Part shown: piece by piece, positions 1-64,000 of the stretch
Layout of the letters: each line of letters starts with the position of its first letter
Position numbering within the stretch: the first letter of the stretch is position 1
Assembly (NCBI RefSeq): GCF_024498195.1
Contig: NZ_CP101824.1
Coordinates: forward strand, 1,984,001-2,048,000
Direction of reading: 5' to 3'
DNA length: 64,000 nucleotides
DNA from: Halovivax cerinus
Lineage (GTDB): Archaea; Halobacteriota; Halobacteria; Halobacteriales; Natrialbaceae
The notes under the pieces: generated by a model
What the model was told of the DNA's origin: nothing
Databases searched by the model: none
Seen by the model: the letters and a program-made list of their open reading frames with translations, nothing else
Program-made: the position numbers and the translations under genes

Positions 1-590
1 CGCCGCAGTAGTGGTAGCTTGACGCGGCGGTAGTAGTCGAGCGTCGGCGACCACGTCACGTCCGTCCCGCCGGTGGCGGTGAGGGTGAGCGGGCTGGCGA
101 GCCGCGTCGCGAGCGGGAGGACGGCGTCGAACAGGAGAGTGACGCTACCGGCGGTCCCGATGTCGACTGCGTACGTGCCACCCGGAATGTCGTCGGGTGG
201 CGTTTCGGACTCAGTCTCGCCGAAATCGCCGGCTTCCCACTCGTCCCCGTCGTCCTCTCGTCCGGGATCGTCGGCGGTTTCGGCAGGGACGTCGACGGTT
301 TCGGCAGGGACGTCGACGGTCCGTCTGGGATCGAACGTTACCGTCTCGCTTCCGATGTCGAGGGTCGTTCCGTCCGCTCCGTAGCCAGCCGAGCCGTCCG
401 CTCCGGTGACGTCCGCGTCGCAGATTGCTGCCATCGTCTCGACGACGGCGAGATGTTGTGGTCGCAGACCGGGCGTCGATCGGTCGCCACGGACGTTTTC
501 GATCCGAACGGCGCATCCCTGTATTCCGGCGAGTGACAGCGCCGATCGCAGGAACTGCCCGCCTGCGTCGGTCCCGTCGAGTTCGAGCAT
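1..590 (-). CDS. rtcA: RNA 3'-terminal phosphate cyclase, N-terminal part (cut by window edge)
   Basis: RtcA converts RNA 3'-phosphate ends to 2',3'-cyclic phosphates using ATP. The reading frame from the ATG at 588-590 runs off the left edge, so about 196 residues are visible of roughly 340 usual for the family. The start MLELDGTDAGGQFLRSALSL matches the family signature EGGGQILR-ALSLS, and DIGTAGSVTLLFDAVLPLA matches the conserved GSxxLxxQxxLP segment. Between these lies an acidic insertion with two copies of TVDVPAE, coded by a perfect 21-bp repeat. It is followed by mutL on the same strand with 67 bp between them. The identification rests on recognised motifs and the upstream half only. 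Confidence 0.85.
   Translation of the reverse strand, partial: MLELDGTDAGGQFLRSALSLAGIQGCAVRIENVRGDRSTPGLRPQHLAVVETMAAICDADVTGADGSAGYGADGTTLDIGSETVTFDPRRTVDVPAETVDVPAETADDPGREDDGDEWEAGDFGETESETPPDDIPGGTYAVDIGTAGSVTLLFDAVLPLATRLASPLTLTATGGTDVTWSPTLDYYRRVKLPLLR
275..316. repeat. In-frame 21-bp direct repeat (2 copies) inside rtcA
   Basis: Two identical 21-bp units at 275-295 and 296-316 code for two copies of the heptapeptide TVDVPAE in the rtcA product. The following stretch (TADDPGR) looks like a third, decayed copy. The unit length is a multiple of three, so the frame is kept. Confidence 0.85.
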
Positions 591-657
591 ACACGGGCGT
601 TCGGGGGCGGGCGGTATCGGTGTGTGGGTTCGTTCGGACCGGCCGAATTCGGATGTT

Positions 658-2940
658 CTACCCGCCGTGGCCCGGGTAATCTCGCTCGAAGCGCTCCTCG
701 ATCTCCGTCTCGTCTACGTGGACGATCACGGGACGGCCGTGCGGGCAGGCGTAGGGATTCCGGCAGTCGTCTAAGGCGTCGAGCAATTCGCGCACCGACC
801 CTTCGTGAAGCGACGTGTTTCCGGTGATCGAGGGATAACACGCGAGGTCGCCGAGGAACTCGTCGGCCATCGTATCGACGGTTTCGGCACCGGTTGCGCC
901 GTCGCCGGTCACGATCGCGGCGAGCACGTCTCTGAGCTGGGCGGGGTCGAGCGTCTGGTCGAAGACGGCCGGGACCGCCGTCACGGCGACGGTACGCTTG
1001 TCGACGCGGTCGGCCCGGAAGCCGAGTTGCGTGAGGGCCTCGGCCACGTCCGCGAACGCGGCCGATTCGGCCGCCGTCAACTCGAGTTCGACGGGATCGG
1101 CGAGCGCCTGCGCGGCCGGATTCTCGGCGACGGCCCGCTGCAGTCGCTCGTAGTTCACCCGCTCGTCGGCCGCGTGCTGATCGATCAGCGCCAGCCCGTC
1201 GGGCGTCTCACAGACGAGATAGGTGTCGTGGAGTTGTCCGATGACGCGCAGCGGCGGGAGCGTCTCGTACTCGCTCTCGATCTCGGCGACGTCGCCGTCT
1301 AACGTTCGCTGGTCGCTCGTAACGGCGAACTTCCGAGACGGCTCGGCGAGTGATCGTGAGTCGCCCTCGGAACCGCCCGTCGGCGTCGAGGTGTCGGTGC
1401 CGTCTGTCGGTGCTGTAGAACCGGAACCGTCCGTCGGTGCCGTAGAACTGGAATCGCCTGTCGGCGTCGGGGAACCGGAATCGCCCGTCGGCCCCGGGGA
1501 ACTGGAATCGATCGACGATCCGGCGTCGGGTGAGTTGTCGACGTCCACTGCAGTGTCGGCCGGAGAGTCGGGTCGACTGCCCTGGGTTCCGCGTGCCGAT
1601 TCCGACCGTCGGCCGTCCGCAGTCACGGTTCCGTCCGTCCCCGTACTCTTCGCTACCACGTCGGTCCCGTCTCCGCGGTCTCGACTCGCTGCGTCTGCGT
1701 CGTGCACTGAGGCCGTCTCGCTCTCTGAGACGGTCTCGCCGCGTCCTGCCTCGTCCTCGGGCACTACGACTCCATCACTGGAGCGCGTCGGATCCGTGTC
1801 CGTACGGTGGGACGCCGATTCGGGCTCTACGGTCGCTTCGTCGGGTTTCGACCGCCCACGCGGTGCGCCCGATCGGAGGAGGCCGTGGTCGAGCAGCGCG
1901 GATTCGACGGCCGAATCGACCTGTCGACGGACGGCGTCGGCGTCGTCGAAGCGGACCTCGCGCTTGCGCGGGTGGACGTTGACGTCGACAGCCTCGCCCG
2001 GGACGGAGAGAAAGCAGACGACGAAGGGGTAGCGGTCGGTTCCGAGCTGGGTGCCGTAGGCGCCCACGATCCCGTCGCGGATGGCGTCGGCGGTGATCGC
2101 GCGGCCGTTGACGTACGTGGCGAGGTACTCCCGCGTCGAGCGATTGGTCTCGGGGTGGGAGACGAGGCCCGAGACGGACTCGACGGGCCCCGTCGGGAGG
2201 TCGTCGCCGCTCGCCTCGACGGGGATCATCGAGGCGGCGACCTCGCGACCGTAGACCGAAAGCACCGCGGCCTGGAGGTCGCCCTGCCCGGTCGTCGCGA
2301 ACACCTCGCGGCCGTCGTGGGTCAGCGAGATCGCCACGTCCGGGTTCGCCAGGGCGTACCGGGTCACCACTCGGTTGACGTGGGCGAACTCCGTGGCTTT
2401 CGTCTTGAGGAACTTCCGCCGCGCGGGCGTGTTGTAGAAGAGGTCGGTCACCTCGACCGACGTTCCCTCGGGGCAGCCGACGGGGCCGACGCTCGTCACT
2501 TCGCCGCCCTCGTAGACGAGTTCGGTGCCGGTGGCGTCGGTTCCCGTCGTCTCGGTCGCGCTGCCTCCATCACCGTTCGCCCGCGGTCGACTCCGGATGC
2601 GCAGTCGCGAGACTGAGCCGATGGTGTGTAACGCTTCGCCCCGGAATCCCAGCGTGGTGACGCCGCCCTCCAGGTCCTCTAGATCGGCGATCTTGCTCGT
2701 CGTGTGCTGGCGGACCGCGGCCCGGAGGTCGGCCTCGCTCATCCCCAGTCCGTCGTCGGCCACGCGGATCAGTTCCGTCCCGCCCGCCTCGACGGTGACG
2801 TCGATCCGGGTCGCGTCGGCGTCGAGGCTGTTCTCGACGAGTTCCTTCACCGCGCTCGCGGGCCGCTCGACGACCTCGCCGGCGGCGATCCTGGCGACCG
2901 TGTCCTCGTCGAGCCGGTGGATGTCGGTGTCTCCGTCCAT
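658..2940 (-). CDS. mutL: DNA mismatch repair endonuclease MutL
   Basis: MutL is the ATPase that links mismatch recognition by MutS to strand processing. The N-terminal GHKL ATPase begins IHRLDEDTVARIAAGEVVERP with KELVENSLDA just after, then DDGLGM and GFRGEAL. A proline/serine/threonine-rich linker of about 240 residues follows. The C-terminal dimerisation domain has DQHAADERVNYE, fitting the DQHA(X)2E(X)4E endonuclease motif, and ends with the ACPHGRP metal-site motif. The ATG at 2938-2940 was chosen because homology begins a few residues later; an in-frame start 23 codons upstream adds nothing recognisable. The product is 760 aa, long because of the linker. mutS lies on the same strand about 5.5 kb away. 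Confidence 0.96.
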   Translation of the reverse strand: MDGDTDIHRLDEDTVARIAAGEVVERPASAVKELVENSLDADATRIDVTVEAGGTELIRVADDGLGMSEADLRAAVRQHTTSKIADLEDLEGGVTTLGFRGEALHTIGSVSRLRIRSRPRANGDGGSATETTGTDATGTELVYEGGEVTSVGPVGCPEGTSVEVTDLFYNTPARRKFLKTKATEFAHVNRVVTRYALANPDVAISLTHDGREVFATTGQGDLQAAVLSVYGREVAASMIPVEASGDDLPTGPVESVSGLVSHPETNRSTREYLATYVNGRAITADAIRDGIVGAYGTQLGTDRYPFVVCFLSVPGEAVDVNVHPRKREVRFDDADAVRRQVDSAVESALLDHGLLRSGAPRGRSKPDEATVEPESASHRTDTDPTRSSDGVVVPEDEAGRGETVSESETASVHDADAASRDRGDGTDVVAKSTGTDGTVTADGRRSESARGTQGSRPDSPADTAVDVDNSPDAGSSIDSSSPGPTGDSGSPTPTGDSSSTAPTDGSGSTAPTDGTDTSTPTGGSEGDSRSLAEPSRKFAVTSDQRTLDGDVAEIESEYETLPPLRVIGQLHDTYLVCETPDGLALIDQHAADERVNYERLQRAVAENPAAQALADPVELELTAAESAAFADVAEALTQLGFRADRVDKRTVAVTAVPAVFDQTLDPAQLRDVLAAIVTGDGATGAETVDTMADEFLGDLACYPSITGNTSLHEGSVRELLDALDDCRNPYACPHGRPVIVHVDETEIEERFERDYPGHGG
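1390..1520. repeat. In-frame 27-bp repeats in the MutL linker
   Basis: About five imperfect 27-bp units code for nonapeptides of the type SGSPTPTGD, SSSTAPTDG and SGSTAPTDG in the linker between the ATPase and dimerisation domains. The frame is preserved and the region is low complexity, as expected for a disordered spacer. Confidence 0.75.
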
Positions 2941-3112
2941 TGGTGAAGCCGAGTCTGAAGTTGGTTGGTCGGCTACCCCTATGAGTGTGTTCACTCCGGT
3001 GCGATCCACCCGGAACGGCGTCTACTCTTTCGCCCAAAACGGTTCCGACACGTCAAGATGTGACTCACTCACGCTAGAAACAGTTACTTCGGTACGATCC
3101 TATTCGAAGTCA
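2941..3112. promoter_or_regulatory. Divergent promoter region mutL / mscS-like gene
   Basis: This 172-bp gap separates two divergent genes and must hold the promoters of both. It is somewhat more A/T-rich near 3060-3112 than the flanking genes. I see no unambiguous TATA box, so the call rests on gene orientation. Confidence 0.4.
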
Positions 3113-4258
3113 ATGATCGACTCGGCACTCGCGGGGCTGATGGGGGTCTTCACGGACGTCCCGCCCTGGCAGACCACCACGCTGCTGATTGGCGCCTCGC
3201 TCGCCGTCGCTCTGGCACTGGAATTCCTCGTCCTTCGGGGTTTGCTCCGCCTCTCGAAGCGGACGGAGACCAAGTACGACAACATCCTCGTGAGCGAACT
3301 CAGGTTGCCGCTCGTGGTGACCGCGGCCCTCGCCGGCGTGTTCGTGCTCACACAGGTCGAGTCCGTCCGCGAGAACGTCCTCTTCGATCCGGGGCAGCTT
3401 CAGACGTTCTTCGGTAACCCGTCGCTCTCGGTCATCGTCCTCGCGTGGGCGGTCGCGGCCAACCGGCTGGTGAATCGAATCGTCGAGACGGTCAACGACG
3501 AGCACTCCCGCTTCGACTTCGCGCCGGTCTTCTCGAACGTGTGGACGCTCGTGGTCGTCGGCGGGACCGTCGTCGTCCTGCTCTCGGTCTGGGGATACAG
3601 CATCTCGCCGCTGCTGGGCGCAGCCGGGGTCGCCGGCATCGCGGTCGGGTTCGCCGCCCGGGACACCGTCGCCAACTTCTTCGGCGGGATCGCATTGTAC
3701 TTCGACGACACGTACAAGATCGGCGACTTCGTCGAACTCGACACGGGGGAGACGGGAACGGTCGTGAAAGTCGGCGTCCGGTCGACGACGCTCATGATGC
3801 GCGACGAGGTCCTCGTCACCGTTCCGAACTCGGTCCTGAACGCCACGCGCATCATCAACCACTCCGGCCCGCAGCGACGGCGCCGGCTCAAAGTCCCGAT
3901 CGGGGTCGCCTACGGCACCGATATCGACGCGTTCGAGGAACTGGCCCTCGCCATCGCCGACGAGGAGGCGCTCGTTCTCGACTCCCCGAAACCCCGGATG
4001 CGGTTTCGTGCGTTCGGCGACTCGGCGCTCGAGTACGAGTTGCTGTGCTGGGTCGGCTCGCCCACGCGCGTCAAGAAGGCCCACCACGAACTCAACCGGG
4101 AGATATACAAGCGACTGCTGGACACGGGGATCGAGATCCCGTACCCGAAGCGGGACGTCCACGTCGTCTCCGAGGAGTCGCCGGACGAGACGGCTGAACC
4201 GAACCACGAGTCCGGCCTGACGGTATCGCACGACGACGCGACGACGGGCGGCGCCTGA
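3113..4258 (+). CDS. MscS-family mechanosensitive channel
   Basis: Channels of this family open under membrane tension and release solutes on osmotic downshock. The 381-aa product has hydrophobic helices at about residues 20-45, 65-85, 105-125 and 145-170. The last leads into the pore segment PLLGAAGVAGIAVGFAARDTVANFFGGI, whose glycine/alanine packing is the MscS signature. The cytosolic beta domain follows (TYKIGDFVELDTGETGTVVKVG, then LVTVPNS), with an acidic C-terminal tail. The ATG at 3113 sits just before the first hydrophobic stretch. The gene is divergent from mutL and stands alone. Confidence 0.9.
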   Translation: MIDSALAGLMGVFTDVPPWQTTTLLIGASLAVALALEFLVLRGLLRLSKRTETKYDNILVSELRLPLVVTAALAGVFVLTQVESVRENVLFDPGQLQTFFGNPSLSVIVLAWAVAANRLVNRIVETVNDEHSRFDFAPVFSNVWTLVVVGGTVVVLLSVWGYSISPLLGAAGVAGIAVGFAARDTVANFFGGIALYFDDTYKIGDFVELDTGETGTVVKVGVRSTTLMMRDEVLVTVPNSVLNATRIINHSGPQRRRRLKVPIGVAYGTDIDAFEELALAIADEEALVLDSPKPRMRFRAFGDSALEYELLCWVGSPTRVKKAHHELNREIYKRLLDTGIEIPYPKRDVHVVSEESPDETAEPNHESGLTVSHDDATTGGA

Positions 4259-4412
4259 TTTCCACGAAGACGCCGCGAAGTTGGCGCGCAACGGACTGGC
4301 CGGCGAAACCCCGGCCACGCTACAGCGATGTGGTGAATTCAGTGGCATGGTGACTGTCACGACCGCACCCAACAGACGCTTTGTCGCTCGTCGTGGGAGG
4401 CAGACCCGACCC

Positions 4413-5312
4413 ATGGGTGACATCGACGTCGCGATCGGAGTCGACGCGGACTGCGTCGCCGGCTGGCTCGGTTCCTACGGAGGCGCGGACTCGCCGGCGG
4501 ACCTCTCACGCGGGCTCGCGGCCGGAAACGAGGGCATTCCGCGGATGCGGACGCTCTTTGACGGGGAAGGAATCGACACGTCGTGGTACGTTCCCGGCCA
4601 CACGCTGGAGACGTTTCGCGACGAAATCGAGGCGGTGGCCGCGGGGGGCCACGAACTCGGGGTGCACGGCTACTCTCACGAGAACCCCACCGACCTCTCG
4701 CGCGAACAGGAAGATGAGATTCTCGCGGTTTCGATCGAACTGATCGAGGACGTCACCGGCGAGGCGCCCGTCGGCCACCGGGCGTCGTGGTGGGAGTTCA
4801 GCGAGAACACGCCGGAACTCGTCCAGAAGCACGGGTTCGACTACGACAGCAGCCTGATGGAGCGGATGTTCGAACCGGGCTGGATGCGCGAGGGAGACAG
4901 CTGGGAAAAGATCGACTACGAGGAGGACCCAGACAGCTGGATGACGCCCTACGAGTACGGCGAGGAGACGGACGTCGTCGAGATCCCGATCAGCTGGTAC
5001 CGCGACGACATCCCGCCGATGCTGTTCATCAAGCAGCCGATCTACCACGCCGGCTACACGGACCCAGAGATGATGTACGAACAGTACTACAAACGCCAGT
5101 TCGACTTCCTCGCCGACCGCCGCGGCGCCGGCGTCTACACATTCACCATCCACCCGGACATCCACGGCCTCCCCCACATGATCCCGCTGCTTCAGGACTT
5201 CATTCGGTACGTGAAGGGCCACGACGACGCCTCGTTCGTCACGCTGGAGACGATCGCCGAGACGTTCCGCGACGACCCGTCGGTCTACGAGAGTGAGACC
5301 GACTACGTCTAG
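4413..5312 (+). CDS. Polysaccharide deacetylase family protein (CE4 / PuuE-like)
   Basis: The 299-aa protein has the NodB fold signature of carbohydrate esterase family 4. An early aspartate pair is in AIGVDADCVAGW, the metal-ligand segment is HELGVHGYSHENP, and HRASWWE is a third motif. The YTFTIHPDIHG stretch supplies the late histidine. No signal peptide is visible. The sequence resembles the cytosolic subgroup that includes bacterial PgdA-like and allantoinase-like proteins more than secreted chitin deacetylases, so the substrate is unknown. The ATG at 4413 begins MGDIDVAIG. An upstream in-frame start at 4281 would add a tail without homology. Confidence 0.85.
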   Translation: MGDIDVAIGVDADCVAGWLGSYGGADSPADLSRGLAAGNEGIPRMRTLFDGEGIDTSWYVPGHTLETFRDEIEAVAAGGHELGVHGYSHENPTDLSREQEDEILAVSIELIEDVTGEAPVGHRASWWEFSENTPELVQKHGFDYDSSLMERMFEPGWMREGDSWEKIDYEEDPDSWMTPYEYGEETDVVEIPISWYRDDIPPMLFIKQPIYHAGYTDPEMMYEQYYKRQFDFLADRRGAGVYTFTIHPDIHGLPHMIPLLQDFIRYVKGHDDASFVTLETIAETFRDDPSVYESETDYV

Positions 5313-5349
5313 TCGATCGTCCGGACACTACGTCTAGTCGTTCGTCCCG
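5302..5349. repeat. 25-bp direct repeat across two convergent stop codons
   Basis: A unit beginning actacgtctagtcg occurs at 5302 and again at 5327, with one mismatch over the shared 20 or so bases. The first copy holds the stop codon of the deacetylase gene (+). The second holds the stop codon of the asparaginase gene (-). Confidence 0.8.
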
Positions 5350-6374
5350 CTCACTTCCTCGTGCGGTCCGGCGAACGCGTCTCGGATCCACTCGCGCTCG
5401 TCTGTCGGCTCGTCGAACTCGCGCTCACTCGCCGCGGTGATCGCCAGCGAGAGCCTGAGTCGGGCCTTTCCGGTCGCGAGGTCGCCGGCGAAGATCGCCC
5501 CGTGGTCGCGAAGGGTCCGCCCGCCGCCGTCGCCGCCGTAGACCGGCGACGTTCGTCCAGCGAGACAGCGGGACGTGACGACGACCGGAATCCCCTCCTC
5601 GATCGCCGTCGCGACCGCGTCGCCGATCGGGGCGGTCACGTTGCCGAGGCCAGTCCCTTCCACGACGATACCGTCGACGCCGCGGTCGATCGCGGCCCGG
5701 ACGAGCGTGGCGTCCGCACAACTGGTGCTCTTGATCGCGACGACAGTGGCTGATAGTGTGGCTACTGAAATCGGGTCCGTCTCGCTCTGGGGCCGTCGGC
5801 GGAGCGCGACCCCGTTGCGGTCGACGACGGCGACCGGCCCGCGACCGGGGGAGCCGAACGCCGCGAGTCGGGAGGTGTGGACTTTCCGAACCGCACGCGC
5901 CGAGTGTACGGTTTCGTCGAACGCGACGAAGGTACCGCCGGCTCCGCGGTCGTGGTCGCGGAACGCCCGCGCGGCCCGGACCGCCGTCAGCAGGTTCGAC
6001 GGGCCGTCCGCACTCACCTCGTCCGGCCGTCGCTGGGCACCTGTCAGGACGACCGGCGTCTTGGGCTGGACGACGATATCCACGTAGTAGGCGGTCTCTT
6101 CCATCGTGTCGGTGCCGTGGGTCACGACGACGGCGTCGACCGACGGGTCAGCGTCGAGGTCCCGCACGCGCTCGCCGATCGCCTCGAGCGATTCGGCGTC
6201 CATCTCGTAACTCGGGGCCTGGACGACGTCCTCGACGGTGAGGTCGGCCAGATCCGAAAGTGGCGGGACGGCTTCGACGAGCTCCCGGCCGCGTTTCGTC
6301 GGACTCGCCCCGGAAGCGTCGTCGCCGGCGGTGCTCGCGATCGTGCCACCCGTCGCGAGAACGGTCACGTTCAT
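5334..6374 (-). CDS. ansA: L-asparaginase family protein
   Basis: The protein hydrolyses asparagine to aspartate and ammonia, or acts on a related amide. The start VTVLATGGTIAS carries the first catalytic threonine (TGGTIA). VVVTHGTDTMEETAYY carries the second signature (HGTDT) and VVLTGAQRRPDEVSADGPSN follows. At 346 aa it is of normal length. The ATG at 6372-6374 gives a start typical of cytosolic archaeal asparaginases; no signal peptide is present. GatD, which is related, normally has an extra N-terminal domain that is absent here. It ends 21 bp from the convergent deacetylase gene. Confidence 0.88.
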   Translation of the reverse strand: MNVTVLATGGTIASTAGDDASGASPTKRGRELVEAVPPLSDLADLTVEDVVQAPSYEMDAESLEAIGERVRDLDADPSVDAVVVTHGTDTMEETAYYVDIVVQPKTPVVLTGAQRRPDEVSADGPSNLLTAVRAARAFRDHDRGAGGTFVAFDETVHSARAVRKVHTSRLAAFGSPGRGPVAVVDRNGVALRRRPQSETDPISVATLSATVVAIKSTSCADATLVRAAIDRGVDGIVVEGTGLGNVTAPIGDAVATAIEEGIPVVVTSRCLAGRTSPVYGGDGGGRTLRDHGAIFAGDLATGKARLRLSLAITAASEREFDEPTDEREWIRDAFAGPHEEVSGTND

Positions 6375-6468
6375 GTGGGCAATTGGACGACGCGTGGGGA
6401 AAAGGTAGGTGCGGTGGTCTGTGTGGGGATGATGGTCCACCAGCGGAGATACCGTGGGCTCGATTCGT

Positions 6469-7272
6469 TCAGCTGTCGAGACCCAGTTCCTCGGGCGACA
6501 TGACGTTACCCACTGGCGGAACGCCCTTCGCGGTGATCGTCTCGCCGGTGACGAACGAGGCGGCGGGGCTGACGAGGAACTGGACGATGTCGGCGATCTC
6601 CTCGGCGTGGCCGATGCGTCGGTCCGTCTCCTCGCGCGCGGGCATATCGTCGCTCTGGACGCCGAGGGTCTCGGCGACGCCGGGTGTCTGGACCAGTCCG
6701 GGTGCGACGCAGTTGACCCGGACACCGTCGCCGGCCCACTCCGCAGCGAGCGTCTCAGTCAGGCGGATGATCGCCGCTTTCGCCGCACCGTAGTGGCTCT
6801 CACCGGGCGCGGCGTGCTGACCGTTCACGCTCGAGAGATTGACGATCACGCCGCCGTCGCTCTCGCGCATGACCGCGCCGGCGAGCTGCGAGCAGTGGAC
6901 GACGCTCGTCAGGTTGAGGTCCAGAATCGTCTCCCAGCCGTTCTGCGAGATGTCCTCGAAGGGGGCGACGAACTCCCCGCCGGCGTTGTTCACGAGAATA
7001 TCGACGTCACCGAACGCGTCGACCGTCTCGTCGACGAGGGCCTCGACCGCCTCTCGATCCCGGACGTCGCACTCGACGGCGAGGGCCGATCCGGCTCCCG
7101 TTTCGGTATCGATGGCCTCCGCTACCGGCCCAATCCGATCCATCGACCGCGAACAGATCGTGACGTTCGCGCCGCCGGCCGCGAGCGTCCCCGCGATCGA
7201 TCGTCCGATTCCCCGACTCGCACCCGTGACGATGGCGGTCTTGCCCGCCACGCCGAAGTCAGGCTCGTGCAT
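6469..7272 (-). CDS. SDR family oxidoreductase
   Basis: This is a classical short-chain dehydrogenase/reductase of 267 aa. It has the cofactor motif TGASRGIG at residues 16-23, NNAG at 95-98, catalytic Ser148, and Tyr161/Lys165 in the YxxxK motif. Asp69 in ECDV fits adenine binding. The C-terminus (SPAASFVTGETITAKG) is the usual substrate-loop end. The substrate cannot be read from the sequence; the nearest named relatives are FabG-like and enoyl/peroxisomal reductase-like enzymes. It lies between an asparaginase and a sugar kinase on the same strand, with 94 and 75 bp gaps. Confidence 0.88.
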   Translation of the reverse strand: MHEPDFGVAGKTAIVTGASRGIGRSIAGTLAAGGANVTICSRSMDRIGPVAEAIDTETGAGSALAVECDVRDREAVEALVDETVDAFGDVDILVNNAGGEFVAPFEDISQNGWETILDLNLTSVVHCSQLAGAVMRESDGGVIVNLSSVNGQHAAPGESHYGAAKAAIIRLTETLAAEWAGDGVRVNCVAPGLVQTPGVAETLGVQSDDMPAREETDRRIGHAEEIADIVQFLVSPAASFVTGETITAKGVPPVGNVMSPEELGLDS

Positions 7273-7347
7273 CGTCGGTACGTCTTCGGCCCGGGCGATA
7301 GGTGTGGCGCTTCCGGCGGGTACCCGCCCACGTGACCTCGGACCGTC

Positions 7348-8385
7348 TCACGACCTCCTCCGCGCCACGAACGATCGCAGGTCCGCCCGAGTCCCGGTCG
7401 AAGCCGTCTCGACCGCGTACGCCGCGCACGCGTTGCCCAGAGCGAGTGCCGTCTCCCAGTCCCAGCCGCTGGCGCGGCCGACCGCGAGACCGGCGCTGAA
7501 CCGGTCGCCGGCGCCCGTTCGCCGAACCGGTCGATCGACCTCTAGCGTCTCAACGCGCCGAACGCCACCCCGCGTCGCGGCCATCGCCGCGTCGACGGCG
7601 TGGACGACGACGGCCGAGACGCCGGCACTCTCACGGACTCGATCCAGCCGCCCCCGATCGCCGTCCGCCTGGACCGACCCGTCCTCGACTCGCTCGACGA
7701 GTCCGCCGAACTCCGTCTCGTTCACGCTGAGGACGACATCGGTCCGCTCGTCTAGCCGTCCGAGCGCGTCGAGGAGCGAGAGCGCCTCGCCTCGGGGGCG
7801 ACGCCGGATCGAACCGGGATCGAGAACGAGCGTTCCTGCCTCGAGCGGGACCGCGGCGAGCGTCTCCAACGCGCGGGCGAGGCCGTCGACCGACGCCCAG
7901 TTGCCACAGCAGATCGCGTCCGCGTCGAGGGCGTCGCCGACCGTTGGGTCGGGGCTCGCCGCCTCGAGATCCGCGAGCGACCAGTTTGCAACGGCCGGCG
8001 ACCGCTCCGCGAGCAGGAGGTCCTCGTCGTCGAACGAGAAGATCGAGACGTGCGCCGGCTCTCCCATCGAGTGGGTTTCCATCGGGAGGTCGTCGAAGAC
8101 GGGGTCGTCGAGGTGGCCGTAGCACACCGTCTCCGCGTTCAGGGCGTGAGCCTGCTTCGCCATGTTCACCGCTTGTCCGCCACTCTCGCGGGAGAGTTGC
8201 TCGAGCGGTACGGACTCGTGGTTCCCGCGACCGAGCCGGTCGGCGAACGCGTCGCGCGTCGAAATCCGTTCGCCGCGCTCGTCGAACACGTCGTAGTAGG
8301 TGTCCACGCTGCCGTCGGGGAGCGTGACGATCCGAGGTTCTGTCGCGTCGGTCGCGAGTCGCTCGGCGAGCGCGCCGTCGGTCAT
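7348..8385 (-). CDS. PfkB-family carbohydrate kinase
   Basis: A 345-aa ribokinase-fold kinase. ESGGQAVNMAKQAHAL is the N-terminal substrate-binding GGxxxN region, LSVNETE the middle signature, and RRTGAGDRFSAGLAVG the C-terminal signature with catalytic aspartate in GAGD. The canonical motif is DTGAGD; here the first D is replaced by R. Substrates in this family include ribose, adenosine, fructose and 2-keto-3-deoxygluconate, and nothing here decides between them. The ATG at 8383-8385 (MTDGALAERL) was preferred to one 11 codons upstream, which adds only a glycine-rich stub. mutS lies just upstream on the same strand but ends 46 bp before this start, so cotranscription is possible. Confidence 0.85.
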   Translation of the reverse strand: MTDGALAERLATDATEPRIVTLPDGSVDTYYDVFDERGERISTRDAFADRLGRGNHESVPLEQLSRESGGQAVNMAKQAHALNAETVCYGHLDDPVFDDLPMETHSMGEPAHVSIFSFDDEDLLLAERSPAVANWSLADLEAASPDPTVGDALDADAICCGNWASVDGLARALETLAAVPLEAGTLVLDPGSIRRRPRGEALSLLDALGRLDERTDVVLSVNETEFGGLVERVEDGSVQADGDRGRLDRVRESAGVSAVVVHAVDAAMAATRGGVRRVETLEVDRPVRRTGAGDRFSAGLAVGRASGWDWETALALGNACAAYAVETASTGTRADLRSFVARRRS

Positions 8386-8431
8386 ACCGGCGACGGGTCC
8401 GCCACCGATAAAAAACACTCGCGCCGACGCG

Positions 8432-11332
8432 CTACCGATCGTCCCCGAGGCGCGTCTGCAGCTCCTGAATCCGCGAGGCCAGTTCGATTGGCGGCGTCGC
8501 GTTCACGTCCAGTGATTCGAGTTCTTCGAGGACGGCCTCGGTGTCGGGATCCAGTGCAGGCTGGTCCGACGTCGGCGTTTCGGCTGCCGCGGCGCCCGCC
8601 GCGCCGCCGTCGGTGGTCGCCGCGTCGGGGGCTCCACCATCGGCCCCCGGGCCGGCGTGCACTGACGGCTCGGACGCCGACGCAGTCTGCATGGTCCCGC
8701 TCTCTAAGTCGAAGACAGCCTGGACGGGCTCGGACGACCCGCCGCCACGCGCCTCGATGGCCTTCTCCTCGCGCAAGCGGTCGAGGACGTCTCGGGCGCG
8801 GTCGACGACTGGGTCGGGAACACCCGCGAGGTCGGCGACGTGGATCCCGTATGAGCGGTCGGTCGGCCCCTCACGAATGGTGCGCAGGAAGGTCACGTCG
8901 CCGTCTCGCTCGTCCGCCGCAACGTGGACGTTCGCCACGCGCGGGAGGTGTTCGCCCAGGTTCGTCAGCTCGTGATAGTGCGTCGCAAAGAGCGTCTTCG
9001 CACCGACCTCGTTGTGGAGGTACTCCGTGGCCGCCCAGGCGATGGAGATGCCGTCGTACGTCGCGGTTCCACGGCCCACCTCGTCCAGGATGACCAGCGA
9101 GTCCTCGGTCGCGGCGTGGAGGATGTTCGAGAGCTCGTTCATCTCGACCATGAACGTCGAGCGCCCCTGTGCGAGTTCGTCGAGCGCGCCGACGCGAGTG
9201 AAGATGCCGTCGACGAGGCCGATCTCGGCCTCGCGGGCGGGGACGAAGCTGCCGACCTGCGCGAGCAGGACGATGCAGGCCACTTGGCGCATGTACGTGG
9301 ACTTTCCCGACATGTTGGGACCGGTGACGACGACGAATCGGGGTTCGTCGCCACGATCGGCGCCCGACGGCTTCGCCGCGCCGTCGCGGCCCTGACCGTC
9401 GCTGCCGTCACCGTCGTTTGCTTCGACCCGCCCCAGCCTGGCGTCGTTCGGCACGAACTCGGTGGTCTGCTCGACGACGGGGTGGCGACCCGCCTCGATA
9501 TCGATCCCGTCGCCGTCGTGTAGCTCCGGGCGGACCCACCCGTTCTCGGCGGCGTGGGTCGCCAGGCTGGCGAGCGCGTCGACCGTCGCGAGCGTGCGGC
9601 CGACGTCCTGGAGGAGTTCGGCGCGGTCGGCGACGCGCTCGCGCAGTTCGCAGAACAGTTCGTACTCCAGGTCGTGCCGTCGCTCCTCCAGCCGCAGGAT
9701 CTCGCGCTCTTTCTCGTCGAGCTCCGGCGTCGTGAATCGCTTCGAGCTCTTCAGTTGCTTGATCTCCTCGTAGCCTTCGGGGACGCCGTCTGCGGCCGAT
9801 CGGCCGACCTGGATGTAGTACCCATCGGTCTTGTTCCGACCGACGCTGACGTGCGAGAGGCCGTGCTGGTTCGACTCGCGGTCGGCGAGCGAATCGAGCC
9901 ACGCTCGCAGCTCTTCGTGGCGTTCGATCAGTTCGTCGAGGTCGTCGTCGTAGCCGTGCTGGATCACCTCGCCCTGGGTGATCGTCGAGGGCGGTTCCGC
10001 GGCGAGGGCGGCGGCGAGCGACTCGCGCAGGGCGGCCGCCGCCTCGCGGTCGGGCTCGTCGACGATCTCGAAGAGCGGCGACTCGGCGAGTTCGGGCGTC
10101 GACTCGATCGTCTCGGCGATCCGGGGTAACACGGCGAGGGTGTCTCGCACCGAACACAGCGCGCGGGCGTCGGCGCTGCCGTGGGTGGCGCGACTGGCCA
10201 GCCGCGCTAGGTCGGCCGTCTCGCCCAGCGCCTCGCGCATCTCGTCTCTGGCCAGCGCGGCCGAGGCGAGGGCGGCGACGCTATCCTGGCGGCGCTCGAG
10301 CGTCTCGAGCGAGCGACTGGGCCGTTTGAGCCACTCGGCGAGCCGCCGGGCGCCGGCGCTCGAGTCGGTGTGATCGATGGTGTCGAACAGCGATCCGTCG
10401 CGCTCGCCCTGCATCGTCTCGGTGAGTTCGAGGTTGCGCTGTGTCGTCGCGTCGAGCGTCACGTGGTCGTCGCCGCGGTGGGTCCGCAGGCGCGTCATCG
10501 AGGCGAGCACGCCGGCGGCCGTCTCTTCGACGTACGACAGGACGGCACCGGCTGCCGCCACCGTCGGCTCCGGCAGCTCGAGGCGGTCGACTGGCTCCGC
10601 ACCGAACTGTTCCCGGACGGCGTGGGCGGCCCGCTTCGGGGCGAACGCCTCCGCTTCGTGGAGGCTGAGTGTCGCGTCGGTCCGTTCCCGAAGCGCCCCG
10701 AGGAGCGTATCGTCGTTTCGCACCGTCGGCCCCGGGAGCACCTCGACCGGGGCGAATCGGTAACACTCTGTCAGCACCTCGTCGACGTCCGCGGCGTCCG
10801 CGACGAGGAACTGGCCGGTCGTCACGTCGGCGAATGCGAGGCCGTACGCGACGTCCTCGTCGTCGAGTGGTCCACCGGTGCTCGCGGTCGCCCCATCGTC
10901 GTTCGCCCACTCGGCGTGCGCACCGCTCGCACTCGAACCCAGGTCGACGCTCCGGTCGGCCGCCACGACGGTGGCGAGGTACTGGGCGTCGGCGTCGCGT
11001 GTCTCGAGCAGGGTCCCTGGCGTCACCACGCGTTCGATCTCGCGAGCGTGGCCCGTCTCGGTCTCGTACTGTTCTGCGACGGCGACGCGAAAGCCGCGCT
11101 CGACCAGTGCCGTTAGGTACGGCGTCAGGTCGTCGTAGGGCACGCCGGCCATCGGATAGGACTGGCCCTGCGAGGACTTCGAGGTGACCTTGAGGTCCAG
11201 TTCGTCGCCGACGATCTCGGCGTCCTCGCCGAAGAACTCGTAGAAGTCGCCACACTGCATCGCGAGTAGCTCCGCGTCGGTCTCGCCCTTCAGCGAGAGA
11301 AACTCCCCGACGATCCCCGTCGCCTCGGTCAT
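8432..11332 (-). CDS. mutS: DNA mismatch repair protein MutS (MutS1 type)
   Basis: MutS binds mismatches and recruits MutL. The 966-aa protein has the N-terminal mismatch-reading motif (CGDFYEFFGEDA, the F-x-E pair), the connector, lever and clamp domains, and a C-terminal ABC-type ATPase. The ATPase shows VVTGPNMSGKSTYMRQ (Walker A), FMVEMNE, and LVILDEVGRGTATYDG (Walker B). The helix-turn-helix region and the conserved C-terminal tail (VLEELESLDVNATPPIELAS) are also present. The F-x-E motif marks a mismatch-repair MutS rather than MutS2. The ATG at 11330-11332 gives MTEATGIVGEFLSLK. The ORF is open 38 codons further upstream, but that part is arginine-rich and unlike MutS. Confidence 0.97.
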   Translation of the reverse strand: MTEATGIVGEFLSLKGETDAELLAMQCGDFYEFFGEDAEIVGDELDLKVTSKSSQGQSYPMAGVPYDDLTPYLTALVERGFRVAVAEQYETETGHAREIERVVTPGTLLETRDADAQYLATVVAADRSVDLGSSASGAHAEWANDDGATASTGGPLDDEDVAYGLAFADVTTGQFLVADAADVDEVLTECYRFAPVEVLPGPTVRNDDTLLGALRERTDATLSLHEAEAFAPKRAAHAVREQFGAEPVDRLELPEPTVAAAGAVLSYVEETAAGVLASMTRLRTHRGDDHVTLDATTQRNLELTETMQGERDGSLFDTIDHTDSSAGARRLAEWLKRPSRSLETLERRQDSVAALASAALARDEMREALGETADLARLASRATHGSADARALCSVRDTLAVLPRIAETIESTPELAESPLFEIVDEPDREAAAALRESLAAALAAEPPSTITQGEVIQHGYDDDLDELIERHEELRAWLDSLADRESNQHGLSHVSVGRNKTDGYYIQVGRSAADGVPEGYEEIKQLKSSKRFTTPELDEKEREILRLEERRHDLEYELFCELRERVADRAELLQDVGRTLATVDALASLATHAAENGWVRPELHDGDGIDIEAGRHPVVEQTTEFVPNDARLGRVEANDGDGSDGQGRDGAAKPSGADRGDEPRFVVVTGPNMSGKSTYMRQVACIVLLAQVGSFVPAREAEIGLVDGIFTRVGALDELAQGRSTFMVEMNELSNILHAATEDSLVILDEVGRGTATYDGISIAWAATEYLHNEVGAKTLFATHYHELTNLGEHLPRVANVHVAADERDGDVTFLRTIREGPTDRSYGIHVADLAGVPDPVVDRARDVLDRLREEKAIEARGGGSSEPVQAVFDLESGTMQTASASEPSVHAGPGADGGAPDAATTDGGAAGAAAAETPTSDQPALDPDTEAVLEELESLDVNATPPIELASRIQELQTRLGDDR

Positions 11333-11424
11333 ACGAGACCGGTGGGCGTCGACCGGGAAAACCGTGCGGGTTCGACCTGCCTGCGGTGCCCGTCGCCGTT
11401 CGAATACCGCTGCGAGTGAACCGA

Positions 11425-13344
11425 TTACGACACCGACGAGTCGCACGTGGCGTCGGACGTCGCCTCGCTTGGATCGTCAGCAGCGTCCGTCCCCGGGCGG
11501 TCGTATTCGTCGGTGGCGGGTTCACTGCGGTCGGTGTCGCCGTGGTCGGCGGGTGGGCTGTCTTCGATGCCGTCGTAGTAGATGTCGAACTGTGCGCCGC
11601 CGTCGACCGACTCGGTGACGGCGAGCGACCAGCCGTGGGCCTCGACGATCTGGCCGACGATGTCGAGGCCGAGTCCGGTGCCGTCCCGGTTCGTCGTGTA
11701 GCCCGACTCCAGAACTGCATCCCGGTCGTCTTCGGGGATCCCGACGCCGTCGTCGGCGACGTAGAAGCCGACCTTCTCACTGGTTTCGGGAGCGGCTGAT
11801 CGCCCGGTCGCCGAAGCCGGCGCGTCGTCGACGTCGATCGTCCCGACGGTGACGGTGACGTCGGCGCCGCCGTGCTCGACGGCGTTGCGAAACAGGTTCT
11901 CGAGCGCCTGGGTGAGTCTGGACCGATCGGCGGCGACGCGGTGATCGCCGGTCTCGATCCGCAGCGACGCGTCGGCGGTGTCGACACCGTTCCAGGCGGT
12001 GTTCACGAGAACGGCGAGGTCGACGAGGCTGCGTTCGGAGACGACGTCGCCGTGTCTGGCGAGCGTGAGGACGTCCTCGATGATGTGTTCCATCCGGTCG
12101 AGCGAGGTCTCGATCTCGTCGAGTTCGGGGTCGTCGTGGCGCTCGGCGAGGATGGAGAGGTAGCCGTCGGCGACGTTCAAGGGGTTCCGGAGATCGTGGC
12201 TGACGACGCTGGCGAAGCGATCGAGACGTTCGTTCTGGCGTTCGAGTTCTCGTTCGTAGCGGTGGCGTTCGGTGACGTCGCGGAGGATGAGCAGTTGGCC
12301 GACCCGCCGGTCGCCGTCGGTCAGGACGGTCGTCTCGACCGTGAGGTACGTCGGCGTCCCGTCGATCGTGAGTTGGACCGCGGTCGTGGCCGTCTTCTCA
12401 CCGTCGTCGGTCGTCACCCGTCCGTCCGTGTCGAGCCAGCCGGCTATCTGCTCGGGCAGAACGGCGTCGAACTGTCGGCCGAGGGCCGCGTCGCAGCCAC
12501 CGCGGACGTACGTGTCGGCTTGTGGGTTCGCGTCTACGACGCGCCCGTCGCCGTCGAGGACGACGACGCCGTCGGTGATGTGCTCGATCACCGCACCCCT
12601 GGCGATCGGCAGCAGGTCGGTCAGGCGATACCTGAACACGGCGACGGCGAGTGCCCCGGCCGCGACGGTGAATCCCAACGAGGTCGGTTCCATGTCGGTG
12701 TCCGCGAGGACGTATACGACGTTGCTCACCCAGGGAGCGATCGCAGCGATCATGAGCAGCGTCGCTTGCCCGCGATAGAGGTCGTTCGACCGGCGGATGA
12801 ACCCGGCGAGGAGAATCGTCCCGATGGCGAGTAGTCCGTAGGCGTACAGCACGTAGGCGTAAAACCCGAGGCCGTTTTCGAACACGTAGCCGACAGGCGT
12901 CACGTCCGAGGGGACGATCTCCGTCCACAGCAGCGAGTGTGACGTTCCAGTAAGGGCGAGCAGGTACAGGACGGCGGGGACGATGTAGAGTGCACCGAGA
13001 CGGCGGCGCGTGAGAAACTCGTCTGAGTCGGTGTAGACGATGGCGAAGAGGAAGACCGTCGTCGGAACGATGGCGACGCCCAGGTAGTGGATCGTCTGGG
13101 TGACGAGGATCGTCGCTTCGCGACTCTCGACGAGCATACTCGCGAGATCGCCGCCGGTCCACAGCGCGATTCCGGCGGTGAGTAACGCGAGCACTCTCGT
13201 TTCGTCGTGCTCGGGGTTTCGAAGCGCGAGACCCGCGATGACCCCGCTCGTGACAGCGCCGAGCGCGACGGCCACCATGTACGCGGTGGCGAGAGTTACC
13301 ATCATCACGAAATTGTGGTCCGCCGATATAACGGCAGCGGCCAT
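11425..13344 (-). CDS. Membrane sensor histidine kinase, 7TM-PAS-HisKA-HATPase (copy 1)
   Basis: The N-terminal half (about residues 12-240) has seven hydrophobic helices of the haloarchaeal histidine-kinase 7TM type. A PAS domain (about 250-365) is followed by the H-box FASVVSHDLRNPL with phospho-acceptor His383. The HATPase domain has LENLFRNAVEH (N box), VADDGVGIP (G1) and GTGLGLDIVGQIV (G2). An acidic tail ends the protein at 639 aa. The ATG at 13342-13344 precedes the first helix; Met codons about 13 residues in are alternatives. The signal is unknown. No response regulator is nearby. The next gene upstream is a second kinase with an almost identical core. Confidence 0.93.
   Translation of the reverse strand: MAAAVISADHNFVMMVTLATAYMVAVALGAVTSGVIAGLALRNPEHDETRVLALLTAGIALWTGGDLASMLVESREATILVTQTIHYLGVAIVPTTVFLFAIVYTDSDEFLTRRRLGALYIVPAVLYLLALTGTSHSLLWTEIVPSDVTPVGYVFENGLGFYAYVLYAYGLLAIGTILLAGFIRRSNDLYRGQATLLMIAAIAPWVSNVVYVLADTDMEPTSLGFTVAAGALAVAVFRYRLTDLLPIARGAVIEHITDGVVVLDGDGRVVDANPQADTYVRGGCDAALGRQFDAVLPEQIAGWLDTDGRVTTDDGEKTATTAVQLTIDGTPTYLTVETTVLTDGDRRVGQLLILRDVTERHRYERELERQNERLDRFASVVSHDLRNPLNVADGYLSILAERHDDPELDEIETSLDRMEHIIEDVLTLARHGDVVSERSLVDLAVLVNTAWNGVDTADASLRIETGDHRVAADRSRLTQALENLFRNAVEHGGADVTVTVGTIDVDDAPASATGRSAAPETSEKVGFYVADDGVGIPEDDRDAVLESGYTTNRDGTGLGLDIVGQIVEAHGWSLAVTESVDGGAQFDIYYDGIEDSPPADHGDTDRSEPATDEYDRPGTDAADDPSEATSDATCDSSVS
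12031..12306. repeat. Near-identical kinase-core segment shared with 13909-14184
   Basis: The stretch coding for the end of PAS and the HisKA helices of copy 1 matches 13909-14184 of copy 2 almost base for base. The HATPase ends (about 11590-11720 and 13470-13590) are also very close. The intervening regions and the sensor halves are far less similar. Confidence 0.8.
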
Positions 13345-13392
13345 CGCCGATCGCCGAGACCGTCGCGATGGCCCGGTAGTGGGCGGCACAGA

Positions 13393-15225
13393 TCAGGACG
13401 GCCGTGAGTGAACGCCGGTCGCCTCGTCGCCGTCCGGCTCGTGAGCGGGTTCGTAGCGGATCTCGAAGCGAGCACCGCCGTCGATCGACTCGGTGACGGC
13501 GAGCGACCAGCCGTGGGCCTCGACGATCTGGCCGACGATGTCGAGGCCGAGTCCGGTGCCGTCCTGGTTCGTCGTGTATCCCGATTCGAGGACGTCCTCG
13601 CGGGCATCTTCGGGGATCCCGACGCCGTCGTCGGCGACGTAGAAGCCGGCGCTCTCGCTGGTGTCTGGGGCAGCCGATCGCTCGCCGGTCGATCCGTCCG
13701 TGCCGTCGGCCGCGATCGTCCCGACGGTGACGGTGACGTCGGTGCCGCCGTGTTCGACCGTGTTGCGAAAGAGGTTCTCGAGCGCCTGGGTGAGCCGGGA
13801 GGCGTCGGCGGCGACCCGATGACCACCGGTCTCGATTCGGAGCGACGCGTCGGCGGTGTCGACGCCGTTCCACGCCCGATCCGTGATCGTCGAGAGTTCG
13901 ACGACGGTCCGATCGGAGACGGCGTCGCCGTGTCTGGCGAGCGTGAGGACGTCCTCGATGATGTCCTCCATGCGATCGAGCGAGGTCTCGATCTCGTCGA
14001 TCTCGGGATCGTCGTGGCGCTCGGCGAGGATGGAGAGGTAGCCGTCGGCGACGTTCAAGGGGTTCCGGAGGTCGTGACTGACGACGCTGGCGAAGCGGTC
14101 GAGGCGCTCGTTCTGGCGCTCGAGTTCGCGCTCGTAGCGGTGGCGTTCGGTGACGTCGCGGAGGATGAGCAGTTGGCCGACTCGCTGGTTGTCGTCGTAC
14201 AACGTGGTTTTCGTGGCCGAGAGCTGCCGCGATTCGCCTCGCTCTCGGACGCCGACCGTGGTCGAACGGGTCGGGCCCCTGCTCGCTGTTCGATTGTCAC
14301 CCGTCTGCTCGGCGCTGCCCTCGTCTGTCACCAACTCGTCCTCCCCGTCAGTATCGGCCGCGAGCCAGTCGGCGACGGTCGCCGGGAGCACCGCCGTCGC
14401 GCGCTGTCCGAGTGCGCGTTGTGGATCGAGGTCGAGAAACGCGGCGCCGCTCGAGTTCACGTCGCTGACGCGCACCTCCCGGTCGAGGACGACGACGCCG
14501 TCGGTGATCTGCTCGAAGACGGTTCGCCTGGCGATCGGACTGATGTCGATCAGCCGATATTCGAGCACCGCGACGGCGAACGCTGTCGCCGAGATGGCGA
14601 AGCCGAGCGAGGTCGCATTGATCTCGACCCAGCCGGTGACGTAGAACACGTTGCTCGCCCACGGTGTGAGTGCCCCGACGAGGAGGGCGACGATCTGCCC
14701 GCGGTAGAGCCCCGTCGAGGCGGCGAGGTACGTGCCGAGGATTCCCGTGGCGATCGCCAGGAGGAGGTAGCTGTAGACCGTAAACACGACGTAGGCCGGG
14801 CCGTTGTCGAACGCGTAGCCGCTCGGCGGTTGCGTCGACGCCTCGATAGCTGTCCAGATCAGCTGGTGTGCGGGATTGGTGAGAACCAGGCCGACGGTCA
14901 CCGCTGGAACGACTGCAAGCCCGGCGACGCGGGCCGGCGTGAGCGACCACCGATCGGTGTAGATCACGACGAAGCAGAAGATGGCGACCGGTACGACCGC
15001 GACGCCGACCCAGCTCACCTGTACCCATCGGATCGTGGCCGACCGCGACACGACGAGCGCACTCATCAGGTCGCCGCCCGCCCAGATCGCCATTCCGGTC
15101 GTGAGCACGGTGAGCGCGAACGCGTCCGTCCGCTCGCGATGTTGCACCGCGAGCGCCGCGATCCCGAGGCTGACGACCGTCGCGATCCCGAGCCCGACGA
15201 GGTAGGCGGTTTCGATCGCCGACAC
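13393..15225 (-). CDS. Membrane sensor histidine kinase, 7TM-PAS-HisKA-HATPase (copy 2)
   Basis: This 610-aa paralogue has the same domain order as its downstream neighbour: seven helices (about residues 5-225), a PAS domain, His384 in FASVVSHDLRNPL, and the HATPase motifs VADDGVGIP and GTGLGLDIVGQIV. From residue 348 it differs from copy 1 at only 4 of 92 positions through the dimerisation helices, while the 7TM and PAS parts are much more diverged. A low-complexity insertion at about 290-330 is specific to this copy. The start is GTG at 15223-15225, supported by a GAGGTGA element just upstream. It ends 48 bp before the copy 1 start. Confidence 0.93.
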   Translation of the reverse strand: MSAIETAYLVGLGIATVVSLGIAALAVQHRERTDAFALTVLTTGMAIWAGGDLMSALVVSRSATIRWVQVSWVGVAVVPVAIFCFVVIYTDRWSLTPARVAGLAVVPAVTVGLVLTNPAHQLIWTAIEASTQPPSGYAFDNGPAYVVFTVYSYLLLAIATGILGTYLAASTGLYRGQIVALLVGALTPWASNVFYVTGWVEINATSLGFAISATAFAVAVLEYRLIDISPIARRTVFEQITDGVVVLDREVRVSDVNSSGAAFLDLDPQRALGQRATAVLPATVADWLAADTDGEDELVTDEGSAEQTGDNRTASRGPTRSTTVGVRERGESRQLSATKTTLYDDNQRVGQLLILRDVTERHRYERELERQNERLDRFASVVSHDLRNPLNVADGYLSILAERHDDPEIDEIETSLDRMEDIIEDVLTLARHGDAVSDRTVVELSTITDRAWNGVDTADASLRIETGGHRVAADASRLTQALENLFRNTVEHGGTDVTVTVGTIAADGTDGSTGERSAAPDTSESAGFYVADDGVGIPEDAREDVLESGYTTNQDGTGLGLDIVGQIVEAHGWSLAVTESIDGGARFEIRYEPAHEPDGDEATGVHSRPS

Positions 15226-15228
15226 TGC

Positions 15229-15235
15229 TCACCTC
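15229..15235 (-). promoter_or_regulatory. Shine-Dalgarno element deciding a GTG start
   Basis: GAGGTGA on the minus strand, with its GAGGT core five bases before the GTG at 15223-15225, supports GTG as the start of the second 7TM kinase. An A/T-rich stretch about 25-35 bp further upstream (ctttattttcg) is a possible TATA box. Confidence 0.55.
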
Positions 15236-15393
15236 TAGGTGTCTCCGAAAATAAAGCCGATGGCTCACAGACGGCGAAGCTGGCCTCCGACCGCGGTCTT
15301 GCCGTCCGTCAGCTGATCGAGCAATCCCAGCTTTCGAGCGACGATGTTGCCCGCGAAAACTCGGCGCACCCGTCAGCCGGATGCCGGCTCCCG

Positions 15394-15723
15394 TCAGTAC
15401 AACGGTGCCCCCGGGGAAACTCCGAACCCGTCGTCCGGACTTACGAGCACGGGATACCCTTCGTCGCTGGGGACGCCGACGGTCAGCGCCTCCGATTCGA
15501 AGCCTGCGATCCGGACCGATCCCAGGTTCGTCGCACAGAGCACCCGCCGGCCGACGAGGTCGTCCGGGTCGTAGTGATAGTCGAGCTGGGCCGCGGACTG
15601 GATCTCCTCGTCGCCGAGGTCGATCCACAGTTTCGTCATCGCGTCCTTGTTCGTCTCGGGGAACGACTCGGCGTCGACGACCTCGCCGACGCGGAACTCG
15701 GTGTCGAACGGACTCTCGACCAT
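15394..15723 (-). CDS. CsaA-like tRNA-binding domain protein
   Basis: The 109-aa protein is a single EMAP-II/CsaA-type OB-fold domain. It begins FRVGEVVDAESFPETNKDAMTKLWIDLG, matching the VGxI-xaExfPexrkpayKLxIDfG family pattern, and continues with VLCATNLGSVRIAGFESEALTVG. It ends PDDGFGVSPGAPLY, like the usual G-kv-pGxxv tail. Bacterial CsaA has been described as an export-related chaperone; in archaea this domain is mostly known as a structure-specific tRNA binder. Length is typical for CsaA. The ATG at 15721-15723 was chosen over one three codons upstream. It stands alone between the kinases and thiD. Confidence 0.82.
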   Translation of the reverse strand: MVESPFDTEFRVGEVVDAESFPETNKDAMTKLWIDLGDEEIQSAAQLDYHYDPDDLVGRRVLCATNLGSVRIAGFESEALTVGVPSDEGYPVLVSPDDGFGVSPGAPLY

Positions 15724-15840
15724 ACGCCCCACTCCGCGCGATTCGACAAAAAGCTGCCCCGAGATGCTGCCCCGGGATCGTCTCGACCACTCGCACGCGC
15801 GGCCGCGCCGCTTGATTACTCGTCGGACCGGTGATCGAAC

Positions 15841-16722
15841 TTACTCGACGGACCGGCGGTCGAACTGCGGGTTGACCGCGCCGGGTCCCTGCCCGACGCC
15901 GTAGTGGTGGGCGATCGCCTCGGCGACGAAATCGGTAGCGCCGCCGACGGCGTCGACGAGGTCGTCTCCGCGAGCCAGTCGGGCGGCGATTGCGGCCGAG
16001 AGGGTGCAGCCGGAGCCGTGCGTCGCCTCCGTGTCGACGCGCTCGTGCTCGAACGTGGCGACGATCGCGCCGTCGACGAGTTCGCCAGCTCCCTCCCCAG
16101 TGGTGCCTGTCGCGTCGTGGGTTTCTACAGCGTCCGGATCAGCGACGAGCACGTCCGTGATCGTCTCGCCAGGGACGTGCCCGCCCTTCACCAGCGCGGC
16201 GTCGACGCCCGTCTCCAGGAGTCGACGGCCCGCTTCCACCGCCCGGTCGACGCCCGTGATCTCGACGTCGGTGAGGACCGTCGCCTCGTCCGCGTTCGGC
16301 GTGACGACGGTCGCTTCGGCGAGCAGTTCCTCGTACGCGGCCTCGGCGTCCCGATCGAGGAGTCGATCGCCCGACGTGGCGACCATGACCGGGTCGACGA
16401 CGACCGGGAACGTCGCGTCAGCGGCGCGATCGGCGACGAGTGAGACGATCGCCGTCTCGGCGAGCATCCCCGTCTTCGCGGCACCGACGGCGAAGTCGTC
16501 GACGACGGCGTCGATCTGGGCCGCCACCGCCTCGCGGGGCAGGACGTGTGCCGATTCGACACCACGGGTGTGCTGGGCCGTCACGGCCGTGATCGCCGAC
16601 GTCCCGAAGACGTCGTGGGCTGCGAACGTCGACAGATCCGCCTGGATTCCGGCCCCGCCGCCGGAGTCGCTCCCGGCGATGGTGAGGGCAACTGGCCGAG
16701 CGTCGGGTTGTGGCGGTCGCAT
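15841..16722 (-). CDS. thiD: Hydroxymethylpyrimidine / phosphomethylpyrimidine kinase
   Basis: ThiD phosphorylates HMP and HMP-P in thiamine synthesis. The 293-aa protein opens [22 protein letters not shown], the ThiD substrate/nucleotide signature, followed by [31 protein letters not shown] and [24 protein letters not shown] is the anion-hole motif. An acidic insertion of about 25 residues precedes HGSGC. Many archaeal ThiD proteins carry a C-terminal ThiN domain; this one does not. The ATG at 16720-16722 is the first in frame before the homology. The gene is divergent from an exported-protein gene. Confidence 0.93.
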
Positions 16723-16899
16723 ACGGAGACCTACCGGCCGGTGGTACAAATCCGTGGTGAATTCGGTTGCGAGTCGACGGTCGACTGGCTCCGGGTACCA
16801 CTTCTGAATACCATATTCGACCACGAATCCACCACGCGTGTCGAACGGTTCTCCGTCGTACGACAGTGGTTTTTGACACCGTTCGGTGTAGACCGGCCC

Positions 16900-18066
16900 A
16901 TGAGTGAGGAGAAACCGGATCGACTCAGTCGCAGCGGTACGAGCCGCGGGAACGAGCGCGTCGGGCGTCGATCGTTGCTCAGCGCGAGTGCCGCCGTCGT
17001 TGCGGTCCTCGGGCAGGGGCGAGTTGGCGACCCGGTGCGCGGACGGTCGCAGATGCCGTCGCCCGATTCGGGAGCTGACACCGTGTCCGCCGAGGACGGA
17101 CGACGAAGCGAAGATGACTACGAAGTCCAGCGTGTGGTGGCAGACGAGTCGGGCACCATCCAGTTCGCCGTGCCGAACGCGTGGGACGACGTCTCTGGGA
17201 CGCCCGTCGAGGGTCACCCGTTTCTCGTCGCCTCGCCTGATCTGAACGGATACGCTACATCCTGGGACGTACCTGGCATCGAGGTCTCGGTTCACCGACT
17301 GGCCCGAGACACACCGGGCGCAGAACTGGACGAGTTACCGCAGTACGGCGGCGCCTGTACGGACGGCGGTCGCCAGCAAACGCGGGTACCGGGGTACGAG
17401 TTCCTGACACAGGGGTGGTTCCACTGTGGGGGAGACGGAACGACGTTCGTGGCGATGGCCGGGAGCGCCACGTCGGACACAGCTGCTGACGCCCGAACCG
17501 GCCCCGGTGACGAGCAGGAGGCCCGGAGCGGGGACGGTTCGAACTCGACGTACGGCATCGTCGTCGGGGCGCAAGGCGTTACTGAGCGAGACCTCGGTGC
17601 GATCGCCGGAGCGGTCCACTCTCTCGATGCCCACCGACCCGACGATCGGGTCATCCAGGCAGCGCCTCGGGTGACGGAAGCATCAGCGAACGGTGTGGAA
17701 GGTCGATTGGCCCCAGGGGAGTCGATTGCAGCGGAGATTCCACCGGGAACCGCGTGCCATCGCTACGCAATCGACGACGTGGCGGCCGGTGATCGGGTGC
17801 GCGTGGACGGCAGTCGAACTGGCGGGCAAGGCCTCCAGGGGTTCTACCTAGTCGAAGCAGGCGAGCGTGTCGGCTTTCCGACGGCGATCGACGCAGTGAT
17901 GAGTAGCCCACACGGGATGAACATCCTGACCGGCGCGGCGGGGCCGTTCACCCTCTCCGGGATGGTTCGCAGTGCCGAATCGGAACTCGTCCTGATGATT
18001 CTTCCTGGTCCGTTTCCGGAGGGGAGTGGACCGTACGAACTCGCAATCGAACGGATGGCCCGGTAA
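16900..18066 (+). CDS. Tat-exported hypothetical protein
   Basis: A 388-aa protein not assigned to a family. The N-terminus has the twin-arginine pattern GRRSLLSASAAVVAVLG, suggesting folded export by Tat, as is common in haloarchaea. A low-complexity Ser/Asp/Glu stretch follows. The mature part has a recognisable feature, VQRVVADESGTIQFAVPNAWDDV, like the small periplasmic or serine-protease-associated domains that begin IxFxvPxxWxdv. Two cysteines (GGACTDGG and FHCGGDG) could form a disulphide. The C-terminal part resembles a beta-rich pre-peptidase-like domain. The ATG at 16900 is followed directly by the Tat region. Confidence 0.7.
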   Translation: MSEEKPDRLSRSGTSRGNERVGRRSLLSASAAVVAVLGQGRVGDPVRGRSQMPSPDSGADTVSAEDGRRSEDDYEVQRVVADESGTIQFAVPNAWDDVSGTPVEGHPFLVASPDLNGYATSWDVPGIEVSVHRLARDTPGAELDELPQYGGACTDGGRQQTRVPGYEFLTQGWFHCGGDGTTFVAMAGSATSDTAADARTGPGDEQEARSGDGSNSTYGIVVGAQGVTERDLGAIAGAVHSLDAHRPDDRVIQAAPRVTEASANGVEGRLAPGESIAAEIPPGTACHRYAIDDVAAGDRVRVDGSRTGGQGLQGFYLVEAGERVGFPTAIDAVMSSPHGMNILTGAAGPFTLSGMVRSAESELVLMILPGPFPEGSGPYELAIERMAR

Positions 18067-18163
18067 GCGTCGGCGCCAGCAGGTCCGGAGACCGTCGCCA
18101 GACGGTTGGTGGTACGACCAGTATCACCGACGGATTCATGCGTTGGTACTATTCAGTAGTCGT

Positions 18164-18418
18164 ATGATCGAAACGATATTTCTGTCTACCCAGTACATCA
18201 GTTTGGGGTCTTTTGTCGGCCAACTCGTCGTCATTGCGAACGTCGTCATGGCGATCTGGACGTTCGTAGACGCGTTCAGTTGGGAGCAGGACGGCCGGCA
18301 CCCGATGATGTGGGCCGTCGTCGTCTTCCTCCTCTCGATCGCTGGATTCTTCCTCTATCTGATGCTCGGGAGGCACGCCTCGTCTCAGGCGGCTGACGGA
18401 CGGCAGTCGAGACCCTGA
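18164..18418 (+). CDS. Small two-helix membrane protein (PLDc_N-like)
   Basis: An 84-aa protein with two hydrophobic helices. The linker holds VDAFSWEQDGRHPMMWAVVVFLL and the end is GFFLYLMLGR, the arrangement of the small PLDc_N / phospholipase-D-nuclease N-terminal family found in many archaea. No catalytic residues are present. It follows the Tat-exported gene by 97 bp on the same strand. Confidence 0.7.
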   Translation: MIETIFLSTQYISLGSFVGQLVVIANVVMAIWTFVDAFSWEQDGRHPMMWAVVVFLLSIAGFFLYLMLGRHASSQAADGRQSRP

Positions 18419-18524
18419 TCGAAAGTGGCTCCGTGGGACGATCTGTGCCGGCACTGGGTATCGACCAATACGTGGCCGCTCACTCACCAGCGCCGATCTG
18501 TTTCTCGGTTTCCCGTCGCCTCTC

Positions 18525-19589
18525 TCACGAGAGCACGGCTTCGACGGCGTCCATCGCGCGATCGACCTTCTGGACGTCGGCGTTGTAGCCCATGTGGCCG
18601 ATGCGGAGGATGTCGTCCGCCATCTCGCCGAGCCCGGTCGCCAGCACGACGTCCTCGTCCGCAGCGACACGCCGCTGTACGCGAGCAGCATCGCCTGGGA
18701 GCGAGAACGCGGTGACCGTGGGAGACGCCCGTTCGGCGTCGGGATACAGTTCGAGGCCGAGTTCGGCCCCGCGTTCTCGGCAGCGCTCGGCGGCCGCCTC
18801 GTGACGCGTGTAGACGGCCTCGACGCCCTCGTCGAGCACGAGGTCGACCGCCGTGTCGAGCGCGGCCACGTTCGCGCCGAGGTGCGTGTACGGGAAGCCG
18901 TCGGAGACGTCGCGCCACGGCAGGAAGTTCGTGTACAGTGAGGTGGGCTCACGCGACTCCATGCGCTCCCACGCACGATCGCTGATCGCGGCGGTCGTCA
19001 GTCCCGGCGGCGCGGAGAAGCACTTCTGCGACGCACCGAGGCAGACGTCGATCCGGTCGGTCGGAACGGGCGTCCCGCCGAGCGAGGAGACGGCGTCGAC
19101 GACGGAGACGACATCGTGATCGTCGAGCAGGTCCAGCACCGGTTCGAGGTCGTTTATCGCGCCGGTCGGCGTCTCGCAGTGAACCATCGTCGCGATCGCG
19201 AACGGCTCGCCGGCCGCGTCGGCGCCGTCGAGTGCCGCCTCTATCGCCTCCAGGTCGTAGCCCTCGTCGAACGGCGCGTCGACGAGTTCGGGGTCGCCGT
19301 CGTACGACTCGACGAAGTCGGCGAAGCCGTCGCCGTAGAGCCCGTTCGAGACGCAGAGGACGCGATCACCCGGTGCGACCAGTGAGTCGATCGCCGTTTC
19401 GAGCCCGAGGATTCCCTCGCCTCCGGGCACGACGACGTCGTGGTCCGTGTCGTACACCTGCGCGAGCTTCTCGCAAAGGTCAACGTAGCGTTCGGCGAAC
19501 GCCGGATCGACGTCCGGATTCGGTTGTGGTTCGGCCATCGCCTCTCTGACGGCGGGCGCCACTGCCGTCGGCCCTGGCGTGAACAGCAT
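18525..19589 (-). CDS. Class V aminotransferase (serine-pyruvate / alanine-glyoxylate type)
   Basis: A 354-aa PLP enzyme of fold type I. It begins MLFTPGPTAVAPAVREAM, the TPGP motif of the serine-pyruvate/alanine-glyoxylate aminotransferase group. VVPGGEGILGLE binds the cofactor phosphate, VVDAVSSLGGTPV holds the ring-stacking aspartate, and GASQKCFSAPPGL holds the PLP lysine (Lys189). These features fit an amino-donor-to-glyoxylate or -pyruvate transaminase; the exact substrate pair is inferred from family only. The start has no room for a longer N-terminus without losing similarity. Confidence 0.88.
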   Translation of the reverse strand: MLFTPGPTAVAPAVREAMAEPQPNPDVDPAFAERYVDLCEKLAQVYDTDHDVVVPGGEGILGLETAIDSLVAPGDRVLCVSNGLYGDGFADFVESYDGDPELVDAPFDEGYDLEAIEAALDGADAAGEPFAIATMVHCETPTGAINDLEPVLDLLDDHDVVSVVDAVSSLGGTPVPTDRIDVCLGASQKCFSAPPGLTTAAISDRAWERMESREPTSLYTNFLPWRDVSDGFPYTHLGANVAALDTAVDLVLDEGVEAVYTRHEAAAERCRERGAELGLELYPDAERASPTVTAFSLPGDAARVQRRVAADEDVVLATGLGEMADDILRIGHMGYNADVQKVDRAMDAVEAVLS

Positions 19590-19846
19590 ACTCGTCCTGC
19601 GTCGCGCTGGAAGGAGGCAGTTTCGGTCGTGGTGACGACTGTCGTGCGTGGCGTCGCCAGTGTCTCTTCTCGTCGCTCGTGATTCACTGATTCACTCGTA
19701 TGCCGGGTGTCGTCCGCATTCACGTACCCATTCTGAGGAGTCTTCAGACGGGTCGGTGCAACCGTGACGTCACCGGATCGTCCGGACTTGTGTGCTCGAT
19801 AGAACCCGAACGGTTTTACTTTCGAACAAATAAATGAAAGCCACTC
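19590..19846. promoter_or_regulatory. Divergent region with TATA-like box at 19813-19819
   Basis: The gap between the aminotransferase (-) and the next gene (+) contains ttttact at 19813-19819. A start site about 28 nt after its centre falls at 19844-19847, on the GTG codon, which suggests a leaderless transcript. Confidence 0.5.
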
Positions 19847-20242
19847 GTGGATACAGATGAACGGATGGATGGACCCCCAGAGCGTGCGTCGCTCTCACCC
19901 ATCCCGACCGACGAACAGCCGCGGCCCGACGACGGCCCGGTTGTCGACGAATCGATATCCTATCAGCGTCGCCTCAACGAACTCTACCGGTCCGACAGCT
20001 ATCACGAGCAAGTGATCGGCTTCTGGGCGAAGTTTGCCTACGAGTTCGCCGTCAAATCCGTCCCGATCGCCCTCGTCGTAGGTGTCGGGCTGTCGTGTCG
20101 GTGGCTCGGCGTCGTCTCCGTGGGCTACCTGGATATGCTCTCGTGGGGTGCCGGCATCTCCGTCTCGCTCACGCTGGTGGGCTGGTGCATGAGCGAGGGC
20201 GATCGATCTGTTCGCGCCGGATCGACCGACGGCCGACCTTAG
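19847..20242 (+). CDS. Hypothetical membrane protein
   Basis: A 131-aa protein of unknown family. The first 45 residues are polar and proline-rich, then come a charged helix (YQRRLNELYRSDSYHEQVIGFW) and two hydrophobic helices (about 66-90 and 96-115). The GTG at 19847 was chosen because a TATA-like box places transcription at that codon; an ATG six codons later is the alternative. The 3' end overlaps the convergent gene by 4 bp. Confidence 0.6.
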   Translation: MDTDERMDGPPERASLSPIPTDEQPRPDDGPVVDESISYQRRLNELYRSDSYHEQVIGFWAKFAYEFAVKSVPIALVVGVGLSCRWLGVVSVGYLDMLSWGAGISVSLTLVGWCMSEGDRSVRAGSTDGRP

Positions 20243-20820
20243 AGGTGTTGACGCTGCCGGGTGCCGATGACTGGAAGCGACTCGACCATGGGCTGCTGGA
20301 CGTCGAGTACCGAGGTGAGGACGAAGACGACACTCGCGAGAACGAGCGATCCCGGCGTCCAGAGCCCGCGTCGCAGGCCGAGCAGATCGAGGACGGGATA
20401 GTACGTCGCCACGAATGCCGCCGCGTACGGGAGGTCGACGACTGCCGCGGCGGTGGTTCCGGCCAGCGTTCCGAGGGCGATGAACACGGCGGCGAAGGCC
20501 ACAGCGATCAAAAGCAGTGCGAAGAGGCTCCGGGAGGAGGCGACGTGTGTCTGGTCCGGGTTGTACTCGCCCGCCCAGACGTCTTTGACGTACAGGACTG
20601 CCAGGTGGAAGACGAGACTCACGACGGCGATACCCATCATCGGGACGGCTGCCGGGTAGAGCTCGAGCAGCGCCAGCACCAGCGCCGATCCGGTGAGTCC
20701 GAACAGGACGGAGACGGAGACCAGGACGCCCGCGTAGGCCTCCCAGTACGCTACCGCCGTCCGCGGAAGTCCAGGATACTCTGTCGTCGGTGCACCGTCG
20801 TGTGAGTTCGATCGCGCCAT
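20239..20820 (-). CDS. Hypothetical multi-pass membrane protein
   Basis: A 193-aa protein with about five hydrophobic helices (roughly residues 28-50, 58-80, 98-120, 125-147 and 158-175). The N-terminus is short and polar. I recognise no family and no conserved charged motif within the helices. It runs towards the smaller membrane protein gene, and the two overlap by 4 bp at their stops. Confidence 0.65.
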   Translation of the reverse strand: MARSNSHDGAPTTEYPGLPRTAVAYWEAYAGVLVSVSVLFGLTGSALVLALLELYPAAVPMMGIAVVSLVFHLAVLYVKDVWAGEYNPDQTHVASSRSLFALLLIAVAFAAVFIALGTLAGTTAAAVVDLPYAAAFVATYYPVLDLLGLRRGLWTPGSLVLASVVFVLTSVLDVQQPMVESLPVIGTRQRQHL

Positions 20821-21372
20821 TGTAGTCTGTCGTCGTCGAGGGGTGTGTCAGCTGTCGTCGTCGAGAGACGTATCAGCTGTCGTCTTAGAGAGACGTGTCA
20901 GGGAGACCGCTGCTGTCGCCGATACGTCGGACCCCGTTCGTTTGCGGGAATCACGAATCGAGTGATAAATGTACTGGTTCGTCGCGTGTACTTATGCCCG
21001 TTGGTGACTGTTACCACACGTTCCGACGGGACCGAGCGTCGAACGCTTTCGACTTCGTGTTCGGTCTACGCTGGAACGGCCCCGTCGGGGTGGTGAGACC
21101 GGAATTGGGTGCATCGATACGGGCCAGTACGCAGGGTATACGGTGAGAACGCCGACGCTACATCGTCGCACGGTCCGTGGGCGTCACGCAAGGCGTGGTC
21201 GTGGGTCGGCGGAGCTGGTTCCGCGTCCGCAGGGGCCGGTAACGTCTGTCCGTCGAGTCCACGTCGTGACTCGGGGTCGGTCCGACCGGCCGTCGTCGCT
21301 GAGTCGGATCGGTACTGCGACGGCGGTGGTCGAGGGCCGTCCCGGACGCGGTCTCAGTGCGTCGTGACGTGA
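20821..21372. other. 552-bp gap without a supported gene
   Basis: Apart from the 25-bp tandem repeat at its left end I see no gene here. Short open frames on the plus strand (from about 20845 and 21109) are arginine-rich, lack similarity I can recognise and look like chance frames in GC-rich DNA. The stretch 20940-21000 is more A/T-rich than the rest. Confidence 0.55.
20827..20901. repeat. 25-bp tandem repeat, 3 imperfect copies
   Basis: Units at 20827-20851, 20852-20876 and 20877-20901 share the pattern ctgtcgtcgtcgag...gtcag. Copies 1 and 2 differ mainly in the middle; copy 3 has a few more changes. The array begins 7 bp before the start codon of the minus-strand membrane protein gene. Confidence 0.8.
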
Positions 21373-22230
21373 CTACCACTCGGCGTAGACGAGGTACTCG
21401 ACGCCCTCGTACGTAAGGAGCCACGTCCCGTAGAAACTGTCCTCCGAGATCCCCTCGTGTTCCCGTATGCGATCGACCACGGAGTGAAAGGCGTCGGTCT
21501 CTTCGAAGTAGGCGCCGTCGATCGCCTCCTCGACCACCGCCCGTTCGTCTTCAGAGAGACCGGAGAGGGTGAACAGGTACCGGTCGCGGATCCGATCGGC
21601 GAAGGACTCGACGTCCGGGGCGACCTGCGTGACCTCGTACCGGAAGTCGCCGCCAGTCGTCGTGCGGGAGACGGTGTCGACTCGATACCGATTCCCGTCG
21701 ACAACGATGATGTCGTACCCTTGCTCGGGGACGAGGACCGACTCGGTTTCGATCCCGTCGGCGATTCCGTAGTCGATGCCGGCGTCGTATCCCTCACTGT
21801 TCGGGGGCTCCTCCTCCGTGATCGGTGGATCGAGCCGCTGACGGTCCACTTCGGGAAGTTCGTCGAACTGGATCTCACCCAACTCGGCCGTCGTGTTCGT
21901 CGGATCGAAGTCGATGCGGACCTCGTAGACCGTCATCTCGACGGGTTCCGTTCGCGTCTCGTTCACCTCGTAGACGCCGCCCTCGAACAGGACCGTGTCG
22001 TCGTGGTCGAACAGTTCACGCCGTCCGCGCCGGGTGGCGGATTCGTTTTCGATGGCCGCCGAGACGACCGAATATTCCTCGTCACCAGGGTCGGGACTGA
22101 TCGAGAACTCGTCGGCGATGTCCTCGTCCGAGGCCTCGTCGAAGTCGAGGACGACCGGCGGATGACCGCACCCGGCAACGGCGACGGAGAGGAGGGCAGC
22201 CCCGCTCGCGAGGTACTGACGACGTCGCAT
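21373..22230 (-). CDS. Exported lipoprotein of unknown function
   Basis: A 285-aa protein starting MRRRQYLASGAALLSVAVAGCG, which combines a Tat-type arginine run with a lipobox (AVAGC), so it is likely anchored to the outer face of the membrane by a lipid on the cysteine. The mature part is acidic and probably beta-rich. A second half (YVVxD-type stretch GYDIIVVDGNRYRVDTVS) precedes a helical C-terminal region ending in YEGVEYLVYAEW. I do not recognise a family. A TATA-like box is placed for a leaderless transcript. Confidence 0.75.
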   Translation of the reverse strand: MRRRQYLASGAALLSVAVAGCGHPPVVLDFDEASDEDIADEFSISPDPGDEEYSVVSAAIENESATRRGRRELFDHDDTVLFEGGVYEVNETRTEPVEMTVYEVRIDFDPTNTTAELGEIQFDELPEVDRQRLDPPITEEEPPNSEGYDAGIDYGIADGIETESVLVPEQGYDIIVVDGNRYRVDTVSRTTTGGDFRYEVTQVAPDVESFADRIRDRYLFTLSGLSEDERAVVEEAIDGAYFEETDAFHSVVDRIREHEGISEDSFYGTWLLTYEGVEYLVYAEW

Positions 22231-22254
22231 ATTCTTCCTATCTGATATATCGGG

Positions 22255-22262
22255 ATAAGCTT
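22255..22262 (-). promoter_or_regulatory. TATA-like box for the lipoprotein gene
   Basis: Read on the minus strand the element is aagcttat, centred about 28 nt before the ATG at 22228-22230. The spacing predicts a leaderless mRNA. Confidence 0.5.
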
Positions 22263-22393
22263 TCTGTTGACGGCGCCAGAACGGTGGGGTCGATTCTCCT
22301 CTGGGGCCTGACCGGTCAGCCGTCCGCGCGGGCTTCCTGCACCGTCAGGGCTGGGAGGTCGCCAAACCGGCCGTTCGACCCGTTCTCTCCCCT

Positions 22394-23071
22394 CTAGCTG
22401 TCGCCGGTCGGGAGTTTGGGTGCGATGAGTCCGACGAAACTGTCGATATCACGCGTCTGGTACCAGACGGAGCCGGGACCGGTGAAGTCGAAGACGAGCC
22501 CCTCCCCGCTGAGCAACGTCGATTTCAGCCCGCCGACGCGACGGGTTTCGAACTCGACGCTGTCGTCCCAGGCGATCAGATGCTCGTTGTCCAGCGTGTA
22601 CGACTCGCCCGCGTCCAGATCGAGGCGTTCCAGACCGCCGTAGGCGTCGATGAACGCGGTGCCGGTCCCCTTCAGTGCCAGCGGGGTGAGACTAGCCCCG
22701 CCCAGCATCGACTTGAGCCCACCGAACTCGGAGTCGACGTCGACTCCGGTCGTGGACGCGAGGAAGGCCCCGTCCGTGGTGTACAGCGTCTCGTCGTTCA
22801 GTTCGTGTTCCATGACGTCCCCAGGGGTGGGTGGTGCGAGCCGCAACTCGCCGGGTCCACCCTCGGCGGTGAACTCGTTGACGACGAGCGATTCACCGCC
22901 GAGCACCGACTTCGCGGAGCTGAGCAGCCCGTCGCGGCTGCTCGTCGTCTCGATCGACACGGTGGGGGAGTGACCGACCAGCGCCCCCGGTTCGGCGCGG
23001 ATCGTCTCTCCGGACGTGAGTTCGACGACGATGTGCGTGAACGACGGTCGATGGGTGAACGTTGTGTCCAT
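22394..23071 (-). CDS. AIM24 / TIGR00266 family protein
   Basis: A 225-aa beta-rich protein. It has the repeating glycine-rich segments of the AIM24 family: IRAEPGALVGHSPTVSIET, then GLLSSAKSVLGGESLVVNEFTA, GLERLDLDAGESYTLDNEHLIAWDDSV, and GLKSTLLSGEGLVFDFTGPGSVWYQTR near the end. The fungal homologue is mitochondrial; the prokaryotic role is not established. A GAGGAG element about 9 bases upstream supports the ATG at 23069-23071. It is divergent from a membrane aminopropyltransferase-like gene. Confidence 0.88.
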   Translation of the reverse strand: MDTTFTHRPSFTHIVVELTSGETIRAEPGALVGHSPTVSIETTSSRDGLLSSAKSVLGGESLVVNEFTAEGGPGELRLAPPTPGDVMEHELNDETLYTTDGAFLASTTGVDVDSEFGGLKSMLGGASLTPLALKGTGTAFIDAYGGLERLDLDAGESYTLDNEHLIAWDDSVEFETRRVGGLKSTLLSGEGLVFDFTGPGSVWYQTRDIDSFVGLIAPKLPTGDS

Positions 23072-23249
23072 AGCGATCGTCTCCTCGTGCGAGGGAGGAT
23101 GACCCCAGTAGCGTATCAATCTTGTCATATCGAATACATCGTCGGACGAGCGGGCCGCCACGAGTCGTTCGACGCGACGCGTCCGGTACGCTGTCGACCC
23201 GGGCGTGCGAGTCGACAGTTTCTCACGTCCGGCCCCCGTCGATTCGATA

Positions 23250-24887
23250 ATGGCGCCCTCTCGAGTCCTGTCGCGCCCGTCCGACCCCGAGGTGGCCGTC
23301 TTCGTCTCCGGTGTGGTCAGCATGGGGCTCGAGATCCTGGCCGGGCGGCTCATCGCCCCCCAGTTCGGCAGTAGCATCTACACCTGGGGCAGCATCATCA
23401 CGGTCCTCCTCGCCGCGCTGAGCCTCGGATACTGGCGCGGCGGGAAGCGTGCCGGGTCGGCGTCGAACCGGCGACTCACCTGGATCATGCTCGCCACGGC
23501 GGCCTACGTGGCGTTCGTGGTGTACGCCAGCGACACGCTGTTGTTCTATTCCGTGCAACTCCCGCTACCGGCCCAGTACGCGTCGGTCCCGGCCGTCACC
23601 GCCCTCTTCGGCCCACCGACGTACCTCCTCGGGTTCGTCAGCCCGTACGCGGCAGAGCTCTCGGTGAAGGAGGGGACGGGCGAGGCGTCCGGCCACGTCT
23701 ACGCGCTCGGGACGATCGGCAGCATCGTCGGAGCCGGTGCGACGACGTACGTCCTGGTTCCGACCCTCGGCATCGACGCGATCGGTCTCCTCTTCGGCCT
23801 CCTCTGCGTCGGGACGGCTGTCGTCCTCTCACTCTCGCCGACGGAACTCGACGGGCTCGGGGCCAGTTTCGCCGTCGTGGTCGTGCTCGTCGTCGCCGTC
23901 AGCGCGGGGTCGGTCGGTCTCGATCCGCGCGGCGAGGTCGTCTACCAGACCCAGACGCCCCACCAGGAACTCGAAGTCGTCGACGACGACGGAGAACGAT
24001 GGCTCTACCTCGACGGCGCGACCCACAGCGCGATGGATCTGGACGACCCCGACCGACACGTCTTCGAGTACACGACGTACTTTCACCTCCCGCTCCTGTA
24101 CGCCGAGGACCCCTCCTCGATCGAGAACGTCCTGTTCATCGGCGGCGGGGGCTACACCGGCCCGACGGACTTCGAGCGAACGTACGACGTCTCCGTCGAC
24201 GTCGTCGAACTCGACCCCGAGGTGACGCGGGTCGCGAAAGAGTACTTCGAGCTGGAGGAGAGCGAGAATCTCACCGCGCACACGGGGGATGGCCGGCAGT
24301 TCCTCCGCGAGGCGGAGACGACGTACGACCTGATCGTCCTCGACGCCTACCAGAAGACGCAGGTCCCGTTGCACATGACCCAGCTGGGGTTCATGGAGCT
24401 CGTCGAGGACCGCCTCTCAGACGACGGTGTCTTCCTCGCGAACGTCATCTCGGCACCGCGTGGCTCGGGGTCGGCGTTCTACCGCGCCCAGTACAAGACG
24501 ATCGACGCGGCCTTCCCGTCGACCGACAGTTTTCGGACGTCGCCGTACGACTCGGTCCAGAACGTCGAGATCGTCGCCACGAAGCGGGCGAAGACCCTCT
24601 CCGAGTCGGACCTCCGGGCGCGCAACGACGCCCGCGACGTCGGCGTCGATCTCGAGGGGGCCGTCGCCTCGAAGCTTCCGGAACCCGAGACTGACGACGT
24701 CCCGGTACTGACGGCGGATCACGCTCCCGTCGACAGTCTCCAGGCTGCGACCGTCGACCAGGAGTACGTCGTCGAGGAGACGGCGGACGAGTCGAGCCCG
24801 CGACCGGGGGTGGCGTTGCCGTCGTGGACTCCGGTCGTAACCGTACCCGCGTTGGCCCGGCCGTCGTCGCGTCGTGGTCTGTCGTGA
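23250..24887 (+). CDS. Membrane-fused spermidine synthase-like protein
   Basis: A 545-aa protein with an N-terminal membrane half (about residues 12-225, six to seven helices, starting VAVFVSGVVSMGLEILAGRLIAPQFG) and a C-terminal Rossmann methyltransferase-type domain of the spermidine/spermine synthase family. The latter has QTPHQELEVVDD, NVLFIGGGGYTGPTDF (binding loop), VDVVELDPEVTRVA (acidic nucleoside contact) and YDLIVLDAYQK. The usual catalytic Asp pair is only partly kept, so polyamine synthesis is not certain. Such fusions are common in bacteria and haloarchaea. The ATG at 23250 was chosen; a GTG at 23205 is possible. Confidence 0.85.
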   Translation: MAPSRVLSRPSDPEVAVFVSGVVSMGLEILAGRLIAPQFGSSIYTWGSIITVLLAALSLGYWRGGKRAGSASNRRLTWIMLATAAYVAFVVYASDTLLFYSVQLPLPAQYASVPAVTALFGPPTYLLGFVSPYAAELSVKEGTGEASGHVYALGTIGSIVGAGATTYVLVPTLGIDAIGLLFGLLCVGTAVVLSLSPTELDGLGASFAVVVVLVVAVSAGSVGLDPRGEVVYQTQTPHQELEVVDDDGERWLYLDGATHSAMDLDDPDRHVFEYTTYFHLPLLYAEDPSSIENVLFIGGGGYTGPTDFERTYDVSVDVVELDPEVTRVAKEYFELEESENLTAHTGDGRQFLREAETTYDLIVLDAYQKTQVPLHMTQLGFMELVEDRLSDDGVFLANVISAPRGSGSAFYRAQYKTIDAAFPSTDSFRTSPYDSVQNVEIVATKRAKTLSESDLRARNDARDVGVDLEGAVASKLPEPETDDVPVLTADHAPVDSLQAATVDQEYVVEETADESSPRPGVALPSWTPVVTVPALARPSSRRGLS

Positions 24888-25059
24888 ACGCCTGCTACAC
24901 GACCGTCTTCGAGGTATCCGACCGTCTTCCAGGCTGTCCGGGTGCAGAGCGGCCCATTCCCTCCGTGCTGCTGACACGTGTCGACAGAATCCGGTAACAA
25001 TTGCACGAACTTTCCGAATGTGCCTGGTTTTTGTTGACAATCTCGACAGTGTACGGAAA

Positions 25060-25067
25060 GATATAAG
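25060..25067 (+). promoter_or_regulatory. TATA box of the transhydrogenase operon
   Basis: gatataag lies 45-52 nt before the ATG at 25112, predicting a transcript with a short leader of about 20 nt. The surrounding 24980-25110 is clearly more A/T-rich than the coding DNA. Confidence 0.6.
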
Positions 25068-25111
25068 TACTATGTTTGGTATTTCAAATTCACCACGACG
25101 TGTGTGAGAGA

Positions 25112-26395
25112 ATGATTATCGGGGTACCAGGCGAGACGGTCGACGGCGAGACGCGAGTACCGCTCACGCCATCGCTCGCCGCGGAGCTTGGCGACGATGG
25201 ATTCGACGTGTGTATCACCGCCGGCGCGGGAGAACGCGCCGGCTGGTCAGACGACGAGTATCGGGAGGTCGGGTGCGATGTCGTCCCGGATCGGTCGACG
25301 GTGTTCGATCGGGCGGACGTGCTCTTCCAGGTGCGCGGCCTGGGAGCCACGCCTGAGGACGACGCCGACCGGTACCGGGACGACCAGCTGGTCGTCGGTC
25401 TACTCGGTCCGTATTCGATCGACGACGAATTATCCACGCTGGCCGAGCAGGACGTGACCGCCTTCGCGCTCGAACTCGTCCCGCGGATCAGTCGCGCCCA
25501 GTCGATGGACGCCCAGTCCTCGATGGCGAGCATCGGCGGGTACAAGGCGGCGGTGATGGCTGCGGAGGCGCTCCCGAAACTGTTCCCCATGCAGATGACT
25601 GCCGCCGGGACGGTCCGACCGGCGGACGTCTTCGTCGTCGGCGCCGGCGTCGCCGGACTGCAGGCGATCGCCACCGCCGACCGTCTCGGTGCGAACGTCC
25701 GGGCCTACGACATTCGTCCCGAGGTCAAAGAGGAGGTCGAGAGCCTCGGCGCCGAGTTCGTCGAACTCGACCTGGAGACCGACGACGCCTCCGACGAGGA
25801 GGGTCACGCTCGCGAACAGGACGAGGAGTTCTACCGGAAACAGCGCGAGATGATGATCGACGTCGTCGGCGACTCGGACGTGGTCATCACGACTGCCGCC
25901 GTTCCTGGTCGCCCCTCGCCCGAACTCGTCACGAACGAGATGCTAGACGGGATGGCCGACGGCTCGGTCGTCGTCGACCTGGCCGCTGCGGGCGGCGGCA
26001 ACTGCGAACCGACCGTCGCCGACGAGACCGTGACCTACGACGGCGTCACGATCTTCGGCCCGACGAACCTCCCGGCGACCGTCGCCCGAACGGCCAGCCG
26101 GCTCTACGCGAACAACGTGACGAACTTCTTCAGGAGTCTGCTCGATGACGACGACACGCTCACGATCGATACGACCGACGAGATCGTCGACGCGACGCTA
26201 CTCGTCCACGACGGAACGGTCCGGAATCCCCACGTGGACGACGAGGCTGCGGACGAAACGGCGGACGACGATGGTGACGACTCGACGGACGACGATGGCG
26301 ACGACTCGAGGGACGACGATGCGGACGGTACGGAGGCAAACGATACCGATGGAACTGCTGGTGGCGATAGAACGGAGGACGACGATGGCGAGTGA
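25112..26395 (+). CDS. pntA: NAD(P) transhydrogenase subunit alpha, part 1 (NAD-binding)
   Basis: Energy-linked transhydrogenase moves hydride between NADH and NADP+ using the proton gradient. This 427-aa piece is domain I: MIIGVPGETVDGETRVPLTP at the start, PRISRAQSMDAQSSMASIGGY in the middle, VFVVGAGVAGLQAIATADRLGA (Rossmann GAGVAG) and RAYDIRPEVKEEVESLGAEF. It ends with a long Asp-rich tail holding 8-residue repeats of the type DDGDDSTD, not usual for the family. The transmembrane part of alpha is a separate gene, as in other split transhydrogenases. The ATG at 25112 was preferred to an in-frame start 12 codons upstream. Confidence 0.95.
   Translation: MIIGVPGETVDGETRVPLTPSLAAELGDDGFDVCITAGAGERAGWSDDEYREVGCDVVPDRSTVFDRADVLFQVRGLGATPEDDADRYRDDQLVVGLLGPYSIDDELSTLAEQDVTAFALELVPRISRAQSMDAQSSMASIGGYKAAVMAAEALPKLFPMQMTAAGTVRPADVFVVGAGVAGLQAIATADRLGANVRAYDIRPEVKEEVESLGAEFVELDLETDDASDEEGHAREQDEEFYRKQREMMIDVVGDSDVVITTAAVPGRPSPELVTNEMLDGMADGSVVVDLAAAGGGNCEPTVADETVTYDGVTIFGPTNLPATVARTASRLYANNVTNFFRSLLDDDDTLTIDTTDEIVDATLLVHDGTVRNPHVDDEAADETADDDGDDSTDDDGDDSRDDDADGTEANDTDGTAGGDRTEDDDGE
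26270..26345. repeat. In-frame 24-bp repeats in the pntA acidic tail
   Basis: About three imperfect 24-bp units code for Asp-rich octapeptides (DDGDDSTD, DDGDDSRD, DDADGTEA) at the C-terminus of the alpha subunit. Confidence 0.7.
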
Positions 26396-26480
26396 AAGTG
26401 CGGGATCGGTCGAACGGACCGACCCGGGTTCGCCCGATCCACTGACCGCCGTCGGAGCCGCCGGAGGTGGTGAGCGATGA
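26385..26480 (+). CDS. Candidate 31-aa peptide between pntA parts
   Basis: A short frame starts with ATG inside the last codons of the alpha part 1 gene (11-bp overlap) and stops in a TGA that overlaps the ATG of the next gene (ATGA). The product, 31 aa, is Gly/Ser/Asp/Glu-rich with no helix. The tight double overlap is what translational coupling would look like, but the peptide has no recognisable sequence and may only serve to carry ribosomes forward. Confidence 0.3.
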   Translation: MASESAGSVERTDPGSPDPLTAVGAAGGGER

Positions 26481-26761
26481 GCGAGTACGTAACCTACCTC
26501 ACGTTCTTCGTGCTGGCGGCCTTCCTCGGCTACTCGGTCATCACGAAGATCCCGGCGACGCTGCACACGCCGCTGATGTCCGGGTCGAACGCGATCACCG
26601 GCATCACGCTCGTCGGCGCCGTCGTCGTCGCCGGCTCGGGCGAGACGACGATCGCGACGGTTCTCGGTTTTCTCGCGGTCGTCATGGCGACGGTCAACGT
26701 CGTCGGCGGCTACCTCGTGAGTCACTACATGCTCTCTGACTTCCACGGAGGCGGTGAGTAG
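26477..26761 (+). CDS. NAD(P) transhydrogenase subunit alpha, part 2 (membrane)
   Basis: A 94-aa protein with three hydrophobic helices. It starts YVTYLTFFVLAAFLGYSVI and continues with KIPATLHTPLMSGSNAITGI, the conserved loop of the membrane part of the alpha subunit that pairs with PntB. It sits between the NAD-binding part and pntB; the stop at 26759-26761 is one base from the pntB start. Confidence 0.93.
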   Translation: MSEYVTYLTFFVLAAFLGYSVITKIPATLHTPLMSGSNAITGITLVGAVVVAGSGETTIATVLGFLAVVMATVNVVGGYLVSHYMLSDFHGGGE

Positions 26762-26762
26762 G

Positions 26763-28199
26763 ATGGTCGAACTCCTCGGAGACACGGGCCTCTCGCTCGT
26801 CTACCTCGTCGCGGCGATCCTGTTCATCCAGGGGTTGCGCGACATGACCCACCCACGGACGGCCGTCCGGGGCAACCTCACCTCCGCGGCCGGGATGTTC
26901 GTCGCCGTCGCGGCGACCGTGATCGCGTTCGAGATCCTCGATCCGGCGATCCTGCTCGCCGGACTCGTGGTCGGCGGTGCGATCGGCACCGTCCTCGCCG
27001 TAAAGGTCCAGATGACCGAGATGCCCCAGCTCGTCGGGTTCTTCAACGGGATGGGCGGCGGCGCGTCCGCCCTCGTGGCGGGTGCGGAGGTCGTCCAGCT
27101 GGGGTCGGCCAACGGTGGGGCGATCCCGGCGGAAGTCGGCGTCGCGGCCGCCGCCTCGGGGATCATCGGCGCCGTGACGTTCACCGGCAGCCTCGTCGCC
27201 GCCGGCAAGCTTCACGGCCTCGTCACCGGCTCGGCCATCCGCTACACTGGCGAGCACGTCGTCAAGGCCGCCCTCCTCGCAATCGCGGTCGCCAGCGGGC
27301 TCTACATGATCGTCCAGCCCGACGTCCTCGCCGGCGTCCTGCAGGGGTCGGCCGTGCCGTCGTTCTGGCTCCTGCTCGTCGCCGCGTCCGTCCTCGGCGT
27401 CACGCTGGTGATTTCGATCGGCGGCGCGGACATGCCCGTCGTCATCGCCCTGCTCAACGCCTACTCTGGCCTCGCTGCGGCCGGAACCGGCTTCGTCCTC
27501 GGAAACAGCGCGCTCATCATCGCGGGGACCCTCGTCGGTGCGGCCGGCATGATCCTGACGGTGATCATGTGCGAGTCGATGAATCGGTCGCTCACGAACG
27601 TCCTCTTCGGCGGCTTCGGCGAGGCGGGGACGAGTGACGACGAGGTCGACGAGATCTACGAGGGCAACATCACCGAGACCTCCCCGACGGAGGTCGAGAT
27701 GCTGCTCGATACCGCAAGCCGCGTCGTCATCGTTCCCGGTTACGGCATGGCCGTCGCGCAGGCCCAGCACGCCGTGGCGGAACTTTCGGAACTCTTAGCC
27801 GAGAACGACGTCGACGTCGAGTTCGGCATTCACCCCGTCGCCGGCCGAATGCCAGGCCACATGAACGTCCTGCTCGCCGAGGCGGACGTCCCGTACGACC
27901 GGATGACGGAACTAGAGGAGGTGAATCCCACGTTCGCCCAGACCGACGTCGTCTTCGTCATCGGGGCGAACGACGTGGTCAACCCGCTCGCGAACACGGA
28001 CGACTCCAGCCCGATCGCCGGCATGCCCGTCCTGAACGTCGCGGAGGCCGGAACCGTCGTCGTCAACAAACGCAGCCTCAGCCCCGGCTTCTCGGGGATT
28101 CCCAACCCGCTCTTCGCCGAGGACAACTGCCTGATGCTCTTCGGGGACGGCCAGGAGATGGCCCAGGAAGTCGTCGGCGAGTACAAGGAGTCACACTGA
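26763..28199 (+). CDS. pntB: NAD(P) transhydrogenase subunit beta
   Basis: The 478-aa beta subunit has eight to nine membrane helices (residues about 8-270) carrying part of the proton path, with KVQMTEMPQLVGFFNGMGGGASALV as the conserved loop. The cytosolic NADP(H)-binding domain III has VVIVPGYGMAVAQAQHAV (PGYGMAVAQ motif), GIHPVAGRMPGHMNVLLAEADVPYD, and VVFVIGANDVVNP. The ATG at 26763 lies directly after the previous stop. Confidence 0.96.
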   Translation: MVELLGDTGLSLVYLVAAILFIQGLRDMTHPRTAVRGNLTSAAGMFVAVAATVIAFEILDPAILLAGLVVGGAIGTVLAVKVQMTEMPQLVGFFNGMGGGASALVAGAEVVQLGSANGGAIPAEVGVAAAASGIIGAVTFTGSLVAAGKLHGLVTGSAIRYTGEHVVKAALLAIAVASGLYMIVQPDVLAGVLQGSAVPSFWLLLVAASVLGVTLVISIGGADMPVVIALLNAYSGLAAAGTGFVLGNSALIIAGTLVGAAGMILTVIMCESMNRSLTNVLFGGFGEAGTSDDEVDEIYEGNITETSPTEVEMLLDTASRVVIVPGYGMAVAQAQHAVAELSELLAENDVDVEFGIHPVAGRMPGHMNVLLAEADVPYDRMTELEEVNPTFAQTDVVFVIGANDVVNPLANTDDSSPIAGMPVLNVAEAGTVVVNKRSLSPGFSGIPNPLFAEDNCLMLFGDGQEMAQEVVGEYKESH

Positions 28200-28354
28200 G
28201 GAGCCGGAAAGCCCACTGCGGGGCTGACATCGAGCCACACCGAAGGGTTGTCGTTCTGGGCGGTGCCTCCGACGTCCCCTCCGCCTCCGAACTCCGCGCA
28301 CACCGATCTGCCTGTAGCCGGGGGCTTTTCTCGCCGGCCCTCCGATACCGCGCC

Positions 28355-29224
28355 ATGCAGGGTACCGGCGTCCCCATCGTCACACCGTTCACCGCCGACG
28401 GCCGCATCGATCACGACCGCCTCGCCTCGCTCGTCTCCTGGCTGGAGGGGGCGGGCGTCGACTTCCTCGTCCCGTGCGGTTCCACGGGCGAGGCGCCGCT
28501 CCTCTCGGCGGACGAACCCCGGGCTGTAGTCGAGACCGTCGCCGACGCGTCCGACGGACCGGTGCTCGCCGGCACGGGTCGCGAGGGGTACGATTCCACC
28601 CTCGCGACGACCGAGGCGGCGGCCGAGGCGGGTGCCGACGCAGCGCTCGTCGTCACGCCGCCGTACTACAATCCGTCGGCCGAGACGCTCGAATCGTACT
28701 ATCGCGACGTCGCCGACGAGAGTCCGATCCCGATCTACCTCTACAGCGTCCCGAAGTTCACCGACGTCGCGCTCGATCCGGAGACGGCGGCCCGCCTGGC
28801 AGCCCACGAGAACGTCGCCGGCATCAAGGACTCCGCCGGGAACGTCGATCACCTCCAGCAGACGGTTCGCCTGACGGCGGACGAGACGTTCGACGTCCTG
28901 GTCGGCAGCGGCGGTGTCTACGCCTCGGCGCTCGACGTCGGCGCCGACGGCGGCATTCTGGGTGTCGCGAACGTCGTCCCCGAACGGGTCGCCGAACTCG
29001 CGGCCGCCCACGCTCGCGGGGACGGTGAGGCCGCCCGATCCATCCAGTCGACGGTCGCGGAACTCAATCGCGTGGCCGTGAGCGAGTACGGCGTCCCGGG
29101 CGTGAAAGCCGCGCTCGAACTGCGCGGTCGACCCGCGGGGAGCCCGCGTCGACCGCTCCGGTCGCTCGATGCGGACGGACGAGCCGCCGTGGAGGCGCAA
29201 CTGGATCGGATCGGGGTGGTGTAA
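28355..29224 (+). CDS. Dihydrodipicolinate synthase / KDG aldolase family protein
   Basis: A 289-aa class I aldolase of the DapA/NAL superfamily. It has GVPIVTPFTADGRID at the start, VPCGSTGEAPLLS (substrate loop), TPPYYNPSAETLE, Tyr130 and Schiff-base Lys158 in VAGIKDSAGN. Haloarchaea use several members, both for lysine (DapA) and for 2-keto-3-deoxysugar cleavage. The active-site loop GSTGE is common to both, so the reaction stays open. It begins 156 bp after pntB. Confidence 0.85.
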   Translation: MQGTGVPIVTPFTADGRIDHDRLASLVSWLEGAGVDFLVPCGSTGEAPLLSADEPRAVVETVADASDGPVLAGTGREGYDSTLATTEAAAEAGADAALVVTPPYYNPSAETLESYYRDVADESPIPIYLYSVPKFTDVALDPETAARLAAHENVAGIKDSAGNVDHLQQTVRLTADETFDVLVGSGGVYASALDVGADGGILGVANVVPERVAELAAAHARGDGEAARSIQSTVAELNRVAVSEYGVPGVKAALELRGRPAGSPRRPLRSLDADGRAAVEAQLDRIGVV

Positions 29225-29325
29225 CCGGGCGCCACAGGCGCGCACGTCTACCGGGAGCGACGCCGCACAGCCGAGGGACGCTGAACACGCACACGCTTTT
29301 TTCTGCGCGGATCGAAGGTCGCCCG

Positions 29326-29475
29326 ATGACCACCTGGGCCGACCTCTTCGAGCGCGCCGCGCCGGCGGACGCCGACGTCGACGCGATCCGGGACACCCTG
29401 CATCGACAGCGAACCGACGACCGCGATCCGGCGCCGAACGGCGACGGAGACGATGGGGACGGTGACGATGTCTGA
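29326..29475 (+). CDS. Small acidic protein coupled to a PIN-like gene
   Basis: A 49-aa frame starts ATG at 29326 (MTTWADLFERAAPADADVD) and ends in an acidic Gly/Asp tail. Its TGA at 29473-29475 lies just inside the next gene, whose ATG is at 29468, an 8-bp overlap in another frame. An A/T-rich run (acgctttttt) occurs about 30 bp before the start. I do not recognise the product. Confidence 0.6.
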   Translation: MTTWADLFERAAPADADVDAIRDTLHRQRTDDRDPAPNGDGDDGDGDDV

Positions 29476-29941
29476 TCGTCCGAACCCCGCCCGGGTCGTC
29501 GCCGACGCGGACGTCCTCGCTGCCGACCTCCTCGTCGACGGGGAGGCACGCGAGGCGCTCGACTGCGTCCGCCGACACTCCTGGGTCGAGCTGGTCGCGA
29601 GCGACCACCTCATAGACGACACCGAGGCGCTCGTCACGGCGCTCGCCGACGCTTCTCTCGCGGCGGACCACCGTGAGCGGCTCACCGCGGAGCGTGTCTC
29701 CGTCGAGCACCCGCCCGACGACCACCCGGCGCTGGCCTCGGCGTACGCCGGCGAGGCCGCCCACCTGCTCTCGTACGACGATCGGCTCACCTCGGCGGCG
29801 GCCGGCCTCTCCATCAAGCCACGTGTCGACGTGAGCATCCGTCCGCCGGACGCCTTCGCACGACTGTTCGACCCCGAAAGCCTTCACGAACACGTCGAGG
29901 GGGGCACGTATCCGGGTCCGGACCGCGATCCGCGTGCGTGA
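29468..29941 (+). CDS. PIN-like domain protein
   Basis: A 157-aa protein with the outline of a PIN-type nuclease fold: an early acidic motif (VVADADVLAADLLV), mid-region acids (ASDHLIDDTE), and LLSYDDRL near the end, corresponding to the T-x-D type position of PIN ribonucleases. Unlike VapC toxins it lacks a clear third acidic ligand pattern, so whether it cuts RNA is uncertain. It overlaps the upstream small acidic gene. Confidence 0.6.
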   Translation: MSDRPNPARVVADADVLAADLLVDGEAREALDCVRRHSWVELVASDHLIDDTEALVTALADASLAADHRERLTAERVSVEHPPDDHPALASAYAGEAAHLLSYDDRLTSAAAGLSIKPRVDVSIRPPDAFARLFDPESLHEHVEGGTYPGPDRDPRA

Positions 29942-30009
29942 GGTGCGCGTTCAGGCGTCGACCAGCGGGGCACGGCGTCGATCCACTCCGAACGCGCCCG
30001 TCCGGCGGC

Positions 30010-30570
30010 TCAGCGTTCCTCGGCGAACCACTCGGCGAACGCGGCGAACGCGCGTCCACGGTGTGAGATCGCGTTCTTCGCTTCGGTGTCCATCTCGGCC
30101 ATCGTCGTCCCGTTGTACGCGAAGATCGGGTCGTAGCCGAAGCCACCCTCGCCGCGCGGCGAGACGATCGTCCCCGCCACGGTCCCGACGAACGTCTCGA
30201 CGTCTGGATCGGCGGGATCACCCGACGCGTACGCGATCACCGATCTGAATCGAGCGCGCCGGTTCTCTTCGTCGGCCGCCAGTTGCCAGACGCGCTCGAT
30301 GCCGAGCGTGTCCTCGACGTACGCGGAGTACGGTCCCGGGAAGCCGTCGAGCGCGTCGATCGCGAGGCCCGAATCCTCGACGACGACCGGGTCGTCTCCG
30401 CCGAGTTCGCGGTAGGCCTCGACGGCGCCGCGGCGCGCGATCGCTTCGAGTTCGGCCGCCTGGATCTCGTCGTAGTCGTAGGCGACCTGTTCTACGTCCG
30501 CGATCCCGTCGAAGTACGCCCGTGCTTCCCGGACTTTGCCCTCGTTGCCGGTGACGAATCGGATGGTCAT
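30010..30570 (-). CDS. XTP/dITP diphosphatase (HAM1/RdgB family)
   Basis: The enzyme removes non-canonical purine triphosphates such as dITP and XTP. The 186-aa protein opens RFVTGNEGKVREARAYF (TGNxxK substrate motif), has VVEDSGLAIDALDGFPGPYSAYV (conserved DSGL), GEGGFGYDPIF and AISHRGRAFAAF (SHR). The ATG at 30568-30570 is directly at the start of homology. It is part of a minus-strand run with DUF5808, kae1-bud32, S27ae and S24e. Confidence 0.95.
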   Translation of the reverse strand: MTIRFVTGNEGKVREARAYFDGIADVEQVAYDYDEIQAAELEAIARRGAVEAYRELGGDDPVVVEDSGLAIDALDGFPGPYSAYVEDTLGIERVWQLAADEENRRARFRSVIAYASGDPADPDVETFVGTVAGTIVSPRGEGGFGYDPIFAYNGTTMAEMDTEAKNAISHRGRAFAAFAEWFAEER

Positions 30571-30646
30571 GGTCGGGTCGGCGTGGGCCACGAAAATAGT
30601 CGCGTCGGTTACGCGTCGGGAACGGCCGGTCGCACTCACTTCGCAC

Positions 30647-30925
30647 TCACTCGTCGTCGACGAGGACCTCGACGGGTTCGCTCTCTCCGTCCGCGTCGGG
30701 TTCACCACGGCCGCCGCTCTCGTTCCACAGGAGCACGGCCGCGACCCCGACGACGAGCCAGGAACGCCAGTTTGCCAGGTTCAGCGTGTAGCCGACGCCG
30801 AACGGCTTCTCGACGAGCATCCCCTCGCCGGGTTGCCAGTACGACGAGAACAGACGGCCGATACTCGGTCGCTCGAAGTTGTACGGAATCCCCAGAATCT
30901 CTCCGGAGGTCGGTTTGTCTGCCAT
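30647..30925 (-). CDS. DUF5808 family membrane protein
   Basis: A 92-aa protein with the DUF5808 core (GIPYNFERPSIGRLFSSYWQ, then VEKPFGVGYTLNL) and a single helix (SWLVVGVAAVLLW), ending in an acidic tail. The function of the family is not known. It follows kae1-bud32 by 66 bp on the same strand. Confidence 0.85.
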   Translation of the reverse strand: MADKPTSGEILGIPYNFERPSIGRLFSSYWQPGEGMLVEKPFGVGYTLNLANWRSWLVVGVAAVLLWNESGGRGEPDADGESEPVEVLVDDE

Positions 30926-30991
30926 ACCGACGGATACGACGCGAAGGGTCAAGAGTATTGTGTGCTGGTGCGTCCCTCGCGGACGCCGTCG

Positions 30992-32743
30992 TCACTCGCC
31001 GACGTAGCGCCCGCGCCCTTCGACGTCGGCGAGTCGATCCAGCACCCGTTCGTCGCCGGCCTCGCGATAGGCCCCGCGCAACGCCGCCCGGAGCGGTTCG
31101 GGTTCGCTCGCCGTCCCGACGAGGCTCTGGTCGAAGACGTGCAGGTCCATCGCGTAGTCCTCGACGTGGTCGGTGTGGTAGCCGAGGCCGAAGTCGATGA
31201 GGTAGGTCGGCTCGCCGTCCACCGGCGACGCGTTCGATCCCGCCCGAGACGTCTCGGACCCCGTCTGGCCCGGGCGGTCGGTTCCGGGTCCGGTCACCCT
31301 GACGTTTCGCGTCGTCGGATCGCCGTGGACGAACCCGGCGGCGTGAATCGCCGCCAGGTGTCGCCCGACGGCCCGGACCCGCTCGACGGAGAGCGCGTCA
31401 CGGAGGTCACGATCGCCCACGTACTCGTACGTGATCGTCGACGTGTACGGGTCGACGTCGCGGACGACCGGTGTCGGAACACCGACCCGACGCGCCTGAC
31501 TCGCGAGTCGCGCTTCGATCGCCGTGCGCTCGCGTCGGAGCCGCGCGTCGAGGGTGGGGTGGCGGTAGGTCTTCTGAATCCGACGCTTCGTGACGACGCC
31601 GGCCGCCCGGTCGACGGTGACGACGGCTTCCGCGCCGTCGACGGTCCGCTCCGGCGGCTCCTGCGAGACGAGCGGCCGACCGGCGTTCTCTCGCCAGGAG
31701 ACCGGTACCTCGTCGGGACGGAAGTCCGGATCGACCGCCGACTCCTCGATCGGAACGGTATCACCCGCGGCGTACATCTTCGCGCCGAGGACGGCGATCA
31801 TGCCCGCGTTGTCCCGGAGGAAGCGGGGTTCCGGTGCGTGAAACGACGCATCGCGAGCCGCGCACATCTCCGAGAGCATCTCGCGCAGTCGCTCGTTCTG
31901 GCCGACGCCGCCGCCGAGGACGAGTTCGTCGCTCCCGGTCAGTGACAGCGCGCGCTCTGTGACTTCAGTCAGCATCGCGAAGATCGTCTCCTGCAGTCCG
32001 TGACAGACGTCTTCGACGGGAACGCCGTCGTCGTATGCGTCCTTGGCGGCCGACATGATCCCCGAGAAGGAGAAGTCCATTCCCTTGACGACGTAGGGGA
32101 GATCGACGTACTCGCCGTCTTCCGCAGCCGCCTCGACCTTCGGCCCGCCCGGGTGGGACCAGCCGACGTGGCGGGTGAACTTGTCGATCGCGTTACCGAC
32201 GCCGGTGTCCATCGTCTCGCCTACGACGCGGTAGCGCCCGTTCCGGTAGGCCAGCAGGTGGGCGTTCGCGCCGCTGGCGTTCAGACAGACCGGATCCGAG
32301 AAGTCGGCGGTGTGGCGGCCGATTTCGAGGTGAGCGACCATGTGATTGACGCCCACCAGGGGAACGTCGAGCGTCTGGGCGAGTGTGCGGGCGGCCGTCG
32401 CGACGATGCGCAGGCACGGACCGAGTCCCGGTCCGCGCGAGAACGCGACGGCGTCGATCGGCGGGTCGCCGGAGCCGTCCGACGCTTCGTCGGCGCCGTG
32501 GGCGGCGTCTCCGTCGCCACCGTTCGCTGCCGCCAGCTCCCGGGCGTGTGAGAGCGCCGCCTCGGCGACCTGTGGGATGGCCCCGTGCATGTGTTCGGCG
32601 GCCTCGCGTGGATGGATGCCGCCGCTCTCGGGCTGATAGGCGTCGCTCTCGATGTACGTCGAATCGGTCTCGGAATCGTAGACGGCGGCGCTGGCCGCCC
32701 AGGCCGTGCCCTCGATCCCGAGGACGCGTAGTGAGTCGCTCAC
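30992..32743 (-). CDS. Bifunctional Kae1-Bud32 tRNA t6A synthase component / kinase
   Basis: The 583-aa fusion makes the t6A37 modification of ANN-decoding tRNAs within the KEOPS complex. The Kae1 half (about residues 1-340) has VLGIEGTAWAASAAV, metal-ligand HMVAH, and FDF-type FSFSGIMSA. The Bud32 half has a nucleotide lysine in VVTKRRI, HGDPTTRNV as the catalytic loop (D-x5-N), and YLIDFGLGYHTDHVEDYAMDLHV including DFG. Fused Kae1-Bud32 is usual in Euryarchaeota. It lies 3' to S24e and S27ae. Confidence 0.96.
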   Translation of the reverse strand: MSDSLRVLGIEGTAWAASAAVYDSETDSTYIESDAYQPESGGIHPREAAEHMHGAIPQVAEAALSHARELAAANGGDGDAAHGADEASDGSGDPPIDAVAFSRGPGLGPCLRIVATAARTLAQTLDVPLVGVNHMVAHLEIGRHTADFSDPVCLNASGANAHLLAYRNGRYRVVGETMDTGVGNAIDKFTRHVGWSHPGGPKVEAAAEDGEYVDLPYVVKGMDFSFSGIMSAAKDAYDDGVPVEDVCHGLQETIFAMLTEVTERALSLTGSDELVLGGGVGQNERLREMLSEMCAARDASFHAPEPRFLRDNAGMIAVLGAKMYAAGDTVPIEESAVDPDFRPDEVPVSWRENAGRPLVSQEPPERTVDGAEAVVTVDRAAGVVTKRRIQKTYRHPTLDARLRRERTAIEARLASQARRVGVPTPVVRDVDPYTSTITYEYVGDRDLRDALSVERVRAVGRHLAAIHAAGFVHGDPTTRNVRVTGPGTDRPGQTGSETSRAGSNASPVDGEPTYLIDFGLGYHTDHVEDYAMDLHVFDQSLVGTASEPEPLRAALRGAYREAGDERVLDRLADVEGRGRYVGE

Positions 32744-32848
32744 GGTCGATCGCGCCTACAGAACGCTATCGAGCGGTTTCCACCGCCCGCTCACGGCGCG
32801 GTGTGCCGTTCGTGATAGTCGATGCCCCTCGCTGCGCTCGGCGCATCG

Positions 32849-32983
32849 CTACTCCCACTCGGTGTAACCGCACTTGCCGCAGTGGCGGCGGTCGCCGTGT
32901 TCGGCGAGATACACGTCGCCGCAGCGCGGGCACTCGTCGCGCTCGACGGTTCCATCGTCGGCGTAAAGTTCGTGACGGCTCAT
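32849..32983 (-). CDS. 30S ribosomal protein S27ae
   Basis: A 44-aa zinc-binding ribosomal protein. [20 protein letters not shown] and KCGYTEWE give the CPxC...HCGKCGY pattern. The ATG is at 32981-32983, one base after the S24e stop codon at 32985, so the two are cotranscribed and closely packed. The S24e-S27ae-Kae1 order is an archaeal pattern. Confidence 0.93.
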
Positions 32984-32984
32984 C

Positions 32985-33314
32985 TCAGGCCTCCTCCGCT
33001 TCGGCGTCCGCCTCGTCGGCAGCGTCGTCCGCGTCGACGCCGATCTTGTTGCGGTCGAGCATGTGGTCCTGTTCGACCTCGATCGCGGAATCGGCGGTGT
33101 CGTACACCTTCGCAGCGCCGACGGTCTTTCGCATGCCGAACTTGGTATCGAGGTTGCGGACGACGACCTCGTTCGCGTCCTTGTTCAGCTTGGCAGCGAG
33201 ACTGTCGCGGACCTGGAGCCGAGACGGCGTGGCGTCGTCGTGGGTCAGTTCGAACGTAACGTCCGTCCGATGCAACATGGGGTTCTCGTCTTCTTCGATG
33301 ATGTCGACGTCCAT
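32985..33314 (-). CDS. 30S ribosomal protein S24e
   Basis: A 109-aa ribosomal protein with [22 protein letters not shown] at the start and [23 protein letters not shown], the S24e core. The C-terminus ends in a run of Asp/Glu/Ala as in other haloarchaea. It lies directly upstream of S27ae and is divergent from the PQQ-type propeller gene. Confidence 0.93.
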
Positions 33315-33500
33315 GATGTCACTCAGTTACCCTACTATCCCCCGGTCGGCGCTAAAAGGATTTCGAACCGGCTACCCCGTCCGTCTCGTGTTCGATCCGG
33401 TTCTGTCCAGTTTGAGCCACCTCGGTAGCCGGACCACGGTGTTCGGAACGTGGTCGAAACGCAACAGGAATTTATACGGGACCGATCGTACCCTCAGTAA
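33315..33500. promoter_or_regulatory. Divergent region with leaderless-type promoter on plus strand
   Basis: The sequence atttatac at 33470-33477 lies about 28 nt before the ATG at 33501, the spacing for a leaderless transcript. The other side must hold the S24e operon promoter. Confidence 0.55.
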
Positions 33501-34700
33501 ATGCCCTCCAGACGTCGTTTCGTCGCCGGGACCGGGGTGGTCGTCGCCGGGGCGTCGGTCGGTCACACCGTCGCGTCGGCGGGGCTCGAACCGGCTCCCG
33601 CCGATTGGCCGTTGCCGCGATGTGACGCCGCCTGCACCGGACACAATCCGGCCGGTTCGGGTCCGACCGACGGCGTGGCAGTTCGCTGGGAGCACGAAAC
33701 CGACGACACGTTCGCCGGCCCAGCGCCTCCGATCCTCGTCGACGGCACGCTCTTCGCCGTCGGTCGAGAGACGATCGCCGCGTTCGACGCCGCGACCGGC
33801 GAGAAACGCTTCGACAGACCGGGTTCGTACGTTTCGGCGCCCGCGTGGGTCGGCAGCGACGTTTACCGGACCGACTCGCTCGCGGTGATGGGTCGGACCG
33901 GGATCTTCGGTCTGAACGCAGGTGGGGGCTACGAACTGGCGGGCTGGTCGATCGGGACCGAACGCTGGCACGCGCCCGGTCGGGATCCGTCCAGTCGGTT
34001 GTACGCCTCGCCCGCTGAGCACGCACCGGTCGCGACCGACGGTACCGTCTTCGCGGCCGTCCCGGAGACGAACCGCGTCGTCGCGCTGGACGCCGATAGC
34101 GGCCGCGTCGAGTGGCGCCACGCGGTCGGGGATCCCCGCTCCAGTCCGCTCCACCGGCCGGCGGTGCGCGACGGCGTGGCCTTCCTCGCGAAGTGGCCAC
34201 ACGACCTTCACGCGGTCGACGCGGACACCGGCGAGGTACTGTGGAACGTAACGGTAGACGTCCGACTACTCACTCCGCCGACCGCCACCGGTTCGGGCGT
34301 CGTGATATCCGGCCGAGACACGACTGCTCTCGTCGATCCGCGGGACGGGCACACGCGGTGGACGTACGACCACGACGGCAACGTGACCGATGGGAGCGCC
34401 GCCGTCGCGGACAACACCGTCTTTCTGACCGACGGCGACGGCTTCCTTCACGCGGTCGACCTCGCGAGCGGCGATGCGGTCTGGTCGGTCGAGTACAACC
34501 GCCAGGTCGACCCGATCGTCGCCGACGGCGTCGTCTACGTCGCGTACAACTGGACGAACGACGTGACCGCCTTCGACGCGGCGACGGGTGACAGGCTGTG
34601 GACCTGGGAAGGTCCGGCCGGGCCCTCCCAGCCGATCGTCGGCGACGGGGTTCTGTTCGTAGTCGGGTTCGATCGGATCGTCGCCCTGGAGGAGCCATGA
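33501..34700 (+). CDS. Tat-exported PQQ-like beta-propeller protein
   Basis: A 399-aa protein with a Tat signal (PSRRRFVAGTGVVVAGASVG) followed by a WD-like propeller of the PQQ/PQQ-enzyme repeat type. Successive blades show patterns like ALDADSGRVEWRHAVGD, AVDADTGEVLWNVTV, AVDLASGDAVWSVEYN and AFDAATGDRLWTWEGP. No catalytic residues for PQQ dehydrogenases are seen; a binding or scaffold role is more likely. It overlaps the next gene by ATGA, which suggests one transcript. Confidence 0.88.
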   Translation: MPSRRRFVAGTGVVVAGASVGHTVASAGLEPAPADWPLPRCDAACTGHNPAGSGPTDGVAVRWEHETDDTFAGPAPPILVDGTLFAVGRETIAAFDAATGEKRFDRPGSYVSAPAWVGSDVYRTDSLAVMGRTGIFGLNAGGGYELAGWSIGTERWHAPGRDPSSRLYASPAEHAPVATDGTVFAAVPETNRVVALDADSGRVEWRHAVGDPRSSPLHRPAVRDGVAFLAKWPHDLHAVDADTGEVLWNVTVDVRLLTPPTATGSGVVISGRDTTALVDPRDGHTRWTYDHDGNVTDGSAAVADNTVFLTDGDGFLHAVDLASGDAVWSVEYNRQVDPIVADGVVYVAYNWTNDVTAFDAATGDRLWTWEGPAGPSQPIVGDGVLFVVGFDRIVALEEP

Positions 34701-35542
34701 CGGGAGCGAATCCGACCGACCCTCGCGACGGGGAGACCGGCGATACCGGGGGCCACGAGAACCGGTCAAGCCTGGCGAGCGGCTCCCTCGAACGCGCCGC
34801 CGGCCGACTGGTTCGCGATCCGGTCACACTCCTCCCGTTCGCCATCGTCGGTGTGTTGCTCACCGGGATCGACGCCCTTCGACGGCGGGACCCGATCCCC
34901 TCGGTGGAGTGGGCCACTGTTGCCGACCGTACGATCCACGTCGAGTATTCACTCTATCCGGGTCCTCGGTCGCACACGATCCGTCCGTTCGTGGCGCTGA
35001 TCGATCTCGACGTCCCGTACCTCCTGTGGGCCGTCGGGCTCGAACTCCTGGCGACCGGGGCGATGGTGATCGCCGGCGTCGTCGTGATTCGCCGGGCGCT
35101 CGCGGAGCGGGGAGTCGACGTCCCATCCGTTCGCGATCGGGTCGGCGCTTATCTCGGATTCGTGGTCGCCGTCGACGTGCTCGCCCGGTTCGTCGGTGGT
35201 ATCGGCATATTTCGAGCGATGCCTCTGGTCATCGGAGTGCCGGTGTTGATCGTGGCGGCTGTCGTCGGTGTCAGGCTCTTCCTGGTTCCCGCCTCCCTCG
35301 TGGCCGGTCGATCCCTTCCGTCCGCGATCGGGCACAGCAATCAGCTCTCGTTCGGGCACGGATGGTCGTTCCTCGGATTGATCCTCGTCTTCGGGCTGGG
35401 GACGTGGCTGCTCGCGAGCGTTCCGGCCGTCGGAACGATCCTCTCCGGGCTGGTGGTCGCGCCGCTACAGGCCGTCACCCTCGCTGTGGTCTACGAGCGC
35501 GTGTCGAGGGGGAGTGGCGAAACGTCACACGCAGCCGGTTAG
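34697..35542 (+). CDS. Hypothetical multi-pass membrane protein
   Basis: A 281-aa protein. The N-terminus is polar, then about five to six helices (roughly 47-65, 108-135, 150-172, 178-200, 225-260). The start codon overlaps the stop of the propeller gene (ATGA at 34697). The 3' end overlaps the BNR-type gene by 4 bp. The general shape resembles DUF7544-like haloarchaeal membrane proteins, but no family can be named with confidence. Confidence 0.6.
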   Translation: MTGANPTDPRDGETGDTGGHENRSSLASGSLERAAGRLVRDPVTLLPFAIVGVLLTGIDALRRRDPIPSVEWATVADRTIHVEYSLYPGPRSHTIRPFVALIDLDVPYLLWAVGLELLATGAMVIAGVVVIRRALAERGVDVPSVRDRVGAYLGFVVAVDVLARFVGGIGIFRAMPLVIGVPVLIVAAVVGVRLFLVPASLVAGRSLPSAIGHSNQLSFGHGWSFLGLILVFGLGTWLLASVPAVGTILSGLVVAPLQAVTLAVVYERVSRGSGETSHAAG

Positions 35543-36537
35543 GCTCGTCGAACGATCATCCCGTGGGGAACCTGGCGCTCGAACGCGTCGTCCCACTCGA
35601 TCGGAACGGCTCGCCAGGTGTCGCCGAAGTCGCCTGACCGATAGAGGCCCCGATTGTTCGCCCCGTAGACGACGCCCGTTTCGTCCGTCGTCGAGAAGAC
35701 GGTCCTGACGACGCCGTCGCCGGTCGGCAGGCCGCGGTCGTCGAGGCGCTCCCACGCGGCCTCGCCGTCGAGACGGTAGACGTGTGACTCGGCGGAAACC
35801 GGCGTGTGTGCCTTCGAGGCGCCCGACGCGCTGGAGACGAGCACTCGCTCGGGGTCACCGGGGTCGGCGACGACGGACCAGCAGTAGCGGTGATCGAGGC
35901 CGACTTGCGGGTGATCCCAGGTCTCGCCGCCGTCGATCGACCGGGCGAAGCCGTCGCCCGCAGCGGCGTAGACGAGCCCGTCTCGGTCGGGGGACGTCTC
36001 GAGACTGTGGTTGTCTCGGCGCGCGCCGGCCGGCCGTTCGCGCCACGTCTCGCCGCCGTCCGTACTCAGGAGGAAGGCACCGGCCTCGATGCCGACGTAC
36101 AGCCGATCGGGATCGAACGGGTCGACTTCGATCCAGCGGACGTGGTGGGTGTCGGGTCGCGGCGGGAAGAACCACTCCGGCTCCGAGGACAGTTCTCCGA
36201 TCCCGTCGAGGTGGGTCCACGTCTCGCCACCGTCGCTGGACCGGTAGAGTCGGCTGGGTTCGGTCCCGGCGTAGTACGTTTCGGCGTCGTGCGGTGACTG
36301 CGAGAGCGCCATCACCGGATCGTCCTCGCCGACGTCGAGGTCGTCGACCCGATCGTCTGTCACCCGGAGACACCCGCGTTCGAACGTGCCGACGAGGACG
36401 GCTCTCGGGTCGTCCGAGGCACCTGCGAGACATTCGAGTCGGCCAGTGTCGAGCGGTGTCGTCGCCAGCGTGGCGGCGCCACCGGCGTCGGACACGGTCA
36501 GCAACCGGTCGTCGAGCGCGAGGTGAACGATGACCAT
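35539..36537 (-). CDS. BNR/sialidase-like beta-propeller protein
   Basis: A 332-aa protein made of BNR/Asp-box repeats: YRSSDGGETWTHLD, LLSTDGGETWRERP, ARSIDGGETWDHP and YRSGDFGDTWRAVP, each with SxDGGxTW type turns. There is no signal peptide and no sialidase catalytic pattern visible, so a binding or sensing role is more likely than glycosidase. It is convergent with a membrane gene (4 bp overlap). Confidence 0.85.
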   Translation of the reverse strand: MVIVHLALDDRLLTVSDAGGAATLATTPLDTGRLECLAGASDDPRAVLVGTFERGCLRVTDDRVDDLDVGEDDPVMALSQSPHDAETYYAGTEPSRLYRSSDGGETWTHLDGIGELSSEPEWFFPPRPDTHHVRWIEVDPFDPDRLYVGIEAGAFLLSTDGGETWRERPAGARRDNHSLETSPDRDGLVYAAAGDGFARSIDGGETWDHPQVGLDHRYCWSVVADPGDPERVLVSSASGASKAHTPVSAESHVYRLDGEAAWERLDDRGLPTGDGVVRTVFSTTDETGVVYGANNRGLYRSGDFGDTWRAVPIEWDDAFERQVPHGMIVRRA

Positions 36538-36671
36538 ACGTGCCGTCCGGCCGCAGTCGTCATGGTTCTTGGGAGCCGGTCAGGCCCGCCCCGAAGCGGC
36601 GGATACGACGCGATTGAGGGGCTCACGGAGGTGTGTAGGTCGTCCGTCTTACCCATTCTAATGGCCAAATC

Positions 36672-36679
36672 AATTATAC
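36672..36679 (+). promoter_or_regulatory. TATA-like box for the 4TM kinase gene
   Basis: aattatac lies about 36 nt before the ATG at 36712, predicting a leader of only a few bases. Confidence 0.5.
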
Positions 36680-36711
36680 CGGGTCGGTGAGATTCTCCGA
36701 CAGACCCCCGA

Positions 36712-38163
36712 ATGCATCCCCGGCTCGCACAGGTCCGACGTGGATTCTGGAACCACCTCGTCACGCTCGTCGGCGTCACCACACTCGTCGTCACGGGGGC
36801 GTACGGGGCGCTGCGTGGTGTCACCTCGACACCCGTCCTGCTCGACGTGATCGTGCCGGTGCTCGTCGGGGTCGGTCTGGTCGTCGACGGCGTCAGAATT
36901 CGGTACCAGGCGACATCACCGCGGCGGACGAAACTCGTGGCGACCGGAGCGGTCGCGTTCGCGCTGCTCGGTACCCTCCTCTCCGGCTGGGCAGTCTTCC
37001 TGGTCGAGTTGCGCCTCGGCCAGGTCGTCGATACCCTGCAGGTGGCGCTCCTCGGCGGGACCGGCGGTGCCGTCGTCGGTGCGACGATCGGTCACGTCTA
37101 CGCCTCGCTGTCGGCGAAGAATCGAGAGATGGTGCGGCTCTCGCGCGCGATGGATAGCTCGATGGACGGAATCGCCATCATCGAGGACGGCGAGCACGTT
37201 TACGTCAACGACGCCTACGCGGAACTGTACGGCTTTCCCGGACCGTCGATGCTGGAGGGTCAGTCGTGGTACCGCCTCTATACGAGCGACTCGCTGGCGA
37301 CCATCGAGCAGGAGGTCATTCCGCAACTCTCGGAGCAACACTACTGGCGTGGGCGCCTCGTCGGACGACGGGCCGACGGGACGACGTTCCCGAAGGAGGT
37401 TACCTCCTCCGTCATCGACCGCGGAAACGTCATCGTCGTGCGCGACGTTTCGATCCAGCGCCAACGCGAACAGCGAATACAGGTGCTCAATCGGGTTCTC
37501 AGACACAATCTCCGGAACGCCTTTACGGTTATCCAGGGTCACGCCAACCTCCTCGCCGAGAAAGCGCCGGACCTGGCGGCCGATCACGTCCACCCGATCC
37601 GCGAGGAGATCACGGACCTGCTGGCGACCGCCGACAAGGCGCGCGGACTCGAGCGCACACTCGGTGACCAGCGCGAACCCCAGCCGATCGAGCCCCCCGA
37701 GGCGATCCGGATGGTCGTCGATCGCGCGACTGCGACCTATCCCGACGCGTCGTTCCGTTCGCGTGTCGAGGAGACCGGCCTGCCCACGGTCGACGAGCGC
37801 ATCGTCGAGGCGCTCAACGAACTGGTCGACAACGCGGTCGAACACACGCCCGATCCGGAACCGACCGTCGAGGTCGGCGTCGGAACGGCCGACGTGAGCG
37901 AGGCGACCCACCTCGAGTTCACGGTCGTCGACGACGGCCCCGGCATCCCCGAGGCGGACCAACGAGCCATCATCGACGGCGAGGAGACCCCGCTCGAACA
38001 CGGCTCCGGGCTCGGTCTCTGGCTCGTCAACTGGATCGTCTCGAACAGCGGCGGCGACATCACGTTCGACGAACCGCCCGGCGGCGGCACCGAAGTGACC
38101 ATCTCGTTCGTCGAGGACGACACCCCTGCCTTCGACGGCGTCGGCGAGATGGCGGCGGCTTGA
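36712..38163 (+). CDS. Membrane sensor histidine kinase with PAS domain
   Basis: A 483-aa kinase with four helices (about residues 15-33, 42-60, 75-99, 108-131), a PAS domain (about 145-245), and a haloarchaeal H box RVLRHNLRNA with His265. The HATPase domain shows LNELVDNAVEH (N box), VDDGPGIP (G1) and GSGLGLWLVNWIV (G2). The H box differs from that of the 7TM pair (SHDLRNPL). There is no response regulator beside it. The signal is unknown. Confidence 0.92.
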   Translation: MHPRLAQVRRGFWNHLVTLVGVTTLVVTGAYGALRGVTSTPVLLDVIVPVLVGVGLVVDGVRIRYQATSPRRTKLVATGAVAFALLGTLLSGWAVFLVELRLGQVVDTLQVALLGGTGGAVVGATIGHVYASLSAKNREMVRLSRAMDSSMDGIAIIEDGEHVYVNDAYAELYGFPGPSMLEGQSWYRLYTSDSLATIEQEVIPQLSEQHYWRGRLVGRRADGTTFPKEVTSSVIDRGNVIVVRDVSIQRQREQRIQVLNRVLRHNLRNAFTVIQGHANLLAEKAPDLAADHVHPIREEITDLLATADKARGLERTLGDQREPQPIEPPEAIRMVVDRATATYPDASFRSRVEETGLPTVDERIVEALNELVDNAVEHTPDPEPTVEVGVGTADVSEATHLEFTVVDDGPGIPEADQRAIIDGEETPLEHGSGLGLWLVNWIVSNSGGDITFDEPPGGGTEVTISFVEDDTPAFDGVGEMAAA

Positions 38164-38205
38164 CCGCGGAGTGGTGATGCGGGGTAGCTGGGTCGAGATC
38201 GTCTC

Positions 38206-38781
38206 TCACGGGGTACCGGGCGGCGTAACGCCGAGGCGCCCCTCGACGAACGCGGCGACGTCGGCGGCGAACGCCTCGACCTCGTGCCAGTCAGTGAATT
38301 CGACGTCTCCGGCGGCGTCCGCGTCGGACAGCTCGGACATGGTCCGATTGACGATCCCTCTCATCATCAGCCGTTTGAGGAACCCGTACTTCGAGTAGCG
38401 CAACGCGCCCCCGAAGCGACCGATTCGATCGGGATGCCACCCGGTATCCTCGATGAATTCGTCGACGTATCCGGCCGCCTGTGCGTCCCCCTCTTCGGTT
38501 GCCGACGAGAGTGACACCTGAAAGAACGCGGTCGGTTTCGCCGCCAGCGCGTCCCGATTCGTTCGGACGAAGTCGGCGACCGTCTTCTGGTGTGTGCCGG
38601 CGTGGACGGACGCCCCGACGAGTACCGCCTCGAAGTCGTCGACGACTACGTCTGGCGGCGTTTCGTCGGCGTTCACCGCGGTGACGTCGTGTCCGCGCTT
38701 CGCGACAACGTCGCCGATGCGAGTCGCCACTTTCTCGGTCTGTCCCTCACCGGTTCCGTAGGCTATCAAGAGTGAAACCAC
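38206..38781 (-). CDS. Flavodoxin domain protein (HemG-like)
   Basis: A 191-aa flavodoxin. The start SLLIAYGTGEGQTEKVATRIG is the FMN phosphate loop (T/S-G-xx-T), and VLVGASVHAGTHQKTVADFV follows. The order and length resemble the protoporphyrinogen-oxidase-type flavodoxins (HemG), but haloarchaeal members are a broad group. A second hydrophobic stretch (LKRLMMRGIV) is typical of HemG. It lies between a kinase (convergent) and uvrA. Confidence 0.82.
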   Translation of the reverse strand: MVSLLIAYGTGEGQTEKVATRIGDVVAKRGHDVTAVNADETPPDVVVDDFEAVLVGASVHAGTHQKTVADFVRTNRDALAAKPTAFFQVSLSSATEEGDAQAAGYVDEFIEDTGWHPDRIGRFGGALRYSKYGFLKRLMMRGIVNRTMSELSDADAAGDVEFTDWHEVEAFAADVAAFVEGRLGVTPPGTP

Positions 38782-38876
38782 GTCGTATCACCGGTTCAGC
38801 TACGCTCCCGATCCGTAAAATACCGCCCCGGGTCTCCGAATGCACCGGTCCGAATCCCGAACGGGATCCAGGCACC

Positions 38877-41876
38877 TCAGTCGTCGTCCGTCGCGGGCGC
38901 ACTCACCGGTTCGACGCGCTGGCCGCGCGGGCCGTCCAGGTCGACGTCGGGAAGGAGATCCCGAAGGTACTGCCCCGTGTAGGAGTCGTCGTTCCGGGCC
39001 ACTTCTTCGGGCGTCCCCGTCGCGACGAGTTCGCCGCCGTGTTCGCCGCCCTCGGGACCGAGATCGACGATGTGGTCGGCGTTCTTCACGAGGTCGAGTT
39101 CGTGTTCGATGACGACGATGGTGTTGTCGTTGTCGGTCAGGCGGTGGAGCACGTCGATCAACTTGCGCTCGTCCGCCGAGTGCAGGCCCGTGGTTGGCTC
39201 GTCGAGCAGGTAGAGCGTGTTACCGCTGTCCTTCTTGCCGAGTTCCTCGGCGAGTTTGATGCGCTGGGCTTCTCCGCCCGAGAGCGACGTCGAGGGCTGG
39301 CCGAGGCGCATGTAGCCGAGCCCGACGTCCTTCAGGAGCTGGAGCCGGCGGCGGATCTGGCTCGAGGACTCGAAGAAGTCGTAGGCCTCCTCGACGCTCA
39401 TGTCGAGGACGTCAGAGATCGTCTTGCCCTTGTAGGTGACGTCGAGCGTGGCGTCGTTGTAGCGCTCGCCGCCGCAGGCCTCGCAGGGGACGTAGACGTC
39501 CGAGAGGAAGTTCATCTCGATCTTGACGGTGCCCTGGCCGCCGCACTCCTCGCAGCGTCCGCCCTTGACGTTGAACGAGAAGCGCCCGACCTCGTACCCG
39601 CGCTGTTTCGCGAGCGAGGTCTGGGAGAACAGCTCACGGACGTGGTCGAAGACGTTCGTGTAGGTCGCCGGGTTGGATCGCGGGGTTCGGCCGATCGGCG
39701 ACTGATCGATCAGACGGACCGTCTCGATCTCGTCGATCCCCTCGATCGCGTCGTGCTCGCCGGGGACGACGCTCGTGTTGTTGTTCATCTCGCGGGCGAG
39801 GCCCTTGTAGAGGATGTCGTGCATCAGCGTCGACTTGCCCGACCCCGAGACGCCGGTGATCGCGGTGAAACAGCCGAACGGGAGGTCGACGTCGAGGTCG
39901 GCCAGGTTGTGCTGGCGAGCCCCCTCGATGGTGAGGTGGCCGTCGGCTTCGCGGCGCGTCTCGGGCACCGGGATCTGCTTGCGTCCGGAGAGGTAGTCGC
40001 CGGTGATCGACTCGTCGCAGGCTTTCACCTCGTCGATCGGGCCGTTGACGACGACCTCGCCGCCGCGCTTGCCGGGGCCCGGACCCATGTCGACGATGGT
40101 GTCCGCCCGGCGCATCGTCTCTTCGTCGTGTTCGACGACGATGAGGGTGTTGCCGAGGTCGCGAAGCTCCGCTAAGGTGTTCAACAGTCGGTCGTTGTCG
40201 CGCTGGTGGAGCCCGATCGAGGGCTCGTCGAGGACGTACAGTACGCCGACGAGGCCAGCACCGATCTGGGTCGCGAGCCGAATGCGCTGACTCTCGCCGC
40301 CCGACAGCGTCGAGGCCTCGCGATCCAGCGTGAGGTACTCCAGACCGACTTCGACCATGAAGCCGAGCCGCGCGCGGATCTCCTTCAAGATCTCCTCGGC
40401 GATCGTTCGCTCGCGATCGGTGAGGTCTGCCTCCATCGATTCGAAGTGTGCGAGCGCGTCGCCGATGCTCATCCCGTTGATCGCCGTGATCGCGGTGTCG
40501 TCGACCAGCACGGCGCGCGAGGCGGGTTTCAGTCGCGTCCCGTCGCAGGCCGGACACGCCGTCGCGGACATGAAGTCCTCGATGTGCTCGCGCGTCGAGT
40601 CCGAGTCCGTCTCGAGGTACCGGCGCTCCAGGTTGGGGATGACGCCCTCGAAGCGCTTTCGCTTGCGACGGGTGCCGCTCTTGGTCGAGCGCTCGAAGAG
40701 CACCTGTTCGCTCGTTCCGTAGAGGAACGCCCGCTGGATCTCCTCGTCCAGCTCCTCGAACGGCGTCGACAGCGAGACGCCGAAGTGCTCGGACACGGCG
40801 TCCAGGCGAGTCTGGTAGTACGACCGGTTGTAACTCCAGGGCTCGAAGACGTGCTTCAGCGGCTTCGAGGCGTCCTGAATCACGAGGTCCTCGTCGATCT
40901 CCTTGGTCTCGCCCAGCCCTTCACACTCCGGACAGGCGCCGTGCGGGGAGTTAAAAGAGAAGCTGCGCGTCTCGATCTCCGGGATGTCGATCCCGCAGTG
41001 GGTACAGGCCAGTTCCTGCGAGAACTCGACGACGAGACGGTCGTTCGCGTCGGTTGCGCCGGCTTCGTCGTCGGCATCGTCGTCGGTTACCGCACCGAGA
41101 TCACCCGTCCGGCGGGCCTCTTCGCCGAGGTACTCCGCCGCGTCTTCTGGCGGGTCGGGTAGGATCAGCTTGAGGACGCCGTCGGCCTCGTCGAGGGCCG
41201 TCTCGACGCTGTCGACGATCCGCGGACGGTCCTCGGGGCCGACTTTGACACGGTCGACGATCACGTCGATCGTGTGGTCGTAGTTCTCGTCGAGTTCCGG
41301 TCGATCGAGCGTGAGGTCGTGTTCCTCGCCGTCGACCTCGACGCGGGCGTACCCCTCCGAGACGAGTTCGTCGAACAGATCTTCGAACGCGCCCTTCTGG
41401 TCGCGGACCACGGGCGCGGCGAGTTTGAGGCGGGTCCCTTCGGGCAACTCGAAGATTCGCTCGACCATGTTCTGGGCCGACTGCTCGCCGACTTCGCGGC
41501 CGCACTCGGGACAGTGGGGCGTCCCAACGCGGGCGTAGAGCAGGCGAAGGTAGTCGTGCAGTTCGGTCACGGTCCCCACCGTCGAGCGGGGGTTGTTCGC
41601 GGCGTTCTTCTGGTCGATCGAGATGGCGGGCGAGAGGCCCTCGACGGTCTCGACCTGGGGCTTGTCCATCTGGCCCAGGAAGTTCCGGGCGTAGGCGGAG
41701 AGGCTCTCGATGTAGCGTCGCTGGCCCTCGGCGTAGATCGTCTCGAAGGCGAGCGAGGACTTGCCCGACCCCGAGAGGCCGGTGACGACGGTCAGCGACT
41801 CCCGGGGGATCGAGACGTCGAGGTCTTTCAGGTTGTGCTCTTCGGCACCGCGGACCTCGATGTACTCGGCGGTCAT
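38877..41876 (-). CDS. uvrA: Excinuclease ABC subunit A
   Basis: The 999-aa UvrA recognises DNA damage in nucleotide excision repair. Two ABC ATPase halves are clear: [20 protein letters not shown] and [18 protein letters not shown] as Walker A motifs, and [16 protein letters not shown] and [16 protein letters not shown] as signatures. Zinc-binding pairs are at HCPECGREV and in CEECGGQG...CEACGGERY. The start [20 protein letters not shown] is canonical. uvrB and uvrC are not in this window. Confidence 0.97.
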
Positions 41877-41985
41877 CTACCAGTCGACAGCGCCCGGAGT
41901 AGGTAAGGACTGTCGGTTCGGAACGCTACCGGAGTGAAAGTGAAGCGGGGGTTCGTGTGCGGACCGCTGACCGTCCAGACCGATG

Positions 41986-42405
41986 TCAAGCCGCAGGCAC
42001 GATCGTCACCGGAACCTCAGCCGTCCGGGCCAGCCGGTCGGCGGTACTTCCGAGGATCGTCCCCGTCACGCCGTCGGCGCCGCGCTGGCCGACGACGAGC
42101 AGGTCGGCGCCGACGTCGTCGGCGTACTCGGTAAGCGCCTCGGCCGGTTTGCCCCGACGTACGTCGCCGCGGATATCGACGTCCTGGCCGTCGTAGGCGC
42201 CGACGACGTCGTCGACGAGCCCTTCGGCGGCCTCGTTCAGATCCTCGACGTCGGCGATACCAAAGCGCATCGGACTCCCGGCCGATTCGACGACCGTGAC
42301 GACGTGGACCGTCGCGTCCGTCGCTTCGGCCAGCGAGAGGGCGTGTTCGAGTGCCCGTTCGGCCTGCTCGCTGTCGTCCATACCGACGAGGATCGCCTCG
42401 TACAT
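41986..42405 (-). CDS. Universal stress protein (UspA family)
   Basis: A 139-aa UspA fold protein. It starts YEAILVGMDDSEQAERALEHALSLA and ends VGQRGADGVTGTILGSTADRLARTAEVPVTIV, with the ATP-binding G-x2-G-x9-G(S/T) pattern (GADGVTGTILGST). The ATG at 42403-42405 is the start of homology. It is divergent from an SPFH gene. Confidence 0.93.
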   Translation of the reverse strand: MYEAILVGMDDSEQAERALEHALSLAEATDATVHVVTVVESAGSPMRFGIADVEDLNEAAEGLVDDVVGAYDGQDVDIRGDVRRGKPAEALTEYADDVGADLLVVGQRGADGVTGTILGSTADRLARTAEVPVTIVPAA

Positions 42406-42561
42406 GGGTCGCGGTACGTCCCCGCCCCGGAAATCGATGTCGTTCGCTTTCGTCGAGTCGTCGTTCCGATGGCAGGCGACCGGGAACCAGTGTTCTGAAC
42501 TGACCTGTCGCGTCGCCAATCGCTCGACACGCCTTTCCGTATCGGGCGCGTACCGTGACGG

Positions 42562-43671
42562 ATGGACACCCTCGTTCCAGCGACGACCGGTTCGGCGACA
42601 CTCCTGGGAATCGGCGCGCTCGTCCTCCTCGTAGTCGTCGTCACGCTCTGGCAGTCGGTCAGGTTCGTCGACGCCTACGACCGCGAGGCGCTGACCGTCT
42701 TCGGCGAGTACCGGAAACTCCTCGAACCGGGGTTGAACGTCATCCCGCCGTTCGTCTCGCGCACGTACCGGTTCGACATGCGGACCCAGACGATCGACGT
42801 TCCACAACAGGAGGCGATCACGCGGGACAACTCCCCCGTCACGGCGGACGCGGTGGTATACATCCGCGTCATGGATGCCAAACGGGCGTTCCTCGAGGTC
42901 GACGACTACATGCCCGCGGTCTCGAACCTCGCCCAGACGACGCTACGGGCCGTCCTCGGCGACATGGAACTCGACGACACGCTGAGTCGGCGTGAGAAGA
43001 TCAACGCGCGCATTCGCGAGGAGCTCGACGAACCCACCGACGAGTGGGGGATCCGCGTCGAGAGCGTCGAGGTCCGCGAGGTCACCCCCTCGCCGGACGT
43101 CAAGGGAGCGATGGAGAAGCAGACCTCCGCCGAGCGAACCCGGCGAGCGATGATCCTCGAAGCCCAGGGGGAACGCCGCAGCGCCGTCGAGAAGGCCGAA
43201 GGTGACAAACAGAGTAACATCATCCGCGCACAGGGGGAAAAACAGAGCCAGATCCTGGAGGCACAGGGTGACGCCATCTCGACCGTCCTCCGGGCCAAAT
43301 CTGCCGAGTCGATGGGCGAGCGCGCCGTCATCGACAAAGGCATGGAGACGCTCTCCGAGATCGGCCAGGGTGAGTCGACCACGTTCGTCCTCCCACAGGA
43401 ACTCTCCTCGCTCGTCGGTCGCTACGGCAAGCACCTCACCGGCAGTGACGTCGCCACGGACGACGGTACGCTCGACAGTCTCGAGTTCGACGAGGAGACG
43501 CGCGAACTGATCGGCCTCGACGACATCGCCGAGATGATCGGCGAGATCGACGCCGAAGCCGAGATGGACGTCGAGGCGATGGAGCGACAGGCCCAGGCCA
43601 TCAAGGAGGGACAGGACGTTGGCGCCGACGAGACGGTCGACCGCTCCGAGTCCCCCGAATCGGCCGAGTAG
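42562..43671 (+). CDS. SPFH/stomatin-prohibitin family membrane protein
   Basis: A 369-aa protein with one N-terminal helix (about residues 12-30), the SPFH domain (VDAYDREALTVFGEYRKLLEPGLN, VPQQEAITRDNSPVTADAVVYIRV) and a charged coiled-coil (EKQTSAERTRRAMILEAQGE) repeating AEGDKQSNIIRAQGEKQ. The C-terminal region is acidic. Such proteins form membrane scaffolds and often pair with NfeD proteases, but no NfeD is seen here. Confidence 0.92.
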   Translation: MDTLVPATTGSATLLGIGALVLLVVVVTLWQSVRFVDAYDREALTVFGEYRKLLEPGLNVIPPFVSRTYRFDMRTQTIDVPQQEAITRDNSPVTADAVVYIRVMDAKRAFLEVDDYMPAVSNLAQTTLRAVLGDMELDDTLSRREKINARIREELDEPTDEWGIRVESVEVREVTPSPDVKGAMEKQTSAERTRRAMILEAQGERRSAVEKAEGDKQSNIIRAQGEKQSQILEAQGDAISTVLRAKSAESMGERAVIDKGMETLSEIGQGESTTFVLPQELSSLVGRYGKHLTGSDVATDDGTLDSLEFDEETRELIGLDDIAEMIGEIDAEAEMDVEAMERQAQAIKEGQDVGADETVDRSESPESAE

Positions 43672-43700
43672 GGAGACTCACTGTTCGCCGACGGTGGAAC

Positions 43701-43760
43701 CGCGACTGGTACATTCCCGATCCTACTGGTACAGTTTCGATCCTACTGGTACATGCCCGA
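43701..43760. repeat. 20-bp tandem repeat, 3 copies, covering the PAC2 stop
   Basis: Units at 43701-43720, 43721-43740 and 43741-43760 share the core actggtaca. The third unit holds the stop codon of the PAC2 gene (43743-43745), and because 20 is not a multiple of 3, each copy presents the end in a different frame. Confidence 0.8.
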
Positions 43761-44516
43761 TCCTTTCGAACGGAAGCTCTGCTCTTCGTCGCCGCCCTGT
43801 CCCTTTCGCTGCGCTTGCTGGAACTGGCTCGCGACCTGCTTCATGCGCTGCTGGATCTCTTCGGCCTGCTCGTCGAGCGGCGTCGTGTCGACCTCGAAGT
43901 CGACGAGGGGTTCGAGTGCGTTCTCGATGACGGCCTTGGCGGAGCCCGGATCGGGCAGTTGCGGATGGGCGCGAACGACGAGCAACGCGGCCGGGACGTC
44001 GGCCTGGTAGCACGCCCGGACGAGCGCGCCGGTCACACCGCCGACGACACCGCGTTCGTCTGCGACCGGAATATCCGCTGCCTCGAGCTCGTCCCTGATC
44101 GCATCGGTCGTCGCGATGCCGGTGACACTTCCCAGTTGGGCCTCGGAACTCGCCGGTGCAGCGGCGATGAATATGGCCTTGCCGATCTCGTTCGCGACGT
44201 CTTCGATGACACACTCGCTGAGGGGCTCGTAGGCGCTCTCTGGGATCGTCAGATCGCTCTGGAGCGTCATCACCGACGGCTCACCGCAGCCGTATACACG
44301 GACCAGATCCTGAACCAGTCCCTCGTCGAACGTCGCCACCGGCGGAAAGGCCTCGGAGGTGATGTTTCCGCAGTGGGAGAGGTCGAGCTGGTCGTTCAAC
44401 AGGTCGACGGCGATCGAGGCGACGAGGCCGTGACCCGGCAACCCTTCGATGAGCGTCGGTTCCTGACCGCTGAAGTCGGCGAGTTGTTCGTAGGCCGCGG
44501 ATGGATTGGACGACAT
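43743..44516 (-). CDS. PAC2 family protein (proteasome assembly chaperone-like)
   Basis: A 257-aa PAC2 protein. The core has EPTLIEGLPGHGLVASIAVDLL (G-x-PG-x-G-x-V motif), CGNITSEAFPPVATFDEG, and GSVTGIATTDAIRDEL. The region IPVADERGVVGGVTGALVRACYQADVPAALLV fits the family's C-terminal fold. An acidic and glutamine-rich tail follows. The eukaryotic relative is a proteasome chaperone; the archaeal role is not settled. The ATG at 44514-44516 is preceded by the usual short spacing. Confidence 0.88.
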   Translation of the reverse strand: MSSNPSAAYEQLADFSGQEPTLIEGLPGHGLVASIAVDLLNDQLDLSHCGNITSEAFPPVATFDEGLVQDLVRVYGCGEPSVMTLQSDLTIPESAYEPLSECVIEDVANEIGKAIFIAAAPASSEAQLGSVTGIATTDAIRDELEAADIPVADERGVVGGVTGALVRACYQADVPAALLVVRAHPQLPDPGSAKAVIENALEPLVDFEVDTTPLDEQAEEIQQRMKQVASQFQQAQRKGQGGDEEQSFRSKGSGMYQ

Positions 44517-44917
44517 GTCACCACCACGTTGGGTGACCACTGACAAGGTTCTTTGCAACGACACCGTCCCCGTGAGCACCGACCGTCACGGGCGCTCGTC
44601 CTGTCCGGCTACCGATCCGATCCGTCTTCTCGGACCCGAGTAGAGACGGTCATCGTGGGATCGAACTCCCGGTGGGTCCCCGCCTGCGATACCGGTTTCG
44701 TCTATCGGTAGCAATTTAGGAGCCTGGGCCGCACTCACTCGTACGCGTTTCGCCGTCAGTGATCGACCCCGAACAGTGATCGACCCCGAACAGTGATCGA
44801 CCTCGAACAGTGACCGACCCCGAGCAATGATCGACCCCGAACAGTGACCGACCTCGAACAGTGATCGACCCCGAATCGACGGCGGAATCCCGACCGACCC
44901 ACCCGCGCTGACGACAA
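44517..44917. other. 401-bp divergent gap containing a 17-bp minisatellite
   Basis: Between the PAC2 gene (-) and the PaaK-type ligase gene (+), this stretch holds promoters for both directions and a 17-bp tandem array close to the ligase start. The rest has a weak A/T-rich patch near 44710-44720 (gcaatttagg). Open frames across the array on the minus strand are the repeat read in three frames and are not counted as genes. Confidence 0.6.
44757..44875. repeat. 17-bp tandem repeat, 7 copies
   Basis: Seven units starting at 44757, 44774, 44791, 44808, 44825, 44842 and 44859. The consensus is cagtgatcgaccccgaa, with 0 to 3 substitutions per copy. The array ends 42 bp before the ATG of the PaaK-type ligase, so it lies in the promoter or leader region. 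Confidence 0.92.
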
Positions 44918-46201
44918 ATGTACCAGGACATCGAAACCGCGCCGCGAAGCGAACTGACCGACGTACAGAGCGATCGGCTGCGAGAGACGGTGCGACGCGC
45001 CTACGAGAACGTGGCCTTCTATCGCGAACGGCTGGACGACGCAGGCGTCTCACCGGACGACGTCGAGTCCATCGACGATATTACGACGCTGCCGTTCACG
45101 CGGAAAGAGCACTTCGAAGCGCAGTATCCGGACGGCCTCTTCGCGGCAGACCACGAGGACGTCCGGCGTATCCACGCCTCGTCCGGAACGACGGGGAAAC
45201 GCAAGATCGTCGGATACACCGAGAACGACCTGCAGGTCTGGCGCGACGTGATGGCCCGCTCGCTGGCCGCCGCCGGCGTCGAATCCGGTCAGACGGTCCA
45301 GAACGCCTACGGCTACGGTCTGTTCACCGGCGGTCTGGGTTTTCACGATGGCATCGAGGAACTCGGGGCGACGGTCGTCCCGACCGGCGGCGGGAACACG
45401 GCCGGCCAACTGGAGATGCTCCAGGACCTGGACGTCGATGCGCTCGGAAGCACTCCATCGTACTGCCTCTACCTGGCCGAGGCGGCCGAAGAACGAGGCA
45501 TCGACCCGCGCGACCTGCCGCTGTCGACGGTGATCATCGGCGCGGAGCCGTTCACCGACCCGATGCGCGAGGAGATCGAGGACGCGCTGGACGTCACGGC
45601 GATCGACATCTATGGCCTCTCGGAGCTCATCGGCCCCGGCGTCTCCGTCGAGTGTGCCGACGCCCAGGACGGAATGCACGTTCAGGAGGATCACTTCTAT
45701 CCCGAGATCGTCGATCCGAAGACGGGCGAACCGCTCCCCGACGGTGAGCGAGGCGAACTCGTGTTGACGTCGCTCACCAAGGAGGCGCTCCCGGTCGTTC
45801 GGTATCGGACCGGCGACGTGACCAGTCTCACCCACGAGGAGTGTGCGTGCGGTCGAACGACGGTCCGGATGGACAACGTCAGTGGCCGCGTCGACGACCT
45901 GCTCATCGTCCGCGGTGTCAACGTCTACGCCAGCAGTATCGAGGAGGTCGTAGTCGAGATCGACGACGTGGCGCCGTACTACCGCATCGACCTCTACCGC
46001 GAGGGTGCGCTCGACACGATGGAGATCACCGTCGAGCGCCACGAGAACGCCGACAGAAGCGCCGAGGAAATCCACGATCTGATCGATAGCCGGCTTCACG
46101 AGATCCTGGACGTCACGGTCGACGACCTGTCGGTCGTCCCGTACGGCGAGATCGACCGCCAGGAGACCGGCAAGGTCCAGCGCGTCTTCGACCACCGGTA
46201 G
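44918..46201 (+). CDS. Phenylacetate-CoA ligase family protein
   Basis: A 427-aa adenylate-forming enzyme. SSGTTGKRKIVGYTENDL is the phosphate-binding motif, NAYGYGLFTGGLGFHDG the PaaK-type motif, DIYGLSELIGPGVS the adenylate A5 motif and RYRTGDVTSL the aspartate hinge. VDDLLIVRGVNVYASSIEEV is the C-terminal lid. The start MYQDIETAPRSEL is normal for the family. Phenylacetate is the usual substrate of relatives, but no other paa gene is beside it, so the acid is not certain. It has the 17-bp array just upstream. Confidence 0.9.
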   Translation: MYQDIETAPRSELTDVQSDRLRETVRRAYENVAFYRERLDDAGVSPDDVESIDDITTLPFTRKEHFEAQYPDGLFAADHEDVRRIHASSGTTGKRKIVGYTENDLQVWRDVMARSLAAAGVESGQTVQNAYGYGLFTGGLGFHDGIEELGATVVPTGGGNTAGQLEMLQDLDVDALGSTPSYCLYLAEAAEERGIDPRDLPLSTVIIGAEPFTDPMREEIEDALDVTAIDIYGLSELIGPGVSVECADAQDGMHVQEDHFYPEIVDPKTGEPLPDGERGELVLTSLTKEALPVVRYRTGDVTSLTHEECACGRTTVRMDNVSGRVDDLLIVRGVNVYASSIEEVVVEIDDVAPYYRIDLYREGALDTMEITVERHENADRSAEEIHDLIDSRLHEILDVTVDDLSVVPYGEIDRQETGKVQRVFDHR

Positions 46202-46228
46202 TCACAGTCGACCACCGGTAATCACAGT
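46189..46228. repeat. 20-bp duplication covering the ligase stop
   Basis: The 20-bp sequence at 46189-46208 (beginning cgaccaccggta) is repeated at 46209-46228 with one mismatch. The first copy includes the stop codon of the ligase gene at 46199-46201. Confidence 0.85.
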
Positions 46229-46413
46229 CGAACGCGGCTCCCCGGCCGGGGTTCGAACTGCCGGTCGCCCTTCCGATCCGTACTCCGTCCGGTGTCGATC
46301 ACGACGGCGGCGCGAGCCTCTCGTGGCGTGCCCGTCGGTCCGACACTCGACACAGCAATCCCCTCCCGCACGCCTTCAGAACCGTTATCGGAATCGGCGA
46401 CCGACCGTCCGGT

Positions 46414-47466
46414 ATGTCTCGCGCCGACGGGTACGCCCACGGAACAGGCGACCACTGCGGGTCGACCTCGCTTCGAAACCTCGCGACGCACTACGGCTGG
46501 GGACTCGACGAGCCGACCTGCTTCGGTCTCGCGTCGGGCCTCGGCTTTACGTACTTCGACCTCGCGGAGAGCCCGCACCGCGGCTTCTTCGGCCGTCCGC
46601 TCTGGATCGAGGACACCTTCTTCGATCGTCTCGGAGTCGGCTACGACCTCCGCCAGCCGGGCGTCGCGCCCGATGGATCGACCGACGACGACCGCTGGGA
46701 CGCGATCGTCGACCGCCTGCGGACGCGGACGGCCGCCGGCGACCCGGTGATGGTCTTCACCGACATCTATCACCTCGCGTACTTCGACACGGGGACGCAC
46801 TTCGCTCCGCACACGCTGCTCGTCGTCGGCGTCGACGGCGACGAGGCGATCCTCTCGGACAGCGAGTTCGACGCACCCCAGCGCGTCCCGCTCGCCGACC
46901 TACGTTCGGCGATGGCGTCCGACGCCGTGTTCGACCTCGGGTACCGCCACCTCGTCGTCACCGACTCGGAGCCGACGGTGGACGTCGCCGACGCCGCCAG
47001 GTCCGCGATACGGGACACGGCCGCGTACATGCTCGACCCGGACGCGGTGGATCGACCGCTCGGACGTGGTGCGCACGGCGTCGACGGACTCCGCGCGCTC
47101 GCCGACGACGTCCCGACGTGGCCCGACCTGCCCGACCCGCGGTGGACGGCTCGATTCGCCTACCAGAACGTCGAACGCCGTGGCACAGGCGGCGGGACGT
47201 TCCGCCGACTCTACGCCGCGTTCCTCGACCGGTTGGTCGACGACCTCCCGCCGATCGACGTCGAACTGGTCGACCGCACCACGACACTCGCCGACGAGTG
47301 GACGGCGATCGGTACGACGTTCGAATCGGCGAGCGAACTCGACGCGGCGACAGAGCCGGCCTTCGAGGCACTCCTCTCGGAGGCGAGCGAGTCGCTCCAC
47401 GACGTGGCTGACGCGGAAGAACGCCTGTTCCGGGACCTCGTCGCCGCTGTCGGCCAAAAGGTGTGA
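46414..47466 (+). CDS. BtrH-like N-terminal domain protein (cysteine-peptidase fold, DUF4872 type)
   Basis: A 350-aa protein. The start GTGDHCGSTSLRNLATHYGW carries the H-C-x-S-x2-L-R motif of the BtrH N-terminal domain, with the cysteine as likely nucleophile, followed by FGLASGLGFTYF. LVVGVDGDEAILSD and the C-terminal helical region, which resembles DUF4872, complete the family outline. In bacteria such proteins act in acyl transfer to butirosin-like or other antibiotics, but here there is no biosynthetic cluster. The substrate is unknown. Confidence 0.75.
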   Translation: MSRADGYAHGTGDHCGSTSLRNLATHYGWGLDEPTCFGLASGLGFTYFDLAESPHRGFFGRPLWIEDTFFDRLGVGYDLRQPGVAPDGSTDDDRWDAIVDRLRTRTAAGDPVMVFTDIYHLAYFDTGTHFAPHTLLVVGVDGDEAILSDSEFDAPQRVPLADLRSAMASDAVFDLGYRHLVVTDSEPTVDVADAARSAIRDTAAYMLDPDAVDRPLGRGAHGVDGLRALADDVPTWPDLPDPRWTARFAYQNVERRGTGGGTFRRLYAAFLDRLVDDLPPIDVELVDRTTTLADEWTAIGTTFESASELDAATEPAFEALLSEASESLHDVADAEERLFRDLVAAVGQKV

Positions 47467-47553
47467 ACGGCCTGGTGCTGAGAGCAGGATTCGCCGGAGC
47501 CTCAGCGACGAAATCCCGCATCCTCCCCTATGGAGGGGATATACACGACCCTT

Positions 47554-47573
47554 TGGGAACTGGTCCCAGTTTT
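47554..47573 (+). terminator. Possible hairpin terminator downstream of BtrH-like gene
   Basis: A 5-bp stem (TGGGA / TCCCA) with a 5-base loop is followed by gtttt. The run of T is short, so the call is weak. A second inverted sequence, TCCCC / GGGGA, lies at 47524-47539. Confidence 0.3.
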
Positions 47574-47684
47574 CCGATACTGTGTTAAACCGTGACGTAC
47601 TATCGTGCGACTCGATCCCGGGCCCGTCGATCGTCGGTCGACGGTGTGCCGATCGATGAGACGACGTCCGCCCCGTCGGACTCA

Positions 47685-47733
47685 CGTCCTTCGTCGTCGA
47701 GCGTGTCCTTCGTCGTCGAACTCACGTCCGTCG
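47685..47733. repeat. About 19-21 bp imperfect tandem repeat beside an SDR stop
   Basis: Units with tccttcgtcgtcga begin at 47687 and 47706, and a third degraded copy begins at 47727. The array ends at the stop codon of the SDR gene (47734-47736, minus strand). Confidence 0.6.
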
Positions 47734-48474
47734 TCAGACGTCTTCGGGTAACCAGCCGCCGTCGACTTCCACGTTCTCGCCGCTCACGTACTCGTTTTCG
47801 GGGTCGAGAAAGAACAGTACGGGCCGGGCGACGTCCTCGAACCACGCCGGACGGCCTCTGGGGAGTTCGTCGGGAAACTCCGCCGAGTTCTCGACGACGT
47901 AGGGTGAGACGGCGTTGACGGTGATGCCGTCGTCCTGCGTGTCGGCGGCGAGCATCCGCGTGAACATGAGGACGCCCGCCTTGGCGGCGAAGTACGGGAA
48001 GTTCGTCGGGTTGACGAGCCCCTTCTCGGCGGAGGCGTAGCCGACGTTGACGATGCGGCCGAACCTCCCCTCGCGCATCGGGGGAAGCGCGCGCTTCGAA
48101 CACAGCCAGGTCGCCGTGAGATTGGTGTCGAACACGCGGTGCCAGGTCTCGAGATCGATCTCGGCCCAGTTGACGGGCGCGAAATCGCCGACGTTGTTGA
48201 CCAGGCATTCGACCGAACCGAGATTCGCCTCGACCGAACTGAAGAGTTCGTCGACGCTGTCGGGATCTGTCACGTCCGCCTGTACGGTCGTCGCCGCCGG
48301 GGCACCCCGGTCGCGGGCCGTCTCGGCGACACGTGCCGCGGCGTCCGCGCTCGTGTGGTAGTGCACGGCGACGCGGGCGCCACACTCCGCCGCCGCGAGG
48401 ACGAGCGCACGGCCGAGCCCGCGCCCACTTCCGGTGACCAGCACCGTCCGTCCGTCGAGATCGAGTCCGTCCAT
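47734..48474 (-). CDS. SDR family oxidoreductase (FabG-like)
   Basis: A 246-aa SDR with TGSGRGLG (residues 14-21), NNVG (93-96, in place of NNAG), Ser148, and Tyr161/Lys165 in YxxxK. It resembles 3-oxoacyl reductases of the FabG type and pteridine-reductase-like members. ATG at 48472-48474 is at the start of homology; a start two codons upstream is possible. Substrate unknown. It is convergent with the BtrH-like gene. Confidence 0.85.
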   Translation of the reverse strand: MDGLDLDGRTVLVTGSGRGLGRALVLAAAECGARVAVHYHTSADAAARVAETARDRGAPAATTVQADVTDPDSVDELFSSVEANLGSVECLVNNVGDFAPVNWAEIDLETWHRVFDTNLTATWLCSKRALPPMREGRFGRIVNVGYASAEKGLVNPTNFPYFAAKAGVLMFTRMLAADTQDDGITVNAVSPYVVENSAEFPDELPRGRPAWFEDVARPVLFFLDPENEYVSGENVEVDGGWLPEDV

Positions 48475-48593
48475 ACGCACCGTTCTGCGTCGGGGCGGTT
48501 AGCTGTAGTGGCGTCACCGTGGGTTGCGGCGGTGCGTTCGGTCGGGTCGACCGGAGCGATCACTTTCATTACGGATGCGTTCGATGCCGTGAT

Positions 48594-51500
48594 ATGAACG
48601 ACTCGCTGGCCGACCTGGTCTGTCGCTTCCTCGCCGACCCCGGCGCCAGCGAGTGTGATTCCCCGCCTGCTGACGAGGGATCGGCAGCGACGCCGGCCAC
48701 CATCGCAGCGGGTATCGGTATCGCTCCGACCGACGTTCGACGCCGTCTCGACCTGCTCGAGACGCTATCGGAACTCGTCGATGAAGGCGTTCTCTCGGAG
48801 ACGATCCACTCCGTTCGAGACGGACGCGATCGCCAGTACTACGGGCTCACCGAGCGCGGACGCGAACGCGCTCGCGGCCCTCGTCGGGAACGACTGGCGC
48901 GACCGGCGGACCGTCCGGACCCTGCATCGTCCCGGCCGGAACGGAAACGTGACGATCCGGGAGTCGAATCCAGCTCGGCTGGCGACGACCCTCGTCCGGC
49001 CGACGAGTCGGCTCGACGCCGACCGTGGAGAAAGCCGACCGACGATCGAATCGTGGGGCGCGAAGACGAACTCGACACGCTCCGTGAAACGCTCACGTCG
49101 ATTCGCCGGCGCGGCGGTCGGACGCTGGTTCTCAGCGGAGATCGCGGGGTCGGTAAGACGACGCTCTGTTCGGCACTCCTCGGTCACGCTGCCGACCGCG
49201 ACGTCGCTCGCGGTCGCGCCCGGTGTCGTGGCGACACCGACGAGCCGTTCGAGCCGCTCCGTCGGGCGATCGAGGACGCCTTCGGGGAACCGGTCCCGTC
49301 CTCGCTGTCGGACCCGTCGGCGACGCCGGTCGGCGACGGTGCGTCGCTCGCTGCCAGGCGCTCGGCTCTCGTCCGATCGGTTGCGGAGACGGTCTGTGAC
49401 CGAACGATCGATCGTCCAACCCTCCTCGTCGTCGATGGGCTCCAGGACGCCGACGCGTCCACGCTCGCGCTCTTCGAACGAATCGCGAGTTCGGCCGCGG
49501 CGTGGGTTTACCAGCTGTTGCTCGTCGGGACGTATCGGCCACGCGAAGTCGGCGAAGCGACGTCGCTCGCGGCGACGCTAGCTCGCCTGTCGGACCACGA
49601 TCGGGTCGACGAGCTGGCGATCGAACCGTTCGATCGGACGGAGACGGCCCACCTCGTCTCCGAGGAACTCGGCGACGACGTCGCCGAGTCGGTCGTCGAT
49701 CGCGTTCACGAATCCACTGGTGGCACCCCGCTTGCACTCTCGGAAACGCTCGCCTGGCTGGCCGACACTCGCGTCGATTCGGGCCCGTCCGACGCACAGG
49801 ACGGGTCGGCCGACGAACTCGACCTCCCCGCGGGACTCGAGCAGGCGTTCGACCGCCGGATCGAGTCGCTCGACGATGTCGGGCGCGCGGTCCTCGAGGC
49901 GGCTGCCGTCCTCGGCGATCCGATCGACGGCGAGACGGTGCGCTCGATCGTCTCCCCGTCCGACGCTACCGTCTCGACGTACGTCTCGCTCCTCGTCGAC
50001 GCTCGACTCCTCGCCCGGGCGGACGACGAGGCGATCGTGTTCCCCAGCGACGTCGTTCGCGAGACGGTCGTCGATTCGCTCGGCGTCGACCGCCGACGCG
50101 AACTCCACGCCAGGGCGGCAGACGCGCTCGCCGCGGCGGACGCCCCGCCGGCGACCATCGCGCACCACCGCGCCGAAGCCGGCGACCTGTCGCGCGCGGT
50201 CGATCGATTCCAACGGGCGGCCGAGCGTGCCAGTCGACGGTACGCGGGTGACACTGCCATCGAGCTGTACGGCCGAGCGCTCGACATCGCCACGGAACTC
50301 GGGGCGGACCGGCGGATCGCCGACCTGCACCTGTCGCTCGGGGAGACGCACGTCAATCGGGGTGCATACGACGCGGCCGCCGAACGCTTCCGCGCGGCAC
50401 TCGCCCAGGCGGCCGACGCCGAAATCGAGTCCCGGGCGCGCCACCGACTCGCCGAGATCCGGGTGAAACGCGGCGACGTCGAGGCGGGTATCGCGACCGC
50501 GACGACCGGACTCGCCGCGGTCACGGACGCCGTTCCCGCGTCGGATCGGTGTCGATTGCACCGCGTGCTGGGGTGGGGCCGACTCCAGGACGGCGACCTC
50601 GACGGGGCGAGAGTCGCGTTCGAGCGACAGGCGTCGGTCGCGGCGGCGGCAGACGATCCGACACTCCGTGCGCTCGCCGAGCACGATCTGGGGACGCTCG
50701 CCGGCATGACTGGCGACATCGACGAGGCGGAAACGCGACTCTCCGCGGCCGTCTCGGCGTTCGATCGGCTCGAAGATCCCGGTCATTGCGCGAAGTCGCT
50801 GACGAACCTGGCACTGGTCTATCGCCGGAGCGGCGGGCTCGACGCCGCCCTCGAGGCGAACGAACGGGCGCTAGCGATCCAGCGCGAGTACGGCTATCTC
50901 GAGTCCCTGCCGGACTCCCGTATGAACCAGGCGGAGCTCCGTCTCGCTCGAGGGGACCTCGCGCTGGCGGTCGAGTCGTACGAGGCCGCCATCGATGCCG
51001 CGACGGACTCCGGACGGCAGGAACGAGCGGCGATGGCGCGAACGAACCTGGCGGACGTACTGACCCTCCAGGGACGGATCGGACTCGGGTTTCACCGCTG
51101 TCAGGAAGCGATCGACGCCTTCGAGCACCTCGACGCCTCGGACGGACTCGGCACCGCGCACGCGTCGAGGGCGCGAATCTACCTGATCGCGGGCGACACC
51201 GAGACGGCGTGTGCGGACGCCGAACACGCACTCTCGATCGCTCGCGACCTCGGGAACGCCGATCGGATCGCGGACGCCCGGGACGTGCGAGGTCGAGTCG
51301 CCAGAGCGATGGGCGAACTGGACGCCGCGACGACACACCACGAAGCGGCCGCGTCACTCGCCGCTGACGGCGGGAACGACGTCTCTTCGATCCAATACCG
51401 GATCGAGTTGCTCGCCGATCGACTCGCCGATCGAACCGCGGCCGCTCCGTCCGCCCTGCTGAAAGACGCTAAGGCCGTCGTGGCTGAGACGACAGAGCGC

Positions 51501-51785
51501 GTCCTCGAGGCCCGGGCCCGGACGCGTCTCGCTCGGGCCTGCCGTCGCTGCGGCGAGTACGATCGTGCCGAGCGAGTCCTCGACGAGGCACATCGCGCTC
51601 AGGCGGAACTCGGCGTCGTCGTGGATCGCTGTGAAACCGTCCTCGCACGCAGTGCCCTCGAACGCGACACGGATCGGCCGACCGCGGCGGCTGACTCCCT
51701 CGGCGTGGCGAACGCACTGATTCAGGAGTATGGACTCGAGTGTTACGCCGACTGGACCGACAGGCTCCGCAGGCAACTCGAGTGA
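48594..51785 (+). CDS. STAND-like NTPase with winged-helix and TPR-like regions
   Basis: A 1063-aa multidomain protein. Residues about 1-95 look like a winged-helix DNA-binding region (LVCRFLADPG..., LSETIHSVRDGRDRQYYGLT). A low-complexity linker leads to an AAA/STAND ATPase: GREDELDTLRETL, Walker A LVLSGDRGVGKTTLCSALL near residue 175, Walker B LLVVDGLQDADAST, and a sensor-like VGTYRPREV. Residues from about 540 to 1030 are helical repeats of TPR type (AIELYGRALDIATEL, AAERFRAALAQA, ARVAFERQASVA, ALEANERALAIQ). Such proteins are ligand-triggered switches; the ligand and output are unknown. ATG at 48594. Confidence 0.85.
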   Translation: MNDSLADLVCRFLADPGASECDSPPADEGSAATPATIAAGIGIAPTDVRRRLDLLETLSELVDEGVLSETIHSVRDGRDRQYYGLTERGRERARGPRRERLARPADRPDPASSRPERKRDDPGVESSSAGDDPRPADESARRRPWRKPTDDRIVGREDELDTLRETLTSIRRRGGRTLVLSGDRGVGKTTLCSALLGHAADRDVARGRARCRGDTDEPFEPLRRAIEDAFGEPVPSSLSDPSATPVGDGASLAARRSALVRSVAETVCDRTIDRPTLLVVDGLQDADASTLALFERIASSAAAWVYQLLLVGTYRPREVGEATSLAATLARLSDHDRVDELAIEPFDRTETAHLVSEELGDDVAESVVDRVHESTGGTPLALSETLAWLADTRVDSGPSDAQDGSADELDLPAGLEQAFDRRIESLDDVGRAVLEAAAVLGDPIDGETVRSIVSPSDATVSTYVSLLVDARLLARADDEAIVFPSDVVRETVVDSLGVDRRRELHARAADALAAADAPPATIAHHRAEAGDLSRAVDRFQRAAERASRRYAGDTAIELYGRALDIATELGADRRIADLHLSLGETHVNRGAYDAAAERFRAALAQAADAEIESRARHRLAEIRVKRGDVEAGIATATTGLAAVTDAVPASDRCRLHRVLGWGRLQDGDLDGARVAFERQASVAAAADDPTLRALAEHDLGTLAGMTGDIDEAETRLSAAVSAFDRLEDPGHCAKSLTNLALVYRRSGGLDAALEANERALAIQREYGYLESLPDSRMNQAELRLARGDLALAVESYEAAIDAATDSGRQERAAMARTNLADVLTLQGRIGLGFHRCQEAIDAFEHLDASDGLGTAHASRARIYLIAGDTETACADAEHALSIARDLGNADRIADARDVRGRVARAMGELDAATTHHEAAASLAADGGNDVSSIQYRIELLADRLADRTAAAPSALLKDAKAVVAETTERVLEARARTRLARACRRCGEYDRAERVLDEAHRAQAELGVVVDRCETVLARSALERDTDRPTAAADSLGVANALIQEYGLECYADWTDRLRRQLE

Positions 51786-51912
51786 GGGTGCACTATCGCG
51801 GCCGCCACCAGCGACCGGCCCGACCGTCGGTGAATCGGTGGTGCGTCCTCACGCGTGTCGGTGACCGGATCGCCCCGTTTACTCGGCCGGGACTCCCTCG
51901 AACCGGTCTCCG

Positions 51913-53412
51913 TTACTCGGCGTCGGTTTCCATCCGGCGGAGGGTGAGGGTGACGACGGCGCCAGTCGGGTCGTTCTCCCGGATGTCCATCTCGCCGTCG
52001 AACACCTGGACGATCCAGGACGTCAACCAGAGGCCGAGGCCGCTCCCGTGTGTGAGCTGCGTCGGCATCGCCGTGCCGAGGACGAACGATCGTTCTTCCT
52101 CCGGAACGCCCGGTCCGTCGTCCGCGACGGTGAGATCGACCCAGCCGTCCTGCCGTGCGTCGGTGGCGGTGATTTCGACGGTGGGTTCTGCGCCGTCGTT
52201 GTGAACGATCGCGTTCTCGACGACGTTCTGGAGAGCGATCTCGAGCGGATCACCCGCGTCGAGTTCCCCCTCCGCCGTGATCGTGACGTCGATCGACGCC
52301 GACGGATACCGCTCGCGTGCCCACTCGGCACAGTCGGTGACGAGCCGATCGACGTCGACGCGATGACCGCCGTCCGGGGCCGTTTCGATCGAGCGTTCGA
52401 GGGTGCGGACCGTCTCACCGAGTTTCGAGAGCCAGGTGGCCGCGCGTCGTATCGTTCGCAGGGCCTCTCCGTGTTCGTCGTCGACGGCCGGTTCGAGCGT
52501 CTCCGCGTAGCCTGCGATGATGTTGACGTTGGTTCGGAGGTTGTGTCTGAGCGCCCGGTCCATGACGGCGAAGATTTCCTCGCGTCGCTGGCGTTCGGTC
52601 ACGTCGCGGAGCACGCCGACGGCGCCGGCGAACCCGTCGTGGCTCGGCCTGAGCGCGAGCGAGTTCTCGACCGTGAGGTGGCGACCGTCGGCCGTCACGG
52701 CGACGCTCTCGATCGTCTCTCGATCGGCCGCGTCGTCGTCGAGGAGCCCTCGAAGCGATTCGGCGATCGAGACGGCACCGTCGTCGGTCGTGATCTCGGA
52801 GAAGTGGACGTCGGATTCGGCGACGGTAACCCGGTCGATACCGAAGCGCTCCTCGAACGCCCGGTTGACGAACGTGAGCGTCCCCGTCTCGTCGGTCGCG
52901 TAGACGGGATCCGGGACGACCTGCATGATGGTCTCGTACTGCTCGAACGTGCTCGTCGGGGGTACCGGATCGGTCGCCTCGTCCGTCCTGGCGCGGTGCG
53001 CGTTGGAGCGGTACCCGTCGTGCGTCGGACGGAAGTGAATCAGGTGTTCGCTCTCTGCGTCCGATTCGGGCACGACGTACGGCTCGAACCGCTCACTGCT
53101 GCCCTCGGACGTCCCATCGACGGACTCGCCGTCTGTGGCCGCCTCCAGGTACTCGTCGGCTCGCCCCCCGACGAGCGCGTCGCCGTCGCCGAACACCGTC
53201 CGGGCGCGATCGTTGGCCGCGACGATGTCGCCACCATCGACGCGAATCAGTGGATCGGGGTGGTCGTCGAACCCGCGGCGCCTGCTATGGCCACCGTCGG
53301 CGCGCACCGGTCCGTGTGCGTCTTCGGAACCGACGTCGGGCGTCACTGTTTCGCGTACAGGTGCTTCGATACGCCACCCGCCCACTCCGTCGATTCGACG
53401 CCCGGTCCTCAT
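51913..53412 (-). CDS. Cytosolic PAS-domain histidine kinase
   Basis: A 499-aa soluble kinase without membrane helices. Two PAS domains are likely (about residues 45-120 and 155-275, the second with YATDETGTLTFVNRAFEERFG). The H box is DRALRHNLRTNVNII, and the HATPase shows LQNVVENAIVHND, VADDGPGVP and GSGLGLWLTSWIV. A start further in is possible because the first 30 residues are poorly conserved. No response regulator is adjacent; it is divergent from the ROK gene. Confidence 0.9.
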   Translation of the reverse strand: MRTGRRIDGVGGWRIEAPVRETVTPDVGSEDAHGPVRADGGHSRRRGFDDHPDPLIRVDGGDIVAANDRARTVFGDGDALVGGRADEYLEAATDGESVDGTSEGSSERFEPYVVPESDAESEHLIHFRPTHDGYRSNAHRARTDEATDPVPPTSTFEQYETIMQVVPDPVYATDETGTLTFVNRAFEERFGIDRVTVAESDVHFSEITTDDGAVSIAESLRGLLDDDAADRETIESVAVTADGRHLTVENSLALRPSHDGFAGAVGVLRDVTERQRREEIFAVMDRALRHNLRTNVNIIAGYAETLEPAVDDEHGEALRTIRRAATWLSKLGETVRTLERSIETAPDGGHRVDVDRLVTDCAEWARERYPSASIDVTITAEGELDAGDPLEIALQNVVENAIVHNDGAEPTVEITATDARQDGWVDLTVADDGPGVPEEERSFVLGTAMPTQLTHGSGLGLWLTSWIVQVFDGEMDIRENDPTGAVVTLTLRRMETDAE

Positions 53413-53545
53413 CTCCGTAGACGACGGCAGTGAGGAACCTATAGGTTGTGGCGTTCACCGGCAGACGGTGTCGCGAACCGAGCCGTCGTTCGGGCTCCCG
53501 CTGTCGCTGTGGCGTTAAGTGGATGGCCGCCGTTCGAACCCGTGA

Positions 53546-54529
53546 ATGTCGTACTACGCGGGGATAGATCTCGGGGCGACGAACCTCCGTGCGGTCGTCG
53601 GCGATCCCGCAGGCGAATCCCTCGCGATCCGCCGACGGCGGACGCCGCAGGGACCGTCCGGTATCGACGTCACCGAGGCCGTACTGGAGACGCTTCGCGA
53701 CGCGTGCATCGAGACCGGGATCGAACCGGCGTCGATCGACGCCGCCGCGATCGGGTCGATCGGACCGTTCGACCTCGCCAACGGGGCCGTCGTCGATCCG
53801 GCCAATCTGCCCGATACGATCGACCGGATCCCGCTCACCGGTCCCGTCGAGCGACTCGTCGAGACCGACCGCGTCGCGTTACACAACGACGCGACGGCGG
53901 GCGTCATCGGCGAGCGCTTCTACGCCGATCGTAACCCCGACGACATGTGTTACGTGACGGTCTCGTCGGGGATCGGTGCGGGCATCTGCTGTGACGGGTC
54001 GGTCCTCTCCGGCTGGGACGGGAACGCCGGCGAGATCGGCCACATCGTCGTCGATCCCGCCGGCCTCCTGCGGTGCGGTTGCGGGCGCCCCGGTCACTGG
54101 GAGGCATACTGTTCCGGCGACGGGATTCCGGCGTACGCACGAGCGATCGCGGACCGCGAACCCGGCGTCGAGACGTCGCTCCCCCTCGAGTCGGACGATT
54201 TGGACGCCGAGAGGGTCTTCGACGCGACGGGTTCCGATCCGCTCGCAGACCTCGTCGTAGACCGCGTCGCCGACTGGAACGTCGTCGGAATCGCCACCCT
54301 CGTTCACGCCGTCGCACCGATGGTCGTCTCGATCGGCGGTGCCGTCGCGACGAACAACCCCGGGGCGGTCGTCGAACCGATCCGCGAGCGACTGGGCAGC
54401 GCCGTCATCTCGAACGTTCCCGAGGTCAGGGTGACGGCGCTCGGCGACGACGTTGTCCTCCGTGGCGCGCTCGCGAGCGCGATCACCGGTGGAACGGGTG
54501 ACGTCTCCGAACGCACGCAGACCGGGTGA
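53546..54529 (+). CDS. ROK family sugar kinase (glucokinase-like)
   Basis: A 327-aa ROK kinase. GIDLGATNLRAVVGD is the phosphate-1 motif. NDATAGVIGE holds the catalytic region and GHIVVDPAGLLRCGCGRPG the ROK zinc-binding motif with the CGCG cysteines (the third usual Cys is replaced by His in GRPGHWE). The sugar is not fixed by these features. It stands on the plus strand with a 134-bp gap from the PAS kinase. Confidence 0.9.
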   Translation: MSYYAGIDLGATNLRAVVGDPAGESLAIRRRRTPQGPSGIDVTEAVLETLRDACIETGIEPASIDAAAIGSIGPFDLANGAVVDPANLPDTIDRIPLTGPVERLVETDRVALHNDATAGVIGERFYADRNPDDMCYVTVSSGIGAGICCDGSVLSGWDGNAGEIGHIVVDPAGLLRCGCGRPGHWEAYCSGDGIPAYARAIADREPGVETSLPLESDDLDAERVFDATGSDPLADLVVDRVADWNVVGIATLVHAVAPMVVSIGGAVATNNPGAVVEPIRERLGSAVISNVPEVRVTALGDDVVLRGALASAITGGTGDVSERTQTG

Positions 54530-54691
54530 CGTCACCCAACCAACCGCACTGCGATGACCGCACTCGCCAGCGGTGTCGACCCTTCCGAACGCCCCATCGG
54601 GTCTCGTTGCTGTGTCGACGAGTTACTCGTCCCGCCGAACCCGACCGGGGAAACCCCAACGTATACCCTTACTCGATTCCTATAGCGACCT

Positions 54692-55063
54692 ATGACCGCG
54701 GCCGAGTCCGGTGAGTCGGATCCGCTCCGCGAGCGCGTCGAGCGCTGGCTCACGGCGCAGATGCCGATCATCCAGATGCACGGCGGGACCAGTGCCGTCA
54801 GGACGGCCGACGCCGAGACAGGCGAGGTGGTGATCGAACTGGGCGGCGGCTGTCGCGGCTGCTCGATCAGTGACGTCACGACGGGAAACATCCAGGCCGA
54901 ACTCCTTACGTGGGACGAGATCGACGACGTCACCGTCAGAGTCCCCGACGCCCGCGAGCAACTCGGCGGCCCCGACCAGGCCGAATCCATCATGGGTATC
55001 GATCGAACCGAAGGCGGTCGTGGTGACTGGGGCTCGTCGAACCCCGGAGCGGATCACCTATAG
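54692..55063 (+). CDS. NifU C-terminal domain protein (Fe-S scaffold-like)
   Basis: A 123-aa protein with the NifU-like domain: [41 protein letters not shown] with the CxxC metal-binding pair. It probably carries Fe-S clusters to target proteins. ATG at 54692. A 38-bp tandem array begins 12 bp after its stop. Confidence 0.9.
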
Positions 55064-55406
55064 CGTGGCCTCTCCTGTCGTTCGTGATTTCTCCTGTAAT
55101 TCGTACTCCTTCTGTCGTTCGTCGTCTCCCCTGTAGCTCTTGATCTCTTCTGTCGTTCGTCGTCTCCCCTGTAGCTCTTGATCTCTTCTGTCGTTCGTCG
55201 TCTCCCCTGTAGCTCTTGATCTCTTCTGTCGTTCGTCGTCTCCCCTGTAGCTCTTGATCTCTTCTGTCGTTCGTCGTCTCCTCTCTGGCCCGTGGTCTCG
55301 CTGCTGACGACGGCCATATTTGAGACAGGCTATACACTTTTACTACGGACACGCCTTCGTTCGAACATGCCACAGCGTGGCGGTGTGCGTAGCACTGGTG
55401 AGACCG
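55064..55406. other. 343-bp intergenic region dominated by the 38-bp array
   Basis: Apart from the array, the last 125 bp contain an A/T-rich patch (tacacttttactac near 55332-55345) that may be the promoter of the ACT-homoserine dehydrogenase operon. Minus-strand open frames through the array are repeat artefacts. Confidence 0.6.
55075..55281. repeat. 38-bp tandem repeat, 4 perfect copies plus flanking partial copies
   Basis: Units of 38 bp begin at 55112, 55150, 55188 and 55226 and look identical. A further 18 bp of the unit follow at 55264-55281, and a degenerate 37-bp copy precedes at 55075. Each unit is itself two related 19-mers (ctgtcgttcgtcgtctccc and ctgtagctcttgatctctt, alike at 11 positions). 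The array is between the NifU-domain gene and the ACT gene. Confidence 0.95.
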
Positions 55407-55973
55407 ATGAGTGACGCGAACGCCGACGAGTCGTCGCAGCCGTCGCCGACGGGCGCCAGTGAGCGGACAGCGTACACGCTCCGCCTCGAACTCGAGGACG
55501 AGCCGGGCAGGTTACACCACGCGCTCGGGCCGATCACCGAACACGGCGGAAACTTGCGATCGATCCACCACGAACGAGGCAACCGAACGCCGCGCGGGAC
55601 GATCCCTGTGGAGATCGTCATGTCGTGTTCACCCGCGCAGTTCGACGCGCTGGTCGAGAGCCTCGAAGCGGCAGACGTGACGGTGATCGAAGCCGGTTCG
55701 CGACGGTTCGAGCGGACGGTCAACGTCGTTCTCGTCGGTCACCTCGTCGACACAGACCTCTCCGATACGCTCTCGCGGATCGAGGCGTTCGAGTACGCCT
55801 CGGTCGTCGACGTTTCGCTCGCGGCCCCGGAGGGAACCGAGGGTGTCTCGAGTACGCGCGTCCAACTCGCCGTCGACGACGGGAACGTCGAGCCGGCAAT
55901 CGACGCGATCAGGTCGGTGGCGGACGAGAAGGACATCGCGGTCGTCGAGCCGCTCCACGAGGGTGATCGGTGA
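55407..55973 (+). CDS. ACT-domain amino-acid-binding protein
   Basis: A 188-aa protein with an ACT-type domain: YTLRLELEDEPGRLHHALGPITEHGGNLRSI is the classic ACT start (D-x-PG-L), and a second beta-alpha segment (VNVVLVGHLVDTDLSDTLSRIEAF) may be a further ACT domain. ACT domains bind amino acids to control enzymes. The stop (TGATG) overlaps the start of homoserine dehydrogenase, so the protein is likely a regulatory partner acting in trans. ATG at 55407; upstream in-frame codons code for no known sequence. Confidence 0.85.
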   Translation: MSDANADESSQPSPTGASERTAYTLRLELEDEPGRLHHALGPITEHGGNLRSIHHERGNRTPRGTIPVEIVMSCSPAQFDALVESLEAADVTVIEAGSRRFERTVNVVLVGHLVDTDLSDTLSRIEAFEYASVVDVSLAAPEGTEGVSSTRVQLAVDDGNVEPAIDAIRSVADEKDIAVVEPLHEGDR

Positions 55974-56923
55974 TGTCCGGTCACCGACTCGCGATCGTCG
56001 GCGCGGGCGCGGTCGGTCGGTCCGTGGCCGAACTCGCGGGCGAATACGGTCACGACGTCGCGGCGATCGCCGATTCGACCGGGGCGGCGGTCGACCCGAC
56101 TGGGGTCGACGTGCCGTCTGTGCTCCGTCGGAAACGGAGCGGGGAGCCGGTCGGCGACGACGCACCGGACGCGCTCTTCGAGAGCGACTACGACGTACTG
56201 GTCGAGGCGACGCCGACGACACTCGGCGACGCACAGCCGGGATTCGGTCACGTCGAGCGAGCGCTCGCCGCCGACCGACACGTCGTGCTGGCGAACAAAG
56301 GGCCGGTCGCCGAACGGTACGAAGAACTTCGCCGGCTCGCGGCCGAGAGTGAGGGCTCGCTTCGCTTCGAAGCGACGGTTGGCGGGGCCATCCCGATCCT
56401 CTCGACGATCGAGGATCTCACGCCCGCGGCGGTCACCGCCGTCCGCGGCGTGCTCAATGGGACGGCCAACTTCGTCCTCAGCCGGATGGCGAGCGAGGGA
56501 CTCGTCTACGACCACGTCCTCGCGGAGGCCCAGGACATGGGCGTCGCGGAGGCGGATCCGTCGTTCGACGTCGACGGCACGGACGCGGCGCTCAAGTGCG
56601 TGATCCTGGCGAACGTCCTCTCGGATGGCGGTCACTCGCTCGACGGGGCGGACGTGACGGGTATCGAGTCGATCACGCAGAGCGCCCTCGAACTCGCCGC
56701 AGAAGACGGACAGACGATACGACTCGTCGGTGAAGCGAGTCGCGACGGCGTTCGCGTCGGTCCGCGGCTGGTTCCGGAACACGGCCCGCTCGCGGTCTCC
56801 GGCACGCGTAACATCGTCCAGATCGAGACCACGCACGCGGGGCAACTCCACAACAGCGGTCGGGGTGCCGGCGGCCCGGAGACGGCCACCGCGATCCTGG
56901 CGGACGTCGAACGTCTCGAGTAA
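55973..56923 (+). CDS. hom: Homoserine dehydrogenase
   Basis: The enzyme reduces aspartate semialdehyde to homoserine for threonine and methionine. The 316-aa protein has LAIVGAGAVGRSVAELAGEYG (NAD loop), VVLANKGPVAERYEEL, FEATVGGAIPIL (conserved substrate region), NGTANFVLSRM, and DVDGTDAALKCVIL with the catalytic lysine. It lacks the C-terminal ACT domain common in bacterial Hom; that role may fall to the coupled upstream protein. ATG at 55973 overlaps the ACT stop. Confidence 0.95.
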   Translation: MSGHRLAIVGAGAVGRSVAELAGEYGHDVAAIADSTGAAVDPTGVDVPSVLRRKRSGEPVGDDAPDALFESDYDVLVEATPTTLGDAQPGFGHVERALAADRHVVLANKGPVAERYEELRRLAAESEGSLRFEATVGGAIPILSTIEDLTPAAVTAVRGVLNGTANFVLSRMASEGLVYDHVLAEAQDMGVAEADPSFDVDGTDAALKCVILANVLSDGGHSLDGADVTGIESITQSALELAAEDGQTIRLVGEASRDGVRVGPRLVPEHGPLAVSGTRNIVQIETTHAGQLHNSGRGAGGPETATAILADVERLE

Positions 56924-57040
56924 CTCATCGATGCGGTCGTCGATGTCCTCGTCTCGGAGACGGTGTTCCCCGCCAGATCGTGTGACAGTGACGCAAACCG
57001 CACGACGGCATCGGGGTGGCCTGATACGACTTTCGAAATG

Positions 57041-57078
57041 GTTTTAACTACTTCCGGCCAACAAACCCGGTATAAGCG
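57041..57078 (+). promoter_or_regulatory. Promoter region of the EF-1 alpha operon
   Basis: gttttaacta at 57041-57050 and ggtataagcg at 57069-57078 are the A/T-rich candidates before the ATG at 57101. The first is better placed for a leader of about 29 nt. Confidence 0.45.
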
Positions 57079-57100
57079 CCTTTGCGCGTGAGCTACAACA

Positions 57101-58366
57101 ATGAGCGACAAACCACACCAGAACCTGGCCATTATCGGCCACGTTGACCACGGGAAGAGTACGCTCGTGGGCCGACTCCTCTACGAGACAGGGAGCGTCC
57201 CGGAGCACGTCATCGAACAGCACCGCGAGGAAGCCAAGGAGAAGGGCAAGGGCGGCTTCGAGTTCGCCTACGTCATGGACAACCTCGCCGAGGAGCGCGA
57301 GCGCGGTGTCACCATCGACATCGCCCACCAGGAGTTCGACACGGACAAGTACTACTTCACCATCGTCGACACCCCTGGCCACCGCGACTTCGTCAAGAAC
57401 ATGATCACCGGTGCGTCGCAGGCGGACCACGCCGTCCTCGTCGTCGCCGCCGACGACGGCGTCGCGCCCCAGACCCAGGAGCACGTCTTCCTGTCGCGCA
57501 CCCTGGGTATCGAGAAGCTGATCATCGCGATCAACAAGATGGACGTCGTCGACTACTCCGAGGACGACTACAACGATGTCGTCGACGAGGTCAACAAGCT
57601 CCTCAAACAGGTCAACTTCCAGGTGGACGATAACTCGTTCATCCCGATCTCGGCGTTCGAGGGCGACAACGTCGCCGAGACGTCCGACAACACGCCGTGG
57701 TACGACGGCCGCACCCTGCTCGAGACGCTCAACGACCTGCCGGAGACCGAAGAGCCAACGGACGCACCGCTTCGCCTCCCCATTCAGGACGTCTACACGA
57801 TTTCGGGTATCGGGACCGTCCCGGTCGGACGTGTCGAAACCGGTATCATGAACATCGGCGACAACGTCTCCTTCCAGCCCAGCGACGTCGGCGGCGAGGT
57901 CAAGACGATCGAGATGCACCACGAGGAGGTGCCCGAGGCCGGTCCCGGCGACAACGTCGGATTCAACGTCCGTGGCATCGGCAAGGACGACATCCGCCGC
58001 GGTGACGTCTGTGGTCCCGCCGACGACCCGCCGACGGTCGCCGAGACCTTCCAGGCCCAGGTCGTCGTCATGCAGCACCCCTCGGTCATCACGGCCGGCT
58101 ACACGCCGGTCTTCCACGCCCACACCGCCCAGGTCGCGTGTACGATCGAGTCCATCGACGCGAAGATGGACCCCTCGAGTGGTGAGGTTACCGAAGAGAA
58201 CCCCGACTTCATCCAGTCGGGCGACGCCGCGAAGATCACGATCCGGCCGCAGAAGCCCCTCTCGATCGAGGCGGCGAGCGACATTCCGGAACTCGGCAGC
58301 TTCGCCATCCGCGACATGGGCCAGACCATCGCGGCCGGACAGGTCCTCAACGTGGACGAGAAATAA
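57101..58366 (+). CDS. tuf: Translation elongation factor 1 alpha (EF-Tu)
   Basis: EF-1 alpha brings aminoacyl-tRNA to the ribosome as its GTP complex. The 421-aa protein has [20 protein letters not shown] (G1), DTPGHRDF (G3), NKMDVVDY (G4), and [11 protein letters not shown] in the switch region. Codon use is strongly biased, as expected for an abundant protein. Rps10 follows with its start codon directly after the EF stop. Confidence 0.97.
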
Positions 58367-58675
58367 ATGCAGCAAGCACGTGTCCGTCTCGCCGGGACGA
58401 GTCCGCAGGACCTGGACAACATCTGTGACGACGTCCGCGAGATCGCGAACAACACGGGCGTCAACCTGAGCGGTCCGATCCCGCTCCCGACGAAGACGCT
58501 CGAGATTCCCACTCGCAAGTCGCCCGACGGCGAAGGGACGGCGACGTGGGAGCACTGGGAGATGCGCGTCCACAAGCGCCTGATCGACCTCGACGCGGAC
58601 GAGCGTGCGCTCCGTCAGCTCATGCGCATCCAGGTGCCGAACGACGTCTCCATCGAGATCGTCCTCGAAGACTGA
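58367..58675 (+). CDS. rpsJ: 30S ribosomal protein S10
   Basis: A 102-aa S10: [21 protein letters not shown] at the start, [21 protein letters not shown] in the middle, and [20 protein letters not shown] near the end. The ATG at 58367 abuts the EF-1 alpha stop. The tuf-rpsJ order is an archaeal pattern. Confidence 0.97.
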
Positions 58676-58781
58676 CCGGCACGCGCTGTTCGGATCGTCA
58701 CGCGCACGGTTCTCGCGCTTTCTCGACCGCGAGTGACGTCTCCGTCCGACCGATTTAGGTGACGGCCCGCGAAGAGCCGGT

Positions 58782-59384
58782 ATGACCGGGTCCGGGAGTC
58801 CGATCGTCGAGACGCTGGCGGTGTTCGTCGTCGTGTTCGTCCTCCAGTGGGTTGCGGGGCTGTTCAGTCTCGCGTTGGTGGCCGGGTTGTTCGTCCTGGC
58901 GCCACCGCTCGAGGCGAATCCCTGGACGATCGTGACGAGCGTCTACGCCCACGAGAACCTGTCTCACCTGCTCTCGAACGGCGTCGCGCTCGTGTTGTTC
59001 GGCTGGCCGATCGCGCGGGCGACGACACGCCTGCGCTTTCACCTGTTCTTCGTGACGACGGGTGCGATCGCGGGCGTTTCCCAGGTGGTCCTCTCCGGCG
59101 TCGTCGGCAACCCAACGGCCGTCCTCGGTGCGAGCGGCGCGGTCTTCGCGCTGATGGGCTACCTGCTCGCCGGCAATCGTCTCTCCGACGGATTGGCCGC
59201 GCGCGTTCAGGTGTCGCCGGTACTCGCACTGTTCGTCTTCGTCGTTCTCGGGGTCCTCATCACCCTCGCGACGGCCGCTCCGCGTGTCGCCCTCATCGCA
59301 CACTTCACCGGCTTCCTCGTCGGCGCGATGGCTGGCCGCGCCGGCCTGCTCGAAGTGCCCCGACGACAGCGGCAGTTCGGGTAG
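58782..59384 (+). CDS. Rhomboid family intramembrane serine protease
   Basis: A 200-aa protease that cleaves within membranes. Catalytic Ser118 lies in LGASGAVFALMGYL, the partner His174 in ALIAHFTGFLVGA, and HENLSHLLSNGVAL supplies His62/Asn66. About six helices span the sequence. The length fits a core rhomboid. The C-terminal tail is short and basic. Confidence 0.9.
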   Translation: MTGSGSPIVETLAVFVVVFVLQWVAGLFSLALVAGLFVLAPPLEANPWTIVTSVYAHENLSHLLSNGVALVLFGWPIARATTRLRFHLFFVTTGAIAGVSQVVLSGVVGNPTAVLGASGAVFALMGYLLAGNRLSDGLAARVQVSPVLALFVFVVLGVLITLATAAPRVALIAHFTGFLVGAMAGRAGLLEVPRRQRQFG

Positions 59385-59477
59385 CGACCGAGTCCCCGTA
59401 GTCAGTTGCTAGCCACCACCGTGACGCCGTCTCCGAAACACAAGCTACTAATAGCACACGCGGTTACGAAATCGCGA

Positions 59478-59549
59478 GGGCTCGTAGATCAGTGGCAGAT
59501 CGCTTCCTTCGCAAGGAAGAGGCCCTGGGTTCAAATCCCAGCGAGTCCA
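59478..59549 (+). tRNA. tRNA-Ala (anticodon CGC)
   Basis: A cloverleaf fits the sequence. The acceptor arms GGGCTCG and CGAGTCC pair with one G-U. The D arm is GATC...GATC. The anticodon stem CTTCC/GGAAG (59503-59507 and 59515-59519) closes the loop TTCGCAA with anticodon CGC (59510-59512). The T arm is CTGGG-TTCAAAT-CCCAG. CCA is not encoded. The anticodon reads GCG (alanine). Its 3' end is repeated at 59677-59699. Confidence 0.92.
59527..59549 (+). repeat. att-like direct repeat, copy 1 (tRNA 3' end)
   Basis: The last 23 bases of the tRNA-Ala gene are identical to 59677-59699. Integrative elements in archaea often leave such copies of the tRNA 3' half at their far end. Confidence 0.85.
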
Positions 59550-59560
59550 CTATTCTTCGC

Positions 59561-59576
59561 CGCGAGCAAACTCGCG
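59561..59576 (+). terminator. Hairpin 12 bp after the tRNA gene
   Basis: A 6-bp stem CGCGAG / CTCGCG with loop CAAA lies in the DNA between the two att-like repeats. It may be a tRNA terminator or part of the former element end. Confidence 0.4.
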
Positions 59577-59676
59577 AGCGGCGTGAATCGTCGTCGACGC
59601 TGGATTTGAAGCCCTGGAAGTCGCAGCCCGGAACGGCCGAACGTAGTGAGGCCGCAGGCCCGGTACGTCTTCCTCC

Positions 59677-59699
59677 GGGTTCAAATCCCAGCGAGTCCA
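59677..59699 (+). repeat. att-like direct repeat, copy 2
   Basis: This is identical over 23 bp to the tRNA-Ala 3' end, offset by 150 bp. It has no matching D or anticodon arm upstream, so it is a partial copy and not a second tRNA. Confidence 0.85.
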
Positions 59700-60025
59700 T
59701 CAGAATTCTTATACATTTCGAAGTCTCTCGATAGCCACAGGCTCCGACGTTCTCGGTCCAATTTGCACTCATGGTGGTGAGAAATCAACAGCCGATTTTG
59801 AGAGTGAGACGACGGTATTTGTTTCGCGCCATCGCAGTCAGTCGATTGTACCGAGTGAAACGGGGTGGTCTGCGTGAGCGCGGACCGTTCCGATACCGGC
59901 CCCGACGTTTTCCGAAAGCGGGTCGCACTCTCGCCCCGACCTGCCACAAACGGGTTACACTCGCCGGTTGCGACGAATCGGTTCACACCGTTCTCAGCCG
60001 TTGGTAACTGACGGGGTGGGCGACG
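59700..60025. other. 326-bp low-GC stretch after the att-like copy
   Basis: No gene is supported. The base composition is clearly poorer in G/C than the rest of the window (for example ttcttatacatttcgaag near 59706). Short arginine-rich frames on both strands look like chance. Confidence 0.5.
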
Positions 60026-60244
60026 GTGACGGACGCGTTCGTTCCCGCGTCATACCTGTATGACGTCGAGACGCGATCGACGTTCGTCCACCCAGCGAAA
60101 CTGGCGAGTGCCATCGAGGTTCGCGAGGCGGTCGAGAAAGCGTGGGTGAATCGGCGTGAGCCGCGTCGTCGAGCGCGACGATTGCGAGCGTTGCGGCGAG
60201 CCGGCCGCGGCGACGAGTCGCCTGTGTCCCGAGTGCGTTCGTGA
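60026..60244 (+). CDS. Small hypothetical protein of the accessory region
   Basis: A GTG-started frame of 72 aa. The first 45 residues (SYLYDVETRSTFVHPAKLAS, then IEVREAVEKAWVNRRE) look like a real protein, but the C-terminal third becomes arginine-rich and overlaps the next frame, which hints at a frameshift. I recognise no family. Confidence 0.35.
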   Translation: MTDAFVPASYLYDVETRSTFVHPAKLASAIEVREAVEKAWVNRREPRRRARRLRALRRAGRGDESPVSRVRS

Positions 60245-60275
60245 GGTGCGGAAAGCGCGGGGTGATGTGCTGTGA
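60156..60275 (+). CDS. Small zinc-ribbon-like protein
   Basis: A 39-aa frame with two Cys pairs: DDCERCGEPAAATSRLCPEC, giving C-x2-C and C-x2-C, as in minimal zinc ribbons. The GTG start is at 60156 and its TGA overlaps the GTG of the next frame (GTGA). Not assigned to a family. Confidence 0.5.
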   Translation: MSRVVERDDCERCGEPAAATSRLCPECVREVRKARGDVL

Positions 60276-60499
60276 GCTCCCGTGCGCATCTCGGCGAGAT
60301 CGAGAGTCCGAAGGCCAGCGGTGACGCGATCGAGGCGAGCCTGATTCAGGAGATCGACGCGTTGGGCTACGTGGGCGATCGGACGGCCACCTGGCACGAC
60401 GCGGAGACGACCGGTCTCCTGGAGCCGTCGACGACGCTGCCGTTTTTCGGAATCGTGGTCGTCGAGATGGAGACGCCGATCGATCCGAGCAGGAGGTAG
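60272..60499 (+). pseudogene. Truncated accessory protein, possibly of PD-(D/E)XK nuclease type
   Basis: A 75-aa frame begins with GTG overlapping the stop before it. The text SRAHLGEIESPKASGDAIEA and DRTATWHDAETTGLLEP recalls proteins I have seen in haloarchaeal elements that continue into a nuclease E-x-K motif. Here the frame ends just after VVVEMETPIDPSRR, where that motif would be expected. I read it as a truncated remnant, but only at moderate confidence. Confidence 0.4.
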
Positions 60500-60686
60500 C
60501 ACAACTCGTGTGGTCGCACGTGATCGATTCGGAGTCGGTCGACGTATCGGGAGGTGGGCGGCCGTGACGCGCCCCGATCCGCACCTTTCGCACCCGAGAG
60601 AGGGTGACCTTCCGAATGGTGACCTGGCCGTCGTCAGAGACCGACAGCTGAGCAACTCGGCTGCCATCGTGCCTTCCGAAAATCGA

Positions 60687-60869
60687 ATGCTGTACGAGTG
60701 CCTTATGGAGGTTCTATGGGCCAGCTACGTCCCCGACACGATGCCGGCGACTCTCGCGGTGGCGTGCGAGGACCTGACCGCCGAACAGCGCCAGGAGATC
60801 GCCAAGACGCTCTCGACGAGAGCTATCACGTTCGAAACAGAGGTGAGCGTGAGTGCCGAGAAGGAATAG
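60687..60869 (+). CDS. Small hypothetical protein
   Basis: A 60-aa frame from ATG at 60687: YECLMEVLWASYVPDTMPATLAVACEDLTAEQRQEIAK. It could be the end of a longer frame open from 60510, but the upstream part is arginine/proline-rich. No family recognised. It precedes the VapBC-like pair by 53 bp. Confidence 0.4.
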   Translation: MLYECLMEVLWASYVPDTMPATLAVACEDLTAEQRQEIAKTLSTRAITFETEVSVSAEKE

Positions 60870-60922
60870 CGTTCGAGCCGGTCACCAGCAGGCTTTTGCG
60901 AGCAGGTGTACAATACGACCGT

Positions 60923-61075
60923 ATGAGCCTCACTGCAGACGACTTCACTGGGTTCACGACTGGCGACCCTGAAGACGACGAGGACGAATCGCTGGGTGAT
61001 GCGCTCGCGGAGCTGGCCGTCGACATCGAAACTGATGCCGTCGAAGCGGTCCGGGACGCTCGCGAACGGACATGA
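60923..61075 (+). CDS. VapB-like antitoxin candidate
   Basis: A 50-aa acidic protein (SLTADDFTGFTTGDPEDDED, then SLGDALAELAVDIETDAVEA). Its TGA overlaps the ATG of the PIN gene (ATGA at 61072), the usual arrangement of VapBC pairs. There is no clear AbrB or ribbon-helix-helix fold to be seen, so the assignment rests on gene order and size. Confidence 0.55.
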   Translation: MSLTADDFTGFTTGDPEDDEDESLGDALAELAVDIETDAVEAVRDARERT

Positions 61076-61461
61076 AACTCTTCCTCGATACCAACGTTAT
61101 CGTTGCAGCTGTGACGCGCGACACGGAGCGGTCAGAGACCGCTATCGCTGTGCTCAATGACCTCGACGAGACGTACACGTCCGTGCTGAACCTGATGGAA
61201 CTTCGGAGTGTCCTCACGAAGAAGAAAGGGTTCGAGCGCGACCGAGTCAGCCGAATTTAGCAGCGCGTTGCGTCCCGGACCACTGTTACCTTCCCTGATG
61301 CCTCCGACATCGTTGCAGCGAACCGCCTCCAAGATGAGACGCTGTTGTATCCGATGGATGCGCTCGTTCTCGCCGCCTCCGATGCCGTCGACGCGACGCT
61401 CCTCTCATTCGATGGTGAACTCCGGGATCACGGTGCAAAACGACCGCAGGACCTCATCTAA
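61072..61461 (+). pseudogene. PIN-domain (VapC-like) toxin gene interrupted by an amber codon
   Basis: The frame begins MKLFLDTNVIVAAVTRDTER (first PIN aspartate in LDTN) and runs to codon 62, where TAG at 61258-61260 stops it. Without that stop the same frame continues for 66 codons to TAA at 61459-61461 and contains the rest of a PIN domain: FPDASDIVAAN, YPMDALVLAASDAVDATLLSFDGEL (the D-x-L...S-x-D pattern). One base change (GAG or CAG to TAG) would explain it. No frameshift is needed. Confidence 0.8.
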
Positions 61462-61849
61462 CCTGAATTCGACCGCCGTGCCGTTCTCGCCCCTGACCCA
61501 CCCCGCCGAAACCCCGGCCAACGCGCGCGGGCACGAGGCCCAGTTTCGTCGCGACATCGTTGTCAACGGTCACGGTTTCCCGCGGTCGAGGCAGGGTTCG
61601 AGCCGAGAAAAGTACCGTTCATCGGGTTCTACAGTCCGAGTATCTGCATCTCCCGACCCGAGTGCACGGGTTCGGTACCGATTCTGTCCGACGGTTACTG
61701 ACGAAACGGAGGTCCCGCAATGACGGGCTTGCCCCTGCGTCGGATCGCGACGCCGTCGAAACGCAACCGTCGAGCCCACATCCACTGTCGACGGACCTGC
61801 TGCAGGTCGTGACGAGACCGACGATCTTGGAGGCGACCACGGTGTGGAG
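61462..61849. other. 388-bp gap between the PIN remnant and the polymerase
   Basis: I find no gene. The frames here are proline/arginine-rich on one strand and serine/threonine-rich on the other with no recognisable text. The stretch may be remnant accessory DNA on the 3' side of the polymerase gene. Confidence 0.5.
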
Positions 61850-63955
61850 TCAGTACGCTCCGATCGTCGTCGCCACGCGATCGGCCAGGTACCGCTCTAT
61901 GTCTCTCTCACGCCACCCAGCCGGAGAGAGCACGCTCTCGGCCGCTCGAACGAGTTCGGTCGCGTAGAACTCTGCGTCGTAGCGGTCGATCTCCTCGTGG
62001 GGAAGCTGTACGCGGTCGCGGCCCGATTTCGAATCGTCGACGACCACGTACTCGACGGGTTGGCCGGGTTCGCGACCGATCCCGGCGGCTTCAGCTCGCT
62101 CCAGTGCCGCCACCGACCGCGTCGATTGCGTGTACTCATCCAGTCGCTTCGAACTACGAACCTCGATCACGAGCTCCATCGGGGTCACCTCGCCCGCTCG
62201 AAGCCGCTGTAACTGCCGGTCGAGGCGATCGCAGACGGCCTCCGGTGACCGCGTCGAATCGAACACATCGATCAACTCGCGCTGGCACTCGGCGACGAAC
62301 GCTGGCGTCGAGTGCTGGCGCACCTCGATCCCGCGAAACTTGTATTCGCCGTCGCGCTTCCGGCCGAAATACTTCGTCAGCGCGCCGGCCTCGCTGTCGG
62401 CCATCGGGACGAACGCCACCCAGTCGAACGCACCCTCGTACTCTAATCGAATCCCGGCGTCGGCGGTAATCTCGCGGGCGACGTCGTCGAGATCCGTCTG
62501 TGCCATCTCGTCGCGGGCCTGTACCCACAGGCTGTCGACGATTCCGTGGACGACTCGCCAGCCGTTGGCCTCCAGGGTCTGCTTGGCCTTCAGGAGGATC
62601 TCGCGGGCGTAGGCGTTGATCGCTTCGTGACACTCGATGCGACCGAACTTCGCGTTCGAGAAGCCCTGATAGCCGAAGCAGGAGACGAGGATCCACTTGA
62701 TCGCGTCCGACGTCTGTTGCAGCGCTTCCTGCCGCCCCGGATCGTCCGTCTCTTCGATGTCGGCCTTGATCGAATCTCGGTCCGAGATCAACGGCTCGAG
62801 GACGTCCGCCAGGTAGCCCCGTTCGTCGCAGATCGAGTAGCCGAGCCCAGGGACGTCATCGCGATCGGCGTGACACTCACAGCAGATCGTCTCCGGACTC
62901 ACGTTCCGCGTGACGATGATATTCGGGTAGAGACTCGAAAAGTCGAGTTCGTGGACGTCTTCGTGGACGCCGACGTCGGGCGCGAACGTGTAGCCGCCGC
63001 GGTCGGCCTCGTGCAGCGTCCGCATCGGCTTGAAGAACTCGTGACGCCAGGACGTCCACGGCGTCAGAACGTTCCGCGCTCTCGCCTCGGCGATCTGGAT
63101 CGCCGTGAGGACGTTCCCGATCGACGCCCACGCTGTTTCCTGGAGGGGTTTTCGGGATCGTCGAGCGAGGTCGAGGATGCCCTGAAGGCCTGATTGTTCG
63201 TAGAAGAACGTGTTCGAGCGGTCGACGATCGCTCGGCCGGGGACGTTGTACCGCGCCGGAGAGTGTCCGACCTGCCCGTAACTCTCGAAGGTCGACGCAC
63301 CGGCGAGCGTCTGCCACCCTGGGCGCCGGCCTAGCTCGAAGTCGTCTCGCCCGACCGCCTCGGCCGCGTCGTACAGACGGGGGACGAGCTCGCTCGACGA
63401 GAGTACGAGCACGTCCGGGTCGCGACGGTCGAGAGCGCGCTCGACGCCGTCGACCACCGCCTCGGGGTCGTCGGTAACAGTCTTCCCGCCGACCGACAGC
63501 GTCGAGTGGACGTCGTCGACCATCGCGGTCGCCGGTGCGGTGAGTTCGAGCGTCCGCAGGTCCCGCGCCGGCGCCGGGGTCTGGCCCGTTTCGAGACAGT
63601 AGCGAAACTCACGCGAGAAGTCCACGTCGAAGCACTTCACGTCCCCCGGCCGGCCGATGTCACGGAGGGAGGACGCGAGTTCGTCGACGGCGTCGATATC
63701 CGGCACGTCGATCCGGAGGACGGGTTCGAGACCGTGTCGCCAGCCGCGCCGCCACGGCTCGAGTTCCATCTTCGTCGCGAGCGGATGCGGATCGAGGCGA
63801 TCGGCGAGCCCCTCGAACGACAGGTCGCCGTCAGGGATGGCGTAGATGGTCGGTGTAAACTCCGCGTTCGAGACGGTTTCGACGCCGTCCGGCGTCGCGT
63901 GCCACTCGACGACGCCGTCGTCCAGGTAGTCGACTGTGAACAGCCCTTCGGTCAT
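61850..63955 (-). CDS. PolB2-type family B DNA polymerase homologue
   Basis: A 701-aa family B polymerase relative. Motif A is intact (ELDFSSLYPNII at 336-347). Motif B is present in the form KWILVSCFGYQGF (K420, Y429). Motif C, normally YxDTDS, reads HGIVDSLWV, so the first aspartate is replaced and only Asp474 remains. In the exonuclease region the DxE and later acidic motifs are not seen. This pattern is known for the archaeal PolB2 group, predicted to be weakened or inactive; some members have nevertheless been reported to retain activity. The ATG at 63953-63955 overlaps the stop of the gene upstream. Confidence 0.9.
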   Translation of the reverse strand: MTEGLFTVDYLDDGVVEWHATPDGVETVSNAEFTPTIYAIPDGDLSFEGLADRLDPHPLATKMELEPWRRGWRHGLEPVLRIDVPDIDAVDELASSLRDIGRPGDVKCFDVDFSREFRYCLETGQTPAPARDLRTLELTAPATAMVDDVHSTLSVGGKTVTDDPEAVVDGVERALDRRDPDVLVLSSSELVPRLYDAAEAVGRDDFELGRRPGWQTLAGASTFESYGQVGHSPARYNVPGRAIVDRSNTFFYEQSGLQGILDLARRSRKPLQETAWASIGNVLTAIQIAEARARNVLTPWTSWRHEFFKPMRTLHEADRGGYTFAPDVGVHEDVHELDFSSLYPNIIVTRNVSPETICCECHADRDDVPGLGYSICDERGYLADVLEPLISDRDSIKADIEETDDPGRQEALQQTSDAIKWILVSCFGYQGFSNAKFGRIECHEAINAYAREILLKAKQTLEANGWRVVHGIVDSLWVQARDEMAQTDLDDVAREITADAGIRLEYEGAFDWVAFVPMADSEAGALTKYFGRKRDGEYKFRGIEVRQHSTPAFVAECQRELIDVFDSTRSPEAVCDRLDRQLQRLRAGEVTPMELVIEVRSSKRLDEYTQSTRSVAALERAEAAGIGREPGQPVEYVVVDDSKSGRDRVQLPHEEIDRYDAEFYATELVRAAESVLSPAGWRERDIERYLADRVATTIGAY

Positions 63956-64000
63956 GACTCGCACTCGTCGAGCGCCCCGTCGACTGCGTCGAGGCGCTGT
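63952..64000 (-). CDS. Unknown gene, C-terminal end (cut by window edge)
   Basis: The minus-strand frame reaching the right edge ends RLDAVDGALDECES and its TGA overlaps the ATG of the polymerase gene (ATGA). The tight overlap suggests an operon with the PolB2 gene. Only 15 or so residues are visible, so no function can be given. Confidence 0.5.
   Translation of the reverse strand, partial: QRLDAVDGALDECES

Follow-up and report, generated by a model that had tools for sequence, protein, structure and literature searches.

Introduction

Minisatellites of the bacterial VNTR or MIRU type are built from near-identical units of tens of base pairs, lie between genes and end in decayed copies. Higher-order (nested) units that arise by successive duplication are common among minisatellites without being obligatory. 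A survey of prokaryotic satellites by Subirana and Messeguer (2019, PMC6749651) found that Methanobrevibacter ruminantium grows many unique satellites genome-wide and that the satellites of Halobacteria are for the most part codon-length repeats inside genes. In the haloarchaeon Haloquadratum walsbyi, short direct repeats of 4–20 bp mediate insertions and deletions (PMC3119063). Haloarchaea are described as polyploid organisms that equalise their genome copies by gene conversion, which in Haloferax volcanii is intermolecular (PMC8223754, PMC11276520).

Here we describe a nested array in a spacer of Halovivax cerinus, found in a 64,000-nucleotide stretch of its genome (hereafter the window, to which coordinates refer unless a locus is named). 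Taken alone the array is ordinary, a new instance of a known satellite type, and it sits in a haloarchaeon with many arrays in its spacers.

Results

Anatomy of the array

The tandem array extends over 228 bp (55071–55298), including decayed copies on both flanks, and Tandem Repeats Finder (TRF) reports it at 55070–55281 with a period of 38, 5.6 copies, 93% match and a score of 347. Periodicity at 38 bp is free of mismatches over 173 bp (55109–55281), or 4.55 units: four full units and 21 further bases. The core recovered by TRF consists of four perfect 38-bp units (55109–55260), each composed of half A, CTTCTGTCGTTCGTCGTCT, and half B, CCCCTGTAGCTCTTGATCT, followed by a perfect partial fifth unit with a complete half A and two bases (55261–55281). 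The left edge is a single decayed dimer copy, TCTCCTGTCGTTCGTGATT TCTCCTGTAATTCGTACTC (55071–55108), which has diverged, carries a 1-bp deletion and is shifted in register by one base relative to the core, and the right edge is a decayed half-unit that matches both A and B at 13/19 positions (55280–55298); no strand is assigned to any of these elements. TRF and the exact-period scan thus bear out the four perfect units and partial copies described in an earlier note on this DNA, and by its score and exact period the array is a minisatellite, with head-to-tail copies beyond chance.

The 38-bp unit is itself a dimer of 19-mers, visible to TRF as a nested period of 19 (10.8 copies, 64% matches, score 165). 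Halves A and B are identical at 12 of 19 positions, one more than the 11 counted previously. Such a match arises by chance with a probability of about 0.002 in sequence of the same composition when the pairing is fixed, and of about 0.0015 in shuffled units with the internal shift free to take its best value, which identifies a nested higher-order unit. A CRISPR array was rejected, as the units abut directly, with no unique spacers between repeats.

Perfect repeats are well known for being miscounted, and an assembly artefact could have left the number of units wrong. We consider this very unlikely: the host genome is a single contig of 3.90 Mb with 99.91% completeness, the array spans just 228 bp, its decayed edges are distinct, and the genome contains many similar arrays at other places.

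Genomic setting

The array is flanked on its 5' side by a NifU-domain gene (PF01106; 54692–55063, + strand), whose stop codon precedes it by 7 bp, and on its 3' side by the promoter region of an operon for an ACT-domain protein (PF01842; 55407–55973, + strand) and, directly after it, a homoserine dehydrogenase (PF00742, PF03447; 55973–56923, + strand). These domain matches agree with the setting first given for the array. Just 3' of the array, a block conserved across the family is intact on the + strand (GACGACGG..ATATTTGAGACAGGCTATACACTTTTACTACGG; 55305–55350); it reads AGTTTTGGGAA.TCCTATAT.CTTTTACG in most of the family, with ATATTTGAGACAGGCTATACACTTTTACTACGG in the window. The block is probably the promoter of the ACT-hom operon, and an array so close upstream of it may have some regulatory effect.

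In the window (55305–55415), at loci L003 and L013 and at most Natrialbaceae loci, the conserved promoter-like block is followed by a short ATG open reading frame upstream of the operon, MPQRGGVRSTGETDE in the window and MTTCGRPQAGGDGDG and similar in relatives. It is present in 45 of 79 named loci, and its stop shares a constant 8-base overlap with the ACT start, a constancy due in part to the ACT N-terminus (ATGAGTGA/ATGGGTGA). A conserved peptide is unsupported, with substitutions spread equally over the three codon positions (474/479/467) and no third-position bias; the region may instead be conserved leader DNA or RNA.

RNA structure and coding potential

Folding of the array was weaker than that of shuffled sequence on both strands (z +1.4 and +2.1) and no Rfam family matched it at E≤1, results on which we rejected a structured RNA element.

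As the earlier note had observed, the minus strand has no stop codon across the array in any of its three frames, and two of the resulting open reading frames reach 127 aa (54990–55373) and 87 aa (55054–55317). These would be the grounds for taking the array as part of a minus-strand protein-coding gene, a reading to which we give practically no credence. The 38-bp period shifts the frame with every unit, the open reading frames overlap either the NifU gene or the promoter block, and they are absent in relatives. Open frames are also expected from base composition, the minus strand being 76% purine with 5% T: all three frames stay open in 25% of trials with tandems of a shuffled unit, and in all 18 arrays examined in the same genome one frame or more runs through open, while in several all six do. 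The open minus strand is therefore weak evidence and carries no weight for coding, and we see no sign of a credible coding role or of a dedicated function for the array.

Uniqueness in the genome and absence from relatives

We searched the genome for the unit, one of the checks that the earlier note lists. Queries of 351 bp and 76 bp recovered this locus only, the remaining matches being 14–25 bp long and at chance level, and a search with the 19-mer at up to 3 mismatches returned just scattered single copies elsewhere, with no second cluster. A dispersed satellite family or MITE-like repeat was rejected on these results.

Among relatives, matches to the locus query were confined to the end of the NifU gene. 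The orthologous spacer, inspected in the four congeners and in 23 further relatives, contains no such array, with the downstream conserved block kept; congener G003, for example, has an array-free NifU/ACT-hom locus. TRF and short-word BLAST found no related array in the four congener spacers, and TRF on 33 named spacers returned only short arrays of unrelated sequence. An exact 33-base pattern taken from the unit had zero matches in 84,980 species genomes, a set from which the records nearest to this genome may be excluded. The sole match outside the family (G052, 75% over 100 bp) is a TTET-type low-complexity linker in an S-layer-like gene and is not homologous. Without the array, the Halovivax cerinus spacer would measure about 115 bp, versus 146–229 bp in three congeners.

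Diverged copies in related species, which the earlier note had named as the mark of an old and static array, were thus sought in the four congener spacers and the wider Natrialbaceae and were absent. Its claim of recency is supported as regards origin, in that the orthologous spacer of all four congeners lacks the array; as to its choice between recent expansion and ongoing homogenisation, the two look alike with one genome per species.

These comparisons also bear on whether the array is a cluster of operator sites, with the 19-mers bound by a regulator ahead of the ACT-hom promoter. The direct repeats stop about 7–10 bp upstream of the family-conserved promoter-like block, as such a cluster might. 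However, all congeners lack the array despite having both the conserved block and the operon, the genome holds no second cluster of the unit, the 19-mer is non-palindromic in a region less structured than its shuffles, and periods of 19 and 38 bp correspond to non-integer helical turns. We therefore regard an operator cluster as unlikely.

Intergenic minisatellites across the genome

We counted arrays with a TRF score ≥150, a period ≤100 and ≥2.5 copies, located outside the genes predicted by a simple GC-position caller, in 800 kb of the Halovivax cerinus genome outside the window, 1.2 Mb of congeners G001, G002 and G004, and 0.4 Mb of two other family members. There were 16 intergenic arrays in the Halovivax cerinus sample versus 3 in the congeners (binomial p=1e-4), an excess of roughly 8-fold, and 0 in the other family members. 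The second 400 kb of the Halovivax cerinus sample, drawn after the first half had suggested an excess, contributed 7 arrays. Counted by 20-kb stretches, 12/40 held an array versus 3/60 in the congeners (Fisher p=8e-4), and the excess per stretch persisted at other thresholds (p from 3e-5 to 0.01). Among arrays called coding the count was likewise higher, at 9 in the 800 kb against 3 in the congeners' 1.2 Mb. The sample implies roughly 80 unrelated arrays of this kind in the genome; examples are at L094 (8534–8834), L083 (19358–19607), L166 (876–1208) and L179 (11251–11456).

A second intergenic minisatellite in the window (44757–44875) has seven copies of a 17-bp unit, CAGTGATCGACCCCGAA, at 88% match, and a + strand gene follows 42 bp downstream. 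The 18 arrays that we examined comprise the 16 sampled and the two in the window. A significant internal sub-period was found in 9 of the 18, the NifU/ACT-hom array included, with period pairs of 38/19 (twice), 54/27 (twice), 54/18, 42/21, 46/23, 74/25 and a weak 18/8. A common seed motif among the units was rejected, their top 5- and 6-mers being no more frequent than the top ones of flanking DNA. For five other arrays, the sampled DNA contained the congener spacer between the same flanking genes, and in each case it lacked a comparable array: three spacers have no tandem repeat or a trivial 9-bp one, one of the other two has, in one congener, a run of di- or tetranucleotides, and the last has a weak 24-bp array (score 63).

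The diversity of these other arrays, whose pyrimidine content ranges from 0.33 to 0.83 and whose flanking genes stand in every orientation, also argues against reading the NifU/ACT-hom array as a pyrimidine-rich 3' stretch at which NifU transcription stops and which duplication has multiplied. Its + strand is 76% pyrimidine and it begins 7 bp past the stop codon, as that explanation would have it. However, it contains no oligo-T run, is missing in relatives, and yielded no terminator-like site to a scan of bacterial type. We judge a terminator quite unlikely.

Twelve of the 16 arrays called intergenic have a period divisible by three, a class to which the 38-bp array does not belong. Either some of the 3n-period arrays lie in short, unrecognised or decayed genes, or GC-rich haloarchaeal DNA, with its three-base texture, is prone to slips of such lengths. 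This surplus counts against pure neutrality, in that a neutral process in spacers does not predict it.

Tandem repeats of 117–118 bp occur in two Halovivax species, at L081 (15246–15622) in Halovivax cerinus and at L103 (11879–12147) in G002. Their unit starts like a tRNA 3' end (GGTTCAATTCCCGGTCGGCGCA), and they may stem from serial integration or from duplication of tRNA tails.

Repair genes

Loss of a repair gene was considered as a cause of the excess and rejected for MutS and the XPG/FEN1 nuclease, both of which are present in 5/5 Halovivax genomes. NucS/EndoMS (PF01939) had no match in Halovivax cerinus, G002 and G003 (3/5 Halovivax genomes) and is present in G004 and Haloferax volcanii; this pattern does not explain the excess, because G002 also lacks a match yet is not array-rich. 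The Rad50 hook matched in Halovivax cerinus only, but marginally (26.5 versus a cut-off of 24.3), and since the model misses Haloferax volcanii the result is uninformative.

Discussion

The array is probably an intergenic minisatellite that is lineage-specific and neutral or nearly so, one outcome of a generic process acting across the genome. This conclusion draws on the array's structure, its uniqueness, its absence in relatives, the excess of arrays and the recurrence of nesting, all of which we observed directly. Given the excess of unrelated arrays, a cause general to the genome is more likely than a role at the NifU/ACT-hom junction.

From the anatomy we infer a series of events in which a 19-bp stretch of the spacer would have been duplicated, the two copies would have drifted to 12/19 identity, and the resulting 38-bp dimer would have been amplified by replication slippage or by unequal exchange between genome copies, with the core homogenised and the edges left to decay. 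By analogy with other polyploid haloarchaea, gene conversion between chromosome copies could then fix a new array length. The earlier note had proposed the same two steps, a 19-bp duplication and then 38-bp amplification; they fit the anatomy, and about half of the sampled unrelated arrays show the same nesting, while the order of events is our reconstruction, as are neutrality and the slippage or exchange.

A broader reading is possible, though we hold it doubtful: that this species has been through a surge of tandem duplications across its whole genome, working in trans on spacers unrelated to one another (and, it seems, on genes as well) and giving rise to nested minisatellites, which would make it a natural archaeal repeat-mutator lineage. 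If the species-level excess is confirmed, a several-fold gap in minisatellite number between closely related haloarchaea would allow tests of which difference in replication, repair or recombination is responsible, and the arrays would also be ready markers for strain typing. Prokaryotic satellite growth was described by the 2019 survey, which could not explain it (PMC6749651).

The Halovivax cerinus array resembles bacterial VNTR/MIRU-type minisatellites in its intergenic position, its near-identical units of tens of base pairs and its decayed ends, and is known here from one genome. However, MIRU-type repeats form a dispersed family with a common unit, whereas this unit occurs at one locus. 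Haloquadratum walsbyi offers a parallel in a haloarchaeon, with short direct repeats and change in length, although its changes are deletions between strains (PMC3119063) and the Halovivax array is a net gain. Gene conversion of the kind described for Haloferax volcanii might carry a new array length over to every copy of the chromosome (PMC8223754, PMC11276520), but as described there it equalises alleles, not units within one array. Unlike the Halobacteria of the satellite survey, Halovivax cerinus has many arrays in its spacers, half of them nested. The likeness in kind, under detection criteria that differ from TRF and so give rates not comparable with the present counts, is to Methanobrevibacter ruminantium: in that species too, numerous non-coding arrays were found, each unrelated to the others and confined to a single locus, and they were put down to a tendency of the species to grow satellites (PMC6749651).
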